Shown piece after piece: positions 1 to 64,000 of a stretch of DNA of 64,000 bases. The position numbers and the translations under genes were made by a program. The stretch's first letter is position 1, and every line of letters starts with the position of its first letter. Source of the DNA: Microbacterium sp. MYb45. GTDB taxonomy: Bacteria > Actinomycetota > Actinomycetes > Actinomycetales > Microbacteriaceae. The stretch is taken from NCBI RefSeq assembly GCF_002979655.1, contig NZ_PCPG01000001.1, positions 806,001 to 870,000 on the forward strand, in the 5' to 3' direction. The notes beneath the pieces are model-generated. The model saw nothing but the letters and a program-made list of their open reading frames with translations. It was not told where the DNA came from and did no database searches.

Positions 1-149
1 GAAAGCTCTCGCTGCCCGGCCCCGTCATCGCGTTCCCGACGATCGGGCTGATCGCCGGCGGTGGACTCGCCCTGCTCCTGGCCGCCACGGTGCTGCCGAC
101 GGTCACCGCGCTCGGCACCGAGATTCCCCGCTCCCTCGCCGTGGAGTAG
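1..149 (+). CDS. C-terminal end of a membrane permease, probably ABC transporter FtsX/MacB type (partial)
   Basis: Only the last 48 codons lie in the window; the frame begins at base 3 and ends with TAG at 147-149. They encode one long hydrophobic helix (core AGGGLALLLAATVLPT) and a short hydrophilic tail ending in SLAVE. FtsX-type permeases of ABC transporters end this way, with a last membrane helix and a short cytoplasmic tail, so that is the preferred reading. One helix cannot exclude another polytopic membrane protein. The 300 bases after the stop belong to the retron RNA region and do not continue this gene. Confidence 0.5.
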   Translation, partial: KLSLPGPVIAFPTIGLIAGGGLALLLAATVLPTVTALGTEIPRSLAVE

Positions 150-241
150 ACACAGTCGCGATCCGAGCGCGGCCGCAGGGGCTGACGCGCTCGCATACTC
201 GCGAAGGGCCGCGACGCCATCCGGACGTTGGTGTTCCTTGC

Positions 242-247
242 TATCGT
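242..247 (+). promoter_or_regulatory. Candidate -10 element of the retron RNA promoter
   Basis: TATCGT fits the actinobacterial TANNNT pattern. Transcription would start about seven bases downstream, near 254, which is where the a1 arm of the retron RNA begins (252). No convincing -35 hexamer is seen at the right distance. The call rests mainly on position. Confidence 0.35.
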
Positions 248-251
248 GGCC

Positions 252-422
252 GCGTGCGATGGCTTGCGGACGAGGCGAGTGGTTCACGACGTGTTCCGCT
301 CTCTCCGGGGTCACCCCGGGGTACGCAGTCTGACCTGGAACGAACGCCGCAGGCGCCTTACTGCGCTTCGCGCAGACCGGTGCCCGCACTGATGGACGAG
401 TCGTACGCAGGCCATCGCACGC
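252..422 (+). ncRNA. Retron msr-msd non-coding RNA (predicted)
   Basis: This 171-nt segment ends 28 nt before the reverse transcriptase start. Its ends pair as retron a1/a2 arms: 252-273 with 401-422 forms 20 Watson-Crick pairs, one G-U (264/410) and one mismatch (269/405). Inside lie two small hairpins expected of msr: 277-282/296-301, with an inner 285-287/291-293, and 303-310/314-321 around loop TCA. Then comes one longer stem expected of msd: 349-350/386-387, 352-357/379-384 and 361-366/370-375 around loop TTC. The priming guanosine would be G274 or G275, just inside a1. Reverse transcription would then copy from about 400 back to about 322. The pairing is read directly from the bases. 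Assignment as msr-msd follows from retron architecture and the adjacent enzyme, and no covariance evidence was available. Confidence 0.78.
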
Positions 423-450
423 CCGGCGCCCGTTCCGCGGCTGCCCTCTG

Positions 451-1821
451 ATGGCGCCCTCCACCGCATCACGCGTGCTGGGGCGCACGCCGCGACCGTT
501 GCCGTCGTTGGTGGCCGCCTCTCTGGCCGACGCTTTCCTCGCCTCACAGGTCTGGGCGAAGGAGCAGCTCGTCGAGGCCGGCGCGTACGTCATGGGAGCG
601 CGTCGCCGTTGGCTCTCTCCGCTCGTCGGCGACGTGTTGACCGCCTTCGTCCGCCCGCCTGTCGATGCCCCGCGACTGCTGACGTCGGTGATCCTCCGTT
701 CGCCCGATTTCGCCGAAGCGGTGCGCAAAGCCGACGAGCGCCGTTCGCCGCTGCGCATCCACCACCACGTAGTCGGTCCGTCGTCGTCGCAGCCGCCCTC
801 GGGCGCTCTTCCCCGCATCGACAGCATCCCGGATCTCGCCGCCATGCTCGATCTGGACGTCGGCCGGCTCCAGTGGTTCGCCGACACCAAAAACTGGAAT
901 CGGCGCGCGCGCACAGGGGCCTTGCACCACTACCGGTACGAGTGGCGCACACGGCACGGGCGGATCCCCAGGTTGCTAGAGATCCCGGAGCAACGGATGC
1001 GCCGTGTGCAGCGCAGTCTCCTGGAACAGGTGCTCGGCCTCATAGCCGTGAACGATGCCGCCCACGGTTTCATGCCCGGTCGCAGCGCGGCCACCGGGGC
1101 GGCGCTCCACACGGGGGCCGACATCGTCATATCCCTCGACCTCACCACGTTCTTCTCACGCGTGACGGGCGGTCGCATCTACGGAACACTTCGGCAGTCG
1201 GGACTGTCCGAACCCGTCGCGCACGTCGTGACCGGGCTGTGCACCAACGCCGTTCTTCCGCGCGTGCTTGCTGCCATGCCACCGGGCGGATCATCCGACG
1301 AGCGGTTCGCCCTGCGTCGGGCTCTGGCCACGAGTCATCTGCCGCAGGGCGCTCCCTCCTCGCCGATGCTTGCCAACCTCGCCATCCGGCGCCTCGACTC
1401 ACGGCTGACGGGATGGGCGGATGCCGTCGACGCGACCTACACGCGATACGCCGATGACCTCGCGTTCAGCGGCGGTCCGAGACTCGCGAAGCGACCTGAT
1501 GCCTTCATCCGTGGTGTGCAGCGGATCATCGAGGACGAGGGGCACGTTGCCAACCCGCGCAAAACGAGGGTCCGACGCCAGGGCGTCAGGCAGAGCGTGA
1601 CCGGAATCGTCGTCAACCAGCGAACGAATGTCTCACGAGACGACTATGACCGGCTCAAGGCGACGATCCACAACTGCGTCGTGCACGGTCCGCGCAGTCA
1701 GAATCACCGCCGACTCGACGATTTCCGCGCACATCTGCTCGGCCGCATCTCGTGGGTCGAGAGCCTGAACCCCCAGCGAGGCGCGAAACTCCGGGCGGAG
1801 TTTCTGCGTATCCGTTGGTGA
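451..1821 (+). CDS. Retron reverse transcriptase, myxobacterial-type, with N-terminal extension
   Basis: This RNA-directed DNA polymerase of 456 aa would copy the msd part of the RNA just upstream into branched msDNA. RT motifs are in order: NDAAHGF at 201-207 (retron region X, NAxxH-like), SLDLTTFF at 228-235 with the first catalytic Asp, GLCTN at 262-266, LPQGAPSSP at 297-305, catalytic YADD at 333-336, and the retron hallmark VTG at 383-385. Residues 1-140 are an extension without a recognised domain; myxobacterial retron RTs such as the Mx162 enzyme also carry a long N-terminal part. There is no maturase X domain or HNH nuclease, which argues against a group II intron. The ATG at 451 has no clear ribosome site, so a slightly later start is possible. 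No classical retron toxin gene is fused or obviously adjacent. Confidence 0.93.
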   Translation: MAPSTASRVLGRTPRPLPSLVAASLADAFLASQVWAKEQLVEAGAYVMGARRRWLSPLVGDVLTAFVRPPVDAPRLLTSVILRSPDFAEAVRKADERRSPLRIHHHVVGPSSSQPPSGALPRIDSIPDLAAMLDLDVGRLQWFADTKNWNRRARTGALHHYRYEWRTRHGRIPRLLEIPEQRMRRVQRSLLEQVLGLIAVNDAAHGFMPGRSAATGAALHTGADIVISLDLTTFFSRVTGGRIYGTLRQSGLSEPVAHVVTGLCTNAVLPRVLAAMPPGGSSDERFALRRALATSHLPQGAPSSPMLANLAIRRLDSRLTGWADAVDATYTRYADDLAFSGGPRLAKRPDAFIRGVQRIIEDEGHVANPRKTRVRRQGVRQSVTGIVVNQRTNVSRDDYDRLKATIHNCVVHGPRSQNHRRLDDFRAHLLGRISWVESLNPQRGAKLRAEFLRIRW

Positions 1822-1895
1822 CCGGTGCGACCAGGCACGAGTGGCCAAGTGACCCTACCGTCGGACGACCGGCACGGATGGCGCAGGATGGAGGC

Positions 1896-2576
1896 ATGCG
1901 CAGATCACGACACATCACTCCTGCCGTTCGCACGTCGGACGTGCGCGACGACGCGCCGACCCCGGCAGACGTACTGCGGTATCTCGTCCACCTTCCGGAT
2001 GACTACGACTCCGACCCGGGCAGGCTCTGGCCTCTGGTGCTGTTCCTGCACGGTGCGGGCGAACGAGGTTCCGACCTCGACCTCGCCGCGGTGCATGGCC
2101 CGCCGAGGCTGGCGGATGACGGGCACGAGTTCCCCTTCGTCCTCGTCACCCCGCAGTGCGGTGAGTCGAGTCAGTGGGTCGCGGAGCTCTCGACCTTGTC
2201 CGGGCTGGTCGACGAGGTCGTCTCGACGCACCGCGTCGATCCGGCCCGCATATCGGTGACCGGGCTCAGCATGGGCGGCTTCGGGACCTGGAGCCTGGCG
2301 GTGCGCTATCCCGAACGGTTCGCCGCGATCGCACCGATCTGCGGTGGGCTCTGGATGCAGAGTGCTGAGCCGATTCGTCACCTGCCCGTCTGGGCTTTCC
2401 ACGGCGACGCCGACGATGTCGTGCCGATCTCCGCCACGGAGGAGATCACCACCGAACTTCGGACACTCGGCGCCGACGTGCGGTTCACGCGATACGCCGG
2501 CGTCGGCCACGACTCCTGGACCGAGACCTACGACAACCCCGAGCTGTACGACTGGCTGCTCTCCCACCGGCGCTAG
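1896..2576 (+). CDS. Alpha/beta hydrolase, dienelactone hydrolase/phospholipase-carboxylesterase type
   Basis: The protein is 226 aa and predicted to be a cytoplasmic serine esterase. It carries the oxyanion-side motif LFLHGAGERG, the nucleophile elbow GLSMGGFG, an acid-loop segment HGDADDVVP and the catalytic His in GVGHDSW, in family order. The start is uncertain: ATG 1896 has a GGAGG only one base upstream, while ATG 1878 would add six residues. The gene begins about 74 bases after the retron RT stop on the same strand, so co-transcription is possible. Nothing in the protein marks it as a retron effector, and such esterases are common housekeeping genes. Its TAG stop shares a CTAG palindrome with the stop of pdxT on the other strand. 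Confidence 0.85.
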   Translation: MRRSRHITPAVRTSDVRDDAPTPADVLRYLVHLPDDYDSDPGRLWPLVLFLHGAGERGSDLDLAAVHGPPRLADDGHEFPFVLVTPQCGESSQWVAELSTLSGLVDEVVSTHRVDPARISVTGLSMGGFGTWSLAVRYPERFAAIAPICGGLWMQSAEPIRHLPVWAFHGDADDVVPISATEEITTELRTLGADVRFTRYAGVGHDSWTETYDNPELYDWLLSHRR

Positions 2577-3184
2577 CGCGCGTACGTCCCCGCACGGGTC
2601 CGGGCCTTGTCGAGGAAGCGCTCATGGAAGCGCGTCTCGCCATCGACCTCCGGGTGGAAGCTCGTGCCGAGCAGGCTGCCCTGCTCGACGGCGACCACCG
2701 TGCCGTCCGTGAGCGATGCCAAGACGTCGACACCGGGGCCCACACGCTCGACCACCGGGGCGCGGATGAACGTCGCGCGCACCGGAAGCTCCCCCAGAGC
2801 GGGGACGGCGAGTTGCGTCTCGAACGACTCCGTCTGGCGCCCGAAGGCATTGCGACGGACGTCGATGTCCATCCCGCCGAAGGACTCCTGGCCGTCGATC
2901 CCGTCGAGCACCGTGTCCGCCAGCAGAATGAGTCCGGCGCACGTGCCGTAGACGGGCAGTCCGGCACCGATCGCGGCGCGGATCGGCTCCTGCATCCCGA
3001 AGATGCGGGACAGCTTGTCGATCACGCTGGACTCGCCGCCGGGGATCACGAGGCCGTCGACGGACGAGAGCTCTTCCGGTCGGCGCACCAGCACGACGTC
3101 GGCGCCCAGATGCGCGAGCAGGGCGGCGTGCTCGCGCACGTCGCCCTGCAGCGCGAGGACTCCGACGCGGGTGTTACCAGCCAC
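2573..3184 (-). CDS. pdxT: Pyridoxal 5'-phosphate synthase glutaminase subunit PdxT
   Basis: PdxT hydrolyses glutamine and channels ammonia to PdxS for PLP synthesis by the DXP-independent route. The 203-aa class-I glutaminase shows GGES at 49-52, nucleophile Cys82 in GTCAGL, and His177/Glu179 in FHPE. The GTG at 3184 is chosen because the conserved N-terminus VGVLALQGD begins six codons later. It overlaps the end of pdxS by 11 bases, indicating translational coupling in a pdxS-pdxT operon. A longer start upstream would add residues not seen in the family. Confidence 0.96.
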
Positions 3185-4067
3185 GCTCGGCGAGACGGTG
3201 CGGCGCCGGGAGGTCACTCACGTTGATGCCCACCATCGCCTCGCCAAGCCCGCGCGAGACCTCGGCGATCACCTTGGCGTCGTCGAAGAACGTGGTCGCC
3301 TTGACGATGGCCTTGGCACGTTCGGCGGGGTTGCCCGACTTGAAGATGCCCGAGCCCACGAACACGCCGTCTGCTCCGAGCTGCATCATCATCGCGGCGT
3401 CCGCGGGGGTCGCGACTCCTCCGGCCACGAAGAGCACGACGGGGAGCGTGCCGGTCTCGGCGATCTCGGCGACCAGCTCGTAGGGCGCCTGCAGTTCCTT
3501 GGCGGCGACGTACAGCTCGTCCTTGGGGAGAGCCGCGAGGGCCGCGATCTCCCCACGGATCTTGCGGATGTGCTTCATCGCCTCGGAGACGTCACCGGTG
3601 CCGGCCTCGCCCTTGGAGCGGATCATCGCGGCGCCCTCGTTGATGCGGCGGAGTGCCTCGCCCAGATTGGTCGCACCGCACACGAACGGCACGGTGAACT
3701 CGTACTTGTCGATGTGATTCACGTAGTCGGCCGGCGAGAGCACCTCGGACTCGTCGATGTAGTCGACGCCGAGCTCCTGCAGCACCTGGGCCTCGACGAA
3801 GTGTCCGATGCGCGCCTTCGCCATCACCGGGATCGAGACCGCGTCGATGATGCTGTCGATCATGTCGGGATCGCTCATCCGCGAGACCCCACCCTGGGCA
3901 CGGATGTCGGCCGGCACGCGCTCGAGCGCCATGACGGCCACGGCGCCCGCGTCTTCGGCGATCTTCGCCTGCTCAGCGGTGACGACGTCCATGATGACGC
4001 CGCCCTTGAGCATCTCGGCGAGGCCGCGCTTGACGCGCGAGGATCCGGTGGTTGTCTGCTCGGTCAT
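3174..4067 (-). CDS. pdxS: Pyridoxal 5'-phosphate synthase lyase subunit PdxS
   Basis: PdxS condenses ribose 5-phosphate, glyceraldehyde 3-phosphate and ammonia into PLP and forms a dodecamer capped by PdxT. The protein has 297 aa, the usual length, and shows the TIM-barrel family signatures [18 protein letters not shown] and [12 protein letters not shown]; the lysines for sugar Schiff bases are within these. It is the first gene of the pdxS-pdxT operon and is transcribed away from the MocR regulator at 4158. A 16-bp palindrome lies 33 bases upstream of its start. Confidence 0.97.
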
Positions 4068-4099
4068 GGGGAACTCCTGTCGGATGCACCGAAGTGGGT

Positions 4100-4115
4100 T
4101 TTGATCTAGATCAAA
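4100..4115. promoter_or_regulatory. Palindromic operator between pdxS and the MocR regulator
   Basis: TTTGATCTAGATCAAA is a perfect 16-bp palindrome in the 90-bp gap between the divergent pdxS and regulator genes. A TAGAAT element (4138-4143) that could be the -10 of the regulator lies 23 bases to its right. PdxR-type MocR proteins control pdxST from this kind of intergenic site, so it is the best candidate operator. The assignment is inferred from position and symmetry. Confidence 0.6.
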
Positions 4116-4157
4116 CGTAGCACTGTCCGATTCGACCTAGAATCGCTGAGGAGGATC

Positions 4158-5465
4158 ATGAGCGACCAGATCACAGGTACCACCGCGTCGGAGATCGCCG
4201 ACAGCGTGCGTTCGCTGCGCGACCGCGGATCCCTGCAGCCCGGTAGCCTCCTCCCCCCGGTGCGCGAGCTGGCCGCCACCCTCGGCGTGAATCGCAACAC
4301 CGCCGTGGCTGCGTACCGCCAGCTCGCTCAGGCCGGTCTCGTGGTCTCGCGCGGGCGTGCCGGCACCGTGGTCGCCGGCCTCGAAGCCGTGGCTCAGGAG
4401 GGTTACGCCCCCGACACGGTTCTCCGCGACATCGGCACCGGCAATCCGGACCCTCGCCTCATCCCCGACCCGGCACCCGCACTGATGACCATCGCCTCGC
4501 GCCCCGTCCTCTACGGCGAGCCCGTGATCGATCGTGGTCTCGAGGATTGGGCACGGCGGTGGATCGCCGCCGACCTCGACGACGTCGACTTCCGCATCAC
4601 CGTCACCAGCGGCGCCGTCGACGCGGTCGAGCGGCTGCTTGCGCAGGCGCTGATGCGCGACGATGCCGTGGCGCTCGAGGACCCGTGCTTCCTGGCGAGC
4701 ATCCACACAGTGCGACTCGGCGGATACCGGGCGGTTCCGGTGCCGGTCGACGCCGAGGGCATGACCGTCGACGGGTTGCGTGCGGCATTGGACGCCGGAG
4801 TCCGCGCGATCATCTGCACCCCGCGCGCGCAGAACCCCACCGGAGCGAGCCTCACCGCGACGCGGGCCGCCGAACTGCGAGCGGTACTGGCCGACCACCC
4901 CTACGTGCTGATCATCGAGGACGACCATTTCTCGATGCTCTCGCAGCGCCGGTACGAGTCACTCATCGGTCCCGACCACCGTCGGTTCGCGCTCGTGCGC
5001 TCCGTGTCGAAGTTCCTCGGACCCGACATGTGCCTCGCGATCGCGGCGACGGATGCCGAGACAGCGGAACGGCTCGCCATGCGTCTGAGTCCCGGAACCA
5101 CCTGGGTGAGCCACCTGCTGCAGCGTCTCGCGTTGACGCAGCTGACCGACGACGGCGTGATGACCGAGGTCGCCGCAGCAGCTGCCCACTACGCGGAGCG
5201 GAATGCCGCCTTCGCGGAGCGGCTGCGCGCCGGCGGCATCGATGCGACCGCATCCGACGGTATGAGCCTGTGGGTCGAACTGCCGCAACCCGCGCGCCTC
5301 GTCGCCGATCGGCTGATGCGCCGAGGGTGGCTGGCCCGCACCGGCGACGACTTCGCGCTCGACGACCGCGCGGACCCATCCCACCATCTGCGCCTGACCG
5401 TGCACGACCTGTCCGATGACGAGGCCGAAACCCTCGTCGCCGACCTCGTCGCCGGCGGGCGATGA
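4158..5465 (+). CDS. pdxR: MocR/PdxR-type transcriptional regulator (GntR HTH fused to aminotransferase fold)
   Basis: The 435-aa fusion has a GntR winged helix (about 1-75, with LAATLGVNRNTAVAAYRQL as recognition region) and a fold-type I aminotransferase-like domain (about 105-435) in which Lys285 of SVSKFLGPD would bind PLP. MocR proteins of this class sense PLP and control pdxST. Its position, divergent from pdxS and just upstream of pdxY, supports that role. A strong GAGGAGG ribosome site precedes the ATG at 4158. The symbol is assigned by analogy with actinobacterial PdxR. Confidence 0.9.
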   Translation: MSDQITGTTASEIADSVRSLRDRGSLQPGSLLPPVRELAATLGVNRNTAVAAYRQLAQAGLVVSRGRAGTVVAGLEAVAQEGYAPDTVLRDIGTGNPDPRLIPDPAPALMTIASRPVLYGEPVIDRGLEDWARRWIAADLDDVDFRITVTSGAVDAVERLLAQALMRDDAVALEDPCFLASIHTVRLGGYRAVPVPVDAEGMTVDGLRAALDAGVRAIICTPRAQNPTGASLTATRAAELRAVLADHPYVLIIEDDHFSMLSQRRYESLIGPDHRRFALVRSVSKFLGPDMCLAIAATDAETAERLAMRLSPGTTWVSHLLQRLALTQLTDDGVMTEVAAAAAHYAERNAAFAERLRAGGIDATASDGMSLWVELPQPARLVADRLMRRGWLARTGDDFALDDRADPSHHLRLTVHDLSDDEAETLVADLVAGGR

Positions 5466-5510
5466 CCATCCTCGCGGGCACCCGCCTGCCCTGAACGAAA
5501 GAGCCGGAGA

Positions 5511-6362
5511 ATGAAGATCCTCTCCATCCAGTCAGCCGTCGCCTACGGGCACGTCGGCAACTCCGCCGCGGTGTTCCCCCTGCAGCGCATCGGCGTCGAG
5601 GTGCTCCCGGTCTACACCGTGAACTTCTCCAACCACACCGGATACGGCGCCTGGCGCGGACCGATGATCGCTCCGGACGACGTCCGCGAAGTCATCACCG
5701 GCATCGAGGAGCGTGGCGTCTTCGGCCAGATCGACGCGATCCTCAGCGGCTACCAGGGCGGCGAAGGCATCGGAGACGTGATCATCGACGCGGTCGCCCG
5801 TGTGAAGTCCGCGAACCCGAGCGCCGTCTATGCCTGCGACCCGGTCATGGGCAACGCCAAGTCGGGGTGCTTCGTGGCCCCGGCGATCCCCGTGCTGCTG
5901 CGTGAGCGCGTCGTCCCAGTCGCCGACATCATCACGCCGAACCAGTTCGAGCTCGGCTTCCTCACCGACACCGAGCCGGACACGCTCGAGTCCACCCTCG
6001 CCTCCGTCGACCTCGCCCACGCGATGGGTCCGAGCACCGTGCTGGTGACGAGCGTCGAGCGGCCCGACCGCGAAGAGGGCACCATCGAGATGCTCGCCGC
6101 CGACGCGCAGGGTGCCTGGCTCGTGCAGACCCCGCACCTGCCGATGAAGGCGAACGGCTCCGGGGATGTGACCGCGGCACTGTTCACGGCGCACTACGTC
6201 GAGACCGGCAGCGCGAAGATCGCTCTGGAGCGCACGGCATCCAGCGTCTACGACCTGTTGAAAGCCACGCTCGAATCCGGTGAGCGCGAGCTGCAGCTCG
6301 TCGAGGCGCAGGAGTTCTACGCGAACCCGCAGATGCAGTTCACCGCCCGTCAGGTGCGCTGA
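5511..6362 (+). CDS. pdxY: Pyridoxal kinase
   Basis: This ribokinase-fold enzyme phosphorylates pyridoxal with ATP for B6 salvage. The 283 residues begin with the substrate-binding segment SIQSAVAYGHVGN and contain CDPVMGN, TPNQFELGFL and, near the C-terminus, the anion-hole/catalytic motif KANGSGDVTAALF, as in PdxY/PdxK. It follows the regulator by 45 bases on the same strand with the site AAAGAGCCGGAG before its ATG. De novo synthesis (pdxST) and salvage (pdxY) therefore flank one regulator. Confidence 0.93.
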   Translation: MKILSIQSAVAYGHVGNSAAVFPLQRIGVEVLPVYTVNFSNHTGYGAWRGPMIAPDDVREVITGIEERGVFGQIDAILSGYQGGEGIGDVIIDAVARVKSANPSAVYACDPVMGNAKSGCFVAPAIPVLLRERVVPVADIITPNQFELGFLTDTEPDTLESTLASVDLAHAMGPSTVLVTSVERPDREEGTIEMLAADAQGAWLVQTPHLPMKANGSGDVTAALFTAHYVETGSAKIALERTASSVYDLLKATLESGERELQLVEAQEFYANPQMQFTARQVR

Positions 6363-6363
6363 G

Positions 6364-6927
6364 CTACTCCGCAGTAGGCTCCGACGCCGGCCAGGCGTTC
6401 GCCACGGCCTCCCGCACCTCGCCGAGGAGCTGCGGAAGCGCCTTGGTCTTCGCGATGATCGGGAAGAAGTTGGCGTCCGATGTCCACCGCGGCACCACGT
6501 GCTGGTGCAGGTGGGCGTCGACGCCGGCGCCCGCCACCGCGCCCTGGTTCATGCCGATGTTGAAGCCGTCGCAGCGTGACACCTCGCGCAGCACACGCAT
6601 GGCCGTCTGTGTGAGGGCACCGATCTCGGCGACCTCGGCGGGCGTCGCCTGGTCGTACGTGGCGATGTGGCGATACGGGCACACGAGCAGGTGCCCCGAG
6701 TTGTACGGGAACAGGTTCAGCAGCACGTAGGCCGTCTCGCCGCGCGCCACGACCAGCCGCTCCTCGTCCGGGAACTTCGGCGCCTCGCAGAACGGGCACT
6801 CCTCCCGCAGCGGCTCCGGCCCCGCCTGGATGTACGCCATCCGATGCGGGGTCCACAGCCGCTGGAACTCGTCCGGAACGCCGGCGAGGCGCCCGGCGTC
6901 TTCCAGCGGCCGCTCCCCCTCGGTCAC
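6364..6927 (-). CDS. HIT-domain nucleotide hydrolase/phosphorylase (Ap4A type)
   Basis: This 187-aa protein is a histidine-triad enzyme with the catalytic run [10 protein letters not shown]; upstream it has [17 protein letters not shown] and the nucleotide-binding part [17 protein letters not shown]. Actinobacterial homologues of this length (for example Rv2613c) act on diadenosine polyphosphates. Its ATG overlaps the thrS stop by four bases (ATGA), so it is translated from the thrS message. The coupling to a tRNA synthetase makes sense because synthetases make Ap4A as a side product; that link is an inference. Confidence 0.9.
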
Positions 6928-8912
6928 GCCAGGTCCCCTGCCTTCAGCACGAGCGCGTGCGAGGCGATGGCGGCGCTGATCCGACGTACCGCATCCGCCA
7001 CCGGGACGCCGTTCTCCTGCGTCCCGTCTCGGAAGCGGAACGACACCGTGCCCGCGGCTCGATCCTGCTCCCCGACGATGAGGATGACGGGGACCTTCGC
7101 CGTCGTGTGGTTGCGGATCTTCTTCTGCATGCGGTCGTCGGAGTGATCGACGTCGGCCCGGACGCCCGCCTCGCGCAGCTGCGCGATGACGTCGTCCAGA
7201 TAGTCTCCGTACTGCTCCGCGACCGGGACGCCGACAACCTGACTGGGCGCGAGCCAGAGCGGGAAGTCGCCGGCGTAGTGCTCGAGGAGGATCGCGAAGA
7301 AGCGCTCGACCGAACCGAGGAGCGCGCGGTGGATCATGACCGGCCGGTGCTTCTGCCCGTCGGGTCCGGTGTACTCCAGCTCGAACCGGTCGGGCTGGTT
7401 GAAGTCGAGCTGGATGGTCGACATCTGCCAGGTGCGTCCGATCGCGTCGCGTGCCTGTACGGAGATCTTCGGACCGTAGAAGGCGGCGCCGCCGGGGTCG
7501 GCGACGAGTTCGAGTCCGGACTCGATCGCGACCTCACGCAACGTGTCGATCGCGGTGGTCCACTGCTCCGGCTCGCCGAGGAACTTGGGGTTCCCCACCT
7601 CGTTCGTCGACAGTTCGAGGTAGAAGTCGTTGAGGCCGTAGTCGCGGAGCAGGTCCAGGACGAGGTTCAGGTTCGTCGTGAGCTCTTCCTTGACCTGGTC
7701 CTGAGCGACGTAGATGTGGGCGTCGTCCTGTGTCAGGCCACGCACGCGGGTCAGACCCGACAGCGTCCCACTCTTCTCGTAGCGGTAGACCGTCCCGAAC
7801 TCGGCCAGACGCAGCGGCAGCTCGCGGTAGGAACGCCCGCGCGAACGGAAGATGAGGTTGTGGAACGGGCAGTTCATCGGCTTCAGGTAGTAGTCCTGCC
7901 CTTGACGGGTGACGTTGCCCTCCTCATCGACGACCTCGTCGAGGTGCATCGGGGGGAACATGCCGTCCGCATAGGTCTGCAGGTGACCCGACGTCATGAA
8001 GAGGTCCTTCTTCGTGATGTGCGGGCTGTTCACGAGGTCGTATCCGTTGCGCAGCAGGTGCTTGCGCAGGTTCTCCTCGATCTCGTAGCGGATGATGCCA
8101 CCCTTGGGGTGGAACACCGCGAGTCCGGAGCCGATCTCGTCCGGGAAGGAGAACAGGTCCATCTCGGCACCGAGCTTGCGGTGATCGCGGCGCTCCGCCT
8201 CGGCGATGCGCTCCTGGTAGGCACGCAGCTCGTCCTTGGTCGGCCACGCCGTGCCGTAGATGCGCTGCAGCTGCGGGTTCTTCTCGCTGCCGCGCCAGTA
8301 GGCGGCGGCGATGCGGGTGAGGTCCCAGCCGTTGCCGATCATGCGCGTGTTGGGCAGGTGCGGCCCGCGGCAGAGGTCCTTCCAGACGACCTCGCCATCG
8401 CGGGTGGTGTTGTCGTAGATCGTCAGCTCACCCTCGCCGACCTCGACGGAGGCCCCCTCGGCGGCTTCCTTCCCGCCTTTGAGCCCGATGAGCTCGAGCT
8501 TGAACGGCTCGTCCGCGAGCTCGGCGCGCGCCTCGTCGTCGGTCACGACACGGCGGACGAAGCGCTGGCCCTCGCGGACGATGCGCTGCATCTCCTTCGT
8601 GATGGCCTTGATGTCGTCAGGCGTGAACGGGGTCTCCACGCCGAAGTCGTAATAGAACCCGTCGGTGATGGGCGGGCCGATGCCGAGGTTCGCCTGCGGG
8701 TTGATGCGCTGCACCGCCTGCGCCAGCACGTGGGCAGCCGAGTGGCGGAGGATGTTCAGCCCATCCGCACTGTCGATCGTGACCGGCTCGACCTCGTCGG
8801 TGTCGGTCACGGTCGTGGCGAGATCCTTGAGATCGCCGTTGACGCGCATCGCGACGACGTTTCGGTCAGTGAACAGGGCGAAGCCATCGTGCGGCCGGGC
8901 GTTTTCAGGCAC
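6924..8912 (-). CDS. thrS: Threonyl-tRNA synthetase
   Basis: This class II aminoacyl-tRNA synthetase has 662 aa. The editing domain shows [12 protein letters not shown] with the HxxxH metal site, and the catalytic core has motif 2 [22 protein letters not shown] residues, a Zn ligand Cys in PMNCPFH, and motif 3 in [15 protein letters not shown]. The C-terminal anticodon-binding domain begins near [15 protein letters not shown]. The upstream 107 bases hold no T-box features such as a specifier stem or T-box sequence, so regulation is not of that type. The HIT gene is translationally coupled downstream. Confidence 0.97.
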
Positions 8913-8978
8913 AGAAACTCTCCATCTGGGTCGGTGTCCAGGTTACTCGCATGATCACGGGGTCCTGACCGCTTCGCG

Positions 8979-9017
8979 ACGGTGTCGGACACCGTGACCG
9001 GTGCCGCCGTCGGTCAC
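8979..9017 (-). terminator. Overlapping hairpins after the response-regulator gene, probable terminator
   Basis: Two alternative stems share bases. 8979-8985 pairs with 8989-8995 (ACGGTGT/ACACCGT, a near-perfect palindrome), and 8994-9000 pairs with 9011-9017 (GTGACCG/CGGTCAC). They start 3 bases past the stop of the gene at 9020 on the minus strand. There is no T-run, as is usual in high-GC actinobacteria. They could alternatively be a regulatory site for thrS, which begins 67 bases further on. Confidence 0.5.
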
Positions 9018-9019
9018 CC

Positions 9020-9703
9020 TCAGCCCGGCTGGTCGGCGCCGCGCGAGGGGACGATGATCCCCGACTCGTACGCGTGGATCACGAGCTGCGCACGATCGCG
9101 TGCGTGCAGCTTCGACATGATGCGGTTCACATGGGTCTTCGCGGTGTGCGGTGAGATCACGAGGCTGTTCGCGATGTCCTGGTTCGACGCCCCGCCCGCC
9201 ACGAGGAGCAGCACCTCGCGCTCCCGCTCCGTGAGCTGTCGCAGCGGCTCGGTGTGCCAGGCATCGGCTCGCGGATGCTGCGGCAGCACGGAGCGCTCGA
9301 TCAGCGACCGTGTTGCCGCCGAGGACAGGAGAGCCTCACCGCGGTGCACCACTCGCACGGCGCTGACGATGTCGTCCGGCTCGGCCCCTTTGCCGATGAA
9401 GCCACTCGCACCGGCGCGGAGTGCGGCGACCACGTAGTCGTCCTCCTCGAAGGTCGTCAGGATGAGCACGCGGGTCGCGGTGGACTGCGCCGCGCTCATG
9501 ATCTGCGCGGTGGCGGCGATGCCGTCGAGCTCCGGCATCCGGATGTCCATCACCACGACGTCCGGCATCGACTCGCGCACCGCGGACACCGCCTCACGCC
9601 CGTTCGCTGCTTCGCCCACCACCTCGATGCCGCCGTCGACGAGGATGTCGCGGACCGCCTGCCGCACCAACGGCTGATCGTCGACGACGAGCACCCGGAT
9701 CAT
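9020..9703 (-). CDS. NarL/LuxR-family response regulator
   Basis: This 227-aa regulator has a receiver domain (about 1-120: acidic DD at 8-9, phospho-accepting Asp in VVVMDIRMPE, Lys in GFIGKGAEP) and a C-terminal LuxR helix-turn-helix (about 150-215: LTEREREVLLLVAGG, NQDIANSLVISPHTAKTHVNRIMSKL). Its ATG overlaps the stop of the sensor kinase by four bases, so the pair is one operon. The likely target is the 22-bp palindrome upstream of the kinase, by position only. The signal sensed cannot be told from sequence. Confidence 0.94.
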   Translation of the reverse strand: MIRVLVVDDQPLVRQAVRDILVDGGIEVVGEAANGREAVSAVRESMPDVVVMDIRMPELDGIAATAQIMSAAQSTATRVLILTTFEEDDYVVAALRAGASGFIGKGAEPDDIVSAVRVVHRGEALLSSAATRSLIERSVLPQHPRADAWHTEPLRQLTEREREVLLLVAGGASNQDIANSLVISPHTAKTHVNRIMSKLHARDRAQLVIHAYESGIIVPSRGADQPG

Positions 9704-10857
9704 CGTGCACCTCCGTCGAGGGGGATCCGCACCTCGAGGCGGAACGCGCTTCCATCGCGGCCGGTCTGCACATCTCCCCGGACCGCGACCACGCGCTCGC
9801 GCAGTCCACGCAGCCCGTGGCCACCCGCACGCGACACCGCCTCGGATTCCGTCGCCACCTGATTGTCGACGACGACACGGAGCGACCCGCCGTCCGCTCG
9901 GAGCCGCACGGTCGCCGCGCCATCCGCTCCGTGCTTGTGCGCATTCGTCAATCCTTCGAGGACCACGAGGTAAGCCACATGATCACTGGCCGGCGACAGA
10001 GCAGGCCGATCGGGATCGTCCTGGAGATCGACGCGCAGCCCCGCCTCGCGGAACTGCACGACCAGCTCGTCGAGACCGGCGAGGCCGACCTGCGGACGAA
10101 GGTCGCGAACATCATCCGGATCGTCGGAGCGCAGCAGCGCCATCAGCCCACCGATGTCGGCGAGCACGGTGCGAGAGGAACGGCGGATGGTGCTCAGTGC
10201 CTCCCGCGCACGCTCCGGGCGGGTCTCCAACGCGGATGACGCGACGCCCGCATTGAGACTGATGACCGAGATCTGGTGCGCGACCACGTCGTGCAGATCG
10301 CGCGCGATGCGCACCCGTTCTTCGGCGACACGTCGTCGCGCTTCCTCGTCCCTCCCCCGCTCGGCCCGCTCCGCGCGTTCGGTCATGGCGGAGACGAACT
10401 CGCGTCGTGACCTGGTCGCGTCCCCCAGTGCTCCGGCGAGGGCGATGATGAAGACGAACTGCAGCGCGCGGGCATCGAAGAGATCCCCGCCGAGCGGGAT
10501 CGCGTTCGAGAAGAAGACGATCGCCGTCGCCGAGGTCACGGCGATGATCCCGACGAGTCGCCCTCGACGGTCCACGACGGCGTAGGCACTGATCGCCATG
10601 GCGATGAGCGCGCTCGGCGACAGGACACCCGCGAATGCCAGGACCACTGCGCACAGCAGGCTGACGACGAGCACGACGAGGGGATGCCGGCGGCGGAACG
10701 GCATCGCGGCCGCGGGGACGAGGGCGACGACGAGCAGCCATCCCGTCGCGCGGAACGCCTCGTCCGGGAAGGGTGACACGGCGAACACGACCACCACGAC
10801 CACAGCGATCAGGTCGGAGAGCGGCGCCGCGATTCCTGGAGGACGAGGTGCCGGCAT
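9700..10857 (-). CDS. Membrane sensor histidine kinase, HisKA_3 (NarX/DesK-like) type
   Basis: The 385-aa kinase has an N-terminal membrane region of about 150 residues with four or five hydrophobic segments, then a coiled linker rich in Arg/Glu, the phospho-accepting His in RIARDLHDVVAHQISVIS and a HATPase domain with LEGLTNAHKHG and GHGLRGLRERV. The start is placed at ATG 10857, after which the first helix begins; the same frame stays open far upstream but only as antisense of other genes. The extracellular part is minimal, suggesting a membrane-state or intramembrane signal, as in DesK-like kinases. Confidence 0.93.
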   Translation of the reverse strand: MPAPRPPGIAAPLSDLIAVVVVVVFAVSPFPDEAFRATGWLLVVALVPAAAMPFRRRHPLVVLVVSLLCAVVLAFAGVLSPSALIAMAISAYAVVDRRGRLVGIIAVTSATAIVFFSNAIPLGGDLFDARALQFVFIIALAGALGDATRSRREFVSAMTERAERAERGRDEEARRRVAEERVRIARDLHDVVAHQISVISLNAGVASSALETRPERAREALSTIRRSSRTVLADIGGLMALLRSDDPDDVRDLRPQVGLAGLDELVVQFREAGLRVDLQDDPDRPALSPASDHVAYLVVLEGLTNAHKHGADGAATVRLRADGGSLRVVVDNQVATESEAVSRAGGHGLRGLRERVVAVRGDVQTGRDGSAFRLEVRIPLDGGAR

Positions 10858-10912
10858 CACACCAGTATTCACCGCGACGCCGACTCCCGGATCCTCCGCC
10901 GGGATGAGCTGT

Positions 10913-10934
10913 GTGTACTGCGATCGCAGTACAC
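10913..10934. promoter_or_regulatory. 22-bp perfect palindrome between kinase operon and hydrolase gene
   Basis: The half-site GTGTACTGCGA is followed directly by its exact reverse complement. It lies 55 bp upstream of the kinase start (minus) and 88 bp upstream of the hydrolase start (plus). Such a site is expected for a dimeric regulator. The adjacent LuxR-type regulator is the simplest candidate, but a TetR protein encoded elsewhere would also fit. Confidence 0.7.
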
Positions 10935-11022
10935 GTTTGTCTGCGGCAGGGCGACGCGGCGGCGGATGCCGCGCGGCACGCTGGGATGAGGGCGCACAGC
11001 GCGTGCGCCGAGAGAGGTCGGC

Positions 11023-11973
11023 ATGAAGAAGCCCGTCAAGAGAGTGCTCATCGCACTCACGTCCGTCGTCGCCGTCATCGCGGTCGGACTGGTGGCCACC
11101 ACGGTCGGCAATGCGGTGGCGACCGCGGTCGAACAGGATCGCATCGAGCCGTACGGGCAGAAGGTCACCGTGGACGGGCACGAGATGAACGTCATGATCA
11201 CCGGTGAGGGCTCGGAGGACATCGTTCTCCTCCCGGGTTTCGGCACCGCATCCCCGGTGCTCGACTTCGAGCCGCTCGTCACCGAGCTGGCCAAGGACCA
11301 TCGCGTGATCGTCGTGGAGCCGTTCGGTTACGGGCTGAGCGACGGTACGGATCGCGCCCGCACCACCGACAACATCGTGACCGAGACGCATTCCGCTCTG
11401 CAGGAGCTCGGCGTCGACGACTACGTCTTGATGGGGCATTCCATCGCCGGCATATACGGCATCCAGTTCGCGAACCGCTATCCCGATGAGGTGCGGGCGT
11501 TCGTCGGAATCGACAGCAGCGTCCCCGGACAGCCCGGCTCGGACACCGAGCTGCCTGTCGGGCTCTTCGGTGCGGCGAAGAACCTGGGGCTGGTGCGACT
11601 GATCGCATCGTTCCGTGGCACGGGCTACGACGAGTCCGTCTACTCCGTAGAGGCGCAGGAGCAGTTCGCCCTGCTCACCAACCGGAACACGCTGAGCCCC
11701 ACCTACCTGAACGCGATGTCTCTGCTCCACGCGAACTTCGAGGATGCGCTCGGCACGAGCTTCCCCGAAGACCTCCCCCTGCTGCTGTTCGTCGTGGCCG
11801 ACAATCCGACGGTCCCCACCTGGGTGGATCTGCACGAGGAGCAGGCCGCGGCCGTCGACGATGGAACGGTCGTGCCGCTCGATGGGACGCACTACCTCCA
11901 CCACACGCACACGCCGGAGATCGTCGACGGGTTCCGCTCGTGGGAGCGCACCAGGATGCCCGCCGCGGAGTGA
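11023..11973 (+). CDS. Membrane-anchored alpha/beta hydrolase
   Basis: The 316-aa protein starts with a short basic stretch and one hydrophobic segment (about 8-30), so it is probably anchored with an extracytoplasmic hydrolase domain. The domain has the oxyanion motif LLPGFGTASP, the nucleophile elbow GHSIAGIYG, and a late His in DGTHYLHHTHTPEIV. It is transcribed divergently from the two-component operon across the 22-bp palindrome, so it is the probable regulated target of that system. The substrate is unknown. Confidence 0.88.
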   Translation: MKKPVKRVLIALTSVVAVIAVGLVATTVGNAVATAVEQDRIEPYGQKVTVDGHEMNVMITGEGSEDIVLLPGFGTASPVLDFEPLVTELAKDHRVIVVEPFGYGLSDGTDRARTTDNIVTETHSALQELGVDDYVLMGHSIAGIYGIQFANRYPDEVRAFVGIDSSVPGQPGSDTELPVGLFGAAKNLGLVRLIASFRGTGYDESVYSVEAQEQFALLTNRNTLSPTYLNAMSLLHANFEDALGTSFPEDLPLLLFVVADNPTVPTWVDLHEEQAAAVDDGTVVPLDGTHYLHHTHTPEIVDGFRSWERTRMPAAE

Positions 11974-12007
11974 CGCCGGAGCTCTGGACATCACGTAGCG
12001 TGAACGG

Positions 12008-12418
12008 ATGGACAGAGCAGTCGCACGATGGATCCTGGCGGTCGCGCTCGGCGCGATCGGTGTCGGCCACTTCCTCAGCACCCGCGGGTTCCGGGTCGTG
12101 GTGCCCGATTGGGCCACTCGCCTGACCAGGCTCGACAAGGACACGATCGTGATCGCCTCGGGCGCCGCAGAGGTCGCGCTCGCGGCGGGGCTCCTCGCGC
12201 TACCGAAGGAGCGCCGCCGCATCGGCTGGGCGACGGCCGCATTCTTCGTCGCCGTGATGCCCGGGAACATCCACCAGTGGCAGACCAAGCGCTCGACGCC
12301 GGGACTCGACACGGATGCTCGGCGGTTCGGCCGGCTGTTCCTGCAGCCGGTCCTGGTGCTGTGGGCGCTGTGGTCGACCGGCGGCGAGACGCCCCGCCGA
12401 AACCACCGTCGGCGTTGA
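12008..12418 (+). CDS. DoxX-like small membrane protein
   Basis: The 136-aa protein has four hydrophobic segments (about 7-25, 45-62, 70-90 and 106-122) and begins WILAVALGAIGVGHF, the typical DoxX-family first helix with GxxH. Members are quinone- or redox-associated membrane proteins of mostly unknown role. It lies 34 bases after the hydrolase stop on the same strand, so it may share that transcript. Confidence 0.75.
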   Translation: MDRAVARWILAVALGAIGVGHFLSTRGFRVVVPDWATRLTRLDKDTIVIASGAAEVALAAGLLALPKERRRIGWATAAFFVAVMPGNIHQWQTKRSTPGLDTDARRFGRLFLQPVLVLWALWSTGGETPRRNHRRR

Positions 12419-12457
12419 GAGACAGACCATGCCCGTGAGCTCGAAGAGAATGGTCCC

Positions 12458-13807
12458 ATGACATCCCCCTCGCTGGTGTGGTTCCGCGACGACCTCCGCC
12501 TCGCCGACAATCCGGCGTTGCGCGCCGCGATCGATCGAGGTGAACCGGTCATCGCGCTCTATGTGCTCGACGAGGAGTCGCCGGGCATCCGCCCCCTCGG
12601 CGGCGCAGCCCGCTGGTGGCTGCACCACTCGCTGGCGTCGCTCGACGCGCGTCTGCGTGAGCGCGGCGGGGCACTCGTGCGGCGGCGCGGCCCCGCCGCG
12701 CGCGTCGTGCGCGAGACGGTGGCGGATGTCGGCGCCGGCGCCGTGTTCTGGAACCGACGGTACGGGGGCGCCGAGCGCGAGATCGACTCATCGCTGAAGT
12801 CGGCACTCCGGGCCGAGGGGCTCGAGGTCGCGTCCTTCGCAGCATCCCTGCTGCACGAGCCGTGGACCGTGACGACCGGCAGCGGCACGCACTATTCCGT
12901 CTTCACCCCGTTCTGGCGCGCGTGTCTCGCGCTGCCGGCACCACGCGCGCCGCTTCCGGAGCCACGGACAGTCGATGGCCCGGATCATGTCCCCGCCTCC
13001 GATGCTCTCGACGACTGGGATCTGCTGCCCACCCGGCCGGATTGGGCCGGGGGCCTGCGCGACACCTGGGAGCCTGGGGAACCCGCCGCCCGGCGACGCC
13101 TCACGGAGTTCCTCGCTCACGACCTCCCCTCGTATGACCGCGCGCGCGACGAACCCGCTGCCGGTGCGACCTCGCTGCTCTCCCCGCGGCTGCGCTGGGG
13201 AGAGATCAGCCCCTTCACGGTCTGGCACGAGGCCGTCGGCGTGGACGGTGCCGGCGGATTCCTCTCCGAGCTCGGTTGGCGGGAGTTCGCTTGGCACACG
13301 CTGTACCACTCCCCCGACCTCGCGACCCGGAATCTGCGTCGCGAGTTCGACGCATTCCCCTGGCCGCCCCTCGATCCCACGCATCTGGAAGCCTGGCAGC
13401 ACGGCGAGACCGGAGTGCCGCTGGTGGATGCGGGAATGCGGGAGCTCTGGCACACGGGCTACATGCACAACCGCGTCCGGATGGTCGTGGCCTCCTTCCT
13501 CGTGAAGAACCTGCTGATCGACTGGCGACTCGGCGAGGAGTGGTTCTGGGACACGCTCGTCGACGCCGACGAGGCCAACAACCCGTTCAACTGGCAATGG
13601 GTGGCGGGCTCCGGTGCCGATGCGGCCCCGTACTTCCGCGTTTTCAATCCCGAGCTGCAGGCGAAGAAGTTCGACCCGCAGGGGCTCTACATCTCGCAGT
13701 GGGCCTCCGAAGCACCGACCGAACCGATCGTCGACCTCGGTGAGACCAGGAAGGCCGCCCTCGCGGCGTACGACGAGGTCAAGCGGGCGCCACGAGCGCC
13801 TTCCTGA
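12458..13807 (+). CDS. phrB: Deoxyribodipyrimidine photolyase (CPD class I)
   Basis: This enzyme repairs cyclobutane pyrimidine dimers with blue light, using FAD and an antenna chromophore. The 449 residues have an N-terminal Rossmann antenna domain (WFRDDLRLADNPAL) and a C-terminal FAD domain with GWREFAWHTLYH, the lesion-binding stretch WQHGETGVPLVDAGMREL, HNRVRMVVASFL and WQWVAGSGADAAPYFRVFNP. The Trp-rich electron-transfer positions are present. It starts at ATG 12458, close after the DoxX gene. Confidence 0.96.
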   Translation: MTSPSLVWFRDDLRLADNPALRAAIDRGEPVIALYVLDEESPGIRPLGGAARWWLHHSLASLDARLRERGGALVRRRGPAARVVRETVADVGAGAVFWNRRYGGAEREIDSSLKSALRAEGLEVASFAASLLHEPWTVTTGSGTHYSVFTPFWRACLALPAPRAPLPEPRTVDGPDHVPASDALDDWDLLPTRPDWAGGLRDTWEPGEPAARRRLTEFLAHDLPSYDRARDEPAAGATSLLSPRLRWGEISPFTVWHEAVGVDGAGGFLSELGWREFAWHTLYHSPDLATRNLRREFDAFPWPPLDPTHLEAWQHGETGVPLVDAGMRELWHTGYMHNRVRMVVASFLVKNLLIDWRLGEEWFWDTLVDADEANNPFNWQWVAGSGADAAPYFRVFNPELQAKKFDPQGLYISQWASEAPTEPIVDLGETRKAALAAYDEVKRAPRAPS

Positions 13808-13845
13808 TGCTCGAAGACGGCGAGGTCTGCACCGCCGGGGTGTGG

Positions 13846-14790
13846 TCAGCCGGCGATGATCTCCGGCAGCTTCCATGAGGCGAGCTCACCGAGCCGCGGC
13901 CGGTAGAGCCGGATCAGGAGGTTCCAGCCCTCCGGGAGGGGAATGGAGTTCGCGGCATCGTCGCCGTGGTCGCCGAGGCGCACGGTGGTCGATCCGTCCT
14001 CGTTCTTGGTGGCGAACACCGAGTTGACGTTCGTGGCGCCGATCGGCCCGGGTTCGAAGTAGCCGGCCGCGTTGTAGACGCTGACCGACCAGAACGCGTC
14101 GGCGGGCACGTCTCGGAAGGTCATGGTGTAGCGGCCGACGGGAAGCTTGGGGTCGATGTTGATGTACGACGCCTCCGCATCGGGAAGGCCACCCCAGCCG
14201 AGCGCCGTGCCGACCAGGTGACGCACGGGGTCGACGTCTTCCTTCGCTCCGAAGCATCCCGACAGTCCACCCATCGTCTTGCCCAGCACGAGCAGGGCTT
14301 CGCGAACCTCGACGTAGCTGTCGTGGTCGTATTCGGGGTGAGAGAACTCCTGCGTACCGCTCGCGGTGAGAGTGATCTGGTCCTGGATCGCATTCACCGC
14401 TTCGAGGTCGCTCGGACTTGCCGGGTCGAAGAGGATGCGTGCCGCGGCGATGACGTGCGGGGTCTCGAACTCCTCGATCGTGAGGGGATAGGAGCCGGCC
14501 CGATGGAAGACACGGTTGATGTAGTGGTCCTGGTTGATGATCATGACCGAGACGTACCGGTCTCCGACCTCCGGCAGCGTGAGGGTGACGGGGCCCCCAC
14601 TGAGATCGATGATCGCGACCGAATAGAGCGTGTCGCGGTTCTGTCGAATCACCGGTTGCTGCTCCAGGGGCGGGAGCGCACGGTCGTGGTGGAACACGCC
14701 CACCCCGCCGATGATCGGCAGCATCCGGTCGATCATCGTGTCGGTTTCTACCCGCGTGAAGTTGTCGACATCGACGATCTGGGCACTCAT
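13846..14790 (-). CDS. DUF1254/DUF1214-type protein
   Basis: The 314-aa protein has an N-terminal DUF1254-like half (NRDTLYSVAIIDLSGGPVTLTLPE, written here only in part) and a C-terminal DUF1214-like half with YTMTFRDVPADAFWSVSVYN and AANSIPLPEGWNLLIRLYRP. These are beta-rich domains of unknown function, often paired. The ATG at 14790 follows GAGGAG at good spacing, while the longer start at 14823 does not. No signal peptide is seen, so it is predicted to be cytoplasmic, unlike many secreted family members. Confidence 0.85.
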   Translation of the reverse strand: MSAQIVDVDNFTRVETDTMIDRMLPIIGGVGVFHHDRALPPLEQQPVIRQNRDTLYSVAIIDLSGGPVTLTLPEVGDRYVSVMIINQDHYINRVFHRAGSYPLTIEEFETPHVIAAARILFDPASPSDLEAVNAIQDQITLTASGTQEFSHPEYDHDSYVEVREALLVLGKTMGGLSGCFGAKEDVDPVRHLVGTALGWGGLPDAEASYINIDPKLPVGRYTMTFRDVPADAFWSVSVYNAAGYFEPGPIGATNVNSVFATKNEDGSTTVRLGDHGDDAANSIPLPEGWNLLIRLYRPRLGELASWKLPEIIAG

Positions 14791-14912
14791 CCGGGGCTCC
14801 TCGCTGCTCTGTTGCCCACACACTATCGGGTGGGACAGTCGCCCGCGGTCATCGGCGAGGCGCGCGGATCGTCGGTGCGTGGGCGGGATCGTCGAGCAAG
14901 GGCAGCGGCGCC

Positions 14913-15950
14913 TCAGACGGGCACGATGTCGGCGGTGTGGTACTGGAACACGAGGCGCGCGGGAACCGCACCGGCGAGTACCTCGTCGACGGACGAGTTC
15001 ACCTGCTGCAGCTCGCGGGCCTCTGTGACGACTCTGGTGCGCCCGGCGGCATGCAGAGCGAACACCTCAGCGAGGTCCTGTCGCGTGCCGACGATCGAAC
15101 CGATGATGCTGATGCCTTTCAGGACGGTGTCGAAGATCGGAACAGTCAGTTCCCCGCCGGCCGGCAGCGATACGAGGACCAGACGACCCCCGCGATTCAG
15201 AGAGGAGAACGCCTGATCGAAGACCGCGGGAGCGACGGCGAGCACCACGACGACGTCAGCTCCACCGAGGCTGCGGATCGCGGTGATCGGGTCGGTGTCG
15301 TGGGCGTTGATGACGTGGTCCGCTCCCAGCTCCGTCGCCAGCTCCAGCTTCTCGTCGGTGACGTCGACGGCGATGACCTTCGCACCGACCAGGCGAGCGT
15401 ATTGGACGGCGAGATGCCCGAGCCCGCCCACGCCGAAGATCACCACGGTCTCCCCCGGCGTGACCCGTGCATTCTTGATGGCGGCATAGGTCGTCACGCC
15501 GGCGCATGTGAGCGGCGCGGCGTCCATGGCGGTGATGCCTTCGGGAACGGCGACGGCGAAGCGGGAGTCCGCGAGCATGTATTCGCCGTAGCCGCCATCG
15601 ACCGCATAGCCGTTGTTGTACTGGCTCTCGCAGAGGTTCTCTCGCCCGTCGACGCAGTACCGACACTCACCGCAGGCGTGACCGAGCCAGGGCATCGCGA
15701 CACGCTGCCCGACAGCACGGTTGGTGACGCCCGTGCCGAGTTGCTCGACGATTCCGACGCCTTCGTGCCCCGGGATCAGCGGGAGGGTGGGCTTCACCGG
15801 CCAGTCTCCTCGCATCGCATGGATATCCGTGTGACATAGTCCGCACGTCTCCAGGCGGACCAGTACCTGTCCCGGACCGGGCTCCGGCACCGGGCGCTCC
15901 TCCACCTGCGCCGGCGCACCGAACTCTGTGACGACTGCTGCTCGCATCAT
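14913..15950 (-). CDS. adhP: Zinc-dependent alcohol dehydrogenase (AdhP-like)
   Basis: This NAD-linked medium-chain dehydrogenase of 345 aa shows catalytic zinc ligands in CGLCHTDIH and GHEGVG, four structural-zinc cysteines in CGECRYCVDGRENLC, and the Rossmann motif GVGGLGH. AdhP-type enzymes interconvert primary alcohols and aldehydes. A dormancy-type box (16015-16028) lies 64 bases upstream of the ATG, so the gene probably belongs to the low-oxygen regulon, where ethanol formation could re-oxidise NADH. Regulation is inferred. Confidence 0.94.
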   Translation of the reverse strand: MMRAAVVTEFGAPAQVEERPVPEPGPGQVLVRLETCGLCHTDIHAMRGDWPVKPTLPLIPGHEGVGIVEQLGTGVTNRAVGQRVAMPWLGHACGECRYCVDGRENLCESQYNNGYAVDGGYGEYMLADSRFAVAVPEGITAMDAAPLTCAGVTTYAAIKNARVTPGETVVIFGVGGLGHLAVQYARLVGAKVIAVDVTDEKLELATELGADHVINAHDTDPITAIRSLGGADVVVVLAVAPAVFDQAFSSLNRGGRLVLVSLPAGGELTVPIFDTVLKGISIIGSIVGTRQDLAEVFALHAAGRTRVVTEARELQQVNSSVDEVLAGAVPARLVFQYHTADIVPV

Positions 15951-15976
15951 TCCTCCTTGACGAAATCGTGGGTGTC

Positions 15977-15997
15977 TGAAGCCTGAAGCCTGAAGCC
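15977..15997. repeat. Three tandem copies of a 7-bp unit
   Basis: TGAAGCC is repeated three times without interruption between adhP and its upstream box. It lies in the predicted 5' untranslated region of adhP, 27 to 47 bases before the start. A repeat this short can change copy number by slippage; any effect on expression is speculative. Confidence 0.9.
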
Positions 15998-16014
15998 TGC
16001 GGCGCCTCCCGCAC

Positions 16015-16028
16015 GGACCGAAGGTCCT
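16015..16028 (-). promoter_or_regulatory. Dormancy-type box upstream of adhP
   Basis: The minus strand reads AGGACCTTCGGTCC, nearly a full palindrome and a match to the box GGGACSTTCGACYC repeated through this region. It lies 64 bases before the adhP start. Confidence 0.65.
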
Positions 16029-16070
16029 GCTGCGACGGACCGACGGGCGCAGAGACCGAACTCACGTCGG

Positions 16071-16910
16071 TCACCGGACGATCACTGTCACTGTGGATGG
16101 TCGCGAGACGATCGCCTGGCTGGTCGACCCGAGAAGGAAGCGAGCGATCGCTCCGCGCCCGTGCGAGCCGATGACGGCGAGGCGAGCGTCGCTTGCGAGC
16201 CGATTGATGATGACCTCGGCGTAGCCTCGCTCGACGACTCGACGCACTTCCAGCTGCGGGTGGAGTCGGGGAATCGCCGCCAAGGACTCCGCGAGAGCAT
16301 CCTCCGTCAGCTTCTGCATGCCCCTGAGGTAGTCCGCCGGATAAGCGGACATGTTGAGCGGCAACGGAACCGTCACCCAAGCATTGACGACCGTGAGCGG
16401 ATCCCCGGTGATCGCCGCTTCGGCCGCGGCGAAGTCGATCAGCTTCCGAGAGATCGAGGAACCGTCGACCCCCACCACTACCCCTCTCCGACCGGAGAGG
16501 TCGATGTCCGGCACGACGACCACCGGGCAGTGCGCACCGGCGGCCACTCGGATACCGTGGGGGCCACGCCGTGATTCCGTATCCGATCCCTGGAAGTCAC
16601 TCCCGATGACCAGAAGATCGAACACCATGGACGCGTCGATCAGCTCCTCCACGGGGTTTCCGCGTGCGACTCTGATGTCCGCCTTCACACCGTGGGCTCG
16701 GACCCGCTCTGCTTCGCGCGCGAGCAGTGCGCGCGTCAGTCCGATCGCCTCTGCGACGACGTTCCCTTCGCCCACCGCACCGATCGCGCCCCCCACGACT
16801 GAGATCAGTTCGACCCTGCTGAGCCGCTCCTCGGCGCGGCGCGCCGCCCATTCGACAGCCCGCTGGGATGCGCGGCTGTCGACGACTCCGACGAGGATGC
16901 TCTCTTCCAT
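16071..16910 (-). CDS. Tandem universal stress protein (two UspA domains)
   Basis: The 279-aa protein has two UspA domains (about 1-140 and 141-279). The second keeps the ATP-binding pattern GSHGRGAIARFLLGS and the Asp in VVGVDGSS. In the first the glycine motif is degenerate (GSDFQGSD). Tandem USPs of this kind are hallmark members of the mycobacterial DosR regulon. It is the last gene of a four-gene minus-strand unit, microprotein, flavodoxin, MBL nuclease, USP. A 56-base gap separates it from the nuclease gene, so a separate promoter is possible, but no clear box is seen there. Confidence 0.93.
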   Translation of the reverse strand: MEESILVGVVDSRASQRAVEWAARRAEERLSRVELISVVGGAIGAVGEGNVVAEAIGLTRALLAREAERVRAHGVKADIRVARGNPVEELIDASMVFDLLVIGSDFQGSDTESRRGPHGIRVAAGAHCPVVVVPDIDLSGRRGVVVGVDGSSISRKLIDFAAAEAAITGDPLTVVNAWVTVPLPLNMSAYPADYLRGMQKLTEDALAESLAAIPRLHPQLEVRRVVERGYAEVIINRLASDARLAVIGSHGRGAIARFLLGSTSQAIVSRPSTVTVIVR

Positions 16911-16966
16911 GTGCGGTTCCTTTCAGTGGAGGCGCCCCTGCGGGAACGACCGGGGGCCGACCGGGG

Positions 16967-18349
16967 CTAGATCCGAACTTCTTCACCGTGGTCGGGTACG
17001 CGCGCCGGCCACCCGAGCTCGCGCTCGATCCGCAGCCGCAGTGTGTCCGCGGAGGCGGGCTCGCCGTGCGTCACGTACACCGCATCGGGCGCCCGTTCCG
17101 CCGCGCGCATCCAGCGGACGATCCCGTCGGCATCGGCATGTGCAGACATCGAATCGATCGAGACGACTTCGGCCCCGACGGCGATGTCCCTGCCGAAAAC
17201 GCGCAGTGTGCGCTCCCCGGCGAGCAACCGCGCCCCGCGTGTGCCGCCGGCCTGGAAGCCGGTCAGGACGATCGCGTTGCGCTTATCGGGGGCGTAGGCC
17301 AGAAGATGGTGCAGGATCCGCCCTCCGGCGAGCATCCCGCTGGCGGAGATGATGATCATCGGGCCCCCGCGCAGATTGAGGAGCTTCGAGTCGTCGACGC
17401 TGTGGACCGGAGTCGCAAGGTCGTACAGGCGTTCGACCTCATCCGCGGAGAGACGATGCTCCTCGGGGTGCCGGCGATACACGTCGGCGACGCTGATCGC
17501 CATCGGACTGTTCACGTAGATCGGCACGTCGGGGATCTCGCCGCGCTCGCGCAATCGAGAAAGGTGGAGCAGCACGGTCTCGGTGCGGCCGACCGCGAAC
17601 GCGGGGATGAGGACGACACCGTTGCGACGAACCGTGCGCCGGACGACATCTCCCAACTGCGATTCGGGATCGACCGGGCTGTGCGCTCGGTTTCCGTAGG
17701 TCGATTCGGTGACGAGGATGTCCGCACCTTCGAAGGGATGCGGAGGTCGCATGAGTGGATCGTCGCTCCGCCCCAGGTCACCCGTGAAGCACACGAGCCG
17801 CTCGCCGACATCGATGTACGCACTCATCGCTCCCAGGATGTGACCGGCCGGATGCAGGACCGCGGTGGTCGCACCGGCGATGTGCGTCTCCTCCCCCTCC
17901 GGCACCACGACGAACCGTTCCAGAGCACGCTCTGCATCCTTCACCGTGTACAGCGGTGTCGGATTCTCATGTCGAGACCATCTGTGCTTCGCCGCATGCC
18001 GTGCTTCTTCTTCCAGCAGATGTGCGCTGTCGATGAGCATGATCCGGCAGAGGGAGGCCGTGCCTTCGCTTGCATACACAGAGCCTCGGTAGCCCTCTCT
18101 GACGAGGGCCGGCAGGTAGCCGGAGTGATCCAGGTGTGCGTGCGTGAGGACGACGGCGTCGATGGTGCGTGGGGGAACGGCGAGCGGAGCGCGGTTGCGC
18201 TCTCGGAGCACCTTGTATCCCTGGAACAGCCCGCAATCGACGAGTATCCGTGCGGACGGCGTGCTGAGCATGTAGCGCGACCCCGTCACCGTGTCTGCGG
18301 CACCGAGAAACCTCAACGTCGCCGCGCTCATACTCGTGGCCGCGGTCAT
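16967..18349 (-). CDS. MBL-fold/beta-CASP RNA-processing nuclease (CPSF-like)
   Basis: The 460-aa metallo-beta-lactamase nuclease has the metal motif THAHLDHSG (about 69-77), a second metal site around LHPAGHILGAM and FTGDLGRS, and C-terminal beta-CASP elements including MSAHADADGIVRWM and VTHGEP. The architecture matches bacterial CPSF73-like exo/endoribonucleases such as TTHA0252. It starts with an ATG that overlaps the flavodoxin stop by four bases, so it is translationally coupled and falls in the same regulated unit. A role in RNA turnover during dormancy is an inference. Confidence 0.92.
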   Translation of the reverse strand: MTAATSMSAATLRFLGAADTVTGSRYMLSTPSARILVDCGLFQGYKVLRERNRAPLAVPPRTIDAVVLTHAHLDHSGYLPALVREGYRGSVYASEGTASLCRIMLIDSAHLLEEEARHAAKHRWSRHENPTPLYTVKDAERALERFVVVPEGEETHIAGATTAVLHPAGHILGAMSAYIDVGERLVCFTGDLGRSDDPLMRPPHPFEGADILVTESTYGNRAHSPVDPESQLGDVVRRTVRRNGVVLIPAFAVGRTETVLLHLSRLRERGEIPDVPIYVNSPMAISVADVYRRHPEEHRLSADEVERLYDLATPVHSVDDSKLLNLRGGPMIIISASGMLAGGRILHHLLAYAPDKRNAIVLTGFQAGGTRGARLLAGERTLRVFGRDIAVGAEVVSIDSMSAHADADGIVRWMRAAERAPDAVYVTHGEPASADTLRLRIERELGWPARVPDHGEEVRI

Positions 18350-18927
18350 GGTCGTTGCTGGCCACTCGCGGCGAGCTGTGTCGACAGTACGGCGACTGCG
18401 ATCGTGGCTCCCCAGGCGTGTGCCCGCTCGAGCTCACCGGGGAGGAGATGGCTGTCCTTGTCGACCAGGAAGCTCTCGGGGCGGACCAGCTCCCGCCTTC
18501 CCGTCTTCTGAAGTCGCTTCGCGATCGCGGCCGCTGCCGACCCTGTGAAGATCCTCGGCATGTCGACGCGCGTGTCGAACGCGGCGTATCCGAAGGTCGC
18601 CGTGGGGCCGGTCTCGATCCACTCCCGGATCCCCGTCTCCTGGCTGCCGTGCTCGAGCACCAGGTGCTTGCCGGGGTCTCTGGCCCAGATCTCCGCTTCT
18701 CGCCGCGAGGCGGGTCTGCTCAACGAATGGGCATGAGTGGGCGCTCCGACCACCAGAACCTGGTGGTGCCCCGCGGGCTTCGCCTGTCGCACGTCGACGA
18801 GTCCGGCGGAGAGATGCTCCTGCATGCCGTCGGCGATCGCCTCGGCCACGCGGCGGGTGTTGCCGAAGAACGACTCGAAGACGATCTCCGCGTTCGGGGC
18901 ACGATTCGGCACGGGTTCCGTCATCAT
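18346..18927 (-). CDS. Flavodoxin-domain protein
   Basis: The 193-aa protein begins with the FMN phosphate-binding pattern FESFFGNTRRVAEAIADGM and has LVVGAPTHAHSLSRP as second flavin contact. It therefore resembles flavodoxin-like oxidoreductase domains and probably carries FMN for electron transfer in the cytoplasm. Its ATGATG start overlaps the stop of the 39-residue gene upstream, and its stop overlaps the MBL nuclease start, so three genes are tightly coupled. Confidence 0.88.
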   Translation of the reverse strand: MMTEPVPNRAPNAEIVFESFFGNTRRVAEAIADGMQEHLSAGLVDVRQAKPAGHHQVLVVGAPTHAHSLSRPASRREAEIWARDPGKHLVLEHGSQETGIREWIETGPTATFGYAAFDTRVDMPRIFTGSAAAAIAKRLQKTGRRELVRPESFLVDKDSHLLPGELERAHAWGATIAVAVLSTQLAASGQQRP

Positions 18928-19043
18928 GGTCGTGGTCCCGCCTGCATGAGATCACTGATGTCGATCGGCTGCGTCGGTGGGAGATGAAGGTCAGCTGGTC
19001 CGATGGTGAGTGGACGTGACTGCGCGAAGGTCGAGTCGGCCAT
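18924..19043 (-). CDS. 39-residue microprotein at the head of the stress operon
   Basis: An ATG at 19043 preceded by the strong ribosome site AAAGGAG opens a 39-codon frame whose TGA overlaps the flavodoxin start (ATGA). The peptide starts MADSTFAQSRPLTIG and contains the proline-rich stretch DLHLPPTQPIDISDL; it has no membrane segment or cysteine. A box of the dormancy type lies 67 bases upstream. The good ribosome site, exact four-base coupling and box make it a real gene rather than chance. Function is unknown; a partner-binding peptide or a translational coupler for the flavodoxin are both possible. Confidence 0.75.
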   Translation of the reverse strand: MADSTFAQSRPLTIGPADLHLPPTQPIDISDLMQAGPRP

Positions 19044-19110
19044 GATGCTCCTTTGTCGGCGGCGAGGTCCCCCGATACGGGGAGCTTCCCTGGCGCCGGC
19101 GGCGCGGCGA

Positions 19111-19124
19111 GGGTCGAACGTCCC
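19111..19124 (-). promoter_or_regulatory. Dormancy-type box upstream of the microprotein operon
   Basis: The minus strand reads GGGACGTTCGACCC, the best consensus match in the window, 67 bases before the microprotein start. It would control microprotein, flavodoxin, nuclease and possibly the tandem USP. Confidence 0.72.
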
Positions 19125-19133
19125 GTGGAACGC

Positions 19134-19802
19134 TCACGACCGATCGGAGCGATCCCCTGTCGCTCGAGCGGAGAAGCGCTCTGCGGCGCCGTAGACAGCC
19201 GCTTGTGTCCGTCGCTGCATGCCGAGTTTCGCGAGCAGCGCCGAGACGTAGTTCTTGACGGTCTTCTCGGCGAGACCGAGATGCTCGCCGATCTGACGGT
19301 TCGTCAGCCCTTCCGCTATGAGCCGCAGGATCTGGCGCTCCCGCAGACTCAAGGGCATGTCGGCGGCAGGAGGGGCGGACGCTCGTGACGCGAGCCGGGC
19401 ACGGACGCGCTCAGCGACTGCGGGGGGCGTCAGATCCTCTCCGTTCGCGACCCGGCGAATCGAGTCGACGAGCGAGGATCCACGAATCGTCTTCAACACA
19501 TATCCCGAGGCGCCGGCGACCACAGAGGCGGCGCTCGCAGTGTCGTCGTCGAATGCGGTGAGCATGAGGCACCGGATGCCGGGGTGTTCCGATCGGATGC
19601 TGCGACAGAGGTCGACCCCGCTCCCGTCCGGGAGCCGTACGTCGAGGACGACGATGTCCGGCACGGTCGCGGCCACGCGCCCGAGAGTTCCGCGGACCGA
19701 ACCAGATTCTCCGACGACTTCGAGCCCGTGCTCGGCGTCCAGGATCTGCGAGATCCCACGACGGACCACGCTGTGGTCGTCGACGAGGAACACCCGGATC
19801 AT
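19134..19802 (-). CDS. DosR/NarL-like response regulator
   Basis: The 222-aa protein has a receiver domain (DD at the start of FLVDDHSVVRRG, phospho-Asp in IVVLDVRLPDGSG, Lys in GYVLKTIRG) and a LuxR helix-turn-helix (LSLRERQILRLIAEGLTNRQI, then LAEKTVKNYVSALLAKLGM). The helix with KTVKNYVSxLLxKLG is the DosR recognition type. The start at ATG 19802 overlaps the stop of the sensor kinase by four bases, so the pair is an operon. It is the leading candidate for the protein that binds the GGGACSTTCGACYC boxes in this region. Confidence 0.94.
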   Translation of the reverse strand: MIRVFLVDDHSVVRRGISQILDAEHGLEVVGESGSVRGTLGRVAATVPDIVVLDVRLPDGSGVDLCRSIRSEHPGIRCLMLTAFDDDTASAASVVAGASGYVLKTIRGSSLVDSIRRVANGEDLTPPAVAERVRARLASRASAPPAADMPLSLRERQILRLIAEGLTNRQIGEHLGLAEKTVKNYVSALLAKLGMQRRTQAAVYGAAERFSARATGDRSDRS

Positions 19803-21505
19803 CGGGCCTCCGTCGAATCCGCCGGCAGCGGTGCCCGCCAATGCACCCGCGTGCCGCCCGTGTCTCGAACCCCGATACTGCACGTGCCGAGGTGAGCACG
19901 CGCGCGCATCTCGAGATTCGCCGTGCCGCTGACACGCGCCGGATTCTCGGGTATACCGATCCCGTCATCATCGACATCGACGGTCACATGGGATGCCGTG
20001 ACGGAGACGCTGACCTCCGATGTCGTGGCCCGCGCGTGACGCGCGATGTTGCTGAGCGACTCGCGCACGACGGCGATGACATCCTCAGCGAGCACGCCTG
20101 TGACGAGCAGATCGACGGGTCCGGCGAATACGACCCGCGGCGCACTCTGCAGGATCGGCGTGAACTCGCTCACCACACCCAGCAGACGATGACGGACCGA
20201 CTCGGCATCCGCAGCCTGGAGGGCGAAGATCGCCGTGCGGAAATCGGAGATGGCCGCATCGATGTCTCCGGCGTGAGCGGAGAGGGTCGCGGCGTGCGCG
20301 GGCAGGGCGGCGGCCAGGGCCTGCAAGCCGAGCCCCGTTCCGAAGAGCCGCTGTATGACTTTGTCATGAAGGTCGCGCGCGATGCGCGAACGGTCCTCGA
20401 TCAGATCCAGCCGCTGACGGTCGGCGCGAGCCTGAGCCAGCGCGACAGCGAGGCCGGCCTGCGCGGCGAACTCGGAGAGCATCGACAGGTCTTCGGGAGA
20501 GAACCGCGGTCCTTTCGCGTTACGCACCACGCACAGGACTCCTGCGGGCGCGCCCGCGACCAGAAGGGGCACAGCGATCGTCGCCCCTCCTGAGACATGC
20601 GAGTCGAAGGACGGAGACTCGGCCGGGTCGGCATTGGAGACGACGCTTGCCCCGCTCATCGCGCGTGCGATCAAGGAGTCGCCGTCGGGGACATCCGTCC
20701 CCTGGATCTTCTCGGCGCCGAGCCCCCGAGCAGTCGTCACCCGGCTGCGCCCGCCACCGGGCCCCGGAGCCACGAACAGCACCAGATCGGCATCGATCAC
20801 CGCGGCGACCTTCTCTGCGACCACACCGAAGACATCGCCGGAATCCGGGGCGAGCAGGGCCGCGGAGATCTCTGCGAGGGCGCGGCTCAGTCGCTGAAGC
20901 CGCTGCGACTCCTCGTAGCGGCGGGCGTTGTCGATCGCGATCCCGGCCGTCGTCGCGAGCGCGAGCACCAGCTCCTCGTCCTCATCGGTGAACTCACCGC
21001 CGACGCGATTGGTGAGGTACAGATTCCCGTAGATCTCGCCACGCACCCGGATCGGCACCCCGAGAAAAGTGCGCATCGCCGGGTGATGTGCGGGAAAGCC
21101 CACCGATCGCGGATCCGTGCCGAGGTCTTCCAACCGGATCGGATGCTCGCTCTCGATGACCGCGCCCAGAATGCCGCGCCCCTCCGGGAGATGATCCATC
21201 ATCACGGCGACCTCGTGCGGCATCCCCACGTGGATGAACTGCTCCAGTCGCCCTGCGCGATCGATCACACCGAGCGCACCGTACTGCGCGTCCACCAGGG
21301 TCAGAGCCGCTTCGGCGATGTGGCGGAGCACCTGTTCGAGCTCGAGGTCCTCCACGACGATCTGACTCGCGCGCAGCAGGCTGCGCAATCGCCCCTGGGC
21401 GGTGAGTACCCGTTGAGCGCGCTCGACCAGCTCACCGATCGTGCTCTCCAGCTCGGAGCGGCGCTGGTCAGGGAACTGAAGAGATTCGTCGTCCATCACC
21501 CCCAC
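19799..21505 (-). CDS. DosS/DevS-like GAF-domain sensor histidine kinase
   Basis: This soluble kinase of 568 aa has GAF-A (about 55-198), GAF-B (about 220-360), HisKA_3 with phospho-acceptor His380 in RIARDLHDKVIQRLF, and a HATPase with DDGIGIP. GAF-A keeps HHPAMRTFLGVP; His141 aligns with the haem-ligand His149 of M. tuberculosis DosS, so haem-based sensing of O2, NO or CO is likely. It is transcribed with the response regulator downstream and divergently from the USP at 21624, with a regulatory box in the gap. Haem binding is inferred from the conserved motif. Confidence 0.94.
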   Translation of the reverse strand: MGVMDDESLQFPDQRRSELESTIGELVERAQRVLTAQGRLRSLLRASQIVVEDLELEQVLRHIAEAALTLVDAQYGALGVIDRAGRLEQFIHVGMPHEVAVMMDHLPEGRGILGAVIESEHPIRLEDLGTDPRSVGFPAHHPAMRTFLGVPIRVRGEIYGNLYLTNRVGGEFTDEDEELVLALATTAGIAIDNARRYEESQRLQRLSRALAEISAALLAPDSGDVFGVVAEKVAAVIDADLVLFVAPGPGGGRSRVTTARGLGAEKIQGTDVPDGDSLIARAMSGASVVSNADPAESPSFDSHVSGGATIAVPLLVAGAPAGVLCVVRNAKGPRFSPEDLSMLSEFAAQAGLAVALAQARADRQRLDLIEDRSRIARDLHDKVIQRLFGTGLGLQALAAALPAHAATLSAHAGDIDAAISDFRTAIFALQAADAESVRHRLLGVVSEFTPILQSAPRVVFAGPVDLLVTGVLAEDVIAVVRESLSNIARHARATTSEVSVSVTASHVTVDVDDDGIGIPENPARVSGTANLEMRARAHLGTCSIGVRDTGGTRVHWRAPLPADSTEAR

Positions 21506-21550
21506 TTTCCGCGGCAGTTGTTGCTGACACTACTCCCGAACGCGGCGCGC

Positions 21551-21564
21551 AGGACCTTCGACTC
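21551..21564 (+). promoter_or_regulatory. Dormancy-type box between dosS-like gene and USP
   Basis: AGGACCTTCGACTC differs from the box consensus at the first base only. It lies 59 bases before the USP start at 21624 and 45 bases upstream of the kinase start on the other strand, so it could serve either or both. Confidence 0.6.
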
Positions 21565-21623
21565 TTCTAACGTGAGGTCCCCCGTCGGACGATGAGTTTC
21601 CACCGGAGAGAGGGCGGCACCGA

Positions 21624-22382
21624 ATGCCTGCGCGATATGTCCTGGGGCTCAAACGAAACAGCGCCGAGGAGGCTGCGACCGCGTGGGCGGAATCGCATGC
21701 TTCGGCCGCGGGCGTCCCACTCGTCCGAGTGCATGTGTCGTCCAAGAGGGATGCCGTCGCCGCCCGATCCGACCCGCCGACATCGACAGACGTCGTGCTC
21801 CCCCCGGGTCCGGTGCCGCAAGCGCTGGCCGGTATCGTGGAGGACGATGACGTTCTCGTGATCGGCACGGGAAAGACGGGATTCATCCACGGCCGCGTGT
21901 TCGGCACGATGGCGTTTCGCATCGCTTCGTCGGTGCGGTGCACCGTCGCCGTCATACCGCAGGTCGATCTGCGCTTCCGGTCGGGGATCATCGCCGGGGT
22001 CAAAGACGACGACCTGCTCGAGCGCATCGTCCAAGCCGCGTCAGCCGAAGCCGTCCAGAGCGGGGAGCCCTTGCAGATCCTCCACTCGTCCTTCGCCGGG
22101 ATCGTTCCGGCTCCCGTGGAGACCGCGGGATCCGCGATCGAGCAGGCGGCTTCCCTTGTGAGCCGTCTGGCGCCGCGGGCCATGCGGGGAACACGCGAGA
22201 CGGCGCGTCCACCCGCGGAAGCACTGCTCGATGCATCGAGGAACGCGGCGCTGATCGTGATCGGCGCAGGCCATGTCCACGACGGGGAACGTTCCGTCGG
22301 CCCCGTCGTCCAGGACATCCTGGTGAACATCAACGCGCCGGTCCTCATCGTGCCCGCACGCCCGGCCGACCCCACAGCGTGA
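21624..22382 (+). CDS. Divergent tandem universal stress protein
   Basis: The 252-aa protein has two Usp-like halves. Each ends in the usual strand (VAVIPQ and VLIVPA), but the ATP-binding glycine patterns are altered (IGTGKTGFIHGRVFG and IGAGHVHDGERSVG), so ATP binding may be lost. It starts at ATG 21624, 59 bases after a dormancy-type box, and is followed by a second USP and an orphan regulator on the same strand. Confidence 0.82.
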   Translation: MPARYVLGLKRNSAEEAATAWAESHASAAGVPLVRVHVSSKRDAVAARSDPPTSTDVVLPPGPVPQALAGIVEDDDVLVIGTGKTGFIHGRVFGTMAFRIASSVRCTVAVIPQVDLRFRSGIIAGVKDDDLLERIVQAASAEAVQSGEPLQILHSSFAGIVPAPVETAGSAIEQAASLVSRLAPRAMRGTRETARPPAEALLDASRNAALIVIGAGHVHDGERSVGPVVQDILVNINAPVLIVPARPADPTA

Positions 22383-22398
22383 ATCCGGACGACCGCGC

Positions 22399-22412
22399 GG
22401 GACGTTCGACTC
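22399..22412 (+). promoter_or_regulatory. Dormancy-type box upstream of a single-domain USP
   Basis: GGGACGTTCGACTC matches the consensus fully, 34 bases upstream of the ATG at 22447. The spacing equals that of the related USP at 28390. Confidence 0.7.
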
Positions 22413-22446
22413 TGTGCCATTCTGCGTGGGCGAGCAGCATGGGCGG

Positions 22447-22911
22447 ATGACACCTGACACCGAACACCTCCCCATCGTCGTCGGGGTCGATGGATCTTCG
22501 GCATCCGTCGAAGCGCTGACCTTCGGCGCGCGACTCGCTGCCGCACTCGACACCCCCCTCGTCGCCGTCACGACCTGGACGTATCCCGTGATGGTCGATC
22601 CTTTCGACCCGGGCACGGAGTGGTCCCCGAAGAGGGAGGCCGAAACGTGTCTCGCCGACGCCGTGCTCGAAGCCTTCCAAGGGTCGCCACCGGAACGATT
22701 GACCCGCACGGTCCTACCGGGCCGGGCCGCGGAGGTGCTGATCGAGCAGAGCGAGCACGCCTCGATGCTCGTCGTCGGCAGTCGAGGCCATGGCGGCTTC
22801 GCCGGGCTGCTGCTCGGCTCGGTCAGCGCGGCGTGTGCTGCGCACGCCCACTGTCCGACGCTCGTCATCCACGCCCCCACGCAACGGCCCGTGCCCGCTC
22901 CCGCGCCGTGA
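22447..22911 (+). CDS. Universal stress protein, single UspA domain
   Basis: The 154-aa protein keeps VVGVDGSSAS at the N-terminus and the ATP-binding run GSRGHGGFAGLLLGSVS. The start at 22447 is chosen because an earlier in-frame ATG at 22414 would sit two bases from the regulatory box. It is a close paralogue of the USP at 28390: both share TEWSP/IEWSP, SMLV and the SAACAxHAHCP segment, which points to duplication within the regulon. Confidence 0.93.
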   Translation: MTPDTEHLPIVVGVDGSSASVEALTFGARLAAALDTPLVAVTTWTYPVMVDPFDPGTEWSPKREAETCLADAVLEAFQGSPPERLTRTVLPGRAAEVLIEQSEHASMLVVGSRGHGGFAGLLLGSVSAACAAHAHCPTLVIHAPTQRPVPAPAP

Positions 22912-22953
22912 CCCCGCCGATGCTCGCCGTCGGCCGCGCCTGTACTGTGTAAT

Positions 22954-22975
22954 CCACGCGCAGGCGTGCGCGTGG
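22954..22975. promoter_or_regulatory. Inverted repeat in the leader of the orphan response regulator
   Basis: CCACGCGC and GCGCGTGG form an 8-bp stem around loop AGGCGT. It lies 42 bases after the USP stop and 36 bases before the regulator start at 23012. It could be a weak terminator for the USP or an operator/leader hairpin for the regulator; no T-run follows. Confidence 0.45.
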
Positions 22976-23011
22976 CTCTGTCCCGCTGACCGACAGCGAA
23001 GAGAGGGACGA

Positions 23012-23671
23012 ATGCACCGAGTGTTCCTGGTCGACGACCATGAAGTGGTGCGCCGCGGCATCGCGGGAATCCTCGCGCTCGACCCCGAGCTGACGGTGGT
23101 CGGGGAAGCCACGACCTACAGCGAGGCTGTCGTCCGGATCGCCGAGACGCTCCCGGACGTCGCTGTCCTGGACGTGCATCTCCCCGACGGCAGTGGAATC
23201 GACCTGTGTCGTCAGATCCGCCAATCCCATCCGAGCGTGCGCTGCCTGATCCTGACGGCATTCGACGATGACGACGCGCTCGTCGCTGCTGTCATCGGCG
23301 ATGCGGCCGGCTACCTGCTGAAGACGCTGCACACCGACGAGCTCGTCCGTTCTGTGCGTGATGTCGCCTCAGGGAGGTCTCTCCTGAATCCTTCGATGGT
23401 GCGGCAGGTCGCCCATCGAGTGCGCGATGCCCGCGCCGAGGACCCTCGGTACGGATCGTTGAACCTCCGTGAGAAGCAGACGCTCGCACTGATCGCCGAG
23501 GGGCTGACCAACAGCCAGATCGGCGCTCGTCTGGGACTCGCGGAGAAGACCGTGAAGAACTACGTCTCCTCCGTGCTCAGCAAGCTGGGTCTCGAACGCC
23601 GCACACAGGCAGCCGTGCTCGAGACGGAGCGGATGGCCCGACTCGGCTCACCGGGGGCGCCGTCCGTGTGA
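23012..23671 (+). CDS. Orphan DosR/NarL-like response regulator
   Basis: The 219-aa regulator resembles the one at 19134 over its whole length: receiver with VDDHEVVRRGIAG, phospho-Asp in VAVLDVHLPDGSG and Lys in YLLKTLHTD, then a LuxR domain with LTNSQIGARLGLAEKTVKNYV. No kinase gene is adjacent, so it may be phosphorylated by the DosS-like kinase 1.5 kb away, as a second DosR-type output. ATG 23012 follows GAGAGGGACGA. Its stop is five bases from the convergent BON gene. Confidence 0.93.
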   Translation: MHRVFLVDDHEVVRRGIAGILALDPELTVVGEATTYSEAVVRIAETLPDVAVLDVHLPDGSGIDLCRQIRQSHPSVRCLILTAFDDDDALVAAVIGDAAGYLLKTLHTDELVRSVRDVASGRSLLNPSMVRQVAHRVRDARAEDPRYGSLNLREKQTLALIAEGLTNSQIGARLGLAEKTVKNYVSSVLSKLGLERRTQAAVLETERMARLGSPGAPSV

Positions 23672-23676
23672 CCGCA

Positions 23677-24345
23677 TCAATAGGGATGAACGACGATGCG
23701 GTTGTCGACCTCCGTCACGTGCGGCGAGGCCCACGCCGCCTCAGCGGCCTGATTCTTCTCCGCCCATGATCGGACGGTTCCGGTGAGCGTGACGGAAGTG
23801 CCGGACACGACGACCTCTATCGTGTGCGCGTCGACCAGTGCGTTGCGCCTGATCGCTCCGCGGATCCGCTCTTCTGCGTCCGCCGCCGAGGGCCGCGCAG
23901 TCAGGGTGATCATGCTGTTCACGGTTCGCACGCCGGTCAGGTGCTGTACCGCCCGCTTCGCCGCACGACGCTCGTGGTCCCAGTCCACCTCCCCCATCAG
24001 GGTCACGTCGCCGCCGTCGATCACTGCCTTCACGCCGGGAGGAACATCGGCGGCAGCACGGAGCGCGTGCTCCACCTCCTCCGCCACCGCCGTGTCTGTC
24101 ATGGATTCCTCGAGCGACGATGGGACGCTGAGGCGATCGACGACGGCGTTGACGCCGCGGACACGAAGGGCTGCGTGACGCGCCGCGAGGCGCTCGGAAT
24201 AGCTGTCGACCTCACCGGAGAGTGCGACGGTGCCGTCTTCGACCGCGACACCGATCCCGGCGTCATCGACATCGGGGGTCCATTCCAGCTCGAGTTGGAC
24301 GGCTCGTTGCAGGTCGCCGTCGTCGGTGTGCGTGGTAGATGTCAT
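23677..24345 (-). CDS. Triple BON-domain protein
   Basis: The 222-aa protein contains three BON repeats (about 12-78, 83-150 and 155-222), recognisable by GTVALSGEVDSYSERLAA, GDVTLMGEVDWDHERRAA and TSVTLTGTVRSWAEKNQA. There is no signal peptide or lipobox, so it is probably cytoplasmic, unlike OsmY-type proteins. GAAGGAG precedes ATG 24345. It begins five bases after the phosphoketolase stop, so the two form an operon. It is a paralogue of the protein at 27571. BON domains bind membranes or surfaces; the exact role is unknown. Confidence 0.9.
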   Translation of the reverse strand: MTSTTHTDDGDLQRAVQLELEWTPDVDDAGIGVAVEDGTVALSGEVDSYSERLAARHAALRVRGVNAVVDRLSVPSSLEESMTDTAVAEEVEHALRAAADVPPGVKAVIDGGDVTLMGEVDWDHERRAAKRAVQHLTGVRTVNSMITLTARPSAADAEERIRGAIRRNALVDAHTIEVVVSGTSVTLTGTVRSWAEKNQAAEAAWASPHVTEVDNRIVVHPY

Positions 24346-24349
24346 GGTG

Positions 24350-26836
24350 CTACTCCTTCTGGTCGAGGTGCTCATCGTTCAGGGACGGTCCTGCGCTCGC
24401 GCGGTGGTCGCCCCGCCGGGAGTGCGCGCGGCTCCAGGTCCACCCCGCGATCTCGGGCGCATCCTCACCGTGCGCACGCGTGTACGCTCGCGCACGGAGG
24501 CGCGCATCCTGCATCTCCTGCCGCAGCCCCGCTTGTGCGGATGCGAGGCCCGGCACCCGATCGATGACATCGATGACGAGGTGGAATCGGTCGATGTCGT
24601 TCATCATGACCATGTCGAACGGGGTCGTCGTGGTGCCTTCCTCGATGTACCCGCGCACGTGGAGGTTGTCGTGTCCGTGTCGCCGGTAAGTGAGGCGATG
24701 GATCAGCCACGGATAGCCGTGGTACGCGAAGATCACCGGCCTGTCCTCGGTGAAGACGGCGTCGTACTCGCGGTCGCTGAGGCCATGCGGATGCTCCCCC
24801 TCGCTCTGGAGCCTCATCAAGTCGACGACGTTCACGACGCGCACCTTCAGCCGGGGCATGTGCTCGTGAATGAGGGCTGCCGCCGCGAGGACTTCCAACG
24901 TCGGAACGTCGCCCGCAGCGGCGAGGACGACATCCGGCTCCTCACCTGCGCGCTCGCTCCCCGCCCATTCGAGAATCCCCAGGCCCCGGGTGCAGTGTTC
25001 GACGGCCTCTCGCATCGTCAACCAGTTCGGAGCCGGTTGCTTCCCCGCCACGACGACGTTGATGTAGTCCACGGAACGCAGACAATGGTCGTAGGTCGAC
25101 AGCAGAGTGTTCGCATCGAACGGGAGGTAGACGCGCACCACGTCGGCCTTCTTGTTCACGACGTGGTCGATGAAACCCGGGTCCTGGTGCGACAACCCGT
25201 TGTGATCCTGACGCCAGACGTGGGAGCTGAGAAGGTAGTTCAGTGAGGCGATGGGACGCCGCCAAGCGATGCCTCGAGAGGTCTTCAACCACTTGGCGTG
25301 TTGATTGAACATCGAGTCCACGATGTGCACGAACGCCTCATAGGAGTTGAAGACCCCGTGGCGTCCGGTCAGAAGATAGCCTTCCAGCCACCCCTGGCAT
25401 TGGTGCTCGCTGAGCATCTCGACGACTCGTCCGGTCCTGGCGAGGTGGTTGTCCTCATCGATCGGCCATACCGCGGCGTTCCATTGTTTGTCCGTGACCT
25501 CGAAGACGGCATCGAGACGGTTGGATGCGGTTTCGTCGGGGCCGAAGATGCGGAAGTCCTTCGGATTCGCCGCGATCACATCCCGCAACCAGGTTCCGAG
25601 CACGCGAGTCGCCTCGCTGACGGACCCTCCCGGAGACGGGACGTCGACGGCATAGTCGCGGAAGTCGGGGAGCACCAGATCCTTCCGCAGCAGTCCGCCG
25701 TTCGCCACGGGGTTGGCGCTCATCCGGGCATCGCCCTCCGGCGCGAGCGCGGTCACCGAGTCCCGCACTCCACCGTCATCATCGAACAGCTCCTCCGGCC
25801 GGTATGACCGCATCCAATGCTCGAGCAGCCGCGTGTGCGCTTCGGTGTCGCGAGCGTCGCGGAGCGGCACCTGGTGCGAACGCCAGTTGTCCTCTGCCGG
25901 GTGGCCATCGATCTCCTTCGGGCAGGTCCACCCTTTCGGCGTACGCAGGATGATCATCGGCCATGCCGGACGCGTGCGGAGCGCACCTGACGCCGCATCA
26001 GCTTTGATCTGCGCGATCTGGTTGAGCACCTCATCCAGGGTGTGTGCGAATCGCCGGTGAACCTCGATCGGGTCCTCGCCGTCGAAACCTCCGGAGACGA
26101 GGTGAGGAGTATGCCCGTAGCCCCGCATGAGCTGGAGCAGCTCTTCCTCGGGGATGCGCGCGAGCACCGTCGGATTCGCGATCTTGTAGCCGTTCAGGTG
26201 CAGGATCGGCAGTACCACTCCGTCGTGCAGAGGATCGAGGAACTTGTTCGAGTGCCACCCGGTTGCCAGCGGTCCGGTCTCGGCTTCGCCGTCCCCGACG
26301 ACCGCGGCGACGAGAAGATCCGGGTTGTCGAACGCTGCGCCGTACGCGTGGGAGAGGGAATAGCCGAGCTCGCCGCCCTCGTGGATCGACCCCGGTGTCT
26401 GCGGAGCCACATGGCTGGGTATCCCTCCGGGGAACGAGAACTGCCGGAACAGTTCTCGGACGCCGTCCTCGGTGCGTTCGATCGCGTCGTACACCTCGCT
26501 GTACGTGCCGTCGAGATAGGCGTTGGCGACCATACCGGGACCACCATGCCCGGGTCCCGCGACGAAGAGGACGTCGAGCGACCGCTCCCGGATCACGCGG
26601 TTTAAGTGGGCGTACATGAAGTTCAGGCCAGGGGTGGTCCCCCAGTGCCCCAGAAGACGGGGCTTGATGTGATCACGCGTGAGTGGCTCGCGCAGCAGAG
26701 GGTTGTCCAGCAGGTAGATCTGCCCGACCGAGAGATAGTTCGCCGCACGCCACCAGGCATTCACCGTCTCGAGCTTCGCGTGTGACAGTTCCCGCACCTC
26801 GGTGCTCGGCCAGCTCGTCGTCCCGGGCGATATCAT
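24350..26836 (-). CDS. xfp: Phosphoketolase (xylulose/fructose 6-phosphate)
   Basis: This thiamine-diphosphate enzyme splits xylulose 5-phosphate (and often fructose 6-phosphate) with phosphate into acetyl phosphate and a shorter sugar phosphate. The 828 aa match the family size. Seen are [33 protein letters not shown], the ThDP motif [13 protein letters not shown] and a late [20 protein letters not shown] 26836 follows AAAGGAAG. A dormancy-type box lies 66 bases upstream, so acetyl phosphate and ATP formation from sugars under low oxygen is the likely role. The BON gene is co-transcribed downstream. Confidence 0.96.
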
Positions 26837-26902
26837 CGCGCTTCCTTTCGGGGAGGGGTTCTCGTCATGAGCCGACCTCACACCCGTGTGCGTGACATCT
26901 CA

Positions 26903-26916
26903 GTGCCGAAGGTCCT
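26903..26916 (-). promoter_or_regulatory. Dormancy-type box upstream of the phosphoketolase gene
   Basis: The minus strand reads AGGACCTTCGGCAC. The first half is conserved and the second degenerate. It lies 66 bases before the start at 26836, the same distance as for adhP and the microprotein operon. Confidence 0.55.
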
Positions 26917-26967
26917 CCCGGGTCAGGAGAGGGGTCGCCGTAGCCTCACCTCGGTCGGAGGGGCGGT

Positions 26968-26981
26968 GGGACCTTCGACTC
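26968..26981 (+). promoter_or_regulatory. Dormancy-type box in the gap before the FMN-binding protein
   Basis: GGGACCTTCGACTC is a full consensus match. It lies 137 bases before the start at 27119, further than in the other units, so a longer leader is expected. The 283-bp gap between phosphoketolase and this gene holds this box, the one at 26903 and nothing else recognisable. Confidence 0.68.
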
Positions 26982-27118
26982 TGATCGTGGAGTCGTCGGC
27001 GCGCGCACGATGTCACCATGTCCGCATCGAGGAACCCGCGAGTCCACGGAAGCGTGGCCTCTCCAGGTTCGCGACGGAACCCGGATCAGAGGCGACACAC
27101 ATCTGGAGGTGGCTCACC

Positions 27119-27577
27119 ATGGAGGAGATCGAGCGTCCACCGACGCGAATGCTGACGCAGGACGAATGCTGGGAACGCCTGGCCGGGGCTCCCTACGGTC
27201 GTATCGCTGCCGCAGCGGCGGGGCAGGTGGACATCTTCCCCGTCAACCACCGGGTCGACGGACACGTCATCGTCTTCAGGACCTCGGCGGGGACGAAGCT
27301 CCTGGAGCTGACGATCCACAGCGGCATCGCCTTCGAGGTCGACGGTTTCGATGCCGAGGAAGCGTTCAGCGTGGTCGTGAAAGGTTCCGCGGAGGAGTTC
27401 GACCGAGACGGCGATGTGCTCGCCGCTGAGCGCCTCGGAGTCCGTCCCTGGGCGCCCGAGGAGAAGGATCGCTGGGTGCGCATCCTGCCCGACTCCGTCG
27501 ACGGCCGAGCGTTCACCCTCGCAACCTCGGAATCCTCTCCCGGCGCGGCCGGAAAGACAGCACGACTCCCTCAGTAG
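27119..27577 (+). CDS. Pyridoxamine 5'-phosphate oxidase-fold FMN-binding protein
   Basis: The 152-aa protein has the split-barrel pattern of actinobacterial PNPOx-like proteins: LAGAPYGRIAAAAAGQVDIF, NHRVDGHVIVFRTSAGTKL and SGIAFEVDGFD. Such proteins bind FMN or F420 and mostly have unknown substrates; several lie in mycobacterial DosR regulons. The start is ATG 27119, since the frame before it is not conserved-looking and GGAGG precedes at about nine bases. Its end overlaps the convergent BON gene by seven bases. Confidence 0.88.
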   Translation: MEEIERPPTRMLTQDECWERLAGAPYGRIAAAAAGQVDIFPVNHRVDGHVIVFRTSAGTKLLELTIHSGIAFEVDGFDAEEAFSVVVKGSAEEFDRDGDVLAAERLGVRPWAPEEKDRWVRILPDSVDGRAFTLATSESSPGAAGKTARLPQ

Positions 27578-28236
27578 CCACCGACTTCGATCTGGTCGTC
27601 CACATCCGTCACGTGCGGGGAGGCCCAAGCCGCGTTCGTCGCCTGGCGACGCTCCGCCCACGACCTCACCGTTCCCGTCAACGTGACCGTGCTGCCGTCG
27701 ACCGTCACGTGAATCCTCTCGGCATCGAGTTGCGCGTTCCGCGTGAGCGCATTCGAGATGCGCTCTTCGGTGTCCTCAGCGGAAGGGCGCTCCCGGAGCG
27801 TGATCATGCTGTTCACCGTGAACACACCGCGCAGATATTGCACCGCGCGCTTCGCAGCGACGCGCTGGAAATCCCAGTCGACCTCTCCGAGGAGGGTGAC
27901 ATCGTGCCCGCTGATCTCCGCCTTCACCGTATCCGGGACGTTCGACGACGACGCCAACGCCCGCTCGACTTCTTTCGCGATGTCGGTCTCGGTCACCGGC
28001 AACGCCGACCGCGGGTGCACCGTCAGGTCGTCGACGATCGCGCGCACGCCACGGACCCGGAGCGCTGCCTTCTTCGCTGCCAAGCGTTCCGCATAGCTTC
28101 CGACCTCGCCCGACAGCGTCACAGTCCCCGCTGCCACGGCGACACCGATGCCGGCGGCGTCCACGTCCGGTGTCCATTCGAGTTCATCGCTCACGAGGAG
28201 CTTCAGGTCCATATCTCTGTCTGTCTCAAGGGCCAT
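27571..28236 (-). CDS. Triple BON-domain protein, paralogue of the one at 23677
   Basis: The 221-aa protein has three BON repeats marked by GTVTLSGEVGSYAERLAA, HDVTLLGEVDWDFQRVAA and STVTLTGTVRSWAERRQA. Both proteins share LEWTPDVDxAGIGVAV near the start and the NAAWASPHVT/EAAWASPHVT tail, so they arose by duplication. AAGGAAAG precedes the ATG at 28236. A box-like site lies 70 bases upstream on the minus strand. No export signal is seen. Confidence 0.9.
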   Translation of the reverse strand: MALETDRDMDLKLLVSDELEWTPDVDAAGIGVAVAAGTVTLSGEVGSYAERLAAKKAALRVRGVRAIVDDLTVHPRSALPVTETDIAKEVERALASSSNVPDTVKAEISGHDVTLLGEVDWDFQRVAAKRAVQYLRGVFTVNSMITLRERPSAEDTEERISNALTRNAQLDAERIHVTVDGSTVTLTGTVRSWAERRQATNAAWASPHVTDVDDQIEVGGY

Positions 28237-28306
28237 GGCCTTTCCTTCCGTTCGGTGTGTAGTCGCTGCACACCGTCAGGGTCTTCCCCCGGATCGATGG
28301 AGAGCA

Positions 28307-28320
28307 GAGTCGTTGGTCCC
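28307..28320 (-). promoter_or_regulatory. Dormancy-type box upstream of the second BON gene
   Basis: The minus strand reads GGGACCAACGACTC, differing from the consensus only in the two central T positions. It is 70 bases upstream of the BON start at 28236. Confidence 0.6.
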
Positions 28321-28341
28321 ACGGCCCAGCGCTCCCTCGAT

Positions 28342-28355
28342 ATGACCTTCGTCCC
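28342..28355 (+). promoter_or_regulatory. Dormancy-type box upstream of the USP at 28390
   Basis: ATGACCTTCGTCCC keeps the core GACCTTCG and the CCC end. It is 34 bases before the start at 28390, exactly the spacing seen for the paralogous USP at 22447. Confidence 0.55.
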
Positions 28356-28389
28356 GAGGGCGACGGTCCGTACAAGCGATCGTGGCCGT

Positions 28390-28860
28390 ATGGAGAACAC
28401 ACAGACCGACCGGATCGTCGTCGGCGTCGATGGATCCGTCTCGTCCATCGACGCATTGCGCTACGCCGCGCGCATCGCCGCAGCGCTGCACACACCGTTG
28501 GAGGCCGTGACGACGTGGACCGCACCGCCCATCGATCCCTATCTGGCCATCGAATGGTCGCCGGAGAACGACGCCGAAGAGGTCCTCGACGAGAGCATCC
28601 GCGAAGCGTTCGGAGAGAGCCCGCCTGACGGCTTGATGCGTCGGACGCTGCTCGGTTCTGCGGCGCGCACCCTCATCGGACTGAGCGAGAACTGCAGCAT
28701 GCTCGTTCTCGGCAGCCGCGGGCACGGCGGGTTCGTCGGAATGCTCCTGGGATCCGTCAGCGCCGCCTGCGCGGAACATGCGCACTGTCCCGTTCTCATC
28801 GTCCATGCACGCCAGGGCATCACGCCCACGGACGCCCGCCGCAACTCGGCCGACGTCTGA
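28390..28860 (+). CDS. Universal stress protein, single UspA domain
   Basis: The 156-aa protein has VVGVDGSVSS and the ATP-binding run GSRGHGGFVGMLLGSVS, so nucleotide binding should be intact. It pairs with the paralogue at 22447 in sequence and in promoter spacing. It is divergent from the BON gene at 27571, with two regulatory boxes between them, and 72 bases upstream of the P-type ATPase gene on the same strand. Confidence 0.93.
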   Translation: MENTQTDRIVVGVDGSVSSIDALRYAARIAAALHTPLEAVTTWTAPPIDPYLAIEWSPENDAEEVLDESIREAFGESPPDGLMRRTLLGSAARTLIGLSENCSMLVLGSRGHGGFVGMLLGSVSAACAEHAHCPVLIVHARQGITPTDARRNSADV

Positions 28861-28932
28861 CGCGTCTCGCGCTGCATCCGCGAGTCGTTCCGCCGCGGTG
28901 GACGTGCGCACCGATACGCGGGAAGCTGGGGC

Positions 28933-30843
28933 ATGAGGTTTCTCCGCGTGCTCTGGCGATATCCGGCGATCACGACGACCGTCCTCGTGTTCGTGAGCGT
29001 GCTGGTCCTCAACGCGGTCGATGCCCCGGCCCTCGGACGTTGGGTCGCCACCGGTTACGTGGCGGTGTTCGTCGTCTGGACCCTCGTCGGAATGGTGCGC
29101 GACGTACTCCGCGGCCATGTCGGCCTCGACATCCTGGCGGTGGTCGCGATGGTGGCGACGCTGGCCGTCGGCGAGTACATCGCCTCGCTCATCATCGTGC
29201 TCATGCTCTCCGGCGGAGAGGCCCTCGAGGACTTCGCCGGCCGTCGAGCGAAGCGTGACCTCTCGGCTCTGCTGGATCGGTCTCCGCGCATCGCACACGT
29301 GCTCGTGCACGCGGAGTCCGCGGAGTCGGATGAGGTCAGGGATGTGCCCGTCGACGAGGTCGCCGTCGGCGCCATACTCCTCGTGCGCCCGTCCGAGATC
29401 GTCCCGGTCGACGGCGAGCTCCTCACGTCATCAGGCACGTTCGATGAGTCTTCGTTGACCGGTGAGAGCATGCCCGTGTCACGTGAATCCGGAGACGAGG
29501 TGCTGTCCGGGTCCATCAACGGAAGCCGTGCCGTGCGGATCCGGGCCGTCCGCAGCAGCGCGGACAGCCAGTATCAGCAGATCGTGGCGCTCGTGCACGC
29601 CGCGGAAGACTCCCACGCGCCGGTGGTCCGCCTGGCCGACCGCTTCGCGATTCCATTCACCGCGGTGTCACTCGTCCTGGCAGGGACGGCCTGGGCCGTA
29701 TCGGGCGAGGCATCCCGATTCGCCGAAGTCCTCGTGCTCGCGACTCCCTGCCCGCTCCTGATCGCTGCCCCGGTCGCGTTCCTCGGCGGCCTCTCGCGTG
29801 CGGCGAAGACAGGCGTGATCATGAAGGGAGGGGCCGTCATCGAGCTGATCGCCCGTGTGCGGTCGGCCGCGTTCGACAAGACGGGCACGCTCACTCAGGG
29901 CCGACCGGAGCTCGTCGACGTCCGGCCCGCGAACGGCTTCGGCGCGAATGAGGTCCTGCAGCTCGCCGCCTCGGCGGAACAGTACTCGACGCACGTGCTC
30001 GCCGAGGGGATCCGCCGCGCAGCAGAGGCGCGCGGAATCACGCTCCTCGGCGCCGCCGAAGCTCGCGAGGAGGCCACGAACGGTGTCGTCGCCGAGATCG
30101 ACGGAAGAGACGTGGTGGTGGGCAAGCCCGCTTACGTGGCGGCTCTCGCGCCCGACACTGCGCGGGCGACGCTCGAGCTGAGCCAGGCCGCAGCATACGT
30201 CGCGGTCGACGGTCGCTTCGCCGGGGTGCTCGTCCTCGCCGACCATCCGCGGCCCGAAGCAGCGGCTGTCATCGCGTGGCTGCGCACACACGAGGTGGAT
30301 CGCATCGTCATGCTCACGGGCGATGTCGGCCCGACGGCGGAGTCGGTGGCTCATCAGGTGGGCATCTCCGAGGTCCACGCTGAACTGCTGCCGCCCGAGA
30401 AGGTCGCTCTCGCCGCTGAGCTGCAACCGCGCCCGGTCATGATGGTCGGCGACGGCGTCAACGACGCACCCGTCCTGGCCGCCGCGGACATCGGCGTCGC
30501 CATGGGAGCCAAGGGCGCGACGGCAGCTGGCGATGCCGCCGACGTCGTGATCCTCGTCGATTCGCTGGCGAAGCTCGTCGACGCCGTCTCGATCGGTCGT
30601 CACACGCTGCGGGTCGCTCTCACCGCGATCTGGATCGGCATCGGGTTGAGCATCGGACTCATGATCGTCGCGATGACCGGGCTCATCCCCGCTGTCGTCG
30701 GGGCGCTCGTCCAGGAACTCGTCGACCTCGCGACCATCCTGTACGCGCTCCGCGCGCTGGGCGGCCCCAGGACAGTGCTCCCGGCCGCCTCCGTCTCCCC
30801 CGCACGGGCGCCGAACAGCGCGACGATTCACCTCAACGGATGA
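28933..30843 (+). CDS. Heavy-metal P1B-type ATPase with TPC metal motif
   Basis: The 636-aa membrane pump has actuator loop TGES (SSLTGESMPVS), phosphorylation site Asp315 in DKTGTLTQ and hinge GDGVNDAPVLAAA. The transmembrane metal motif reads Thr271-Pro-Cys273 instead of CPC, and the HP signature is STHVLAEG with Val for Pro. There is no N-terminal HMA domain; the first helices begin at residue 8. These features fit a divergent metal exporter, but the metal cannot be assigned. DosR regulons of mycobacteria also contain P-type ATPases; the only nearby box-like site here is weak, so membership is uncertain. Confidence 0.92.
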   Translation: MRFLRVLWRYPAITTTVLVFVSVLVLNAVDAPALGRWVATGYVAVFVVWTLVGMVRDVLRGHVGLDILAVVAMVATLAVGEYIASLIIVLMLSGGEALEDFAGRRAKRDLSALLDRSPRIAHVLVHAESAESDEVRDVPVDEVAVGAILLVRPSEIVPVDGELLTSSGTFDESSLTGESMPVSRESGDEVLSGSINGSRAVRIRAVRSSADSQYQQIVALVHAAEDSHAPVVRLADRFAIPFTAVSLVLAGTAWAVSGEASRFAEVLVLATPCPLLIAAPVAFLGGLSRAAKTGVIMKGGAVIELIARVRSAAFDKTGTLTQGRPELVDVRPANGFGANEVLQLAASAEQYSTHVLAEGIRRAAEARGITLLGAAEAREEATNGVVAEIDGRDVVVGKPAYVAALAPDTARATLELSQAAAYVAVDGRFAGVLVLADHPRPEAAAVIAWLRTHEVDRIVMLTGDVGPTAESVAHQVGISEVHAELLPPEKVALAAELQPRPVMMVGDGVNDAPVLAAADIGVAMGAKGATAAGDAADVVILVDSLAKLVDAVSIGRHTLRVALTAIWIGIGLSIGLMIVAMTGLIPAVVGALVQELVDLATILYALRALGGPRTVLPAASVSPARAPNSATIHLNG

Positions 30844-31005
30844 CGTGAGACGCGGACTCCCGGCTCACTGGTCGAACGCGAATCCTGCCCATTCTTCGGT
30901 GGGTGGGGGCACAGTCCAGGAGACGCGGTGACAGCACCGTGGCGATTCCAGGACGATCGGTCGAAGCCGCCGGTGACGTCGCGGAGGTCATGCCAGACTG
31001 GAACC

Positions 31006-31611
31006 GTGACCGAGTCCAGGAAGCCAGCCGTCGTCCGCGGCTTCGCTGCCTCGTCACTCGCGATCTTCATCGCACTGGCCGGTCACGTCTCCGGCGGAGG
31101 GCAGATGCCCGGTGCCGTCGGTATCCTCGTCCCCTGGGTCTTCTCGTTCATGATCAGCGTGCTGCTCGCGGGCCGCTCGTTGTCGCTGATCCGCCTCGGC
31201 ATCTCCGTCGCCGCGAGTCAGTTCCTGTTCCATGTGCTCTTCGTCCTCGGCACGGTCACCCCGTCCGGCGTCTCGACGCCGCACGTGCACGGCACACCCC
31301 TCGTGCTGCCGGCGGTGAACGGCATCCCCGAAGTCGCCACCGCTGACGCCTCGATGTGGCTCGGGCACGCGCTCGCCGGTCTGCTGACCGTGGCCGCGCT
31401 GTACCGCGGCGAACGCCTGCTGCTCGCGCTGCGCGACCTCGCGGTCCAGCTGGTGCGGTGGGTACGACGTCGTGCCGATCAGTTGCTGACTCTTCCGGCT
31501 CTTCGCGTCGCCCACCGACTCCACGGCCGGTTCGATGTCGCGCACGCATCCGATCTGGTTCTCCTCGCGACTCTGCGCGGCCGAGCCCCACCTCTCACCG
31601 CGGCGATCTGA
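31006..31611 (+). CDS. Polytopic membrane protein upstream of copC
   Basis: The 201-aa protein has about four hydrophobic segments (roughly 10-30, 36-52, 60-82 and 118-135) and a His-rich loop TPHVHGTPLVLP that could bind metal. GTG 31006 is chosen because the first helix starts soon after; an earlier ATG at 30928 would add a non-membrane, low-quality segment. It stands at the head of the copC - PCu(A)C - DyP gene run, 119 bases before copC. I do not recognise a named family; a part in copper handling is inferred from position and the His loop. Confidence 0.75.
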   Translation: MTESRKPAVVRGFAASSLAIFIALAGHVSGGGQMPGAVGILVPWVFSFMISVLLAGRSLSLIRLGISVAASQFLFHVLFVLGTVTPSGVSTPHVHGTPLVLPAVNGIPEVATADASMWLGHALAGLLTVAALYRGERLLLALRDLAVQLVRWVRRRADQLLTLPALRVAHRLHGRFDVAHASDLVLLATLRGRAPPLTAAI

Positions 31612-31730
31612 TCCGCATCCTCGGCCGGTCCCGGCCGAGTGTTGTGTCCCGCCGCGCGCATTCGATGCGCGCGGGCTCTGAACGCATGCACGCTCGTCGC
31701 TCCGGCGACGTCCGATGAGAGGCCATTCCC

Positions 31731-32348
31731 ATGTCCCCTGTCCGCAGGATCGCGGCCGGGCTGGCGTTGGCGACGATCGCGACCCTCGCGATCGCGACGC
31801 CCGCGTCCGCCCACGACCAGCTGATCTCCAGCACACCCGCTGCCGACGAACGATTGACGACCCCGCCGGAGGACATCACGATGACGTTCTCGGGCGAGCT
31901 CCTCGTGCTCGATGAGTCTCTGACCGGGGCCGTCGTCCTGGTCGTCGATGCTTCGGGCGAGGACTGGGTCGCCGGCGACGTCACAGTGGCCGGACGCACG
32001 GTCACCGCGTCGCTCGCACCCGGGCTGCCGACCGGCGGCTACCAGGTGCGTTGGCAGGTCGTCTCGGAAGACGGTCACCCCATCGCGGGGGTCATCCCCT
32101 TCACCGTGGGAGACGCCGATCCGATGGCACAGACATCAGACACCGGCGATGCGACGGCCGCGACCGCGGACGCGTCGGAGCAGACGGATCAGAACGCAGA
32201 ATCGGGCGGCGCGCTCAGAGTGCTGCTCATCGGCGCGGGCGGGGCGGCCACAGCGGTCCTGATCCTCGTGCTCATTCGATTCCTCCGCCGTCCTCGGACG
32301 GCAGCCGCACCGCCGGAGACCGGCGGCCGTGCGGCAGATGACCTGTGA
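31731..32348 (+). CDS. copC: CopC-domain copper-binding protein with C-terminal membrane anchor
   Basis: The 205-aa protein has a signal peptide ending in TPASAHD; cleavage before the His would leave the N-terminal His of CopC as copper ligand. It then has a CopC beta-barrel (LISSTPAADERLTTPP to DGHPIAGVIPFTVGD), an acidic Thr/Ala linker and a C-terminal helix followed by RRPR. It is therefore exported and anchored. The stop overlaps the next start (GTGA), so PCu(A)C is translationally coupled. Confidence 0.92.
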   Translation: MSPVRRIAAGLALATIATLAIATPASAHDQLISSTPAADERLTTPPEDITMTFSGELLVLDESLTGAVVLVVDASGEDWVAGDVTVAGRTVTASLAPGLPTGGYQVRWQVVSEDGHPIAGVIPFTVGDADPMAQTSDTGDATAATADASEQTDQNAESGGALRVLLIGAGGAATAVLILVLIRFLRRPRTAAAPPETGGRAADDL

Positions 32349-32893
32349 AAGGCACCATTGTGAACACCACCAGAAACCTCCCCCGTCTCGCGGCCGTGAT
32401 CGCGGTCTCGCTCCTCGCTCTGACCGGGTGCACTCCGGAGGCGGCACCGGTCGAGACCGAGAGCCGCCCCGCCGGTGACGTCGTCAGGATCGAAGACGCC
32501 TGGGTGAAGTCCGCCGACGAAGGCATGTCCGCCGCGTTCGGGACCCTCGTCAACACGGGCGACCACGATGCGACCGTGGTTTCCGTCACCTCTGCGGCCT
32601 CGACCATGCTCGAGTTGCACGAGACGGTCGAGAACGACGCCGGCGAGATGGTGATGCGCGAGATCGACGGCGGATTCGTGATCCCCGCCGGCGGGCAGCT
32701 CGCGCTGGAGCCGGGGGCGAACCACATCATGATGATGGACCTGACCGGCCCGCTCGCCGCGGGAACCGATATCTCCTTCACCCTCACGTTCGATGACGAC
32801 TCCACCTACGAGTTCACCGCCCCCGTGAAGGACTACTCGGGCGCGAACGAGAACTACGAGGGCGGCGACGAGCACGACGGTATGGATCACTGA
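32345..32893 (+). CDS. Copper chaperone PCu(A)C-type lipoprotein
   Basis: The 182-aa lipoprotein has a lipobox LTGC after a hydrophobic signal. The domain shows a Met/His copper set in LELHETVENDAGEMVMREI and NHIMMMDL, close to the H(M)x10Mx21HxM pattern. Such proteins deliver copper to cytochrome oxidase. The GTG start at 32345 overlaps the copC stop by four bases, and its own TGA shares one base with the DyP start. The operon resembles Streptomyces units in which copper chaperones sit with a DyP peroxidase. Confidence 0.93.
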   Translation: MKGTIVNTTRNLPRLAAVIAVSLLALTGCTPEAAPVETESRPAGDVVRIEDAWVKSADEGMSAAFGTLVNTGDHDATVVSVTSAASTMLELHETVENDAGEMVMREIDGGFVIPAGGQLALEPGANHIMMMDLTGPLAAGTDISFTLTFDDDSTYEFTAPVKDYSGANENYEGGDEHDGMDH

Positions 32894-34125
32894 TGACGGC
32901 GCCCGTTGAGGGCGCCCGCTCCCCCCGCACCGGGTCGACCCGGCGGCAGTTCCTCCTCGGAGGAGCTGTCGCCGGTGTCGGCGCGGTCGCGGCCGTCGGA
33001 GCGGACCTCGCCCTGAATCGACCGGACGCCACGCCGGAACCCGCATCCGTGCCGATGAACGGAGACGAGACCGTGCCGTTCTTCGGCGCCCATCAGGCCG
33101 GTATCGACACCGCTGCCCAGGCCCACGGCGTCTTCGTCGGCCTGGACCTCCACGACGATGTCGACCGAGATGCCCTCGCCCGACTCATGCGACTCCTGAC
33201 CGACGACGCGGCGCGCCTCACGCAAGGGCTCCCCGCCCTCGCCGACTCCGAGCCGGAACTCGCCTCGTCGCCGGCGCGCCTCACGATCACGTTCGGCGTC
33301 GGCCCGGGCTTCGTCGGGCGAGCGGGAGGTTCGACCCCCGCATGGCTCGCGCCCCTCCCCGCGTTCGGTGTGGATCGGCTGCGCCCGGAGTTCTCGGACG
33401 GCGACATCCTGCTGCAGATCGCCGGCGACGATCCCCTGACGGTGGCGCACGCCACGCGAATGCTGCTGAAGGACGCGCGCGGCTTCGCGAGCATCCGCTG
33501 GACCCAGCAGGGATTCCGTCGCGCCTATGGGACGGAGCGGCCCGGAACGACCATGCGCAATCTGTTCGGACAGGTGGACGGGACCACCAACCCGCAGCCC
33601 GGCACCGAGGACTTCGATCGCGTCGTGTGGATCGACGAGGGAGTGCTCGCCGGCGGCACCGGGATGGTGATCCGCAGAATCCGGATGGGCCTCGACAAGT
33701 GGGACCGCCTCGACCGGAGCGGACGCGATGCTTCGGTGGGCAGAACACTCGCCAACGGCGCCCCCCTCACAGGTCGCGAGGAGTTCGACGAACCAGATTT
33801 CGAGGCGAAGACCGCGATCGGCTTCCCGGTCATCCCGCAGTTCGCGCACATCCGGCGCGCCCGCGGCGAAGGGGCCGAGCGCATCTTCCGACGCGCGTAC
33901 AACTACGACGAGCGGCCGGCCGGTGCGGAGGTCTCGGAATCCGGGCTGCTGTTCGTCTCGTTCCAGGCCGACATCGAACGGCAGTTCATCCCGATGCAGC
34001 AGCGCCTCGACGAACTCGACCTCCTCAACGAATGGACGACCCCGATCGGGTCCGCCGTGTTCGCGATCCCGCCCGGCTGCACGGAGGGCGGGTTCATCGG
34101 GGACACGCTTTTGAGGGGACGATGA
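32893..34125 (+). CDS. efeB: Dyp-type haem peroxidase, Tat-exported (EfeB/DtpA-like)
   Basis: The 410-aa enzyme starts with a twin-arginine signal (STRRQFLLGGAVAG) and is exported folded. The family motif GxxDG is GQVDG with catalytic Asp229; the proximal His and Arg appear in the C-terminal half (HIRRARGEG, and FQADIERQFIPMQQRL typical of DyP). Deferrochelatase activity is possible, but the efeU/efeO partners are absent and copper genes precede it, so a DtpA-like role next to copper trafficking is more likely. It overlaps the PCu(A)C stop by one base. Confidence 0.92.
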   Translation: MTAPVEGARSPRTGSTRRQFLLGGAVAGVGAVAAVGADLALNRPDATPEPASVPMNGDETVPFFGAHQAGIDTAAQAHGVFVGLDLHDDVDRDALARLMRLLTDDAARLTQGLPALADSEPELASSPARLTITFGVGPGFVGRAGGSTPAWLAPLPAFGVDRLRPEFSDGDILLQIAGDDPLTVAHATRMLLKDARGFASIRWTQQGFRRAYGTERPGTTMRNLFGQVDGTTNPQPGTEDFDRVVWIDEGVLAGGTGMVIRRIRMGLDKWDRLDRSGRDASVGRTLANGAPLTGREEFDEPDFEAKTAIGFPVIPQFAHIRRARGEGAERIFRRAYNYDERPAGAEVSESGLLFVSFQADIERQFIPMQQRLDELDLLNEWTTPIGSAVFAIPPGCTEGGFIGDTLLRGR

Positions 34126-34319
34126 TCCGGGCGTGAACGGTGCGGACGCCTGGTTCCGGAGACCGAGTCGCCGGGATCAGGTGTCCGCCGGTACGCCCGT
34201 AGGGAGCGTGCACACCCGTCGGGAGAAGCGCCGTGCTACGGCCGCCGCCCAGGGAATCCGTCCGACAGGTGAACCGATCCGTCGAGGGCACGCCCGGGCA
34301 GCAGCTCCCGGGCACGAAA

Positions 34320-34343
34320 AAACCCCCGGAAGACCGGGGGTTT
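34320..34343 (-). terminator. Intrinsic terminator downstream of tRNA-Val(GAC)
   Basis: AAACCCCCGG (34320-34329) pairs with CCGGGGGTTT (34334-34343) around AAGA. On the minus strand the stem is followed by a run of T, as in a factor-independent terminator for the tRNA transcript. It may also stop the DyP operon on the plus strand. The 194 bases between the DyP stop and this stem hold nothing else I recognise. Confidence 0.85.
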
Positions 34344-34348
34344 GTCTG

Positions 34349-34420
34349 TGCGCGATACTGGGATCGAACCAGTGACCTCTTCCGTGTCAGGGAAGCGCGC
34401 TACCGCTGCGCCAATCGCGC
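34349..34420 (-). tRNA. tRNA-Val (anticodon GAC)
   Basis: The cloverleaf is complete: acceptor GCGCGAT/ATCGCGC, T arm ACTGG/CCAGT with loop TTCGATC, anticodon loop carrying GAC between CTTCC and GGAAG. The discriminator is A and CCA is not encoded. Confidence 0.95.
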
Positions 34421-34447
34421 CCGTTGGGGCTATTCAGTTTTACCGTG

Positions 34448-34518
34448 AGGTGGCGACGGGATTCGAACCCGTGTAAACGGCTTTGCAGGCCGGTGCCTAG
34501 CCGCTCGGCCACGCCACC
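34448..34518 (-). tRNA. tRNA-Cys (anticodon GCA)
   Basis: Acceptor GGTGGCG/CGCCACC, discriminator U as expected for tRNA-Cys, anticodon GCA between CGGC and GCCG pairs, and T loop TTCGAAT. CCA is not encoded. It is transcribed with the neighbouring minus-strand tRNA genes. Confidence 0.94.
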
Positions 34519-34572
34519 GTGTGGATTGACCCCACGTGCGAAGAGTCTTCCGAAGAAGACCCTCTGCACTCG

Positions 34573-34645
34573 AGCGGATGACGAGACTCGAACTCGCGAC
34601 CCCAACCTTGGCAAGGTTGTGCGCTACCAACTGCGCTACATCCGC
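34573..34645 (-). tRNA. tRNA-Gly (anticodon GCC)
   Basis: Acceptor GCGGATG/CATCCGC, discriminator U, anticodon GCC within AACCTTGCCAAGGTT, and T loop TTCGAGT. CCA is not encoded. It is the first gene of the minus-strand Gly-Cys-Val tRNA run. Confidence 0.95.
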
Positions 34646-34796
34646 ATTTCGTTCCCGGTTGTCCCGGGCACTCATGAAACATTAGCCGAAGATTCCCCCT
34701 CCGCCAAACCCGCAGCGAATCTCGCGCGTGTCTCACAGAGTGGTCCGTACGGCCTCTGAGCGTCGGGTAGTATCGGTTGACGTACCCCACGGGTAT

Positions 34797-34872
34797 GGGC
34801 GATTGGCGCAGTTGGTAGCGCGCTTCCTTCACACGGAAGAGGTCATCGGTTCGAGTCCGGTATCGCCCACCA
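34797..34872 (+). tRNA. tRNA-Val (anticodon CAC), CCA encoded
   Basis: Acceptor GGGCGAT/ATCGCCC, anticodon CAC in CTTCCTTCACACGGAAG, T loop TTCGAGT, discriminator A and an encoded CCA. It faces away from the other three tRNA genes. The D and anticodon arms are almost the same as those of tRNA-Val(GAC), showing common descent. Confidence 0.95.
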
Positions 34873-34874
34873 GA

Positions 34875-34908
34875 GAAGCCCCGCACACCTCCCGGTGTGC
34901 GGGGCTTC
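34875..34908 (+). terminator. Strong intrinsic terminator after tRNA-Val(CAC)
   Basis: A 15-bp perfect stem (34875-34889 with 34894-34908) around TCCC begins three bases after the CCA end. GAAGCCCCGCACACC pairs with its complement. A bidirectional role is possible because the MFS gene converges from the right. Confidence 0.88.
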
Positions 34909-34981
34909 CGACATTCACAGCCCGGCGTCCCGCTTCCACTCCCCTCCCCGGACGCGGCCTCGCTGATGATCGCAGCGCGGA

Positions 34982-36217
34982 TCAGTGCCTCGCCGCGAGC
35001 TCGCTCCCGGATGCAGGCAGAACAGCCGCGCGGCGAGCCCGCGCGAGCATGAGGTACGACAGGCCGGCCAGCGCCGCCGAGACCGTCGTCACGATCCCGA
35101 GCGGCAGAATGCTCGACGCACCCGCGATGCCGACGAACGGTGCCGCGATGCCGCCGAACCCGAATCGCGCCACGCCCAGGAGCGACGAGGCCGTCCCCGC
35201 CGACTGCGGATACTCGCTGAGCGCGATGGTGGTCGCGGGCGGCGAGGCGATGGCCACTCCGCCGGCGAGTGTGAACAGCGCGGCGAGCACGGCCCACATC
35301 GGCAGCGGCGTCAGACCTGCCAGCAGCAGCCCGAGCGCGCCGGCCGCCGTGACGACGACTCCGACCGCGAGAGTGCCCCTCACGCTCCACCGTTCCGCCG
35401 CGCGACCGGCGAGGTAGCCGCACACCATGAACCCGGCGGAGTTCGCACCGAAGGCCGCGGCATACCCCTGCGGTGTGAGCCCGTAGACGTCCTGCAGTAC
35501 GAACGTCGCACCGGCGAGGTAGGCGAACAGGGCCGCATAGAGGAAGCCCTGATTCAGGACGACTCCCAGGAAGACCCGGTCGCTCAGCAGAGTACGGAAG
35601 TCGTGCAGCGCGTTGCGGAGGCCCCCTGAGCTGCGCTGCTCGACCGGCAGTGTCTCTCCGAAGAGGAGCACCGTCGCTGCCAGGATCGCGACGCCGGCGA
35701 TGTCGAGGAAGACGAACAGGCCCCGCCAATCGGTGAAAGCCGTGAGCACGCCACCGAGCAGTGGCCCGATGATCGCCGCCAACCCGCCGACGACCGTGAG
35801 GCGCCCGTAGAAGCGGATCAGCTGACCACCCGCGTACACGTCGCGTCCCGCGGCATTGGCGATGACGATGCCGACGCCGCCGGCAAGCCCTTGGACCAGG
35901 CGAGCGACGATCAGGAACTCGACCGTCGGGCTGAACGCACAGAGGAGCGATGTCACCGCGTACGCGACGATGCCGACCAGCAGGACGCGACGCCGCCCGA
36001 GCCGGTCCGACAGCGGTCCCGCCGTCAGCTGTCCGACCGCGAGTCCGATGAGGCACGCCGTGACCGTGAGCTGCGCGACGGAAGTCGCCGAGCCGAGGTC
36101 GCGAGTGAGCGCAGGAAGAGCCGGGAGGTAGAGGTCCATCGAGATCGGACCGAACACGGTCAGGACCAGAAGCAGTGCGGGCAGGAGCCGCCGAGAGAGC
36201 GCGACTGGTGGTGTCAT
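34982..36217 (-). CDS. MFS multidrug exporter, Bcr/CflA type (DHA1)
   Basis: The 411-aa protein has about 12 hydrophobic segments. The first loop and helix carry the Bcr signature SMDLYLPALPALTRDLG, and the loop between helices 2 and 3 has the MFS motif GPLSDRLGRRRVLL. Such proteins export drugs or small metabolites with protons. It diverges from an XRE regulator at 36405, across a 187-bp gap with a 17-bp inverted repeat, so it is probably controlled by that regulator. Confidence 0.92.
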   Translation of the reverse strand: MTPPVALSRRLLPALLLVLTVFGPISMDLYLPALPALTRDLGSATSVAQLTVTACLIGLAVGQLTAGPLSDRLGRRRVLLVGIVAYAVTSLLCAFSPTVEFLIVARLVQGLAGGVGIVIANAAGRDVYAGGQLIRFYGRLTVVGGLAAIIGPLLGGVLTAFTDWRGLFVFLDIAGVAILAATVLLFGETLPVEQRSSGGLRNALHDFRTLLSDRVFLGVVLNQGFLYAALFAYLAGATFVLQDVYGLTPQGYAAAFGANSAGFMVCGYLAGRAAERWSVRGTLAVGVVVTAAGALGLLLAGLTPLPMWAVLAALFTLAGGVAIASPPATTIALSEYPQSAGTASSLLGVARFGFGGIAAPFVGIAGASSILPLGIVTTVSAALAGLSYLMLARARRAAVLPASGSELAARH

Positions 36218-36273
36218 GGATTCCAGCGTCCACCGGTCCCCCGAAGGGCGGGAGTCCCGGACGAAGGGTGTAC

Positions 36274-36290
36274 CGACGGGGAACCCGTCG
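36274..36290. promoter_or_regulatory. Inverted repeat between MFS exporter and XRE regulator
   Basis: CGACGGG and CCCGTCG are separated by GAA. The symmetry and the central place in a divergent promoter region suggest an operator for the neighbouring regulator. GC-rich stems arise easily in this genome, so confidence is moderate. Confidence 0.42.
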
Positions 36291-36404
36291 TCACCGCGGG
36301 CGGACCGGCGGCCGGAGATCGCGAGGTCGCCGGACCACCCGTGACACCGAGAGGTGCCCTCTCAGGGCGTCCCTTCCCGCGCGCATCGGATCTACGCTGA
36401 CCTG

Positions 36405-37286
36405 ATGGACAATCGAGCACAGGTCCGGGAGTTCCTGATGACCCGGCGCGCCCGCGTGACCCCGGAGGCAGCCGGTCTCACCGCCGGGAGCAACCGGCGC
36501 GTCGACGGATTGCGTCGAAGTGAGGTCGCGCTCCTCGCCGGAGTCTCCGTCGAGTACTACTCCAAGCTCGAACGCGGTGCCATCGCCGGCGCTTCCTCCT
36601 CTGTCCTGGAGGCGGTGTCGCGCGCGCTCCAGCTCAACGACGCCGAGCATGCGCACCTGCTGGACCTCGCTCGCGCCGCAGACGGCATTCCCTCTTCCGG
36701 ACGCGCTCGACGCCGCACGGCGAAGGCGGGAGCTCCGCGACCCAGCCTGCAGTGGGCACTGGATTCCGTGACGGAGGCGGTGGCGTTCGTCCGCGACCAG
36801 CGGCAGAACCTCATCGCCACGAATGCGCTCGGCCGCGCCTTCTATTCACCGGTGATCGGCGACGGCGGGCGGGTCCCCAACCTGGCCCGATTCCAGTTCC
36901 TCGACCCCGCAGCGCGGGAGTTCTACCCCGACTGGGATCTCTTCGCCGAGATGTGCGTCGCCGTCATCCGCGCCGAGGCGGGCCGCGACCCGCACGACAA
37001 GGGCATCCAGGACCTCGTCGGTGAGCTCTCCACCCGCAGTGAGGCATTCCGCACGCTCTGGGCCGCGCACAACGTGCGCACCCACGGTTCGGGCATCAAG
37101 CGCTTCACTCATCCGGTCGTCGGCGAGTTGACCCTCGTCTACGAAGAGCTCGCGCTCACGGCCGAACCGGGCCAGGTGATGCTGATCTACAGCGCTGAGC
37201 CCGGCTCCCCCTCCGCCGAACGACTCCGACTCCTCGCTTCCTGGGGCGCGGACGCGACCGGGGCTACTCGAGCGGCACACGGATGA
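36405..37286 (+). CDS. XRE-family regulator with MmyB-like ligand-binding domain
   Basis: The 293-aa regulator has an N-terminal helix-turn-helix (about 5-80) with RRSEVALLAGVSVEYYSKLERG and a C-terminal MmyB-like domain (about 105-280, with LARFQFLDPAAREFYPDW). MmyB-like domains may bind fatty-acid-like ligands. ATG 36405 is preferred over an upstream ATG because the conserved DNA-binding region begins shortly after it. It diverges from the MFS exporter. Its 3' end overlaps the convergent sugar dehydrogenase gene by 23 bases. Confidence 0.92.
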   Translation: MDNRAQVREFLMTRRARVTPEAAGLTAGSNRRVDGLRRSEVALLAGVSVEYYSKLERGAIAGASSSVLEAVSRALQLNDAEHAHLLDLARAADGIPSSGRARRRTAKAGAPRPSLQWALDSVTEAVAFVRDQRQNLIATNALGRAFYSPVIGDGGRVPNLARFQFLDPAAREFYPDWDLFAEMCVAVIRAEAGRDPHDKGIQDLVGELSTRSEAFRTLWAAHNVRTHGSGIKRFTHPVVGELTLVYEELALTAEPGQVMLIYSAEPGSPSAERLRLLASWGADATGATRAAHG

Positions 37287-38349
37287 CGCGGTCGTCGCCG
37301 TCTCCGGGATCGCCCCGACCGTCGGTGTTGTTCGTGAGCACCCACAGCGCACCGTCGGGGGCGACCACGACATCACGAAGCCGTCCGTAGGCATCGGTGA
37401 AGTGCTCGGCGAACGACGAGAGATCGCCCAACGGCACCTCACGTAGCCGTTCACCCCGCAGATTCGCGATGAACACCGCGCCGTCCGCGATCGCCATGCC
37501 GCTCGGGCTGGCGGCATCCGGCGCCCACTGCTGGACGGGATCGATGAACTCCTCGCGATCCTCGATGCCCTCGACGACGGGCCATCCGTAGTTCCCGCCG
37601 GGTTCGATGACGTTCAGCTCGTCCCAGGTGTCCTGCCCGAATTCGCTCGCGTACAGCGTGCCGCCCTCGTCCCAGGCCAGCCCCTGGGGATTGCGGTGAC
37701 CGAGGCTGTAGACGAGCGACCCCTCGATGGGGTTGTCACTTGGGACTTCGCCGTCGGGGGTTATGCGGAGGATCTTGCCCGACAGTGACCCCGGATCCTG
37801 GGCACTCTCCCGGTCGCCCGCATCTCCCACCGTCACGTACAGCGTGCCGTCGGGGCCGAAGGCGATGCGACCGCCGTTGTGATTCGACGCGGCGGCCAGG
37901 CCGTTGAGGATCGTCTCCGGCGCACCGAGGCCGAGGGAGCCGGGTGCCCCGGTGAGGGGGAAGCGCTGCACGCGGTTCTCGTCCGCGCCGGTGGAGTACG
38001 CGTACAGATACCGCTCGTGCACGGCGATTCCGAGCAAGCCGCCTTCGCCACCCGGTTCGACGCCGTCGACCACCGCCACTTCGCGGACATCGCCGTCGTC
38101 CGACACCTCGACGATCCGGGCGCTGTCGCGTTCGCTGATCAGCGCCACCCCGTCGTGGAAGGCGATCGACCACGGCGCCGCCAGATTCTCGACGATCGTC
38201 GTCTCGGTTCCGGCGGAGACCGATCCCGAGGCGTCGGGAAGCCTCGAGGGCGACGGGGGTGCAGCCCTCGGTGCACACGCCGCAAGAGCGATCGACAGGG
38301 CCGACACGACGATCCACGCGATCGGGCCGCGCCGGGACCCGTCCACCAT
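37264..38349 (-). CDS. PQQ-dependent sugar dehydrogenase (sorbosone/glucose type) lipoprotein
   Basis: The 361-aa protein has a lipobox LAAC near residue 24, so it is an exported lipoprotein. The six-bladed propeller of soluble aldose dehydrogenases is recognisable: LAAPWSIAFHDG, GEGGLLGIAVHERYLY, HNGGRIAFGPDGTLYVTVGDAGD, GHRNPQGLAWD and GGNYGWPVVEG. It would oxidise aldose sugars with PQQ. No pqq genes lie in the window. The start at ATG 38349 places the signal peptide correctly. Confidence 0.9.
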   Translation of the reverse strand: MVDGSRRGPIAWIVVSALSIALAACAPRAAPPSPSRLPDASGSVSAGTETTIVENLAAPWSIAFHDGVALISERDSARIVEVSDDGDVREVAVVDGVEPGGEGGLLGIAVHERYLYAYSTGADENRVQRFPLTGAPGSLGLGAPETILNGLAAASNHNGGRIAFGPDGTLYVTVGDAGDRESAQDPGSLSGKILRITPDGEVPSDNPIEGSLVYSLGHRNPQGLAWDEGGTLYASEFGQDTWDELNVIEPGGNYGWPVVEGIEDREEFIDPVQQWAPDAASPSGMAIADGAVFIANLRGERLREVPLGDLSSFAEHFTDAYGRLRDVVVAPDGALWVLTNNTDGRGDPGDGDDRVIRVPLE

Positions 38350-38456
38350 CTCCGCTCCCCTCGCCGCACTGGTCGTCACGGTCGCCTTCGCCGGCAGACG
38401 CGAACTCCCGCTTCCTTCGAGACTAGGCGCGTGATCCACAACGCAGAAGAGGTCTT

Positions 38457-38476
38457 TATCTGACAACTGTCAGATA
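38457..38476. promoter_or_regulatory. TetR-type operator, 20-bp palindrome
   Basis: TATCTGACA and TGTCAGATA flank a two-base centre (AC). It ends ten bases before the TetR start at 38487, so it overlaps the promoter, as expected for autoregulation. The sugar dehydrogenase starts 108 bases away on the other strand and could also respond. Confidence 0.75.
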
Positions 38477-38486
38477 GACTGGGGGC

Positions 38487-39038
38487 ATGGATGCGAGGTC
38501 GCGACGTTCACGGGAGAGCCTCCGTCATGCGGTGCTCGAACTCGCCGGAGCGATGCCGGTCGCCGATGTCACCGTCTCCGCGATCTGTGCAGCGGCGGGT
38601 GTCACCAGAGACACCTTCTACCGGCACGCGGAGAGTCCGGTGCAGCTTCTCGCCGACGCGCTTTCCGCCGAGATCGACGCCGCCATGGAGATCCTGCCGC
38701 AGACCGATGCCATCGGCGATGGTGAACGAGCCCTCCTGGAGCACATCCGCCGACGGGCCTCGGTGTACCGCGGGGCGATGCAGCCCCTGCTGGCCGCCCC
38801 CGTCCGCAGCAACCTGGAGGCATCCATCCGTTCCGGTCTGCTGCTGTGGGCCGAGCTGCACTCGGAGATCGTTCCTCCCGTTTTCGCGGACGATCCGTCC
38901 GCGATGCGGATCGCCGTGGCGTACGCCGCAGCGGGCACTGTTGGCGCCATCGAGGAGTGGCTGCGGAGCGACGACGACGACATCGACCGCGCCGTGAGGC
39001 TGATCCTCGCGGCGTCACCGGAGTGGTGGCTGCGATGA
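38487..39038 (+). CDS. TetR-family repressor
   Basis: The 183-aa protein has an N-terminal helix-turn-helix (about 10-60) with VSAICAAAGVTRDTFYRHAESPVQLL and a helical C-terminal ligand domain. It is preceded by a perfect palindromic operator and followed after 25 bases by a dehydrogenase gene on the same strand, which is the likely regulated partner. The inducer is unknown. Confidence 0.93.
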   Translation: MDARSRRSRESLRHAVLELAGAMPVADVTVSAICAAAGVTRDTFYRHAESPVQLLADALSAEIDAAMEILPQTDAIGDGERALLEHIRRRASVYRGAMQPLLAAPVRSNLEASIRSGLLLWAELHSEIVPPVFADDPSAMRIAVAYAAAGTVGAIEEWLRSDDDDIDRAVRLILAASPEWWLR

Positions 39039-39063
39039 CGGCCACCGGACAAGGAGAGAACCA

Positions 39064-40113
39064 ATGAAGGCCGCACTGTTCCACGCCAAGGAAGATCTGC
39101 GCATCGAAGACGTCCCCGAGCCCACGCCCGGGCCCGGACAGGTCAAGCTGCGCAACGCGTATGCGGGGATCTGCGGGTCGGACCTCCACGTCTACTACTC
39201 CCCCGAGGCCGCCGGACTCGATCTCGACCACCCGCACCCCGTGACGGGTTCGACATTGCCCCAGATTCTCGGCCACGAGTTCTCCGGCACGGTCGTCGAG
39301 CTCGGCGAGGGCGTGACCGGCGTCGCGGTGGGCGACCGGGTGGCCGTCTGGCCCATCTACTACTGCGGCGAATGCCCCGCCTGCCGTCGCGGCATGTTCA
39401 ACGCCTGCCAGAAGATCGGCTTCCACGGGCTCAGCTCCGACGGTGGCGGCATGGCGGAGTTCACGACCGTCGACGCGACGAAGCTGCACGTACTGCCGGA
39501 GAACGTCGATCTGCGCATGGGCGCCCTCGTCGAGCCGATGTCGGTCGCGTGGCATGCGGTCTCCCGCAGTGGCGTCGAGTCGGGCGGTACCGCGCTCATC
39601 GCAGGCGCCGGACCGATCGGCATCGGCGTGTGGTTCGCCCTGCGGGCCCGCGGCGTCGAGCGTGTGCTCGTCTCGGAGCCCAGTGCGGAGCGTCGCGCCA
39701 TCATCGCAGCCCTCGGCGCCACCGTGGTCGACCCGGTGAACGAGGATCTCGCCGCCGCCGTCGCCTCCCTGACCGACGGCGAAGGCGTCGACGTCGCCTT
39801 CGACGCGGCGGGAGTGGGCGCAGCCATCAGTTCGTCGCTGGCCAACTTGGTCCCCGGCGGCCGCGTCGTGGTGGTCGCCATCCACGAGCGCACGATGGAC
39901 TTCCTCCCCACGCAGCTGGTGATGGCCGAGACCGAGATCGCCGGCGCGCTCGCGTATCTTCCCGAGGACTTCGACGCCGTGATCGAGGCCATGTCCCGTG
40001 GGGTCTACGACACGACCGGCTGGGTGCAGGAGACCCCACTCGAGAACGTCGTCGACGCGATCCACGCGCTGCGCGGCGGTGCCGGGGCGAAGATCCTCGT
40101 GCACGCCGGCTGA
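39064..40113 (+). CDS. Zinc-dependent 2,3-butanediol dehydrogenase-like enzyme
   Basis: The 349-aa medium-chain dehydrogenase has catalytic zinc ligands in GICGSDLH and GHEFSG, structural cysteines in CGECPACRRGMFNAC, and the NAD-binding motif AGAGPIGIGV. The PEAAGLDLDHPHPVTG insert is typical of (R,R)-butanediol dehydrogenases, which interconvert acetoin and 2,3-butanediol. It is preceded by AAGGAGAG and probably co-transcribed with the TetR gene. Related polyol or threonine substrates cannot be excluded. Confidence 0.9.
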   Translation: MKAALFHAKEDLRIEDVPEPTPGPGQVKLRNAYAGICGSDLHVYYSPEAAGLDLDHPHPVTGSTLPQILGHEFSGTVVELGEGVTGVAVGDRVAVWPIYYCGECPACRRGMFNACQKIGFHGLSSDGGGMAEFTTVDATKLHVLPENVDLRMGALVEPMSVAWHAVSRSGVESGGTALIAGAGPIGIGVWFALRARGVERVLVSEPSAERRAIIAALGATVVDPVNEDLAAAVASLTDGEGVDVAFDAAGVGAAISSSLANLVPGGRVVVVAIHERTMDFLPTQLVMAETEIAGALAYLPEDFDAVIEAMSRGVYDTTGWVQETPLENVVDAIHALRGGAGAKILVHAG

Positions 40114-40153
40114 GGCCGGGTCGGGTGTCGGAGGGCGCGCGTAGCCTGCTTCC

Positions 40154-40594
40154 GTGCCGACGAAACGAGCCCTTCCGAGCCCCTGTGCGCTCTGCGGCAG
40201 CATGCAGGGAGTGCGGATCGACGGCGCCTGGTGCTGCGCCGATTGCGGATGGCGCTACGGCGATTCCCCCGACACCGACCTCCCTCTCCCCCGCGTCGAC
40301 GTCGTGTACTACATCCGCTACGACGAGCGAGTGAAGATCGGCACCAGCAGACGCCCGCGGCAGCGCCTCGCGAGCATCCGACACCAGGAGCTGCTCGCAT
40401 TCGAACGCGGCGACCGCTCCGTCGAGCAGCAGCGCCACCGCGAGTTCGCCGCGGTACGCGAGGGCGGTGAGTGGTTCACCCTCACTGCGGAGTTACGGGC
40501 GCATGTCGCCGCGCTCCGACGCGAGGGCGACCCGTGGACGCTCTATGCGCGCTGGCTGAGCCGCGCACTGCAGGGCACCGACGAGCTCCCGTAG
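40154..40594 (+). CDS. GIY-YIG nuclease-domain protein with zinc-ribbon N-terminus
   Basis: The 146-aa protein begins at GTG 40154. It has two CxxC pairs (CALC and CADC within the first 40 residues) and then a GIY-YIG core of the T5orf172/MUG113 kind: VYYIRYDERVKIGTSRRPRQRL, with Glu in GGEWF as probable metal ligand. It could cut or nick DNA. It stands alone between a dehydrogenase and a terminator. The biological target is unknown. Confidence 0.88.
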   Translation: MPTKRALPSPCALCGSMQGVRIDGAWCCADCGWRYGDSPDTDLPLPRVDVVYYIRYDERVKIGTSRRPRQRLASIRHQELLAFERGDRSVEQQRHREFAAVREGGEWFTLTAELRAHVAALRREGDPWTLYARWLSRALQGTDELP

Positions 40595-40605
40595 GCACGC
40601 ATGAC

Positions 40606-40647
40606 GATGCCGGGCGACTGCTTCGGGAAGTCCAGTCGCCCGGCATC
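40606..40647. terminator. Bidirectional terminator between GIY-YIG and SPW genes
   Basis: A perfect 15-bp stem pairs 40606-40620 (GATGCCGGGCGACTG) with 40633-40647 around a 12-base loop. It lies between convergent genes and 11 bases after the GIY-YIG stop, so it can serve both. Confidence 0.85.
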
Positions 40648-40662
40648 GCGTCCGGGTGTCGC

Positions 40663-41049
40663 TCAGGCGGTGGCGACGCGTCCTCGCGTGGTCGCCGGCT
40701 GCGGCTGGGAGAAGATCACGACGAGGATCACCGCGGCGCCCACGACGACGTGCGGGAGCCAGACGTTGAGGGCCTCGCCCGCGAAGCCGAAGATCCACGG
40801 CGACAGCGCGAGGAACAGGCTCGCGACGATATCGAACACGAGGTGGACCGGCATCGGGATGAAACCGAAGGGGCCCCATTCATACTTCGTGAACAGGCTG
40901 TACACGATCAGCCCGACGCCGAGGACGATGGGGATGATGACCGCCGCTCCGCCCACGCTCGCGAAGCCGAACAGCCAGGGCGCGGCGATCAATGCGATGC
41001 CGACGATGTAGTCGAGGGCTCCGTGGACCTTGGTGGGGATGAAACGCAT
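40663..41049 (-). CDS. SPW-repeat small membrane protein
   Basis: The 128-aa protein has four hydrophobic segments with two internal repeats: HGALDYIVGIALIAAPWLFGFA and HLVFDIVASLFLALSPWIFGFA share the D-x-x-x-x-x-x-L-x-x-x-PW-x-FGFA pattern of SPW proteins. The family is of unknown function and often stress-linked. Its start ATG at 41049 follows AAGGAGGAAT. Confidence 0.85.
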   Translation of the reverse strand: MRFIPTKVHGALDYIVGIALIAAPWLFGFASVGGAAVIIPIVLGVGLIVYSLFTKYEWGPFGFIPMPVHLVFDIVASLFLALSPWIFGFAGEALNVWLPHVVVGAAVILVVIFSQPQPATTRGRVATA

Positions 41050-41239
41050 GATTCCTCCTTGTATGTCGCCGCTGGATGCGACTCACCACTGGTTCGGCAC
41101 CCGCACCGGATCGGATTGGCTTGCCCCAGGCCGTCGGTGACGGATTGTGACGGCGCCGAGATATCGGCCATCGCGGGAATCGATAGATTCAGGAGCATGT
41201 GCTTCCCGTGCACATCACCCGACCTCCTGGAGCAAGATC

Positions 41240-42298
41240 ATGACTTCTCGTCGCCGCGCCCTCGCGGGCAGCGCTCTCGTCCTCGCCAGCGCACTCCTGG
41301 TGACCGCCTGCAGCTCGTCCGGATCGGGTGAAGCGACCGAGACTGCCGCGGACGCCCCCAAGATCACGTTCCTCTACTCGCCGTACGCGGATTACGCGCC
41401 CTTCTTCCTCGCAGAGGAGAACGGGTACTTCGAAGACGCCGGTCTCGACGTCGAGCTGGTCGCGAAGGGCGGCAGCTCGGGTGAGACGTACCAGCAGGTC
41501 AGCACCGGCAACATCACCGCCGGCGGCGCGACCTGGGGTGCCGGTCTGTTCAACGCCACCAAGGCCGGTGCGTCGCTGTCGGTGATCGCCAGCGTGTCCC
41601 GCATCCCCGAGTCCGGCGCGAACCCGTCGCCGCTGATCGCTTCCGACGCCTCGGATGTGCAAGACGCCGCCGACCTGAAGGGCAAGAAGATCGGAATCCC
41701 CGGCGACGGCGGATTCGGCATCTACTCCGTCGCGCTCGCACTCGAGTCCGCCGGCCTGAGCGTCGACGACGTGGAGCTCGTGAACCTCAGCCCCGGCGAC
41801 ATCCCCGCCGCCCTCGCGAACGGTTCGGTGGATGCGAGCTGGTCGATCGAGCCGATCTCGTCCGCCGTCATCGCGCAGGGCATCGCGCACGAGCTGCTGC
41901 CCATCGACTACCAAGCGGGCGTCGAGCTGGGCGCGATGGTCTTCAACACCGAGTACGTCGAGAAGCACCCCGCCGCGGTCACCGCGTTCACCGCGGCCTA
42001 CCTCAAGGCGGTCAACGAGCTCGAGGACGGCGGCTGGGACGACCCCGCCACGCAGGAGATCATCGCCGAGTACACCGATCTGCCGGTCGAGACGCTGACC
42101 GCCATCGCGCTCACCACGCAGGACCCGAGCGGCGCCATCGACTGGGAGGACGTCGCCCGGCAGGAGCAGTTCTTCCGCGACCGTGATGCGCTCGAGTTCG
42201 ACGGCGACTCCGGCATCGAGGACATCTACCGCGCAGACATCCTGAAGGACGCGATCGCCCTGCAGGAGAGCGGCGACCTCGCCTCGTCGAAGAAATGA
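41240..42298 (+). CDS. ABC transporter substrate-binding lipoprotein, NMT1/SsuA type
   Basis: The 352-aa protein has a signal with lipobox VTAC (about residue 23) and a periplasmic-binding fold with YSPYADYAPFFLAEENGYF, the typical NMT1/SsuA start, and DLKGKKIGIPGDGGFG. It would capture a substrate outside the cell for the ABC genes that follow. The ATG at 41240 follows a GGAG. The stop overlaps the ATPase start by four bases. Candidate substrates are sulfonates, nitrate, pyrimidines or aromatic acids; sequence alone does not decide. Confidence 0.92.
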   Translation: MTSRRRALAGSALVLASALLVTACSSSGSGEATETAADAPKITFLYSPYADYAPFFLAEENGYFEDAGLDVELVAKGGSSGETYQQVSTGNITAGGATWGAGLFNATKAGASLSVIASVSRIPESGANPSPLIASDASDVQDAADLKGKKIGIPGDGGFGIYSVALALESAGLSVDDVELVNLSPGDIPAALANGSVDASWSIEPISSAVIAQGIAHELLPIDYQAGVELGAMVFNTEYVEKHPAAVTAFTAAYLKAVNELEDGGWDDPATQEIIAEYTDLPVETLTAIALTTQDPSGAIDWEDVARQEQFFRDRDALEFDGDSGIEDIYRADILKDAIALQESGDLASSKK

Positions 42299-43059
42299 GC
42301 GGCCTCCGCGTCCAGGGGCTCTGGAAGGCCTACGCGAACGCCGACCGCAAGGACGAGCTTCTCGTCGCCCTCCAGGACATCGACCTGGAGATCGCCGACA
42401 ACGAGTTCGTCTGTGTGCTGGGCCCGTCCGGTTGCGGGAAGAGCACTCTGCTCAGGCTCGCGGCGGGCCTCGAGAAGCCGAGTCTCGGCACGATCGAGAC
42501 CTCGAGCCGTCCGTCGGTGGTGTTCCAGGAGCACGGTGTGTTCCCCTGGCTGACCGTCGCCCAGAACATCGGGTACCCGCTCAAACTGCGCGGTCTCTCT
42601 CGTGTGCAGCGCACCGAGCGGGTCGATCAGCTGCTCGACCTCGTCGGGCTCTCCGAGTTCGGCGGGTTCTACCCGGCGCAGATCTCCGGTGGGATGCGCC
42701 AGCGCACCTCGGTGGCCCGCGCGCTCGCTGATGACGGCGACCTGCTGCTCATGGACGAACCCTTCGGAGCACTCGACGAGCAGACCAGGGTCACGCTGCA
42801 GCAGGAGCTGCTGCAGATCTGGGAGCGCACGTCGAAGTCCGTGATGTTCATCACCCACAGCGTCGACGAGGCGCTGATGCTCGCCGACCGCGTCGTCGTG
42901 ATGTCTCATCGCCCCGGACGCATCATCGACGACATCGAGGTGCCGTTCGGTCGGCCGCGTGACATCGCCGGTCTTCGGCGCGACCCTCGCTACGGTGAGA
43001 TCACGGCGCGGCTGTGGTCACTGCTGGAGAACTCGACGGAACAGGAGCTGGCGTCATGA
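42295..43059 (+). CDS. ABC transporter ATPase, SsuB/TauB type
   Basis: The 254-aa nucleotide-binding subunit has Walker A GPSGCGKST, Q-loop VVFQEHGVFPWLTV, signature ISGGMRQR, Walker B LLLMDEPFGALDEQT and the switch His in FITHSVDEA. It is coupled to the binding-protein gene (ATGA) and to the permease gene downstream. Confidence 0.96.
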   Translation: MSGLRVQGLWKAYANADRKDELLVALQDIDLEIADNEFVCVLGPSGCGKSTLLRLAAGLEKPSLGTIETSSRPSVVFQEHGVFPWLTVAQNIGYPLKLRGLSRVQRTERVDQLLDLVGLSEFGGFYPAQISGGMRQRTSVARALADDGDLLLMDEPFGALDEQTRVTLQQELLQIWERTSKSVMFITHSVDEALMLADRVVVMSHRPGRIIDDIEVPFGRPRDIAGLRRDPRYGEITARLWSLLENSTEQELAS

Positions 43060-43871
43060 CGACCATCGCCGACCCGAAGATCGAGGCGCAGCTGAAGGAG
43101 GCCGTTCAGGCCGAACGCGGATCCGCGTGGGTGCGCAGGCTCGGCCCGTACACACCGCTGCTGATCCTCCTCGTCTGGGAGATCGCGAGCCGCACCGGGC
43201 TCCTCGATTCGCGCTTCTTCCCCGCGCCGACCTCCATCATCGAGACGTTCTTCGAGCTGCTGGCCTCGGGAGTCCTGCTGGAGAACATCGGGATCACGCT
43301 GTCGCGCATCGCCGTGGGCTTCGTGCTGGGCGCGGTGCCCGGCATCATCCTCGGCATCCTGCTGGGTTCGGTGCGCACGCTGCGGTTGCTCCTCGATCCG
43401 ATCTTCTCGGCCCTGCTGCCGGTGCCCAAGGTCGCGATCTTCCCGCTGCTGCTGCTGATCTTCGGCCTCGGCGAGACGAGCAAGTACGTGATCGTCGCGA
43501 TCGGCGTGTTCTTCTATCTGCTCTTCAACACGCTGGGTGGAGTCATGCAGACGCCGCCGCTGCTGAACGACGTCGCCAACGCCAACGGCGCGACGCGGCT
43601 GCAGCGGTGGATGACCGTCTCGTTCCCCTATGCACTGCCGTCGATCTTCACCGGCATCAAACTCGCCACGGGTGGAGCTTTCGTGATCATCGCGGCTTCA
43701 GAGTTCGTCGGTGCGAACAGCGGGCTGGGTTACATGATCTGGAGTTCGTGGGGGACGTTCGCCGTGTCGAAGATGTATGTCGGCATCGTCACGATCTCCG
43801 TGCTCGGCTACGGAGCGACCGCGCTCTGGGCTCTGCTCGAGCGGCGCGTCGTGCCGTGGGTCAAGTACTGA
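43056..43871 (+). CDS. ABC transporter permease, SsuC/TauC type
   Basis: The 271-aa inner-membrane subunit has six hydrophobic segments and the EAA-like loop ANGATRLQRWMTVSFPYALPSIFTGIKLA that contacts the ATPase (core residues A-x3-G-x9-P). The start at ATG 43056 overlaps the ATPase stop. It completes a three-gene importer at the head of the cluster. Confidence 0.94.
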   Translation: MTTIADPKIEAQLKEAVQAERGSAWVRRLGPYTPLLILLVWEIASRTGLLDSRFFPAPTSIIETFFELLASGVLLENIGITLSRIAVGFVLGAVPGIILGILLGSVRTLRLLLDPIFSALLPVPKVAIFPLLLLIFGLGETSKYVIVAIGVFFYLLFNTLGGVMQTPPLLNDVANANGATRLQRWMTVSFPYALPSIFTGIKLATGGAFVIIAASEFVGANSGLGYMIWSSWGTFAVSKMYVGIVTISVLGYGATALWALLERRVVPWVKY

Positions 43872-43888
43872 ACGGCGGGACGTACACG

Positions 43889-44872
43889 ATGGACCTCGAT
43901 GCTCAAGAGATGCTCTCCGATCTGCGCGCCGTGCTCCGGGCGGCGGCGCCGCACAGCGATCCGGCCGATGTGGAGCTGGCGGCGTTCTGGCTGATCCAGG
44001 CTGAGCTGCTCGGCCTTCCCGAGTTCGGCATCCGGATGCTGGCGCGCGACCTCGAGCGGCTCGAAGGGCTCGAATCGGCGTCGGCGCCCGCCACGCCCTC
44101 GGGCGCCGATGACGCGCCGATCGGGTCCGTCGACGCGACCGGAGTGCCCGGAGTGGTCGCACTCGCCTCGGCCGTGCGGCGCGCCGCACGGAACGTCGAG
44201 GTGCACGGACTCGCCATCGTCGGCCTCCGCGGGGCCGGCGCCCTCGGCATCCTCGGGCTCGCGGCCCGCACGCTCGCCACGCGCGGCGCTGTCGCCCTGC
44301 TCGCCGCGCAGTCACCGGCGACGGTCGCACCGTGGCGCGGACAAGCCGCCGCAATCGGCACGAATCCGCTGGCCGTCGGAGTTCCCCGTGCCGATGCTCC
44401 CCCGCTCGTGGTCGACTACGCCACGTCGACGCTCACGCTCGCTGCGGTCCGCGAGGCTCGCGGCGCCGGCGTGTCCCTCCCGGAGGGCAGTGCGGTCGAC
44501 GCGGCCGGTGAGCCCACCACGGATCCCGCCGCCGCCGCCGCTCTCCTCCCCGCGGGTCTCGTCGGGTCGCTCACCGGACTCGTGGTCGAGCTCCTGGCCG
44601 GTGTCGCCGTCGGCGGGCGGGTCACAGACCCCGCTGCCCCGTCCAGCAGAGGCGCGGTCCTCATCGCGTTCGACCCCGCTCGCGCGGGAGGCGCCGACAT
44701 CGCGCAGGGCACGGCCGCACTGGATCGCGAGTGGCGCGGCGCCGGCGGTCACCTCCCCGCGCGCTTCGATGCGCTCGCGAGCAACCCGGCAGACCTTCCA
44801 GACGCGATCCGCGTCTCCGAAGAGACAGCATCCTGGCTGCGCGCACGAGCGTCGGAAGCACCCGGTACATGA
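43889..44872 (+). CDS. Ldh_2-family protein with altered active site (malate/lactate/ureidoglycolate dehydrogenase fold)
   Basis: The 327-aa protein follows the Ldh_2 pattern: AAIGTNPLAVGVPR, VVDYATSTLTLAAVREA, LPEGSAVDAAGEPTTDP and TGLVVELLAGVAVGG. In active members the N-terminal substrate motif reads SHG; here the matching region is LGLPEFGIRMLARDL, so the catalytic-site His is absent, and the later KGYG-like element is replaced by VGSLTG. It may be a changed-specificity or non-catalytic member. It follows the permease by 17 bases and overlaps the next start (ATGA), so it is in the operon. Confidence 0.78.
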   Translation: MDLDAQEMLSDLRAVLRAAAPHSDPADVELAAFWLIQAELLGLPEFGIRMLARDLERLEGLESASAPATPSGADDAPIGSVDATGVPGVVALASAVRRAARNVEVHGLAIVGLRGAGALGILGLAARTLATRGAVALLAAQSPATVAPWRGQAAAIGTNPLAVGVPRADAPPLVVDYATSTLTLAAVREARGAGVSLPEGSAVDAAGEPTTDPAAAAALLPAGLVGSLTGLVVELLAGVAVGGRVTDPAAPSSRGAVLIAFDPARAGGADIAQGTAALDREWRGAGGHLPARFDALASNPADLPDAIRVSEETASWLRARASEAPGT

Positions 44873-46254
44873 GCGCCCTTGCATCCTTGACGCTCAGCGT
44901 GATTCCGCAGATCGGCCTCCTGACGGAACGTCGAGAGATCCGCATCGGCGGCGCAGTGCCGGGATCTCTGGTCACCGTGCGCGCGGTCACGGCGCGCGAC
45001 GGTGGCGATTGGGCGGCCCAGGCGACATTCCTCGCCGACGACGACGGGGAGATCGACCTCGGGACGCAGGCTCCGGTGTCCGGCGACTACCGCGTGGCGG
45101 ACTCGATGGGCCTGTTCTGGTCGCAGCGCCGCGAGGAGGGCACGACGGGATCCGCTGAGCCCATTGACGTCGCGCGCCCTCTCACGACTGTTCTCACCGC
45201 CTGGGCCGAACCGGGGACCGGATACCTCGATCAACCCGGCGACGGTGCCGGCGCCGCAGAGATCGCCATCGAGGTGACCCAGCGGCTCAGCGGTGACGGC
45301 GTCGAGAGAGCCGAGGTCCGCTCGGGCGGGCTCGTCGGCACGCTGTTCCGCCCGCCACACGACGGTCCTCTTCCCACCGTGATCGTGCTCAACGGTTCTG
45401 GCGGGGGCATCAACGAGGCGCGCGCCGCGCAGTATGCTTCCCGCGGCATACAGGCGCTCGCGCTCGGATACTTCCGGGCGCCCGGTCTGCCCGACCACAT
45501 CTCCCGCACACCGCTGGAGTACTTCGAGCGCGCCCTCCGGTACGTCGTCTCCGAGCTCTCACCGCTCGGCGGGCGCCCGATCGTGAGCGGGCAGTCGCGC
45601 GGTGGCGAACTGTCCCTGCTGCTGGCCGCGACCTATCCCGACCTCGTCCTCGGGGTCGCCGCCTTCGTCCCCGCAGCGTTCGCCTTCGGAGCGCAGGGCG
45701 CCGCCGACCCCGCCGAAGGATGGAATGGCCCGACCTGGACGCGCGACGACGAACCGCTCGAGCATCTGTGGCACGACAACACCGGCGTGACCTGGCAGCC
45801 CTGGAACGACGAGCCCGCACCGACACGCCACCGCGACGTGTACATCGATGGCCTCCACGATCGCGACCTCGCCCGTGCGTCACGCATCCCGATCGAACGG
45901 TTTGCCGGCCCCGTCGCATGCATCTCCGGGCTCGACGATCGCGCGTGGCCGTCCAGCATGGCATCGCGCATCGTGCTCGACACGCTGGCGAGACACGGGC
46001 ATGCCGCGGAGCGCCTGCACCTCGACTACGAGGAGGCCGGGCACGGCATTGCGCTCCCCCACCTCCCCAGCACCGATATCGAACGTCTGCACCCGGTCTC
46101 CGGTGTGCGCTATTCGAACGGCGGCACACCACGCGGCATCGCCATCGCCGGCGACGACTCGTTCGAACAGGTCTGCGCATTCATCCACCGCACGGCGGAA
46201 CGCGCGGCGTCGGCCGCCGACAACGCACCCCACTCCCACGAAGAAGGACGGTAG
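44869..46254 (+). CDS. BAAT/acyl-CoA thioesterase-family hydrolase
   Basis: The 461-aa protein has an N-terminal beta-sandwich (about 1-130) and a C-terminal alpha/beta-hydrolase (about 170-430), the layout of bile-acid-CoA:amino acid N-acyltransferases and acyl-CoA thioesterases. It shows VIVLNGSGGGINEARA, nucleophile elbow GQSRGGE (Ser rather than Cys) and a late His in EEAGHGIALPHLP. It would cleave or transfer an acyl group. It is coupled to the Ldh_2 gene and sits before DUF1684, so the operon may process an acylated substrate imported by the ABC system. Confidence 0.86.
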   Translation: MSALASLTLSVIPQIGLLTERREIRIGGAVPGSLVTVRAVTARDGGDWAAQATFLADDDGEIDLGTQAPVSGDYRVADSMGLFWSQRREEGTTGSAEPIDVARPLTTVLTAWAEPGTGYLDQPGDGAGAAEIAIEVTQRLSGDGVERAEVRSGGLVGTLFRPPHDGPLPTVIVLNGSGGGINEARAAQYASRGIQALALGYFRAPGLPDHISRTPLEYFERALRYVVSELSPLGGRPIVSGQSRGGELSLLLAATYPDLVLGVAAFVPAAFAFGAQGAADPAEGWNGPTWTRDDEPLEHLWHDNTGVTWQPWNDEPAPTRHRDVYIDGLHDRDLARASRIPIERFAGPVACISGLDDRAWPSSMASRIVLDTLARHGHAAERLHLDYEEAGHGIALPHLPSTDIERLHPVSGVRYSNGGTPRGIAIAGDDSFEQVCAFIHRTAERAASAADNAPHSHEEGR

Positions 46255-46256
46255 TC

Positions 46257-47132
46257 ATGCCCGCGAAGGAGCATTTGGAAGGCCAGTGGCGCGAGTGGCG
46301 TCATGCCCGCGTCTCGGAGCTCGCGCGCCCGTACGGCTGGACGGCGCTGGTCGCTCAGTACTGGCTCCGCGACGGCGACGACGGCCTCGTCCTCGACGGC
46401 CTTCCCGGCACATGGGGCGTGTCGGACGGCAAGGTCCTGTACACGCCGCCGACCGACGGTCCGAACCTCGCGGTCGACGGCGAGTACCCCACCGGCACCG
46501 TCGAGATCGTGCCCGGGCGCAACCAGACCTACGGCCACGGGCGCAGCGTCCCCGTCTACTCCGGGGTGAGCGAGGTCGAGACCATCCCGCGCACGACCGA
46601 CGACGGCGACCGCATCTTCGCGGTGCGGGTGCGGGACCCCCGCGAATCCGCACGCAAGGACTTCTCCGGCCTCGCCGCATACGACTACGACCCGACCTGG
46701 CGTATCCCCGCCCGATTCACGCCGGCCGTGCGGGAGGACGTCGAGCAGGTCACGGTCGAGACCGGGGTCCGCGAGACCACGGCGCGCATCGGGACGCTGG
46801 CGTTCGAGCACGGCGGCCGCACGTATGAGCTCGCACTGATCGGCAAGGATGCCGCGTACGGCGTGCAACCCGTCGCGCACATCCGCGACCTGACGAGCGG
46901 GAAGACGACGTACGGTGCCGGACGGGTCGTCGAGCTGCAGTTCGCGGACGAGGCGGGTCAGGAGATCGACCACATCGACTTCAACTATCTGACCGCGCTG
47001 CCCTGTGCGTTCACGAACTTCGTCACCTGCCCCCTCCCGCCGAGCCAGAACCACCTGGACTTCGAAGTGGCGGCGGGCGAGAAGAAGCCGGATGTCGACA
47101 TCGACCGGGTGCTGACCTTTCAGAGCACCTGA
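46257..47132 (+). CDS. DUF1684 protein
   Basis: The 291-aa protein matches DUF1684: WREWRHARVSELARPYGWTALVAQYWL at the start (given only for position, core WREWRHARVSEL), the DFSGLAAYDYDP region and, near the C-terminus, DFNYLTALPCAFTNFVTCPLPP. The family has no known activity. The gene follows the BAAT-type hydrolase by two bases and lacks an export signal. It is the last gene of the operon, since 168 bases with a palindrome follow. Confidence 0.88.
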   Translation: MPAKEHLEGQWREWRHARVSELARPYGWTALVAQYWLRDGDDGLVLDGLPGTWGVSDGKVLYTPPTDGPNLAVDGEYPTGTVEIVPGRNQTYGHGRSVPVYSGVSEVETIPRTTDDGDRIFAVRVRDPRESARKDFSGLAAYDYDPTWRIPARFTPAVREDVEQVTVETGVRETTARIGTLAFEHGGRTYELALIGKDAAYGVQPVAHIRDLTSGKTTYGAGRVVELQFADEAGQEIDHIDFNYLTALPCAFTNFVTCPLPPSQNHLDFEVAAGEKKPDVDIDRVLTFQST

Positions 47133-47197
47133 CCCCGGTCTGCGAGTGGCCGCGACGACCCACGGCCCAGTCCCAGCGAGCACTGCTACGGTGAGGC

Positions 47198-47216
47198 TGT
47201 CGGCATCTTGCCGACA
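47198..47216. promoter_or_regulatory. 19-bp interrupted palindrome upstream of the DUF1611 gene
   Basis: TGTCGGC and GCCGACA flank ATCTT. It lies 84 bases before the start at 47301 and 66 bases after the DUF1684 stop. It could be an operator for a GntR-like regulator or a weak terminator. The remaining gap holds no other recognisable element. Confidence 0.45.
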
Positions 47217-47300
47217 TCAGGGAAGACTTCTCGTCGACCAACGGGCCTTATAGGTCATTTCGTTCTCCGTCGCCTCCTCTGTGCGAGCCCGAGGAGCGTC

Positions 47301-48458
47301 ATGCCCACCCCGTCAGTTCCCTCTTCCATCGACCCCGCGCACGCCTGGGCGGAGCCCATCGCGCTCCCGGTCGGCACCACGGCGATCGTGTACTGCGAAG
47401 GCCAGTTCGGCGAGCAGGACGGCAAGACCGCGAACGGACTCGTCCGCCACTCCGAGAAGTACGAGATCCTCAGCGTCATCGACAGCACGCACGCCGGCGC
47501 GGACGCCGGGATGCTGTTGGACGGCACCGCGAACGGCATCCCGATCCTCGGCGGCCTCGCCACGGCGATCGCGCACGCCGGCCACGTCCCGGACTACCTG
47601 ATCTGCGGAGTCGCTCCCGCCGACGGGCTGCTCTCGGCCGACCAGCGCACCGTGCTGCTCGACGGCATCGCCCGTGGCATGCACATCATCAACGGGCTGC
47701 ACGAGTTCCTCACGGACGACGCGGAGTTCGTCGCCGCCGCCCTGCTCGCCGGGGTGACCATCACCGACATCCGCCGCCCCAAGGACAAGAAGGATCTCCA
47801 CCTCTTCTCCGGGCGCATCTTCGACGTGACCTGCCCGCGCATCACGATCCTCGGCACCGACGGCGCGATCGGCAAGCGCACCACGGCCACGATCCTCGTT
47901 CGTGCGCTCAACGATCGCGGCATTCATGCCGTCATGGTCGGCACGGGACAGACCACGATCATCCAGGGCGGTCGCTACGGCGTCGCGCTCGACGCACTCG
48001 TGCCGCAGTTCTGCTCGGGCGAGGTCGAGAACCAGGTGGTCGCCGCGTACGAGGGCGAGCACCCCGACGTGATCATCGTCGAAGGCCAGGGCGCGCTCAG
48101 CCACCCGGCCTACATCACTTCGGCGCACATCCTCCGCGGCAGCCAGCCCGAGGCAGTGATCGTGCAGCATGCACCTGGTCGCACGGTCCTGGGCGACTTC
48201 CCGATGGTCGCGATGCCGACCGTCACGAGCGAGATCGCTCTGATCGAGGCCTTCGCCGACACCCGCGTGATCGGGGTGACCGTGAACCACGAGAACCTCT
48301 CGGCGGATCAGCTGGCCGGAGCGATCGACGAGATCGAGCTCGACACGGGTCTCCCGGCGACAGACCCCCTGACTCGACCGTTGTCCGAGCTCGTCGAGAT
48401 GGTCCTCCAGGCATTCCCCGCTCTCACCCCGCGACAGACCACCCGTACAGCCGCGTGA
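47301..48458 (+). CDS. DUF1611 protein (DgcN-like)
   Basis: The 385-aa protein has a Rossmann-like N-terminal part (IVYCEGQFGEQDGKTANGL) and a P-loop-like C-terminal part with ILGTDGAIGKRTTATILVRAL and VIIVEGQGALSHPAY. DgcN, a DUF1611 member, acetylates D-glutamate in the DgcN-DgcA pathway; no DgcA gene is seen here. ATG 47301 follows GAGGAG. It is downstream of the ABC/BAAT operon and may work with it. The last 35 bases overlap the convergent MazF-like gene. Confidence 0.88.
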   Translation: MPTPSVPSSIDPAHAWAEPIALPVGTTAIVYCEGQFGEQDGKTANGLVRHSEKYEILSVIDSTHAGADAGMLLDGTANGIPILGGLATAIAHAGHVPDYLICGVAPADGLLSADQRTVLLDGIARGMHIINGLHEFLTDDAEFVAAALLAGVTITDIRRPKDKKDLHLFSGRIFDVTCPRITILGTDGAIGKRTTATILVRALNDRGIHAVMVGTGQTTIIQGGRYGVALDALVPQFCSGEVENQVVAAYEGEHPDVIIVEGQGALSHPAYITSAHILRGSQPEAVIVQHAPGRTVLGDFPMVAMPTVTSEIALIEAFADTRVIGVTVNHENLSADQLAGAIDEIELDTGLPATDPLTRPLSELVEMVLQAFPALTPRQTTRTAA

Positions 48459-49005
48459 GAGCGGCTCCGACACGGTCGTAACGGCGCCTGTCGAGGACGG
48501 CGGCCTCCCGCCGCAGTCCTCGCTCGTGCACGCTGTACAGCTGCTCCACGTCGACCCACGACTCACGCCCCTGCGAATCCCACGCACCCGTGCCGATCGA
48601 CAGGTAGTCGCGATCGCCGTCATGCGGCTTGCTCGTCATGCGCACGGCATACACGCGGTCCGCCGATTCGCGTCCGATCACGAGAACGGGGCGATCTTTG
48701 CCGCGTCCGTCGTTCTCCTCGTACGGGACCCAGGTCCAGACGATCTCGCCCGCATCCGGAGCTCCGTCCCGCTGGGGTGAATACGCGACCTGGAGGTCGC
48801 GGATCAGGCTGGGATCGATGCGCATGGTCGCGGTGCCACGCTCCTGCGCCGGCCCCGACGAGGTCGCGGCGCCGGTGCGCTCCTGGGATGTGCGCAGACG
48901 CGCGGCCGGGCGTCTCGGATCTGTCGTCCGAGACGCCCGGCCGGACCCCACTGCCTTGAGCAGGATGTCCACGAGTGCTGTCAGGATGCCGTTGGTCTTG
49001 CTCAC
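48424..49005 (-). CDS. PemK/MazF-family toxin-like protein without adjacent antitoxin
   Basis: The 193-aa protein has a C-terminal MazF/PemK domain (about 80-190): GEIVWTWVPYEENDGRGKDRPVLVIG, with RPVLVIG as the usual core strand, and SWVDVEQLYSVHERGL. MazF enzymes cut mRNA, but a family of longer actinobacterial proteins like this has no antitoxin partner and may be a housekeeping nuclease. The first 75 residues are an amphipathic helix plus a disordered Arg/Pro/Thr linker. It starts at GTG 49005, 20 bases after the amtB stop, on the same strand. No antitoxin gene is adjacent. Confidence 0.85.
   Translation of the reverse strand: MSKTNGILTALVDILLKAVGSGRASRTTDPRRPAARLRTSQERTGAATSSGPAQERGTATMRIDPSLIRDLQVAYSPQRDGAPDAGEIVWTWVPYEENDGRGKDRPVLVIGRESADRVYAVRMTSKPHDGDRDYLSIGTGAWDSQGRESWVDVEQLYSVHERGLRREAAVLDRRRYDRVGAALTRLYGWSVAG
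48904..48942 (-). terminator. 16-bp perfect stem inside the MazF-like gene, possible amtB attenuator/terminator
   Basis: GGCCGGGCGTCTCGGA (48904-48919) pairs exactly with 48927-48942 around TCTGTCG. It sits in the region coding for the disordered linker, 84 bases after the amtB stop on the minus strand. It may terminate amtB transcripts and so limit the MazF-like product, or be a folding element of the mRNA. No T-run follows. Confidence 0.5.
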
Positions 49006-49025
49006 ACGGTCACCCTAACCGCAGA

Positions 49026-50264
49026 TCATGCGTCGGCGAGTGCGTAGCCCTCCTCGCCGTGCACGACCTGGTCGACACCGGCGATCTCGTCCTCGTTCGT
49101 GACACGGAATCCGATCGTCTTCTCGATCGCGAAGCCGATGATGAAGGCGACCACGAAGGAGTAGATCAGGACACCGAGCGCCGCGATGACCTGCACCGCG
49201 AGCTGACGGGCGTCGCCACCGACGAACAGGCCGGTCTCGCTGGCGAAGAAGCCGAGGTACAGGGTGCCGATGAGTCCGCCGACGAGGTGGATGCCGACCA
49301 CGTCGAGCGAGTCGTCGAAGCCGAGACGGAACTTCAGTTCGATCGCGAGGGCGCAGACCACACCGGCGAGGGCGCCGAGCAGCAGTGCCCAGCCGGGCGT
49401 CAGGTTGGCACACGCCGGGGTGATGGCAACGAGACCCGCGACCGCACCGGAAGCAGCGCCGACCGAGGTGGGCTTGCCGTCCTTGATCTTCTCCACCAGG
49501 ATCCAGCCGAGGATCGCTGCAGCCGTGGCTCCGAGGGTGTTCAGGCCGATGAGTCCGACGCCGCCCATGTCCTCCGCGAGCCACTCCGCACCGGCGTTGA
49601 AGCCGAACCAGCCGAACCACAGCAGTGCGGCGCCGAGCAGCGTCAGCGGCACGTTGTGCGGCTTGAGGATGCCCTTCTGGAAGCCGATGCGCTTGCCCAG
49701 GACCAGCGCAAGGGCGAGGGCGGCCGCACCCGCGTTGATGTGCACCGCGGTACCGCCGGCATAGTCGATGACGCCGATCCCGCTGTCCTCACCGAAGAGC
49801 GTGGTGCCGAGGTTCATGATCCAACCGCCACCCCAGACCCACGCGGCGACCGGGAAGTAGCCGACCGTGGCGAAGATTCCGGCGAAGATCAGCCAGCTGC
49901 CGAACTTGGCGCGGTCCGCGATCGCGCCGGAGATCAGCGCGACGGTGATGATCGCGAAGGTCGCACCGTAGGCGACGCCGAGGAGAGCGACGTTCGAGCC
50001 CTCACCGGACGCCAGGCTGGAGAGCCCGAAGTCGGCGAACGGGTTGCCGGCGAAGGCGGTCGGGCTGTCGACGGCGCTCATCGAGAAGCCGAAGAGAATC
50101 CACAGCACGGCGACAAGACCGATCGAGCCGAAGCTCATCATCATCATGCTGACGACGCTCTTCGCCTTGACGAGACCGCCGTAGAAGAAGGCGACGCCGG
50201 GCGTCATGAGCAGGACCAGCGCTGTCGCGGTGATCGCCCACGAGATGTTGCCGGGAGCATCCAT
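49026..50264 (-). CDS. amtB: Ammonium transporter
   Basis: The 412-aa protein has 11 hydrophobic segments and Amt signatures: GVAFFYGGLVKAKSV, AAWVWGGGWI, DYAGGTAVHINAGAAALALAL (conserved HxN region) and DVVGIHLVGG with the second pore His. It imports ammonium. It has no adjacent glnB or glnD. Two GlnR-like sites in the 134-bp upstream gap suggest induction under nitrogen limitation. Confidence 0.96.
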   Translation of the reverse strand: MDAPGNISWAITATALVLLMTPGVAFFYGGLVKAKSVVSMMMMSFGSIGLVAVLWILFGFSMSAVDSPTAFAGNPFADFGLSSLASGEGSNVALLGVAYGATFAIITVALISGAIADRAKFGSWLIFAGIFATVGYFPVAAWVWGGGWIMNLGTTLFGEDSGIGVIDYAGGTAVHINAGAAALALALVLGKRIGFQKGILKPHNVPLTLLGAALLWFGWFGFNAGAEWLAEDMGGVGLIGLNTLGATAAAILGWILVEKIKDGKPTSVGAASGAVAGLVAITPACANLTPGWALLLGALAGVVCALAIELKFRLGFDDSLDVVGIHLVGGLIGTLYLGFFASETGLFVGGDARQLAVQVIAALGVLIYSFVVAFIIGFAIEKTIGFRVTNEDEIAGVDQVVHGEEGYALADA

Positions 50265-50337
50265 AGGAAAACCTCACATCCGAAGTAATTGAGAGCTTCA
50301 GTGTGACGACGCGCCGTTTCGCGCATGCGTGAGGTTT

Positions 50338-50353
50338 GTTTCCCCGCTGTTAC
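50338..50353 (-). promoter_or_regulatory. GlnR-like box upstream of amtB (proximal)
   Basis: The minus strand reads GTAAC-AGCGGG-GAAAC, an exact fit to the actinobacterial GlnR half pattern GTnAC-n6-GAAAC, 73 bases before the amtB start. Confidence 0.75.
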
Positions 50354-50368
50354 AGGGCTGCCCCGGGT

Positions 50369-50384
50369 GTGAACATCGCGTTAC
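50369..50384 (-). promoter_or_regulatory. GlnR-like box upstream of amtB (distal)
   Basis: The minus strand reads GTAAC-GCGATG-TTCAC, a weaker match, placed 31 bases (about three helical turns) from the proximal box. Two phased sites are usual for GlnR promoters. Confidence 0.55.
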
Positions 50385-50398
50385 GCGGGCCTTAGGGG

Positions 50399-51436
50399 TT
50401 ACGCAGAATGCGTCAGGGCGTTGAGCCGAGAGACCGCTCGCAGGTACTTCTTGCGGTATCCGCCGGCGAGCATCTCGTCGGAGAACACCGAGTCGAGTCC
50501 CAGGCCGGTCGCGATGATCGGTATCTGGGCGTCGTATACGCGGTCCACGAAAGCGACGAACCGCAGAGCCTCGGACTGGTCCGTGAGCTGACGCACGCCG
50601 CGCAACCCGACCTGGCCGAGTCCCTCGATGAGACGGATGTAGCGCGACGGGTGCACCTGGGCCAGGTGGCGGATCAGGTCGTCGAACCGATCGTCCGAGG
50701 CTGCGCTCCCCTGAGCGGCTGCGGCCGATGCGGCCTCGTACGCGTCATCGTCGAGCACCACGGCGTGCCCGTCGAGCGCGCGCTGACGGAAGTCGACCCC
50801 ATCGATGCGCAGCGTCTGGAAGCTGTCGGACATGGCGTGGATCTCGCGGAGGAAGTCCTGCGCCGCGAAGCGGCCCTCACCGAGGGCGTTCGGCGGGGTG
50901 TTGGAGGTGGCGGCGAGGCGCGTCCCCGTCGGCACGAGTTCGCCGATCAGCCGGGTCATCACCATCGTGTCGCCCGGATCGTCGAGCTCGAACTCGTCGA
51001 TGCAGAGGAGGTCGGCGCCCTTGAGCAGGTCGACCGTGTTCTTGTAGCCGAGCGCCCCGACCAGTGCGGTGTACTCGATGAACGAGCCGAAGTACTTCCG
51101 GCGTGCCGGCATCGCGTGATAGATGGATGCGAGCAGGTGGGTCTTGCCGACTCCGAAACCGCCGTCCAGGTAGACGCCCGGCTTGAGCTCGGGTTCCTTC
51201 TTCGCGCGGCTGAAGAATCCGCCGCGCTTGACCGGGGCTCCCCGACCGGAGAAACGCATCAGCGTCTCCTTGGCCTCCTCCTGGGACGGATAGGCGGCAT
51301 CGGCCCGGTAGCTGTCGAACGTCGCCGTGTCGAACTGGGGCGGCGGCACCAGGCTCGCGAGCATCTCCGGTCCGGTGACCGTCGGCTGACGATCGGTGAG
51401 GTGCACGATTCCGGTGCGGCTGGTCGGGTCGGTCAT
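50399..51436 (-). CDS. zapE: Cell-division AAA ATPase ZapE (AFG1-like)
   Basis: The 345-aa P-loop ATPase has Walker [12 protein letters not shown], Walker [15 protein letters not shown], sensor region [17 protein letters not shown] and the C-terminal [15 protein letters not shown] of ZapE/AFG1. In proteobacteria ZapE acts on the division ring; the actinobacterial role is less clear. The start at ATG 51436 is chosen since the preceding in-frame stretch up to 51532 is not family-like. It diverges from the rhodanese gene at 51582. Confidence 0.92.
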
Positions 51437-51581
51437 CACAGTCCTGAATCGGGTGCTCGCCTGTGTCGAAGTCTTACGAATCGGGCGCAGGGTGCTCGGC
51501 GGGGATCTATCGTCGAAGGGACGGATCAACACTACGCCGTCTGCACCCGCACCCTCGTCCGCTCAACGCTTCGGAGACCCC

Positions 51582-52475
51582 ATGGCCATCGAGTTCGATT
51601 CCTCCTCCCCCAAGTTCGCCGAGTACGCCGAGCCCGGCCGACTCGTCACCACCCAGTGGCTCGCCGAACGGCTGGGAACGCCGGGGCTCGTGGTGGTCGA
51701 GTCCGATGAGGACGTGCTGCTGTACGAGACCGGCCACATCCCCGGCGCGGTGAAGGTCGACTGGCACACGGAGCTCAACGATCCCGTCGTGCGGGACTAC
51801 GTCGACGGCGAAGGCTTCGCCGAGCTGCTGAGCCGCAAGGGCATCTCGCGTGACGACACCGTCGTCATCTACGGCGACAAGAACAACTGGTGGGCTGCGT
51901 ACGCACTGTGGGTCTTCTCGCTCTTCGGCCACGAAGACGTCCGTCTGCTCGACGGCGGCCGCGACCGCTGGATCGCCGAGGGTCGCGAGCTGACCCGCGA
52001 GCCCGCGAACCGCCCGGCGACCGAGTACCCCGTCGTGGAGCGCGACGACTCCGTCATCCGCGCCTACAAGGAGGATGTGCTCGCGCACATCGGCAACCCG
52101 CTGATCGACGTGCGCTCGCCCGAGGAATACAGCGGAGAGCGCACCACGGCTCCCGCCTACCCCGAGGAGGGGGCGCTGCGCGCCGGTCACATCCCCACGG
52201 CGCAGAGCGTGCCGTGGGCGAAGGCCGTGGCCGAGGACGGCGGATTCCGCAGCCGCGCCGAGCTCGACGCCATCTACCGCGAGGGCGCCGGTCTCAACGA
52301 CGGCGATGACGTCGTCGCATACTGCCGCATCGGTGAGCGCTCGAGCCACACCTGGTTCGTGCTCAAGCACCTGCTCGGCTTCGAGAACGTGCGCAACTAC
52401 GACGGTTCCTGGACGGAGTGGGGCAGCGCCGTTCGGGTGCCGATCGTCACCGGCGCCGAGCCGGGATCCATCTGA
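51582..52475 (+). CDS. sseA: Thiosulfate/3-mercaptopyruvate sulfurtransferase (tandem rhodanese)
   Basis: The 297-aa protein has two rhodanese domains. The first carries [17 protein letters not shown] without catalytic Cys, the second the active loop [11 protein letters not shown]. Actinobacterial members (CysA/SseA) transfer sulfur from thiosulfate or mercaptopyruvate. It is followed after 19 bases by sufE, so sulfur supply for Fe-S cluster assembly is a likely context. Confidence 0.94.
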
Positions 52476-52494
52476 ACGTGGGACAATGACAGGG

Positions 52495-52926
52495 ATGAGC
52501 GCGAGCGAAGTTCCTGAGGCACTGGCCGAGATCCGAGACGGTTTCCTGGAGACCCCGGAGTCCGATCGGCTCCTGCTGCTGCTCGAATACTCGGACGAGC
52601 TCCCCGACGTGTCCGACGAGGTCGCCGCCCACCCCGAGATGTACGAGCGGGTCGCGGAGTGCCAGTCCCCCGTGTACATCCACGTGGAGGTGGACGACGA
52701 CATCGTCACGATGCACGCCACGGCTCCGCCGGAGGCTCCGACCACGCGCGGTTTCGCGAGCATCCTGGTGCAGGGCCTCACCGGACTCACCGCCGACGAG
52801 GTGCTGGCGATCCCGAACGACTACCCGCAGTCGATCGGTCTGACCAAGGCGGTCTCCCCGTTGCGGATCGGCGGCATGACGGGAATGCTCATGCGCGCGA
52901 AGAACCAGGTCATTCAGAAGCGCTGA
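52495..52926 (+). CDS. sufE: SufE-family sulfur acceptor
   Basis: The 143-aa protein carries the SufE core with the acceptor Cys in VAECQSPVYIHVE and the LVQGLTGLTADEVLAIP helix region. SufE takes persulfide sulfur from a SufS-type desulfurase. No sufBCD genes lie here; the neighbour sseA could provide sulfur. Its 3' end overlaps the convergent hydrolase by 17 bases. Confidence 0.94.
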   Translation: MSASEVPEALAEIRDGFLETPESDRLLLLLEYSDELPDVSDEVAAHPEMYERVAECQSPVYIHVEVDDDIVTMHATAPPEAPTTRGFASILVQGLTGLTADEVLAIPNDYPQSIGLTKAVSPLRIGGMTGMLMRAKNQVIQKR

Positions 52927-54064
52927 GCCCCTGGGCATCCAGCCAGTCGGTAATCGCCGTGCTCCACCCGGTCTCGTCGTAGTTCCAGAGCTTGGTGTGC
53001 CGCGCGACGGTGAACCTCGGCATCGTGACGAGGTCGGGGCGTGCCTCCTGCAGCGCGTGCGAGGAGTCGGCGGGAACGAAGCCGTCGTCGTCGCTGTGCA
53101 GGATGAGGATCGGTGCGGTCAACTCATCGGCGCGGGCGACCATGTCCAGGCGGTCGAACAGGATCGGCTCATCGGCGCCGCTCAGGCGTGCGGTGAGCGG
53201 CGACTGCAGCGCGCCCATCGCGAGAGCCGGCAACGGCGCACGCACTCCGGCCATCCGAGCTTGGAAGCGCAGCACCGTCCGCCAGTCGACGACAGGGGAC
53301 TCGAGGATGATCCCCGCGATGCGGTCGCGATGCCCGGAGGTGACTGCGGCCTGCAGCGACACCGCGCCACCCATCGACCAGCCCATCAGGATCACGCGCT
53401 CCGCGCCGTGTCGGAGCGCGTAGGCGATCGCGGCATCGACATCCCGCCATTCCGATGCGCCCAGCGCGTAGGCGCCGGCCCGGGTGCGGGGCGCCTCGCC
53501 GTCATTGCGGTACGACACGACGAGGTTGGGCAGACCGGCCGCGTGCAGCACCGGCACGGCCCGCAGGCACTCCGCACGCGTGGCACCGCGTCCGTGCACC
53601 TGGATCACCCAGGTCGATGACGACGCAGGGAAGTACCACGCAGGGCACGGGCCCGCAGGAGAACCGATCAGTACGTTCTCCCAGCGCAGATGAAGCTCAC
53701 TGGGCGACGAGTAGTAGTACCCGCTGAACGAGGCTGCGCGGTCCACCCGGGATCCCGGCTCGATCTGCGTGAGCAGCTTGCGGCGCACACTCTTGCCGTC
53801 GGCACTGAGCACGGCGCCGAGCTTGACGTAGCCATAGGTGCCGGTGGTGAAGAGTCCGTACCGGCCGGGCAGCTCGGTGTCGAGGGTGCGCTCCAGCTCG
53901 ATCGTCTGGGCTCCCGTGTCGACGGCCAGGATCTCGGTGTCCGTCGGGCGGCGCATGGGCGTGACCACCCGCCGGGCGACGGCGAACACGAGAAATGCGA
54001 ACGCCGCTCCGAAGGCGAGCAGGGCAGGGACAAGGAGCGTAACGGCGTGCCTGAGACTCTTCAT
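52910..54064 (-). CDS. Membrane-anchored alpha/beta hydrolase
   Basis: The 384-aa protein has one N-terminal hydrophobic helix (about 8-32), a beta-rich middle (about 40-160) and a C-terminal alpha/beta-hydrolase with GWSMGG as nucleophile elbow, an acid segment LILHSDDDGFVP and late His in VARHTKLW. It is probably extracytoplasmic, tethered to the membrane. The substrate is unknown. Confidence 0.88.
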   Translation of the reverse strand: MKSLRHAVTLLVPALLAFGAAFAFLVFAVARRVVTPMRRPTDTEILAVDTGAQTIELERTLDTELPGRYGLFTTGTYGYVKLGAVLSADGKSVRRKLLTQIEPGSRVDRAASFSGYYYSSPSELHLRWENVLIGSPAGPCPAWYFPASSSTWVIQVHGRGATRAECLRAVPVLHAAGLPNLVVSYRNDGEAPRTRAGAYALGASEWRDVDAAIAYALRHGAERVILMGWSMGGAVSLQAAVTSGHRDRIAGIILESPVVDWRTVLRFQARMAGVRAPLPALAMGALQSPLTARLSGADEPILFDRLDMVARADELTAPILILHSDDDGFVPADSSHALQEARPDLVTMPRFTVARHTKLWNYDETGWSTAITDWLDAQGLSASE

Positions 54065-54089
54065 CGCTTCCTGACTCTAGCCTGTTGCC

Positions 54090-54671
54090 GTGACCGCACA
54101 CCCCGAAGCCGGGACACCCTTCGACAGCGCTGTGGCTGAGCTGCGCGAGACCACGTTCCGCGATGACATCACGGTGCGCGAGATCGCCACCCCCCAGGGC
54201 CTCGCTCCGTTCGCCCTCGCGCTCGCCGCGGACGTCCGGCCGGAGGACCACGGGGAGTCCGTTTACGGCACCGGCCGATTCGTGCTGCTGCACGATCCCG
54301 ACGAGCCGGGCGCGTGGGGAGGATCGTGGCGCATCGTCATCTTCGCGCAGGCGCCGCTCGAGACCGAGATCGGCACCGACCCTCTTCTGGCCGACGTGAC
54401 GTGGTCCTGGCTGGTCGATGCACTCGACTCGCGCGATGCCGTCTATCACTCAGCATCGGGCACCTCGACGAAGACTCTGTCGAAGGGTTTCGGAGGGCTC
54501 GCCGTCGAAGGCGACGGTGCCCAGATAGAATTGCGGGCGTCCTGGACTCCGGAGGGCCCGTTCCGACCGCACGTCGAAGCATGGGCCGAGCTGGTCGGAA
54601 TGCTGGCGGGGCTTCCGCCCGGCTCCGAGGGCATCGCCGTGATCGGCGCGCGAAAGGCTGTACGTGACTGA
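54090..54671 (+). CDS. DUF3000 protein
   Basis: The 193-aa actinobacterial protein has no assigned role; recognisable parts are DVRPEDHGESVYGTGRFVLLHDPDEPGAWGG-like residues (core GTGRFVLLHDPDEP) and TLSKGFGGLAVEG. GTG 54090 lies 25 bases from the divergent hydrolase gene. Its end overlaps the RNase D start by eight bases; DUF3000 and RNase D are commonly neighbours in actinobacteria, pointing to a link with RNA processing. Confidence 0.88.
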   Translation: MTAHPEAGTPFDSAVAELRETTFRDDITVREIATPQGLAPFALALAADVRPEDHGESVYGTGRFVLLHDPDEPGAWGGSWRIVIFAQAPLETEIGTDPLLADVTWSWLVDALDSRDAVYHSASGTSTKTLSKGFGGLAVEGDGAQIELRASWTPEGPFRPHVEAWAELVGMLAGLPPGSEGIAVIGARKAVRD

Positions 54672-55857
54672 ATACTCCGTGATCTCGGATGCCGAGGACT
54701 TCCGCGCGGCCTGCGCCGTGCTCGCCGCCGGCACCGGCCCCGTCGCCGTGGACGTCGAGCGTGCGTCCGGCTTCCGCTACTCGCAGCGGGCCTACCTCGT
54801 GCAGGTCTTCCGCCGCGATGCGGGCGTCTTCCTCTTCGACCCGCCGGCGATCGGCGACTTCGCCCCGCTCCAGGAGGCGATCGGCGACGTCGAGTGGGTG
54901 CTCCACGCCGCGAGCCAGGACCTGCCGTCGCTGCGCGAGCTGCACCTCGAGCCGCCGGTGATCTTCGACACCGAGCTGGCCTCCCGACTGCTCGGCCATG
55001 AGCGCGTCGGACTCGGCGCGGTCGTCGAGGACACGTTGGGCATCGTCCTCAAGAAGGAGCATTCGGCATCCGACTGGTCGACGCGTCCGCTGCCGGACTC
55101 GTGGCTCGAGTACGCGGCTCTCGACGTGCTCCACCTGATCGATGTCCGAGACGTCCTCGTCCAGGAGCTCGAGGAGCAGGGCAAGACCGCTTTCGCCGCC
55201 GAGGAGTTCGCCGCGACCCTCGCCCGGGCTCCGAAGCCGCCGCGCGAGGATCCGTGGCGTCGACTCAGTGGACTGCACCAGGTGCGCGGCTCCCGCAATC
55301 TCGCCGTGGCCCGCTCCCTCTGGCAGGCCCGAGAGGCCTACGCGCAGGCTCAGGACGTCTCTCCCGGCAGGCTCGTGCCCGACCGCTCGCTGGTCGCGGC
55401 TGTCATGGCGAATCCGACGTCGAAGCAGGCGCTCGCCGGAGTCAAGGAGTTCCAGGGCCGCGCCAGCCGCAGCCAGCTCGACCGCTGGTGGCAGGCGATC
55501 GTCGACGGCCGCGCATCGGAGGATCTGCCTCGCGAGCGCGTGCCGAGTGACACCCTTCCGCCCCCGCGTGCCTGGGCGGACCGGAATCCGGAAGCCGATG
55601 CCCGCCTGAAGGCCGCGCGTCCGGTCGTCGAAGCGGTTGCCGAAGAACTAGGGATGCCCACCGAGAACCTGCTCACGCCCGAGTATCTGCGTCGCGTCGC
55701 GTGGGATCTTCCCGGTGAGACTCCGGAAGAGATCGCCGCAGCCCTCGCCGCACTCGGCGCGCGCCCCTGGCAGATTGCACAGACTGCACAGAAGATCGCG
55801 GACGCCTTTGTAGAGGCGGCGCAATCGCCCGACACCACCCCGGCGGACGCTTCGTAG
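54664..55857 (+). CDS. rnd: Ribonuclease D with HRDC domain
   Basis: The 397-aa 3'-5' exoribonuclease has the DEDD residues in VAVDVERASG (DxE), AASQDLPSL (D) and YAALDVLHLIDVRD (with the final D), followed by an HRDC domain (about 205-290). It trims tRNA and stable RNA 3' ends. The GTG start at 54664 overlaps the DUF3000 gene, indicating coupled translation. Confidence 0.94.
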   Translation: MTEYSVISDAEDFRAACAVLAAGTGPVAVDVERASGFRYSQRAYLVQVFRRDAGVFLFDPPAIGDFAPLQEAIGDVEWVLHAASQDLPSLRELHLEPPVIFDTELASRLLGHERVGLGAVVEDTLGIVLKKEHSASDWSTRPLPDSWLEYAALDVLHLIDVRDVLVQELEEQGKTAFAAEEFAATLARAPKPPREDPWRRLSGLHQVRGSRNLAVARSLWQAREAYAQAQDVSPGRLVPDRSLVAAVMANPTSKQALAGVKEFQGRASRSQLDRWWQAIVDGRASEDLPRERVPSDTLPPPRAWADRNPEADARLKAARPVVEAVAEELGMPTENLLTPEYLRRVAWDLPGETPEEIAAALAALGARPWQIAQTAQKIADAFVEAAQSPDTTPADAS

Positions 55858-55929
55858 GTTCGATCCAACCGATTCCTCCCCGTTTCGCGTGCTTCATAGA
55901 CTGAGGCCACGCACTAACTTGGAGGCAGA

Positions 55930-57135
55930 GTGGCCGAGATCTCGGACGTCTTCTTCGTCGATGGAGTACGCACCCCTTTCGGGCGCGCCGGCGAAAAGGG
56001 CATGTACTGGAACACCCGCGCGGATGACCTCGCCGTGAAGGCGACCATCGGCCTGATGGAGCGCAACGCTGCCGTCCCGGCCGACCGCATCGACGATGTG
56101 GCGATCGCCGCGACGAGCCAGACCGGCGACCAGGGGTTGACCCTCGGTCGCTCGGTGGCGATCCTCGCGGGGCTGCCGCAGACCGTCCCCGGACTCGCCG
56201 TCGAGCGCATGTGCGCCGGCGCGATGACCAGCGTCACCACGATGGGCGCCTCGATCGGCGTCGGCATGTACGACTTCGCCCTCGCCGGCGGTGTCGAGCA
56301 CATGGGTCATCACCCGATCGGGGGCAACGCCGACCCGAACCCGCGCTTCGTCGCGGAGAAGATGGTCGATCCCGGCGCGCTCAACATGGGTGTCACCGCC
56401 GAGCGCATCTTCGACCGTTTCCCGCACCTCACCAAGGAGCGGTCCGACCGGTTCGGCATGCTCAGCCAGCACAAGGTGCAGGCCGCCTACGATGCCGGCA
56501 AGATCCAGCCTGACCTCGTGTCCGTGGCCACCAAGGGTGCCGACGGCGCCTGGGGTCTTGCCACCGAGGACGAGGGTCGTCGCCCGCAGACCACCATGGA
56601 GGACCTCGCGGCGCTGAAGACGCCGTTCCGTCCGCACGGGCGCGTCACCGCGGGCACCTCCTCCCCGCTCACCGACGGCGCGACGATGTCGCTGCTCGCC
56701 GGCGGCGGCGCGGTGAAGGAGTTCGGACTCGCGCCGAAGATGCGGATGGTCTCGTTCGCCTTCGCCGGTGTGCAGCCGGAGATCATGGGCATCGGCCCGA
56801 TCCCGTCGACCGAGAAGGCCCTCAAGAAGGCCGGTCTGACGATCGCCGACATCGGCCTGTTCGAGCTGAACGAGGCGTTCGCCATCCAGGTGATCTCGCT
56901 GCTCGACCACTTCGGCATCGCCGACGACGATCCCCGCGTGAATCAGTGGGGCGGCGCGATCGCGCTCGGGCACCCGCTCGCGGCATCCGGTGTGCGTCTC
57001 ATGATCCAGCTCGCGGCGCAGTTCGCCGAGCGCCCCGACGTCCGCTACGGTCTGACCGCGATGTGCGTCGGCCTCGGCCAGGGCGGTTCGGTCATCTGGG
57101 AGAACCCGCACTACGACGGCAAGAAGAAGAAGTGA
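55930..57135 (+). CDS. fadA: Acetyl-CoA C-acyltransferase (thiolase)
   Basis: This thiolase cleaves 3-ketoacyl-CoA in beta-oxidation. The 401 residues show active-site Cys in VERMCAGAMTS, His in ELNEAFAIQVISLL region and GGAIALGHPLAASGVR, and the final catalytic Cys in LTAMCVGLGQGGS. It starts at GTG 55930 after TTGGAGG and overlaps the fadB-type gene by four bases (GTGA), forming a beta-oxidation complex operon. Confidence 0.96.
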   Translation: MAEISDVFFVDGVRTPFGRAGEKGMYWNTRADDLAVKATIGLMERNAAVPADRIDDVAIAATSQTGDQGLTLGRSVAILAGLPQTVPGLAVERMCAGAMTSVTTMGASIGVGMYDFALAGGVEHMGHHPIGGNADPNPRFVAEKMVDPGALNMGVTAERIFDRFPHLTKERSDRFGMLSQHKVQAAYDAGKIQPDLVSVATKGADGAWGLATEDEGRRPQTTMEDLAALKTPFRPHGRVTAGTSSPLTDGATMSLLAGGGAVKEFGLAPKMRMVSFAFAGVQPEIMGIGPIPSTEKALKKAGLTIADIGLFELNEAFAIQVISLLDHFGIADDDPRVNQWGGAIALGHPLAASGVRLMIQLAAQFAERPDVRYGLTAMCVGLGQGGSVIWENPHYDGKKKK

Positions 57136-59288
57136 GCGCGAACGTGACGAACTACGACGACATCGACTTCTCCCCCATCCAGGCGCTCACCGAGGGCGAG
57201 GTCATCACGCGGTCGCCTGTGCGCGACATCCGACTGGCCTCGGGCAAGGTGCTCGCCCTGATCACGCTCGACAACGGTCGGGACCACACGCGCCCGAACA
57301 CGCTGGGGCCGGCCACTCTCACGCAGCTGGGCGAGACCCTGGACGGTCTCAAGGCACGTGCGGCGAACGGCGAGATCCAGGCCGTCGGCATCACCGGCAA
57401 GCAGTACATCCTCGCGGCCGGCGCCGATCTGTCCGACATCAGCAAGGTGGGATCGCGCGACAACGCACGCCTCATCGCGCAGCTCGGCCACAAGGTGCTC
57501 GGCAAGCTCGGTGACCTCGGGGTGCCGTCGTTCGCCTTCGTGAACGGCCTCGCCCTGGGCGGCGGCCTGGAGATCGCGCTGAACTCCAGCTACCGCACGG
57601 TCGATTCCTCTGCTGCGGCCGTCGCACTCCCCGAGGTCTTCCTCGGCATCATCCCCGGCTGGGGTGGCGCCTATCTGCTGCCGAACCTGATCGGCATCGA
57701 GAACGCGCTCGAGGTCGTCATCTCGAACCCGCTCAAGCAGAACCGCATGTTGAAGCCGCAACAGGCGTTCGATCTGGGCATCTTCGATGCGATCTTCCCC
57801 GCGGCCAACTACCTCGAGAACTCGTTGTCGTGGGCGGATGCGGTCCTCGGCGGCAAGAAGGTCGAGCGCAAGAACGAGCCCGGCAAGATCGAGCGCCTCA
57901 CCAAGTGGCCGATCGCCATCAAGATGGCGCGCGGCATGCTCGAGTCGAAGATCGGCACCATGCCCAAGTCGCCCTATGCCGCGCTCGAACTGCTCGACAA
58001 GGCGAAGAGCGGCACCCAGGCCGAGGGCTTCGCCCGTGAGGACGAGGCTCTCGCCGAACTCGTGACGGGCGACCAGTTCGCCGCGTCGATGTACGCCTTC
58101 GATCTGGTGCAGAAGCGGGCGAAGCGACCCGTCGGCGCTCCCGACAAGCAGCTCGCGAAGAAGGTCACCAAGGTCGGCATCATCGGCGCCGGCCTCATGG
58201 CGAGCCAGTTCGCGCTGCTCTTCGTGCGCAAGCTCCAGGTGCCCGTGCTCATCACCGACCTGGACCAGGCGCGCGTCGACAAGGGCGTCGCCTACATCCA
58301 CGAGGAGATCGGCAAACTCGAGGCCAAGGGTCGTCTGGACTCCGACTCCGCCAACAAGCTGCGCGCCCTCGTCACCGGCACCACCGACAAGAGCCTCTAC
58401 GCGGACTGCGACTTCGTGATCGAGGCCGTGTTCGAAGAGGTCGGCGTCAAGCAGCAGGTGTTCGGGGAGATCGAGCAGATCATCGCCGAAGATGCCATCC
58501 TCGCGACCAACACCTCGTCGCTGTCGGTCGAGGAGATCGGCTCGAAGCTCGCACACCCCGAGCGTCTGGTCGGCTTCCACTTCTTCAACCCCGTCGCGGT
58601 GATGCCGCTGATTGAGATCGTGAAGACGCCGACCACGTCGGAGGCGGCACTGTCGACGGCGTTCGTCGTGGCGAAGAACCTGGGCAAGAACGCGGTCCTC
58701 ACCGCTGATGCGCCCGGGTTCGTCGTGAACCGCCTTCTCGCCAAGGTCATGGGCGAGGCCGCTCGTGCGGTCTACGAAGGCACTCCGATCGCGGATGTCG
58801 AGAAGGCCTTCGGTCCGCTCGGGCTCCCGATGGGTCCGTTCCAGCTGATCGACCTGGTCGGCTGGAAGGTGGCCGCTCACGTCCAGGACACGATGGTGCA
58901 GGCGTTCCCCGACCGGTTCTACGCGAACGAGAACTTCCACGCTCTCGCCGAGCTCGACGCGGTCGTGGAGAAGGACAAGGGCGGGCGCGTCATCGGCTGG
59001 ACCAAGCAGGCCGAGAAGGTGCTGAAGCCCGCCGTGGGCAAGTCTCCCGCTTCCGCGGCGACGATCCTGCAGCGCGTGCAGGACGGCCTCGCACAGGAGA
59101 TCAAGCTGATGCTCGACGAGGGTGTGGTGCCCGAGGTCGAAGACATCGACCTCTGCCTGATCCTCGGTGCCGGCTGGCCGTTCATCGACGGTGGTGCGTC
59201 GCCGTATCTCGACCGCGAAGGTGCTTCCGAGCGGGCCTTCGGCGGCTCGTTCCACACGCCGCAGATCCGGGGCGTCGAGCACCGCTGA
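57132..59288 (+). CDS. fadB: Bifunctional enoyl-CoA hydratase/3-hydroxyacyl-CoA dehydrogenase
   Basis: The 718-aa beta-oxidation enzyme has an N-terminal crotonase domain (about 20-300, oxyanion parts AAGADLSDIS and GLALGGGLEIAL) and a C-terminal NAD dehydrogenase (about 335-700, KVGIIGAGLMASQFA, NTSSLSVEEIG, HFFNPVAVMPLIEI). It works with FadA. The GTG at 57132 is inside the fadA stop codon region, so translation is coupled. A 14-bp stem terminator follows. Confidence 0.95.
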   Translation: MSANVTNYDDIDFSPIQALTEGEVITRSPVRDIRLASGKVLALITLDNGRDHTRPNTLGPATLTQLGETLDGLKARAANGEIQAVGITGKQYILAAGADLSDISKVGSRDNARLIAQLGHKVLGKLGDLGVPSFAFVNGLALGGGLEIALNSSYRTVDSSAAAVALPEVFLGIIPGWGGAYLLPNLIGIENALEVVISNPLKQNRMLKPQQAFDLGIFDAIFPAANYLENSLSWADAVLGGKKVERKNEPGKIERLTKWPIAIKMARGMLESKIGTMPKSPYAALELLDKAKSGTQAEGFAREDEALAELVTGDQFAASMYAFDLVQKRAKRPVGAPDKQLAKKVTKVGIIGAGLMASQFALLFVRKLQVPVLITDLDQARVDKGVAYIHEEIGKLEAKGRLDSDSANKLRALVTGTTDKSLYADCDFVIEAVFEEVGVKQQVFGEIEQIIAEDAILATNTSSLSVEEIGSKLAHPERLVGFHFFNPVAVMPLIEIVKTPTTSEAALSTAFVVAKNLGKNAVLTADAPGFVVNRLLAKVMGEAARAVYEGTPIADVEKAFGPLGLPMGPFQLIDLVGWKVAAHVQDTMVQAFPDRFYANENFHALAELDAVVEKDKGGRVIGWTKQAEKVLKPAVGKSPASAATILQRVQDGLAQEIKLMLDEGVVPEVEDIDLCLILGAGWPFIDGGASPYLDREGASERAFGGSFHTPQIRGVEHR

Positions 59289-59298
59289 TCATCATCCC

Positions 59299-59332
59299 CG
59301 AAGGGGCCGCATCGGGAGATGCGGCCCCTTCG
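59299..59332 (+). terminator. Terminator after fadB, probably bidirectional
   Basis: A 14-bp stem (59299-59312 with 59319-59332) around CGGGAG starts ten bases after the fadB stop, before the convergent GMC oxidase gene. Confidence 0.85.
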
Positions 59333-59352
59333 TCGTCTCCGGAGGCAGCCGC

Positions 59353-60975
59353 CTACGGCGACGGGCGGGTATCCGCTTCGCCGCGACGCGGCCAGTACGA
59401 CAGAGCCCGTTCGGCCAGAGCGGTGATCGTGAGCGAGGGGTTCACGCCGGGGTTCGCCGGCACAGCCGAACCGTCGACCACGTGCAACCCCGGATACCCC
59501 CAGACGCGGTGATAGGGATCGACCACGCCGTCTTCGGGCGCAGCAGAGATCACCGCACCGCCGAGGAAATGCGCGGTGAGCGGGATGCCGAAGACCTCCG
59601 GCCAGGATCCGCGTGCCTCCGCCGGCTCTCCCCCCTCCTGCTCGACCCGGGCCGCAATCGCCGCAGCGGCGCTGTGCGCTTGAGGGAGGTAGCTCGGATT
59701 CGGCTCGCCGTGTCCCTGTGCGCTGGTCATCACGAGTCGACCGAAGCGCCTGCGCAGGGACAGGGTCAGAGAGTTGTCCGCCGTCTGCATCACGAGCGCG
59801 ATGATTCCGCGCTCGCTCCACCGTCTGAGGTTCCCGAGACGGAACTGCCGTACCGGAGAGCGGAGCACCTGTGTCATGAGGCTGCGCAGACGCACGCCGA
59901 GGCGACGATCGCCGGGGACGAGTACGGTCGCCAGCGCACCCATCAGGTTCGAACCCGGGCCGTAGCGGACGTTCTCGACGTGGGTGCGCTCGTCGACGTG
60001 GAACGAGGTGGTGATCGCGATGCCTCGCGCGAGCTGCAGGGATTCGGGAACCCTCGTCGCCACCGCACCGTCGAGTGCTTCCGAGTTGGTGCGGGTGAGA
60101 CGCCCCAGGGCATCGGAGAGGTGTGGCAGCGCGCCCGACGCCTTCATCCGGTGCAGCAGCTGTTGCGTGCCCCAGGTTCCGCCGGCGAACACGACCTGCT
60201 CTGCCGTCACCGTCCGGCGCGCGCGACGGAACCAGGCACCGCTCTGCTGCGTCGTGACCGCGAAACCGCCGCCGGGGAGTTCACGCACCTCGGTCACCGT
60301 GCGCAGCGCCTCGATCGCGACGCCTCGACGCTCCGCGAGAGCGAGGTAGTTCTTCATCAGCGTGTTCTTCGCGCCCACACGGCAGCCCACCATGCAGTTG
60401 CCGCAGAGTGTGCAGCCGGTGCGGTCCGGTCCCTGGCCGTCGAAGAACGGATCGGGCGCACGCTCCCCCGGCTTCCCGAACCACACCCCGACGGGGGCAT
60501 GCCGGAAGGTCGAGCCGACCCCCAGATCCTCGGCAGCCCCGGCCATGATCAGCTCGACAGGCCCGGTGTGCGGGTAGTGCTCCACGACGCCGAGCATCCG
60601 CTTCGCGGTGACGTAGTGCGGCGACAGTTCCGACTCCCACTCAGCGATACCCCGCCACTGCACGTCCTGGAAGAAGGCGGGGCCCGGCTGATAGAGCGTG
60701 TTGGCGTAGTTGAGCGACCCGCCGCCCACGCCCGCACCCGCCAGGATCATCACGTGGGGAAGGCGATGGATGCGCTGCACGCCGAAGCATCCGAGCATCG
60801 GCGCCCACAGGTAGCGACGCAGATTCCAGCTCGTCTTCGCGAAGTCCTCGTCCTCGAAGCGGCGGCCGGCCTCGTAGACGCGCACCCGGTACCCCTTCTC
60901 CGTCAGTCGCAGCGCGGCGACGGACCCGCCGAACCCGGAGCCGACGATCACGACGTCCTCGTCGAAGTCAGTCAT
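59353..60975 (-). CDS. GMC-family FAD oxidoreductase, cholesterol-oxidase-like
   Basis: The 540-aa flavoenzyme has the FAD motif VIVGSGFGGSVAALRL at the start and GAGVGGGSLNYAN. It has a four-cysteine cluster CTLCGNCMVGC (spacing C-x2-C-x2-C-x3-C), possibly an iron-sulfur site. At the C-terminus HFLGGAVISA and VVDGSAVPANPGVNPSLTITALAE match cholesterol-oxidase and related dehydrogenases. ATG 60975 overlaps the lipid-kinase stop by four bases. It is the last gene of a three-gene unit and probably oxidises a steroid-like or long-chain alcohol; the substrate is open. Confidence 0.88.
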   Translation of the reverse strand: MTDFDEDVVIVGSGFGGSVAALRLTEKGYRVRVYEAGRRFEDEDFAKTSWNLRRYLWAPMLGCFGVQRIHRLPHVMILAGAGVGGGSLNYANTLYQPGPAFFQDVQWRGIAEWESELSPHYVTAKRMLGVVEHYPHTGPVELIMAGAAEDLGVGSTFRHAPVGVWFGKPGERAPDPFFDGQGPDRTGCTLCGNCMVGCRVGAKNTLMKNYLALAERRGVAIEALRTVTEVRELPGGGFAVTTQQSGAWFRRARRTVTAEQVVFAGGTWGTQQLLHRMKASGALPHLSDALGRLTRTNSEALDGAVATRVPESLQLARGIAITTSFHVDERTHVENVRYGPGSNLMGALATVLVPGDRRLGVRLRSLMTQVLRSPVRQFRLGNLRRWSERGIIALVMQTADNSLTLSLRRRFGRLVMTSAQGHGEPNPSYLPQAHSAAAAIAARVEQEGGEPAEARGSWPEVFGIPLTAHFLGGAVISAAPEDGVVDPYHRVWGYPGLHVVDGSAVPANPGVNPSLTITALAERALSYWPRRGEADTRPSP

Positions 60976-61874
60976 CGCTCTCCCCCCGGGACCAGCATCG
61001 TCAGCGCTCCGGGCAGCACCGCGATCGTGCATTCATCTTCACCGATCCGCTCACCGTCGGCGTAGACCACGAGGCCGGGCGCCGCGACCGTCACGGTGCG
61101 TGCTCGGCGATGGACGACCTCCGGTCGACTCAGATGCGTCCCCCGCAGCAGCAGCGGAAAGAGCCGCAGCAACCGCAGTCGGCCGAGCGGAGCGACGTGC
61201 ACGATGTCGAGCAGCCCGTCGTCCGGCACTGCGCCAGCGCAGATCGGCATACCGCCACCGTAGCTCGATGTGCTGCCGACGGCGATGAGCGTGCCCGACG
61301 ATCGCGTGGGCTTCTCGCCGTCGACGGCGAGTGTGAAGTCCATTGGTCGCAGACGCACGAGTTCGATCAGCAGCGCGAGGTAGTAGCGCGGTGCACCGTG
61401 AGGCCAACGGAGCCGGTTGGTGCGGTCGCTGACCTTCGCATCGAATCCCAACGCCGCGATCGTGAGGAACTTCCGTCTTCCACCTGTCGTCGTGACCTCA
61501 CCGACGTCTATCCGTCGTGGCACGCCCCTGAGTGCGAGCTCCGCGGCGGCAGCAGCATCGTTTCGCGGCAATCCGAGAGCACGTGCGAGGTCGTTCCCCG
61601 TGCCGGCCGGAATAAGGACCACCGGGACGGCTGACGCGCACACCGTGTCGAGAATGCCCGACAGCGTGCCGTCGCCGCCGACCACCACCAGTGCACGCGG
61701 ATCGTCCACCAGAGCTGCGACGGCGAGCCGGGCGGTATCGGCCGCGGACGCGCCCGCGTAGGCACGCACCTCGGCACCGCGATCTCGGAGGTGCAGGACG
61801 GCGGCGTCGGCTGCTCTCCCGCCCCGGCCCTTGCCGGAGAACGGATTCGCGAGCACCGCGATGTGCGCGGCCAC
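60972..61874 (-). CDS. Diacylglycerol/sphingosine kinase-family lipid kinase
   Basis: The 300-aa DAGK-catalytic protein has the ATP-binding motif VVVGGDGTLSGILD, IPAGTGNDLARALGLP and the C-terminal beta domain. It would phosphorylate a lipid such as diacylglycerol. The start is GTG 61874, one base after the AGPS-like stop, so the genes are coupled. The gene sits between two flavoenzymes and implies shared lipid metabolism. Confidence 0.92.
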   Translation of the reverse strand: MAAHIAVLANPFSGKGRGGRAADAAVLHLRDRGAEVRAYAGASAADTARLAVAALVDDPRALVVVGGDGTLSGILDTVCASAVPVVLIPAGTGNDLARALGLPRNDAAAAAELALRGVPRRIDVGEVTTTGGRRKFLTIAALGFDAKVSDRTNRLRWPHGAPRYYLALLIELVRLRPMDFTLAVDGEKPTRSSGTLIAVGSTSSYGGGMPICAGAVPDDGLLDIVHVAPLGRLRLLRLFPLLLRGTHLSRPEVVHRRARTVTVAAPGLVVYADGERIGEDECTIAVLPGALTMLVPGGER

Positions 61875-61875
61875 G

Positions 61876-63498
61876 TCAGTCGTTCCGTTCGAGGGGGATC
61901 ACGGCGCCGGGGTTCAGGATGCCCGCCGGGTCGAGCTCGCGTTTGATCGCCGAGAGGATGCGCATACCGGTCGCACCGATCTCCTGACTCAGCCAGGGGG
62001 CGTGATCCCGACCGACCGCGTGGTGATGGCTGATCGTGCCGCCGGCGGCGATGATCGCGTCGCTGACGCGCGCCTTGACGGGTTCCCACGCCCCGAGCGG
62101 ATCGGCCCGGACGCCGGCGAGCACCGTGAAGTAGAGCGACGCTCCCGTCGGGTAGATGTGCGACACGTGGCACATGACATACGATTTCGCCCCGGCCGCG
62201 GAGAAGCCGCCTTTGAGCGCCATCTCGACGGCTGACCGCAGCGTCTGCAGATTCGTCCAGGTCGTCGCGGTCTCCAGCGTCTCGCAGAAGACCCCGGCGT
62301 CGAGCAGTGAATCCCGCAGGTAGGGACCATCGAACCGGCCTTTCAGCCAGTCTTCCGCCGGGCCCGTCCCCGACGAGATGCCACCGGCGGCAGCGAGGTG
62401 CGCGCTGACACGGGTCCGGCGTTCATCGATCCCCTCGCCCTCGTACACGGTGACGACGCTGGTGCCCTTCGCGAGGACCTTCCCGATCTTGCCGACCTGG
62501 GCGAGGCTCACTGCCGTCTCCGCCTCATCGGACAGCCGGATGACCGTGGGGCCGTTGCCCTGCTGCGCCACTCGCCGCAGACCCTCGACCCCGCTGGTGA
62601 AGTCGGGGAACGACCACGACTCGAACACGCGCTCGCGCGGGATCGGATGCACCCGCACCCGCACCTCGGTGATGACACCGAAGATGCCCTCCGACCCGAG
62701 GAACACCCGGATCAGGTCGGGCCCGGCGGCGGAACCCGGCGATCGTCCGAGCTCGATGTCGCCGGTCGGGGTCGCCACTCTGATGCCGGTCACCATGGTG
62801 TCGAAGCGGCCGTTCCCCGCCGAGTTCTGTCCCGACGAGCGTGCGGCGGCGAAGCCTCCGATTGTCGCGTAGCGGAAGCTCTGCGGGAAGTGTCCGAGTT
62901 CGAGCCCGTGCGCGGACAGCAGCGCTTCCGCCTCCGGCCCCGTCGTCCCCGCAGCGAGCACGGCCTCGCCACTGACCTCGTCGAGCCTCACGAGACCACT
63001 GAGACGCCGGAGGTCGAGGCTCACGACCGCATGATGCGCTCCCCGCTCCGGGTCGAGTGCGCCGACGACGCTCGTACCGCCGCCGAACGGGATGACCGCG
63101 ATCCCCCGCGCGACCGCGACGTCGAGACACGCCCGGACCTCGTCGTGATGGGCGGGACGAACCACCGCATCCGGGGCGTCTTGATCGGGCTCACGGCGAC
63201 GGAGGAGGTCCGGCGTCGAACGCCCACCGGCATGACGGATCCGTGCCTCTGTCGTGACGTCGACGTGCGCGGGGCCGACAGCTGCGGACAGTGCGGCGTG
63301 GTCCTCAGCGGTCAACCGTGATGGCGCCAACCGCACGTCCTCGATTTCGACGGCCGCTGCAGGTCTGCGTACGCGTCCGAGCAGTATCGGCAGCAGTGCG
63401 CGCACCGGCAGGGGAAGTTCTTTAGCCTTGGCCGGATCGCCCCAACCGTTCCATCTCATCGACGGGTCCGCATCGACCCTGCCATTGTCTTGGCTCAT
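61876..63498 (-). CDS. FAD-binding oxidase, alkyldihydroxyacetonephosphate synthase-like
   Basis: The 540-aa VAO-fold flavoprotein has FAD contacts IPFGGGTSVVGAL and ATIGGFAAARSSGQNSAGNG and a C-terminal HHHAVGRDHAPWL, the His-rich motif of AGPS. The start MRWNGWGDP a few residues in is characteristic of AGPS-like actinobacterial oxidases. AGPS replaces an acyl by an alkyl chain in ether-lipid synthesis; bacterial homologues may be glycolate/lactate-like oxidases instead. It is first in the operon and 20 bases from the divergent TetR gene. Confidence 0.9.
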   Translation of the reverse strand: MSQDNGRVDADPSMRWNGWGDPAKAKELPLPVRALLPILLGRVRRPAAAVEIEDVRLAPSRLTAEDHAALSAAVGPAHVDVTTEARIRHAGGRSTPDLLRRREPDQDAPDAVVRPAHHDEVRACLDVAVARGIAVIPFGGGTSVVGALDPERGAHHAVVSLDLRRLSGLVRLDEVSGEAVLAAGTTGPEAEALLSAHGLELGHFPQSFRYATIGGFAAARSSGQNSAGNGRFDTMVTGIRVATPTGDIELGRSPGSAAGPDLIRVFLGSEGIFGVITEVRVRVHPIPRERVFESWSFPDFTSGVEGLRRVAQQGNGPTVIRLSDEAETAVSLAQVGKIGKVLAKGTSVVTVYEGEGIDERRTRVSAHLAAAGGISSGTGPAEDWLKGRFDGPYLRDSLLDAGVFCETLETATTWTNLQTLRSAVEMALKGGFSAAGAKSYVMCHVSHIYPTGASLYFTVLAGVRADPLGAWEPVKARVSDAIIAAGGTISHHHAVGRDHAPWLSQEIGATGMRILSAIKRELDPAGILNPGAVIPLERND

Positions 63499-63500
63499 GC

Positions 63501-63513
63501 GTTACAGTGTGAC
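63501..63513. promoter_or_regulatory. Candidate TetR operator in the divergent AGPS/TetR gap
   Basis: GTTACA and TGTGAC flank a single base; one of six pairs is mismatched. It is immediately upstream of both starts (63498 minus, 63519 plus). Confidence 0.5.
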
Positions 63514-63518
63514 ACATC

Positions 63519-64000
63519 ATGGAAGAACGTCAACCTTTGTGGGACGCGACGCAGACGAGGATCCTCGATGCCGCCGACGCGCTGATCGAGCGCCGGGGCG
63601 TGCACGGCGTCACGATCGCCGAGCTCGCCCGGCGCGCCGATCTCAGCCGTCCGACCATCTATCGCAATTGGAGCGATGCCGACGATGTCGTCAGAGCAGC
63701 TCTGCTGCGCCGCGTCGACGGCATACTCCGGACCTTCTCGGCCGATGCGCGTACGAGGACCGCTCTCGTCGACGACGTGCTGCGTTTCACGACGCTGTTC
63801 CGGAACGACACCCTCTACAAGCGTCTGCTCGCCGACGAGCCCGAAGCGTTCACGCGGTACACCCTGCAGCGGGTCGGATCCAGCCAGCGCCTGATCCTCG
63901 GATGGCTCGCCACCGCCATCGACGCCGCACAGACCGAGGGCTCGGTGAGACAGGGCGCACCGCAGGAGATCGCGGTCATGCTGCTGCTGATCGCGCAGTC
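63519..64000 (+). CDS. TetR-family regulator (3' end outside the window)
   Basis: The first 160 codons are present, with a helix-turn-helix (VTIAELARRADLSRPTIYRNW) about 30-52 and the start of a helical ligand domain. The 20-bp gap to the divergent AGPS-like operon contains the imperfect palindrome GTTACA-g-TGTGAC (63501-63513), which would let it repress both directions. Confidence 0.9.
   Translation, partial: MEERQPLWDATQTRILDAADALIERRGVHGVTIAELARRADLSRPTIYRNWSDADDVVRAALLRRVDGILRTFSADARTRTALVDDVLRFTTLFRNDTLYKRLLADEPEAFTRYTLQRVGSSQRLILGWLATAIDAAQTEGSVRQGAPQEIAVMLLLIAQ

Follow-up and report, generated by a model that had tools for sequence, protein, structure and literature searches.

Retron-Eco1 (Ec86) has an RNA with the same order of parts as the RNA described here. 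The route from such an RNA to msDNA is established retron biochemistry (PMC6868368, PMC8989520), and the Eco1 accessory protein is predicted to be NDT-like (PMC8989520); unlike in Eco1, no linked effector was found at the present locus, and its reverse transcriptase (RT) has an added N-terminal domain. RTs with an extended N terminus, as here, are described for the myxobacterial retrons Mxa1 (Mx162), Mxa2 (Mx65), Sau1 (Sa163), and Nex2 (Ne144) (PMC6868368). Mx162, which we compare by its description only, has a 241-nt transcript and a 162-nt msd (PMC6868368), whereas the present RNA has 171 nt and a predicted cDNA of 52-78 nt. Retron-Bth1 of Bacillus thuringiensis, described as having an unclassified RT and no obvious effector (PMC12548924), is a precedent for the effector-free setting of the Microbacterium retron, although it comes from another host phylum and carries a group II intron within the RT gene.

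Actinobacterial retrons were predicted earlier in bioinformatic surveys (PMC6868368), and one survey reported low RT diversity in this phylum (PMC4244168); thus the RT itself is no surprise. Our literature search found no report of this retron RNA family and no validated retron from an actinobacterium.

Structure of the predicted retron

The DNA analyzed, called the window below, is a 64,000-nt stretch of Microbacterium sp. MYb45 (GCF_002979655.1, NZ_PCPG01000001.1, positions 806,001-870,000 of the forward strand). Positions 252-422 (171 nt) and the adjoining RT gene at 451-1821 most likely form a retron, with the predicted parts listed here; the msr/msd border (348/349) and the cDNA end are provisional.

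242..247, plus strand: predicted -10 element TATCGT of the RNA gene (TAnnnT is kept in 33 of 34 aligned sequences)
252..273, plus strand: a1, 5′ arm of the a1/a2 stem (covarying helix 1)
274..274, plus strand: predicted priming guanosine in GAGG context (invariant GAG at 272-274; motif logic of PMC6868368)
274..348, plus strand: msr (helices 2, 3, and 4 of the consensus)
274-276/346-348, plus strand: short helix of the msr that encloses both hairpins and the linker
about 277-301, plus strand: msr hairpin 1 (minimum-energy fold and family consensus)
303-321, plus strand: msr hairpin 2, CTCCGGGGNNACCCCGGGG, nearly unchanging (one variable pair in 34 sequences)
322-345, plus strand: msr linker
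349..400, plus strand: msd template, comprising the long stem 349-387 with its GCGCTTCGCGC cap, then 388-400 (consensus helices 5 and 6)
401..422, plus strand: a2, 3′ arm of the a1/a2 stem (covarying helix 1)
451..1821, plus strand: retron reverse transcriptase, 456 aa (PADLOC, Pfam RVT_1, predicted fold, motifs)
478..774, plus strand: N-terminal helical domain of the RT, five helices in a separate model (structure prediction)

A retron RNA had been proposed at this place by a sequence-only reading, and its description of the a1/a2 stem (22 positions, with 20 Watson-Crick pairs, one G-U pair, and one mismatch) and of an RT 28 nt past the end of a2 agrees with the letters themselves; the RT start codon is at 451. 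The two msr-like hairpins and the long msd-like stem that it placed in retron order are part of the family consensus as well as of the fold with the lowest energy, the msd stem 349-387 included. The folding energy of the 171-nt stretch is -94.8 kcal/mol (z -4.90), and none of 200 shuffled sequences folds equally low. Taken as DNA, the region predicted to be copied (61 nt) folds no better than shuffles (z -0.31), a point against the retron reading. A scan of the retron RNA against Rfam 15 gave no family at its cut-off.

Covariation in the RNA family

The alignment contains 34 RNA sequences, the window included, located beside homologous RTs. Near copies (L002-L004, L012-L017, and L020) and the distant Modestobacter sequences L009-L011 were left out, as were L060 (genome G929) and L063, which did not pass the selection filter and whose RNA was found afterwards by the covariance model. 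The consensus has 47 pairs, of which 30 show changes on both sides. Its partners pair in 95.7% of cells, compared with 41.0-46.8% when partners are slid, and none of 500 shuffles reaches the observed values. The fold of the window RNA alone, counted on the same alignment, gives 90.0% of cells paired versus 38.1-46.0% with slid partners, with 34 of its 60 pairs changed on both sides and no shuffle out of 500 as good, in line with the earlier estimate that such pairing is unlikely by chance. As the shuffles ignore relatedness, we give more weight to the slid control and to independent models.

The bulk of the covariation lies in the a1/a2 helix, where 15 of 17 consensus pairs show a two-sided change in one sequence or more. 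Hairpin 2 alone lends no support to pairing, since it is nearly unchanging, and two short helices seen when the window RNA is folded by itself are not conserved (59.4% and 63.2% of cells paired in the 34 sequences). Stem conservation in relatives that carry the RT had been set beforehand as a point on which the proposal could fall; the stems are conserved, with compensatory changes, and the interpretation of 252-422 as a retron RNA is supported.

Hairpin 2 (CTCCGGGGNNACCCCGGGG, 303-321) is almost identical across the family, far more so than the surrounding stems. This near-identity suggests a protein contact.

The trinucleotide GAG at 272-274 is invariant (34/34), and G275 is only nearly so. 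Therefore, of the two priming bases proposed earlier, G274 or G275, the former is favored and is the likely priming base by this sequence comparison. In described retrons the priming G at the inner end of a1 stands in CAGC (Mxa1 and Sau1) or GAGC (Mxa2), the latter resembling GAGG of the window (PMC6868368). The predicted priming G pairs in the consensus fold with C348, which is invariant in the 34 sequences, and the msd may end at this G274-C348 pair. For the msDNA, the 75-80 nt given in the sequence-only reading are not fixed by the data: stops at 323-349 correspond to 78-52 nt.

Reverse transcriptase and its N-terminal domain

The best PADLOC models for the RT are RT_other (7.9e-174) and RT_outgroup (PDLC03740, 5.1e-163), both matching nearly the whole protein, and Pfam RVT_1 is matched as well. 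The AlphaFold2 model (mean pLDDT 88.7) has retron RTs as its first structural matches, and Retron-Eco1 (Ec86) is the best match for residues about 115-456. By profile search and modeled fold, the RT is thus a member of the retron lineage, as proposed from the sequence. At the profile level it matches the outgroup RT model (Mx162-like, or outgroup class), a match to the model and not to the Mx162 sequence itself. We take Mxa1, Mxa2, Sau1, and Nex2 to fall in the same outgroup class. The PADLOC models RT_other and RT_outgroup describe the RT alone, without RNA. The RT family now gains a covariation-backed RNA partner. Among the best 120 matches, family members with a source name are mostly called "reverse transcriptase family protein" or "RNA-directed DNA polymerase".

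The window RT has NDAAH at residue 201, YADD at 333, and VTG at 383. Among 60 aligned RTs, the catalytic motif is YADD in 57 and YVDD in three, and VTG of region Y is found in 48, including the window. NAXXH of region X, present in 14 of 16 validated retrons (PMC6868368), is degenerate here: NDAAH keeps N and H with A replaced, and exact NAXXH occurs in one of the 60 RTs, the final H being common to all 60. This degeneracy would fit a retron-like RT that copies its RNA otherwise, for example as in DRT2-type systems, without a 2′-5′ branch. Stand-alone defense RTs have no effector alongside, and the absence of a shared effector beside the present RT (see below) points the same way; all the same, we regard such a mode of copying as quite improbable. 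That the RT copies the 252-422 RNA from G274 into a branched, RNA-linked msDNA is, in our judgment, very probable.

In the AlphaFold2 model, a helical domain that reaches to about residue 96 lies outside the RT fold. Modeled alone, this domain has pLDDT 90.7; a structural search with that model gave no convincing match, and a Pfam scan of the window's domain gave no model above its cut-off.

Distribution of the RNA and the RT

A search of 396 Microbacteriaceae genomes with covariance model R1 gave the RNA in 47, and a homologous RT (E <= 1e-50) is present in 47 of 398; the RNA-positive and RT-positive genomes are the identical 47. R1 was built with 27 of these RNA sequences, the other 20 being outside the model. 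The RNA and the RT are on one contig in 45 genomes and on different contigs in two draft genomes (G836 and G996). In total, 12 of 85 Microbacteriaceae genera have the retron. Beyond the family, R1 matches upstream of RTs in Modestobacter (60-70 bits), Tsukamurella (65 bits), three other actinobacteria (42-61 bits), and, weakly, Burkholderia (36.9 bits).

Covariance model R2 was made from 26 sequences, none from Microbacterium; on the window's genome its only match is the window RNA (152.7 bits). Matches of R2 were found in 12 of 290 Microbacterium genomes, that is, in 11 with a homologous RT and in G279. Some RT match occurs in 19 of 295 Microbacterium genomes, and in 11 of them the RT is homologous. 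In the remaining eight the RTs are distant, their identity being at most 33-42% along part of the protein, and none of these genomes has the RNA of this family. In G279, a truncated relic (L138:6087-6210) keeps a1 and both msr hairpins, with no recognizable msd or a2; within 13 kb of it, the RT search gave nothing below E 0.013.

Predicted promoter element and strand inversion

The motif TATCGT at 242-247, pointed out previously upstream of a1, recurs at about the same place as TAnnnT: 33 of 34 sequences, including the window, have it 29-33 nt before the predicted priming G.

Retrons are described as a single cassette (PMC6868368), unlike the loci of genus g281, where the RNA gene is inverted relative to the RT. 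Twelve of 15 g281 genomes carry both the RNA and the RT; the RNA is opposite the RT in ten of them (L065:1295-1516 and nine more loci) and on the same strand in two (G1009 and G1077). Nine inverted RTs were taken into the RT tree, the tenth being cut by a contig end, and they form one group with full support, so that one inversion is enough to explain them.

These loci bear on another explanation of the RNA, namely that it is a folded leader controlling how the RT mRNA is translated and is no template for msDNA. The short distance of 28 nt to a downstream RT in the same orientation, and the same-strand arrangement in 39 of the 45 one-contig Microbacteriaceae loci, would suit a leader. However, in the inverted g281 loci the RNA cannot be a leader of the RT, because it is on the opposite strand, yet both the RNA structure and the RT persist there; further, the order a1, G, two hairpins, long stem, a2 is that of a retron. 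A leader function therefore seems to us very improbable.

In nine of the ten inverted loci the palindrome CAGCCTAGGCTG, which reads TAGGCT in either direction, is situated between the divergent RNA and RT genes; it was found in none of the 29 forward loci examined. In the tenth (G1079, L140:969-1018) the halves of the palindrome are about 40 nt apart, with TAGGCT facing each gene, as expected if both directions use the palindrome. We infer that CAGCCTAGGCTG serves the RNA gene and the RT gene as a shared -10 element. Similarly, bidirectional bacterial promoters have a nearly symmetric -10 element that serves transcripts in both directions (PMC10268837); unlike those, the present arrangement is deduced from the palindrome between the RNA gene and the RT gene. 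The opposite strands would mean separate transcripts, with the parts acting in trans. The strand-inverted g281 loci are a natural experiment, and they suggest that the RT and the RNA need no common transcript.

Genomic neighborhood and possible function

For the neighbor search, ORFs of at least 80 aa were clustered in 46 loci of up to 16-18 kb each, including four genera beyond Microbacteriaceae. Outside the RT and within about 3 kb of it, none of the 297 clusters occurs in three or more genera, and two occur in two genera. Translated comparison of the 1.5-kb flanks of 42 loci gave six matching flank pairs among 787 between-genus locus pairs, the best (E 5.7e-19) involving two genera only. 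No type-specific effector of retron types I-XIII was found beside the RT among recurring neighbors, and the Pfam scan of the window's N-terminal domain showed no known effector domain fused to it.

One explanation is that the retron has the usual three parts, its effector being encoded at another place in the genome or differing from host to host. Typed retrons have effectors, and the neighbor search covers linked genes recurring between genera, so that unlinked, host-specific, or very small partners could escape it. On the other hand, retrons in different chromosomal contexts have no neighbor in common, and the RT keeps its extra N-terminal domain. We consider a separate effector somewhat unlikely.

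In several genera, namely g313, g253, and g271, as well as in the inverted group of g281, the surroundings of the locus are kept. Only part of the Microbacterium loci share theirs: the window and M. oxydans (L002) have common surroundings, as do L005, L006, and L109. As they are kept only within some groups, the retron has several contexts and no constant companion. The conserved surroundings could also mean that the retron has been domesticated for some cellular task that is not phage defense, recalling the vertical inheritance described for myxobacterial retrons (PMC6868368), or that it is a neutral relic, for which the truncated copy in one Microbacterium genome may be cited. However, the patchy presence noted above (11 of 295 Microbacterium genomes, 12 of 85 genera) fits defense. 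Among the RT matches listed none has a stop inside the gene, and the RNA covaries, which argues that the retron is not neutral in most hosts. We judge domestication or decay rather improbable.

By analogy with other retrons, phage defense is our best guess for the function. The RNA would be transcribed from the TATCGT element, starting near the 5′ end of a1, and the folded a1/a2 stem would set the 2′-OH of G274 beside the msd. The RT would bind the RNA, hairpin 2 being its likeliest contact, start the cDNA opposite G400, copy the long stem, and stop between 323 and 349, leaving 52-78 nt of cDNA, while host RNase H would trim the RNA template. The resulting particle of RT, msRNA, and msDNA would likely be a two-part anti-phage device. 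Since no effector gene is shared beside the RT, the N-terminal helical domain may be the best candidate for an effector or assembly surface, and we hypothesize that it acts as the effector. In the inverted g281 loci, each of the two parts would come from a transcript of its own, and they would work in trans. The picture as a whole, in which RT, msRNA, and msDNA are the entire device with the N-terminal bundle as built-in effector, and in which the flipped g281 RNA and its RT are fired from one palindromic promoter and their products meet in trans, is offered tentatively.

The missing linked effector raises the question of what a retron can do alone. Retron editing has been carried into actinobacteria with retrons picked from an experimental census (PMC12262390), and GC-rich hosts now offer a compact native RNA-RT pair that may add to it.

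Elsewhere in the window, four clustered tRNA genes are situated at 34349-34869, three on the minus strand and one on the plus strand.
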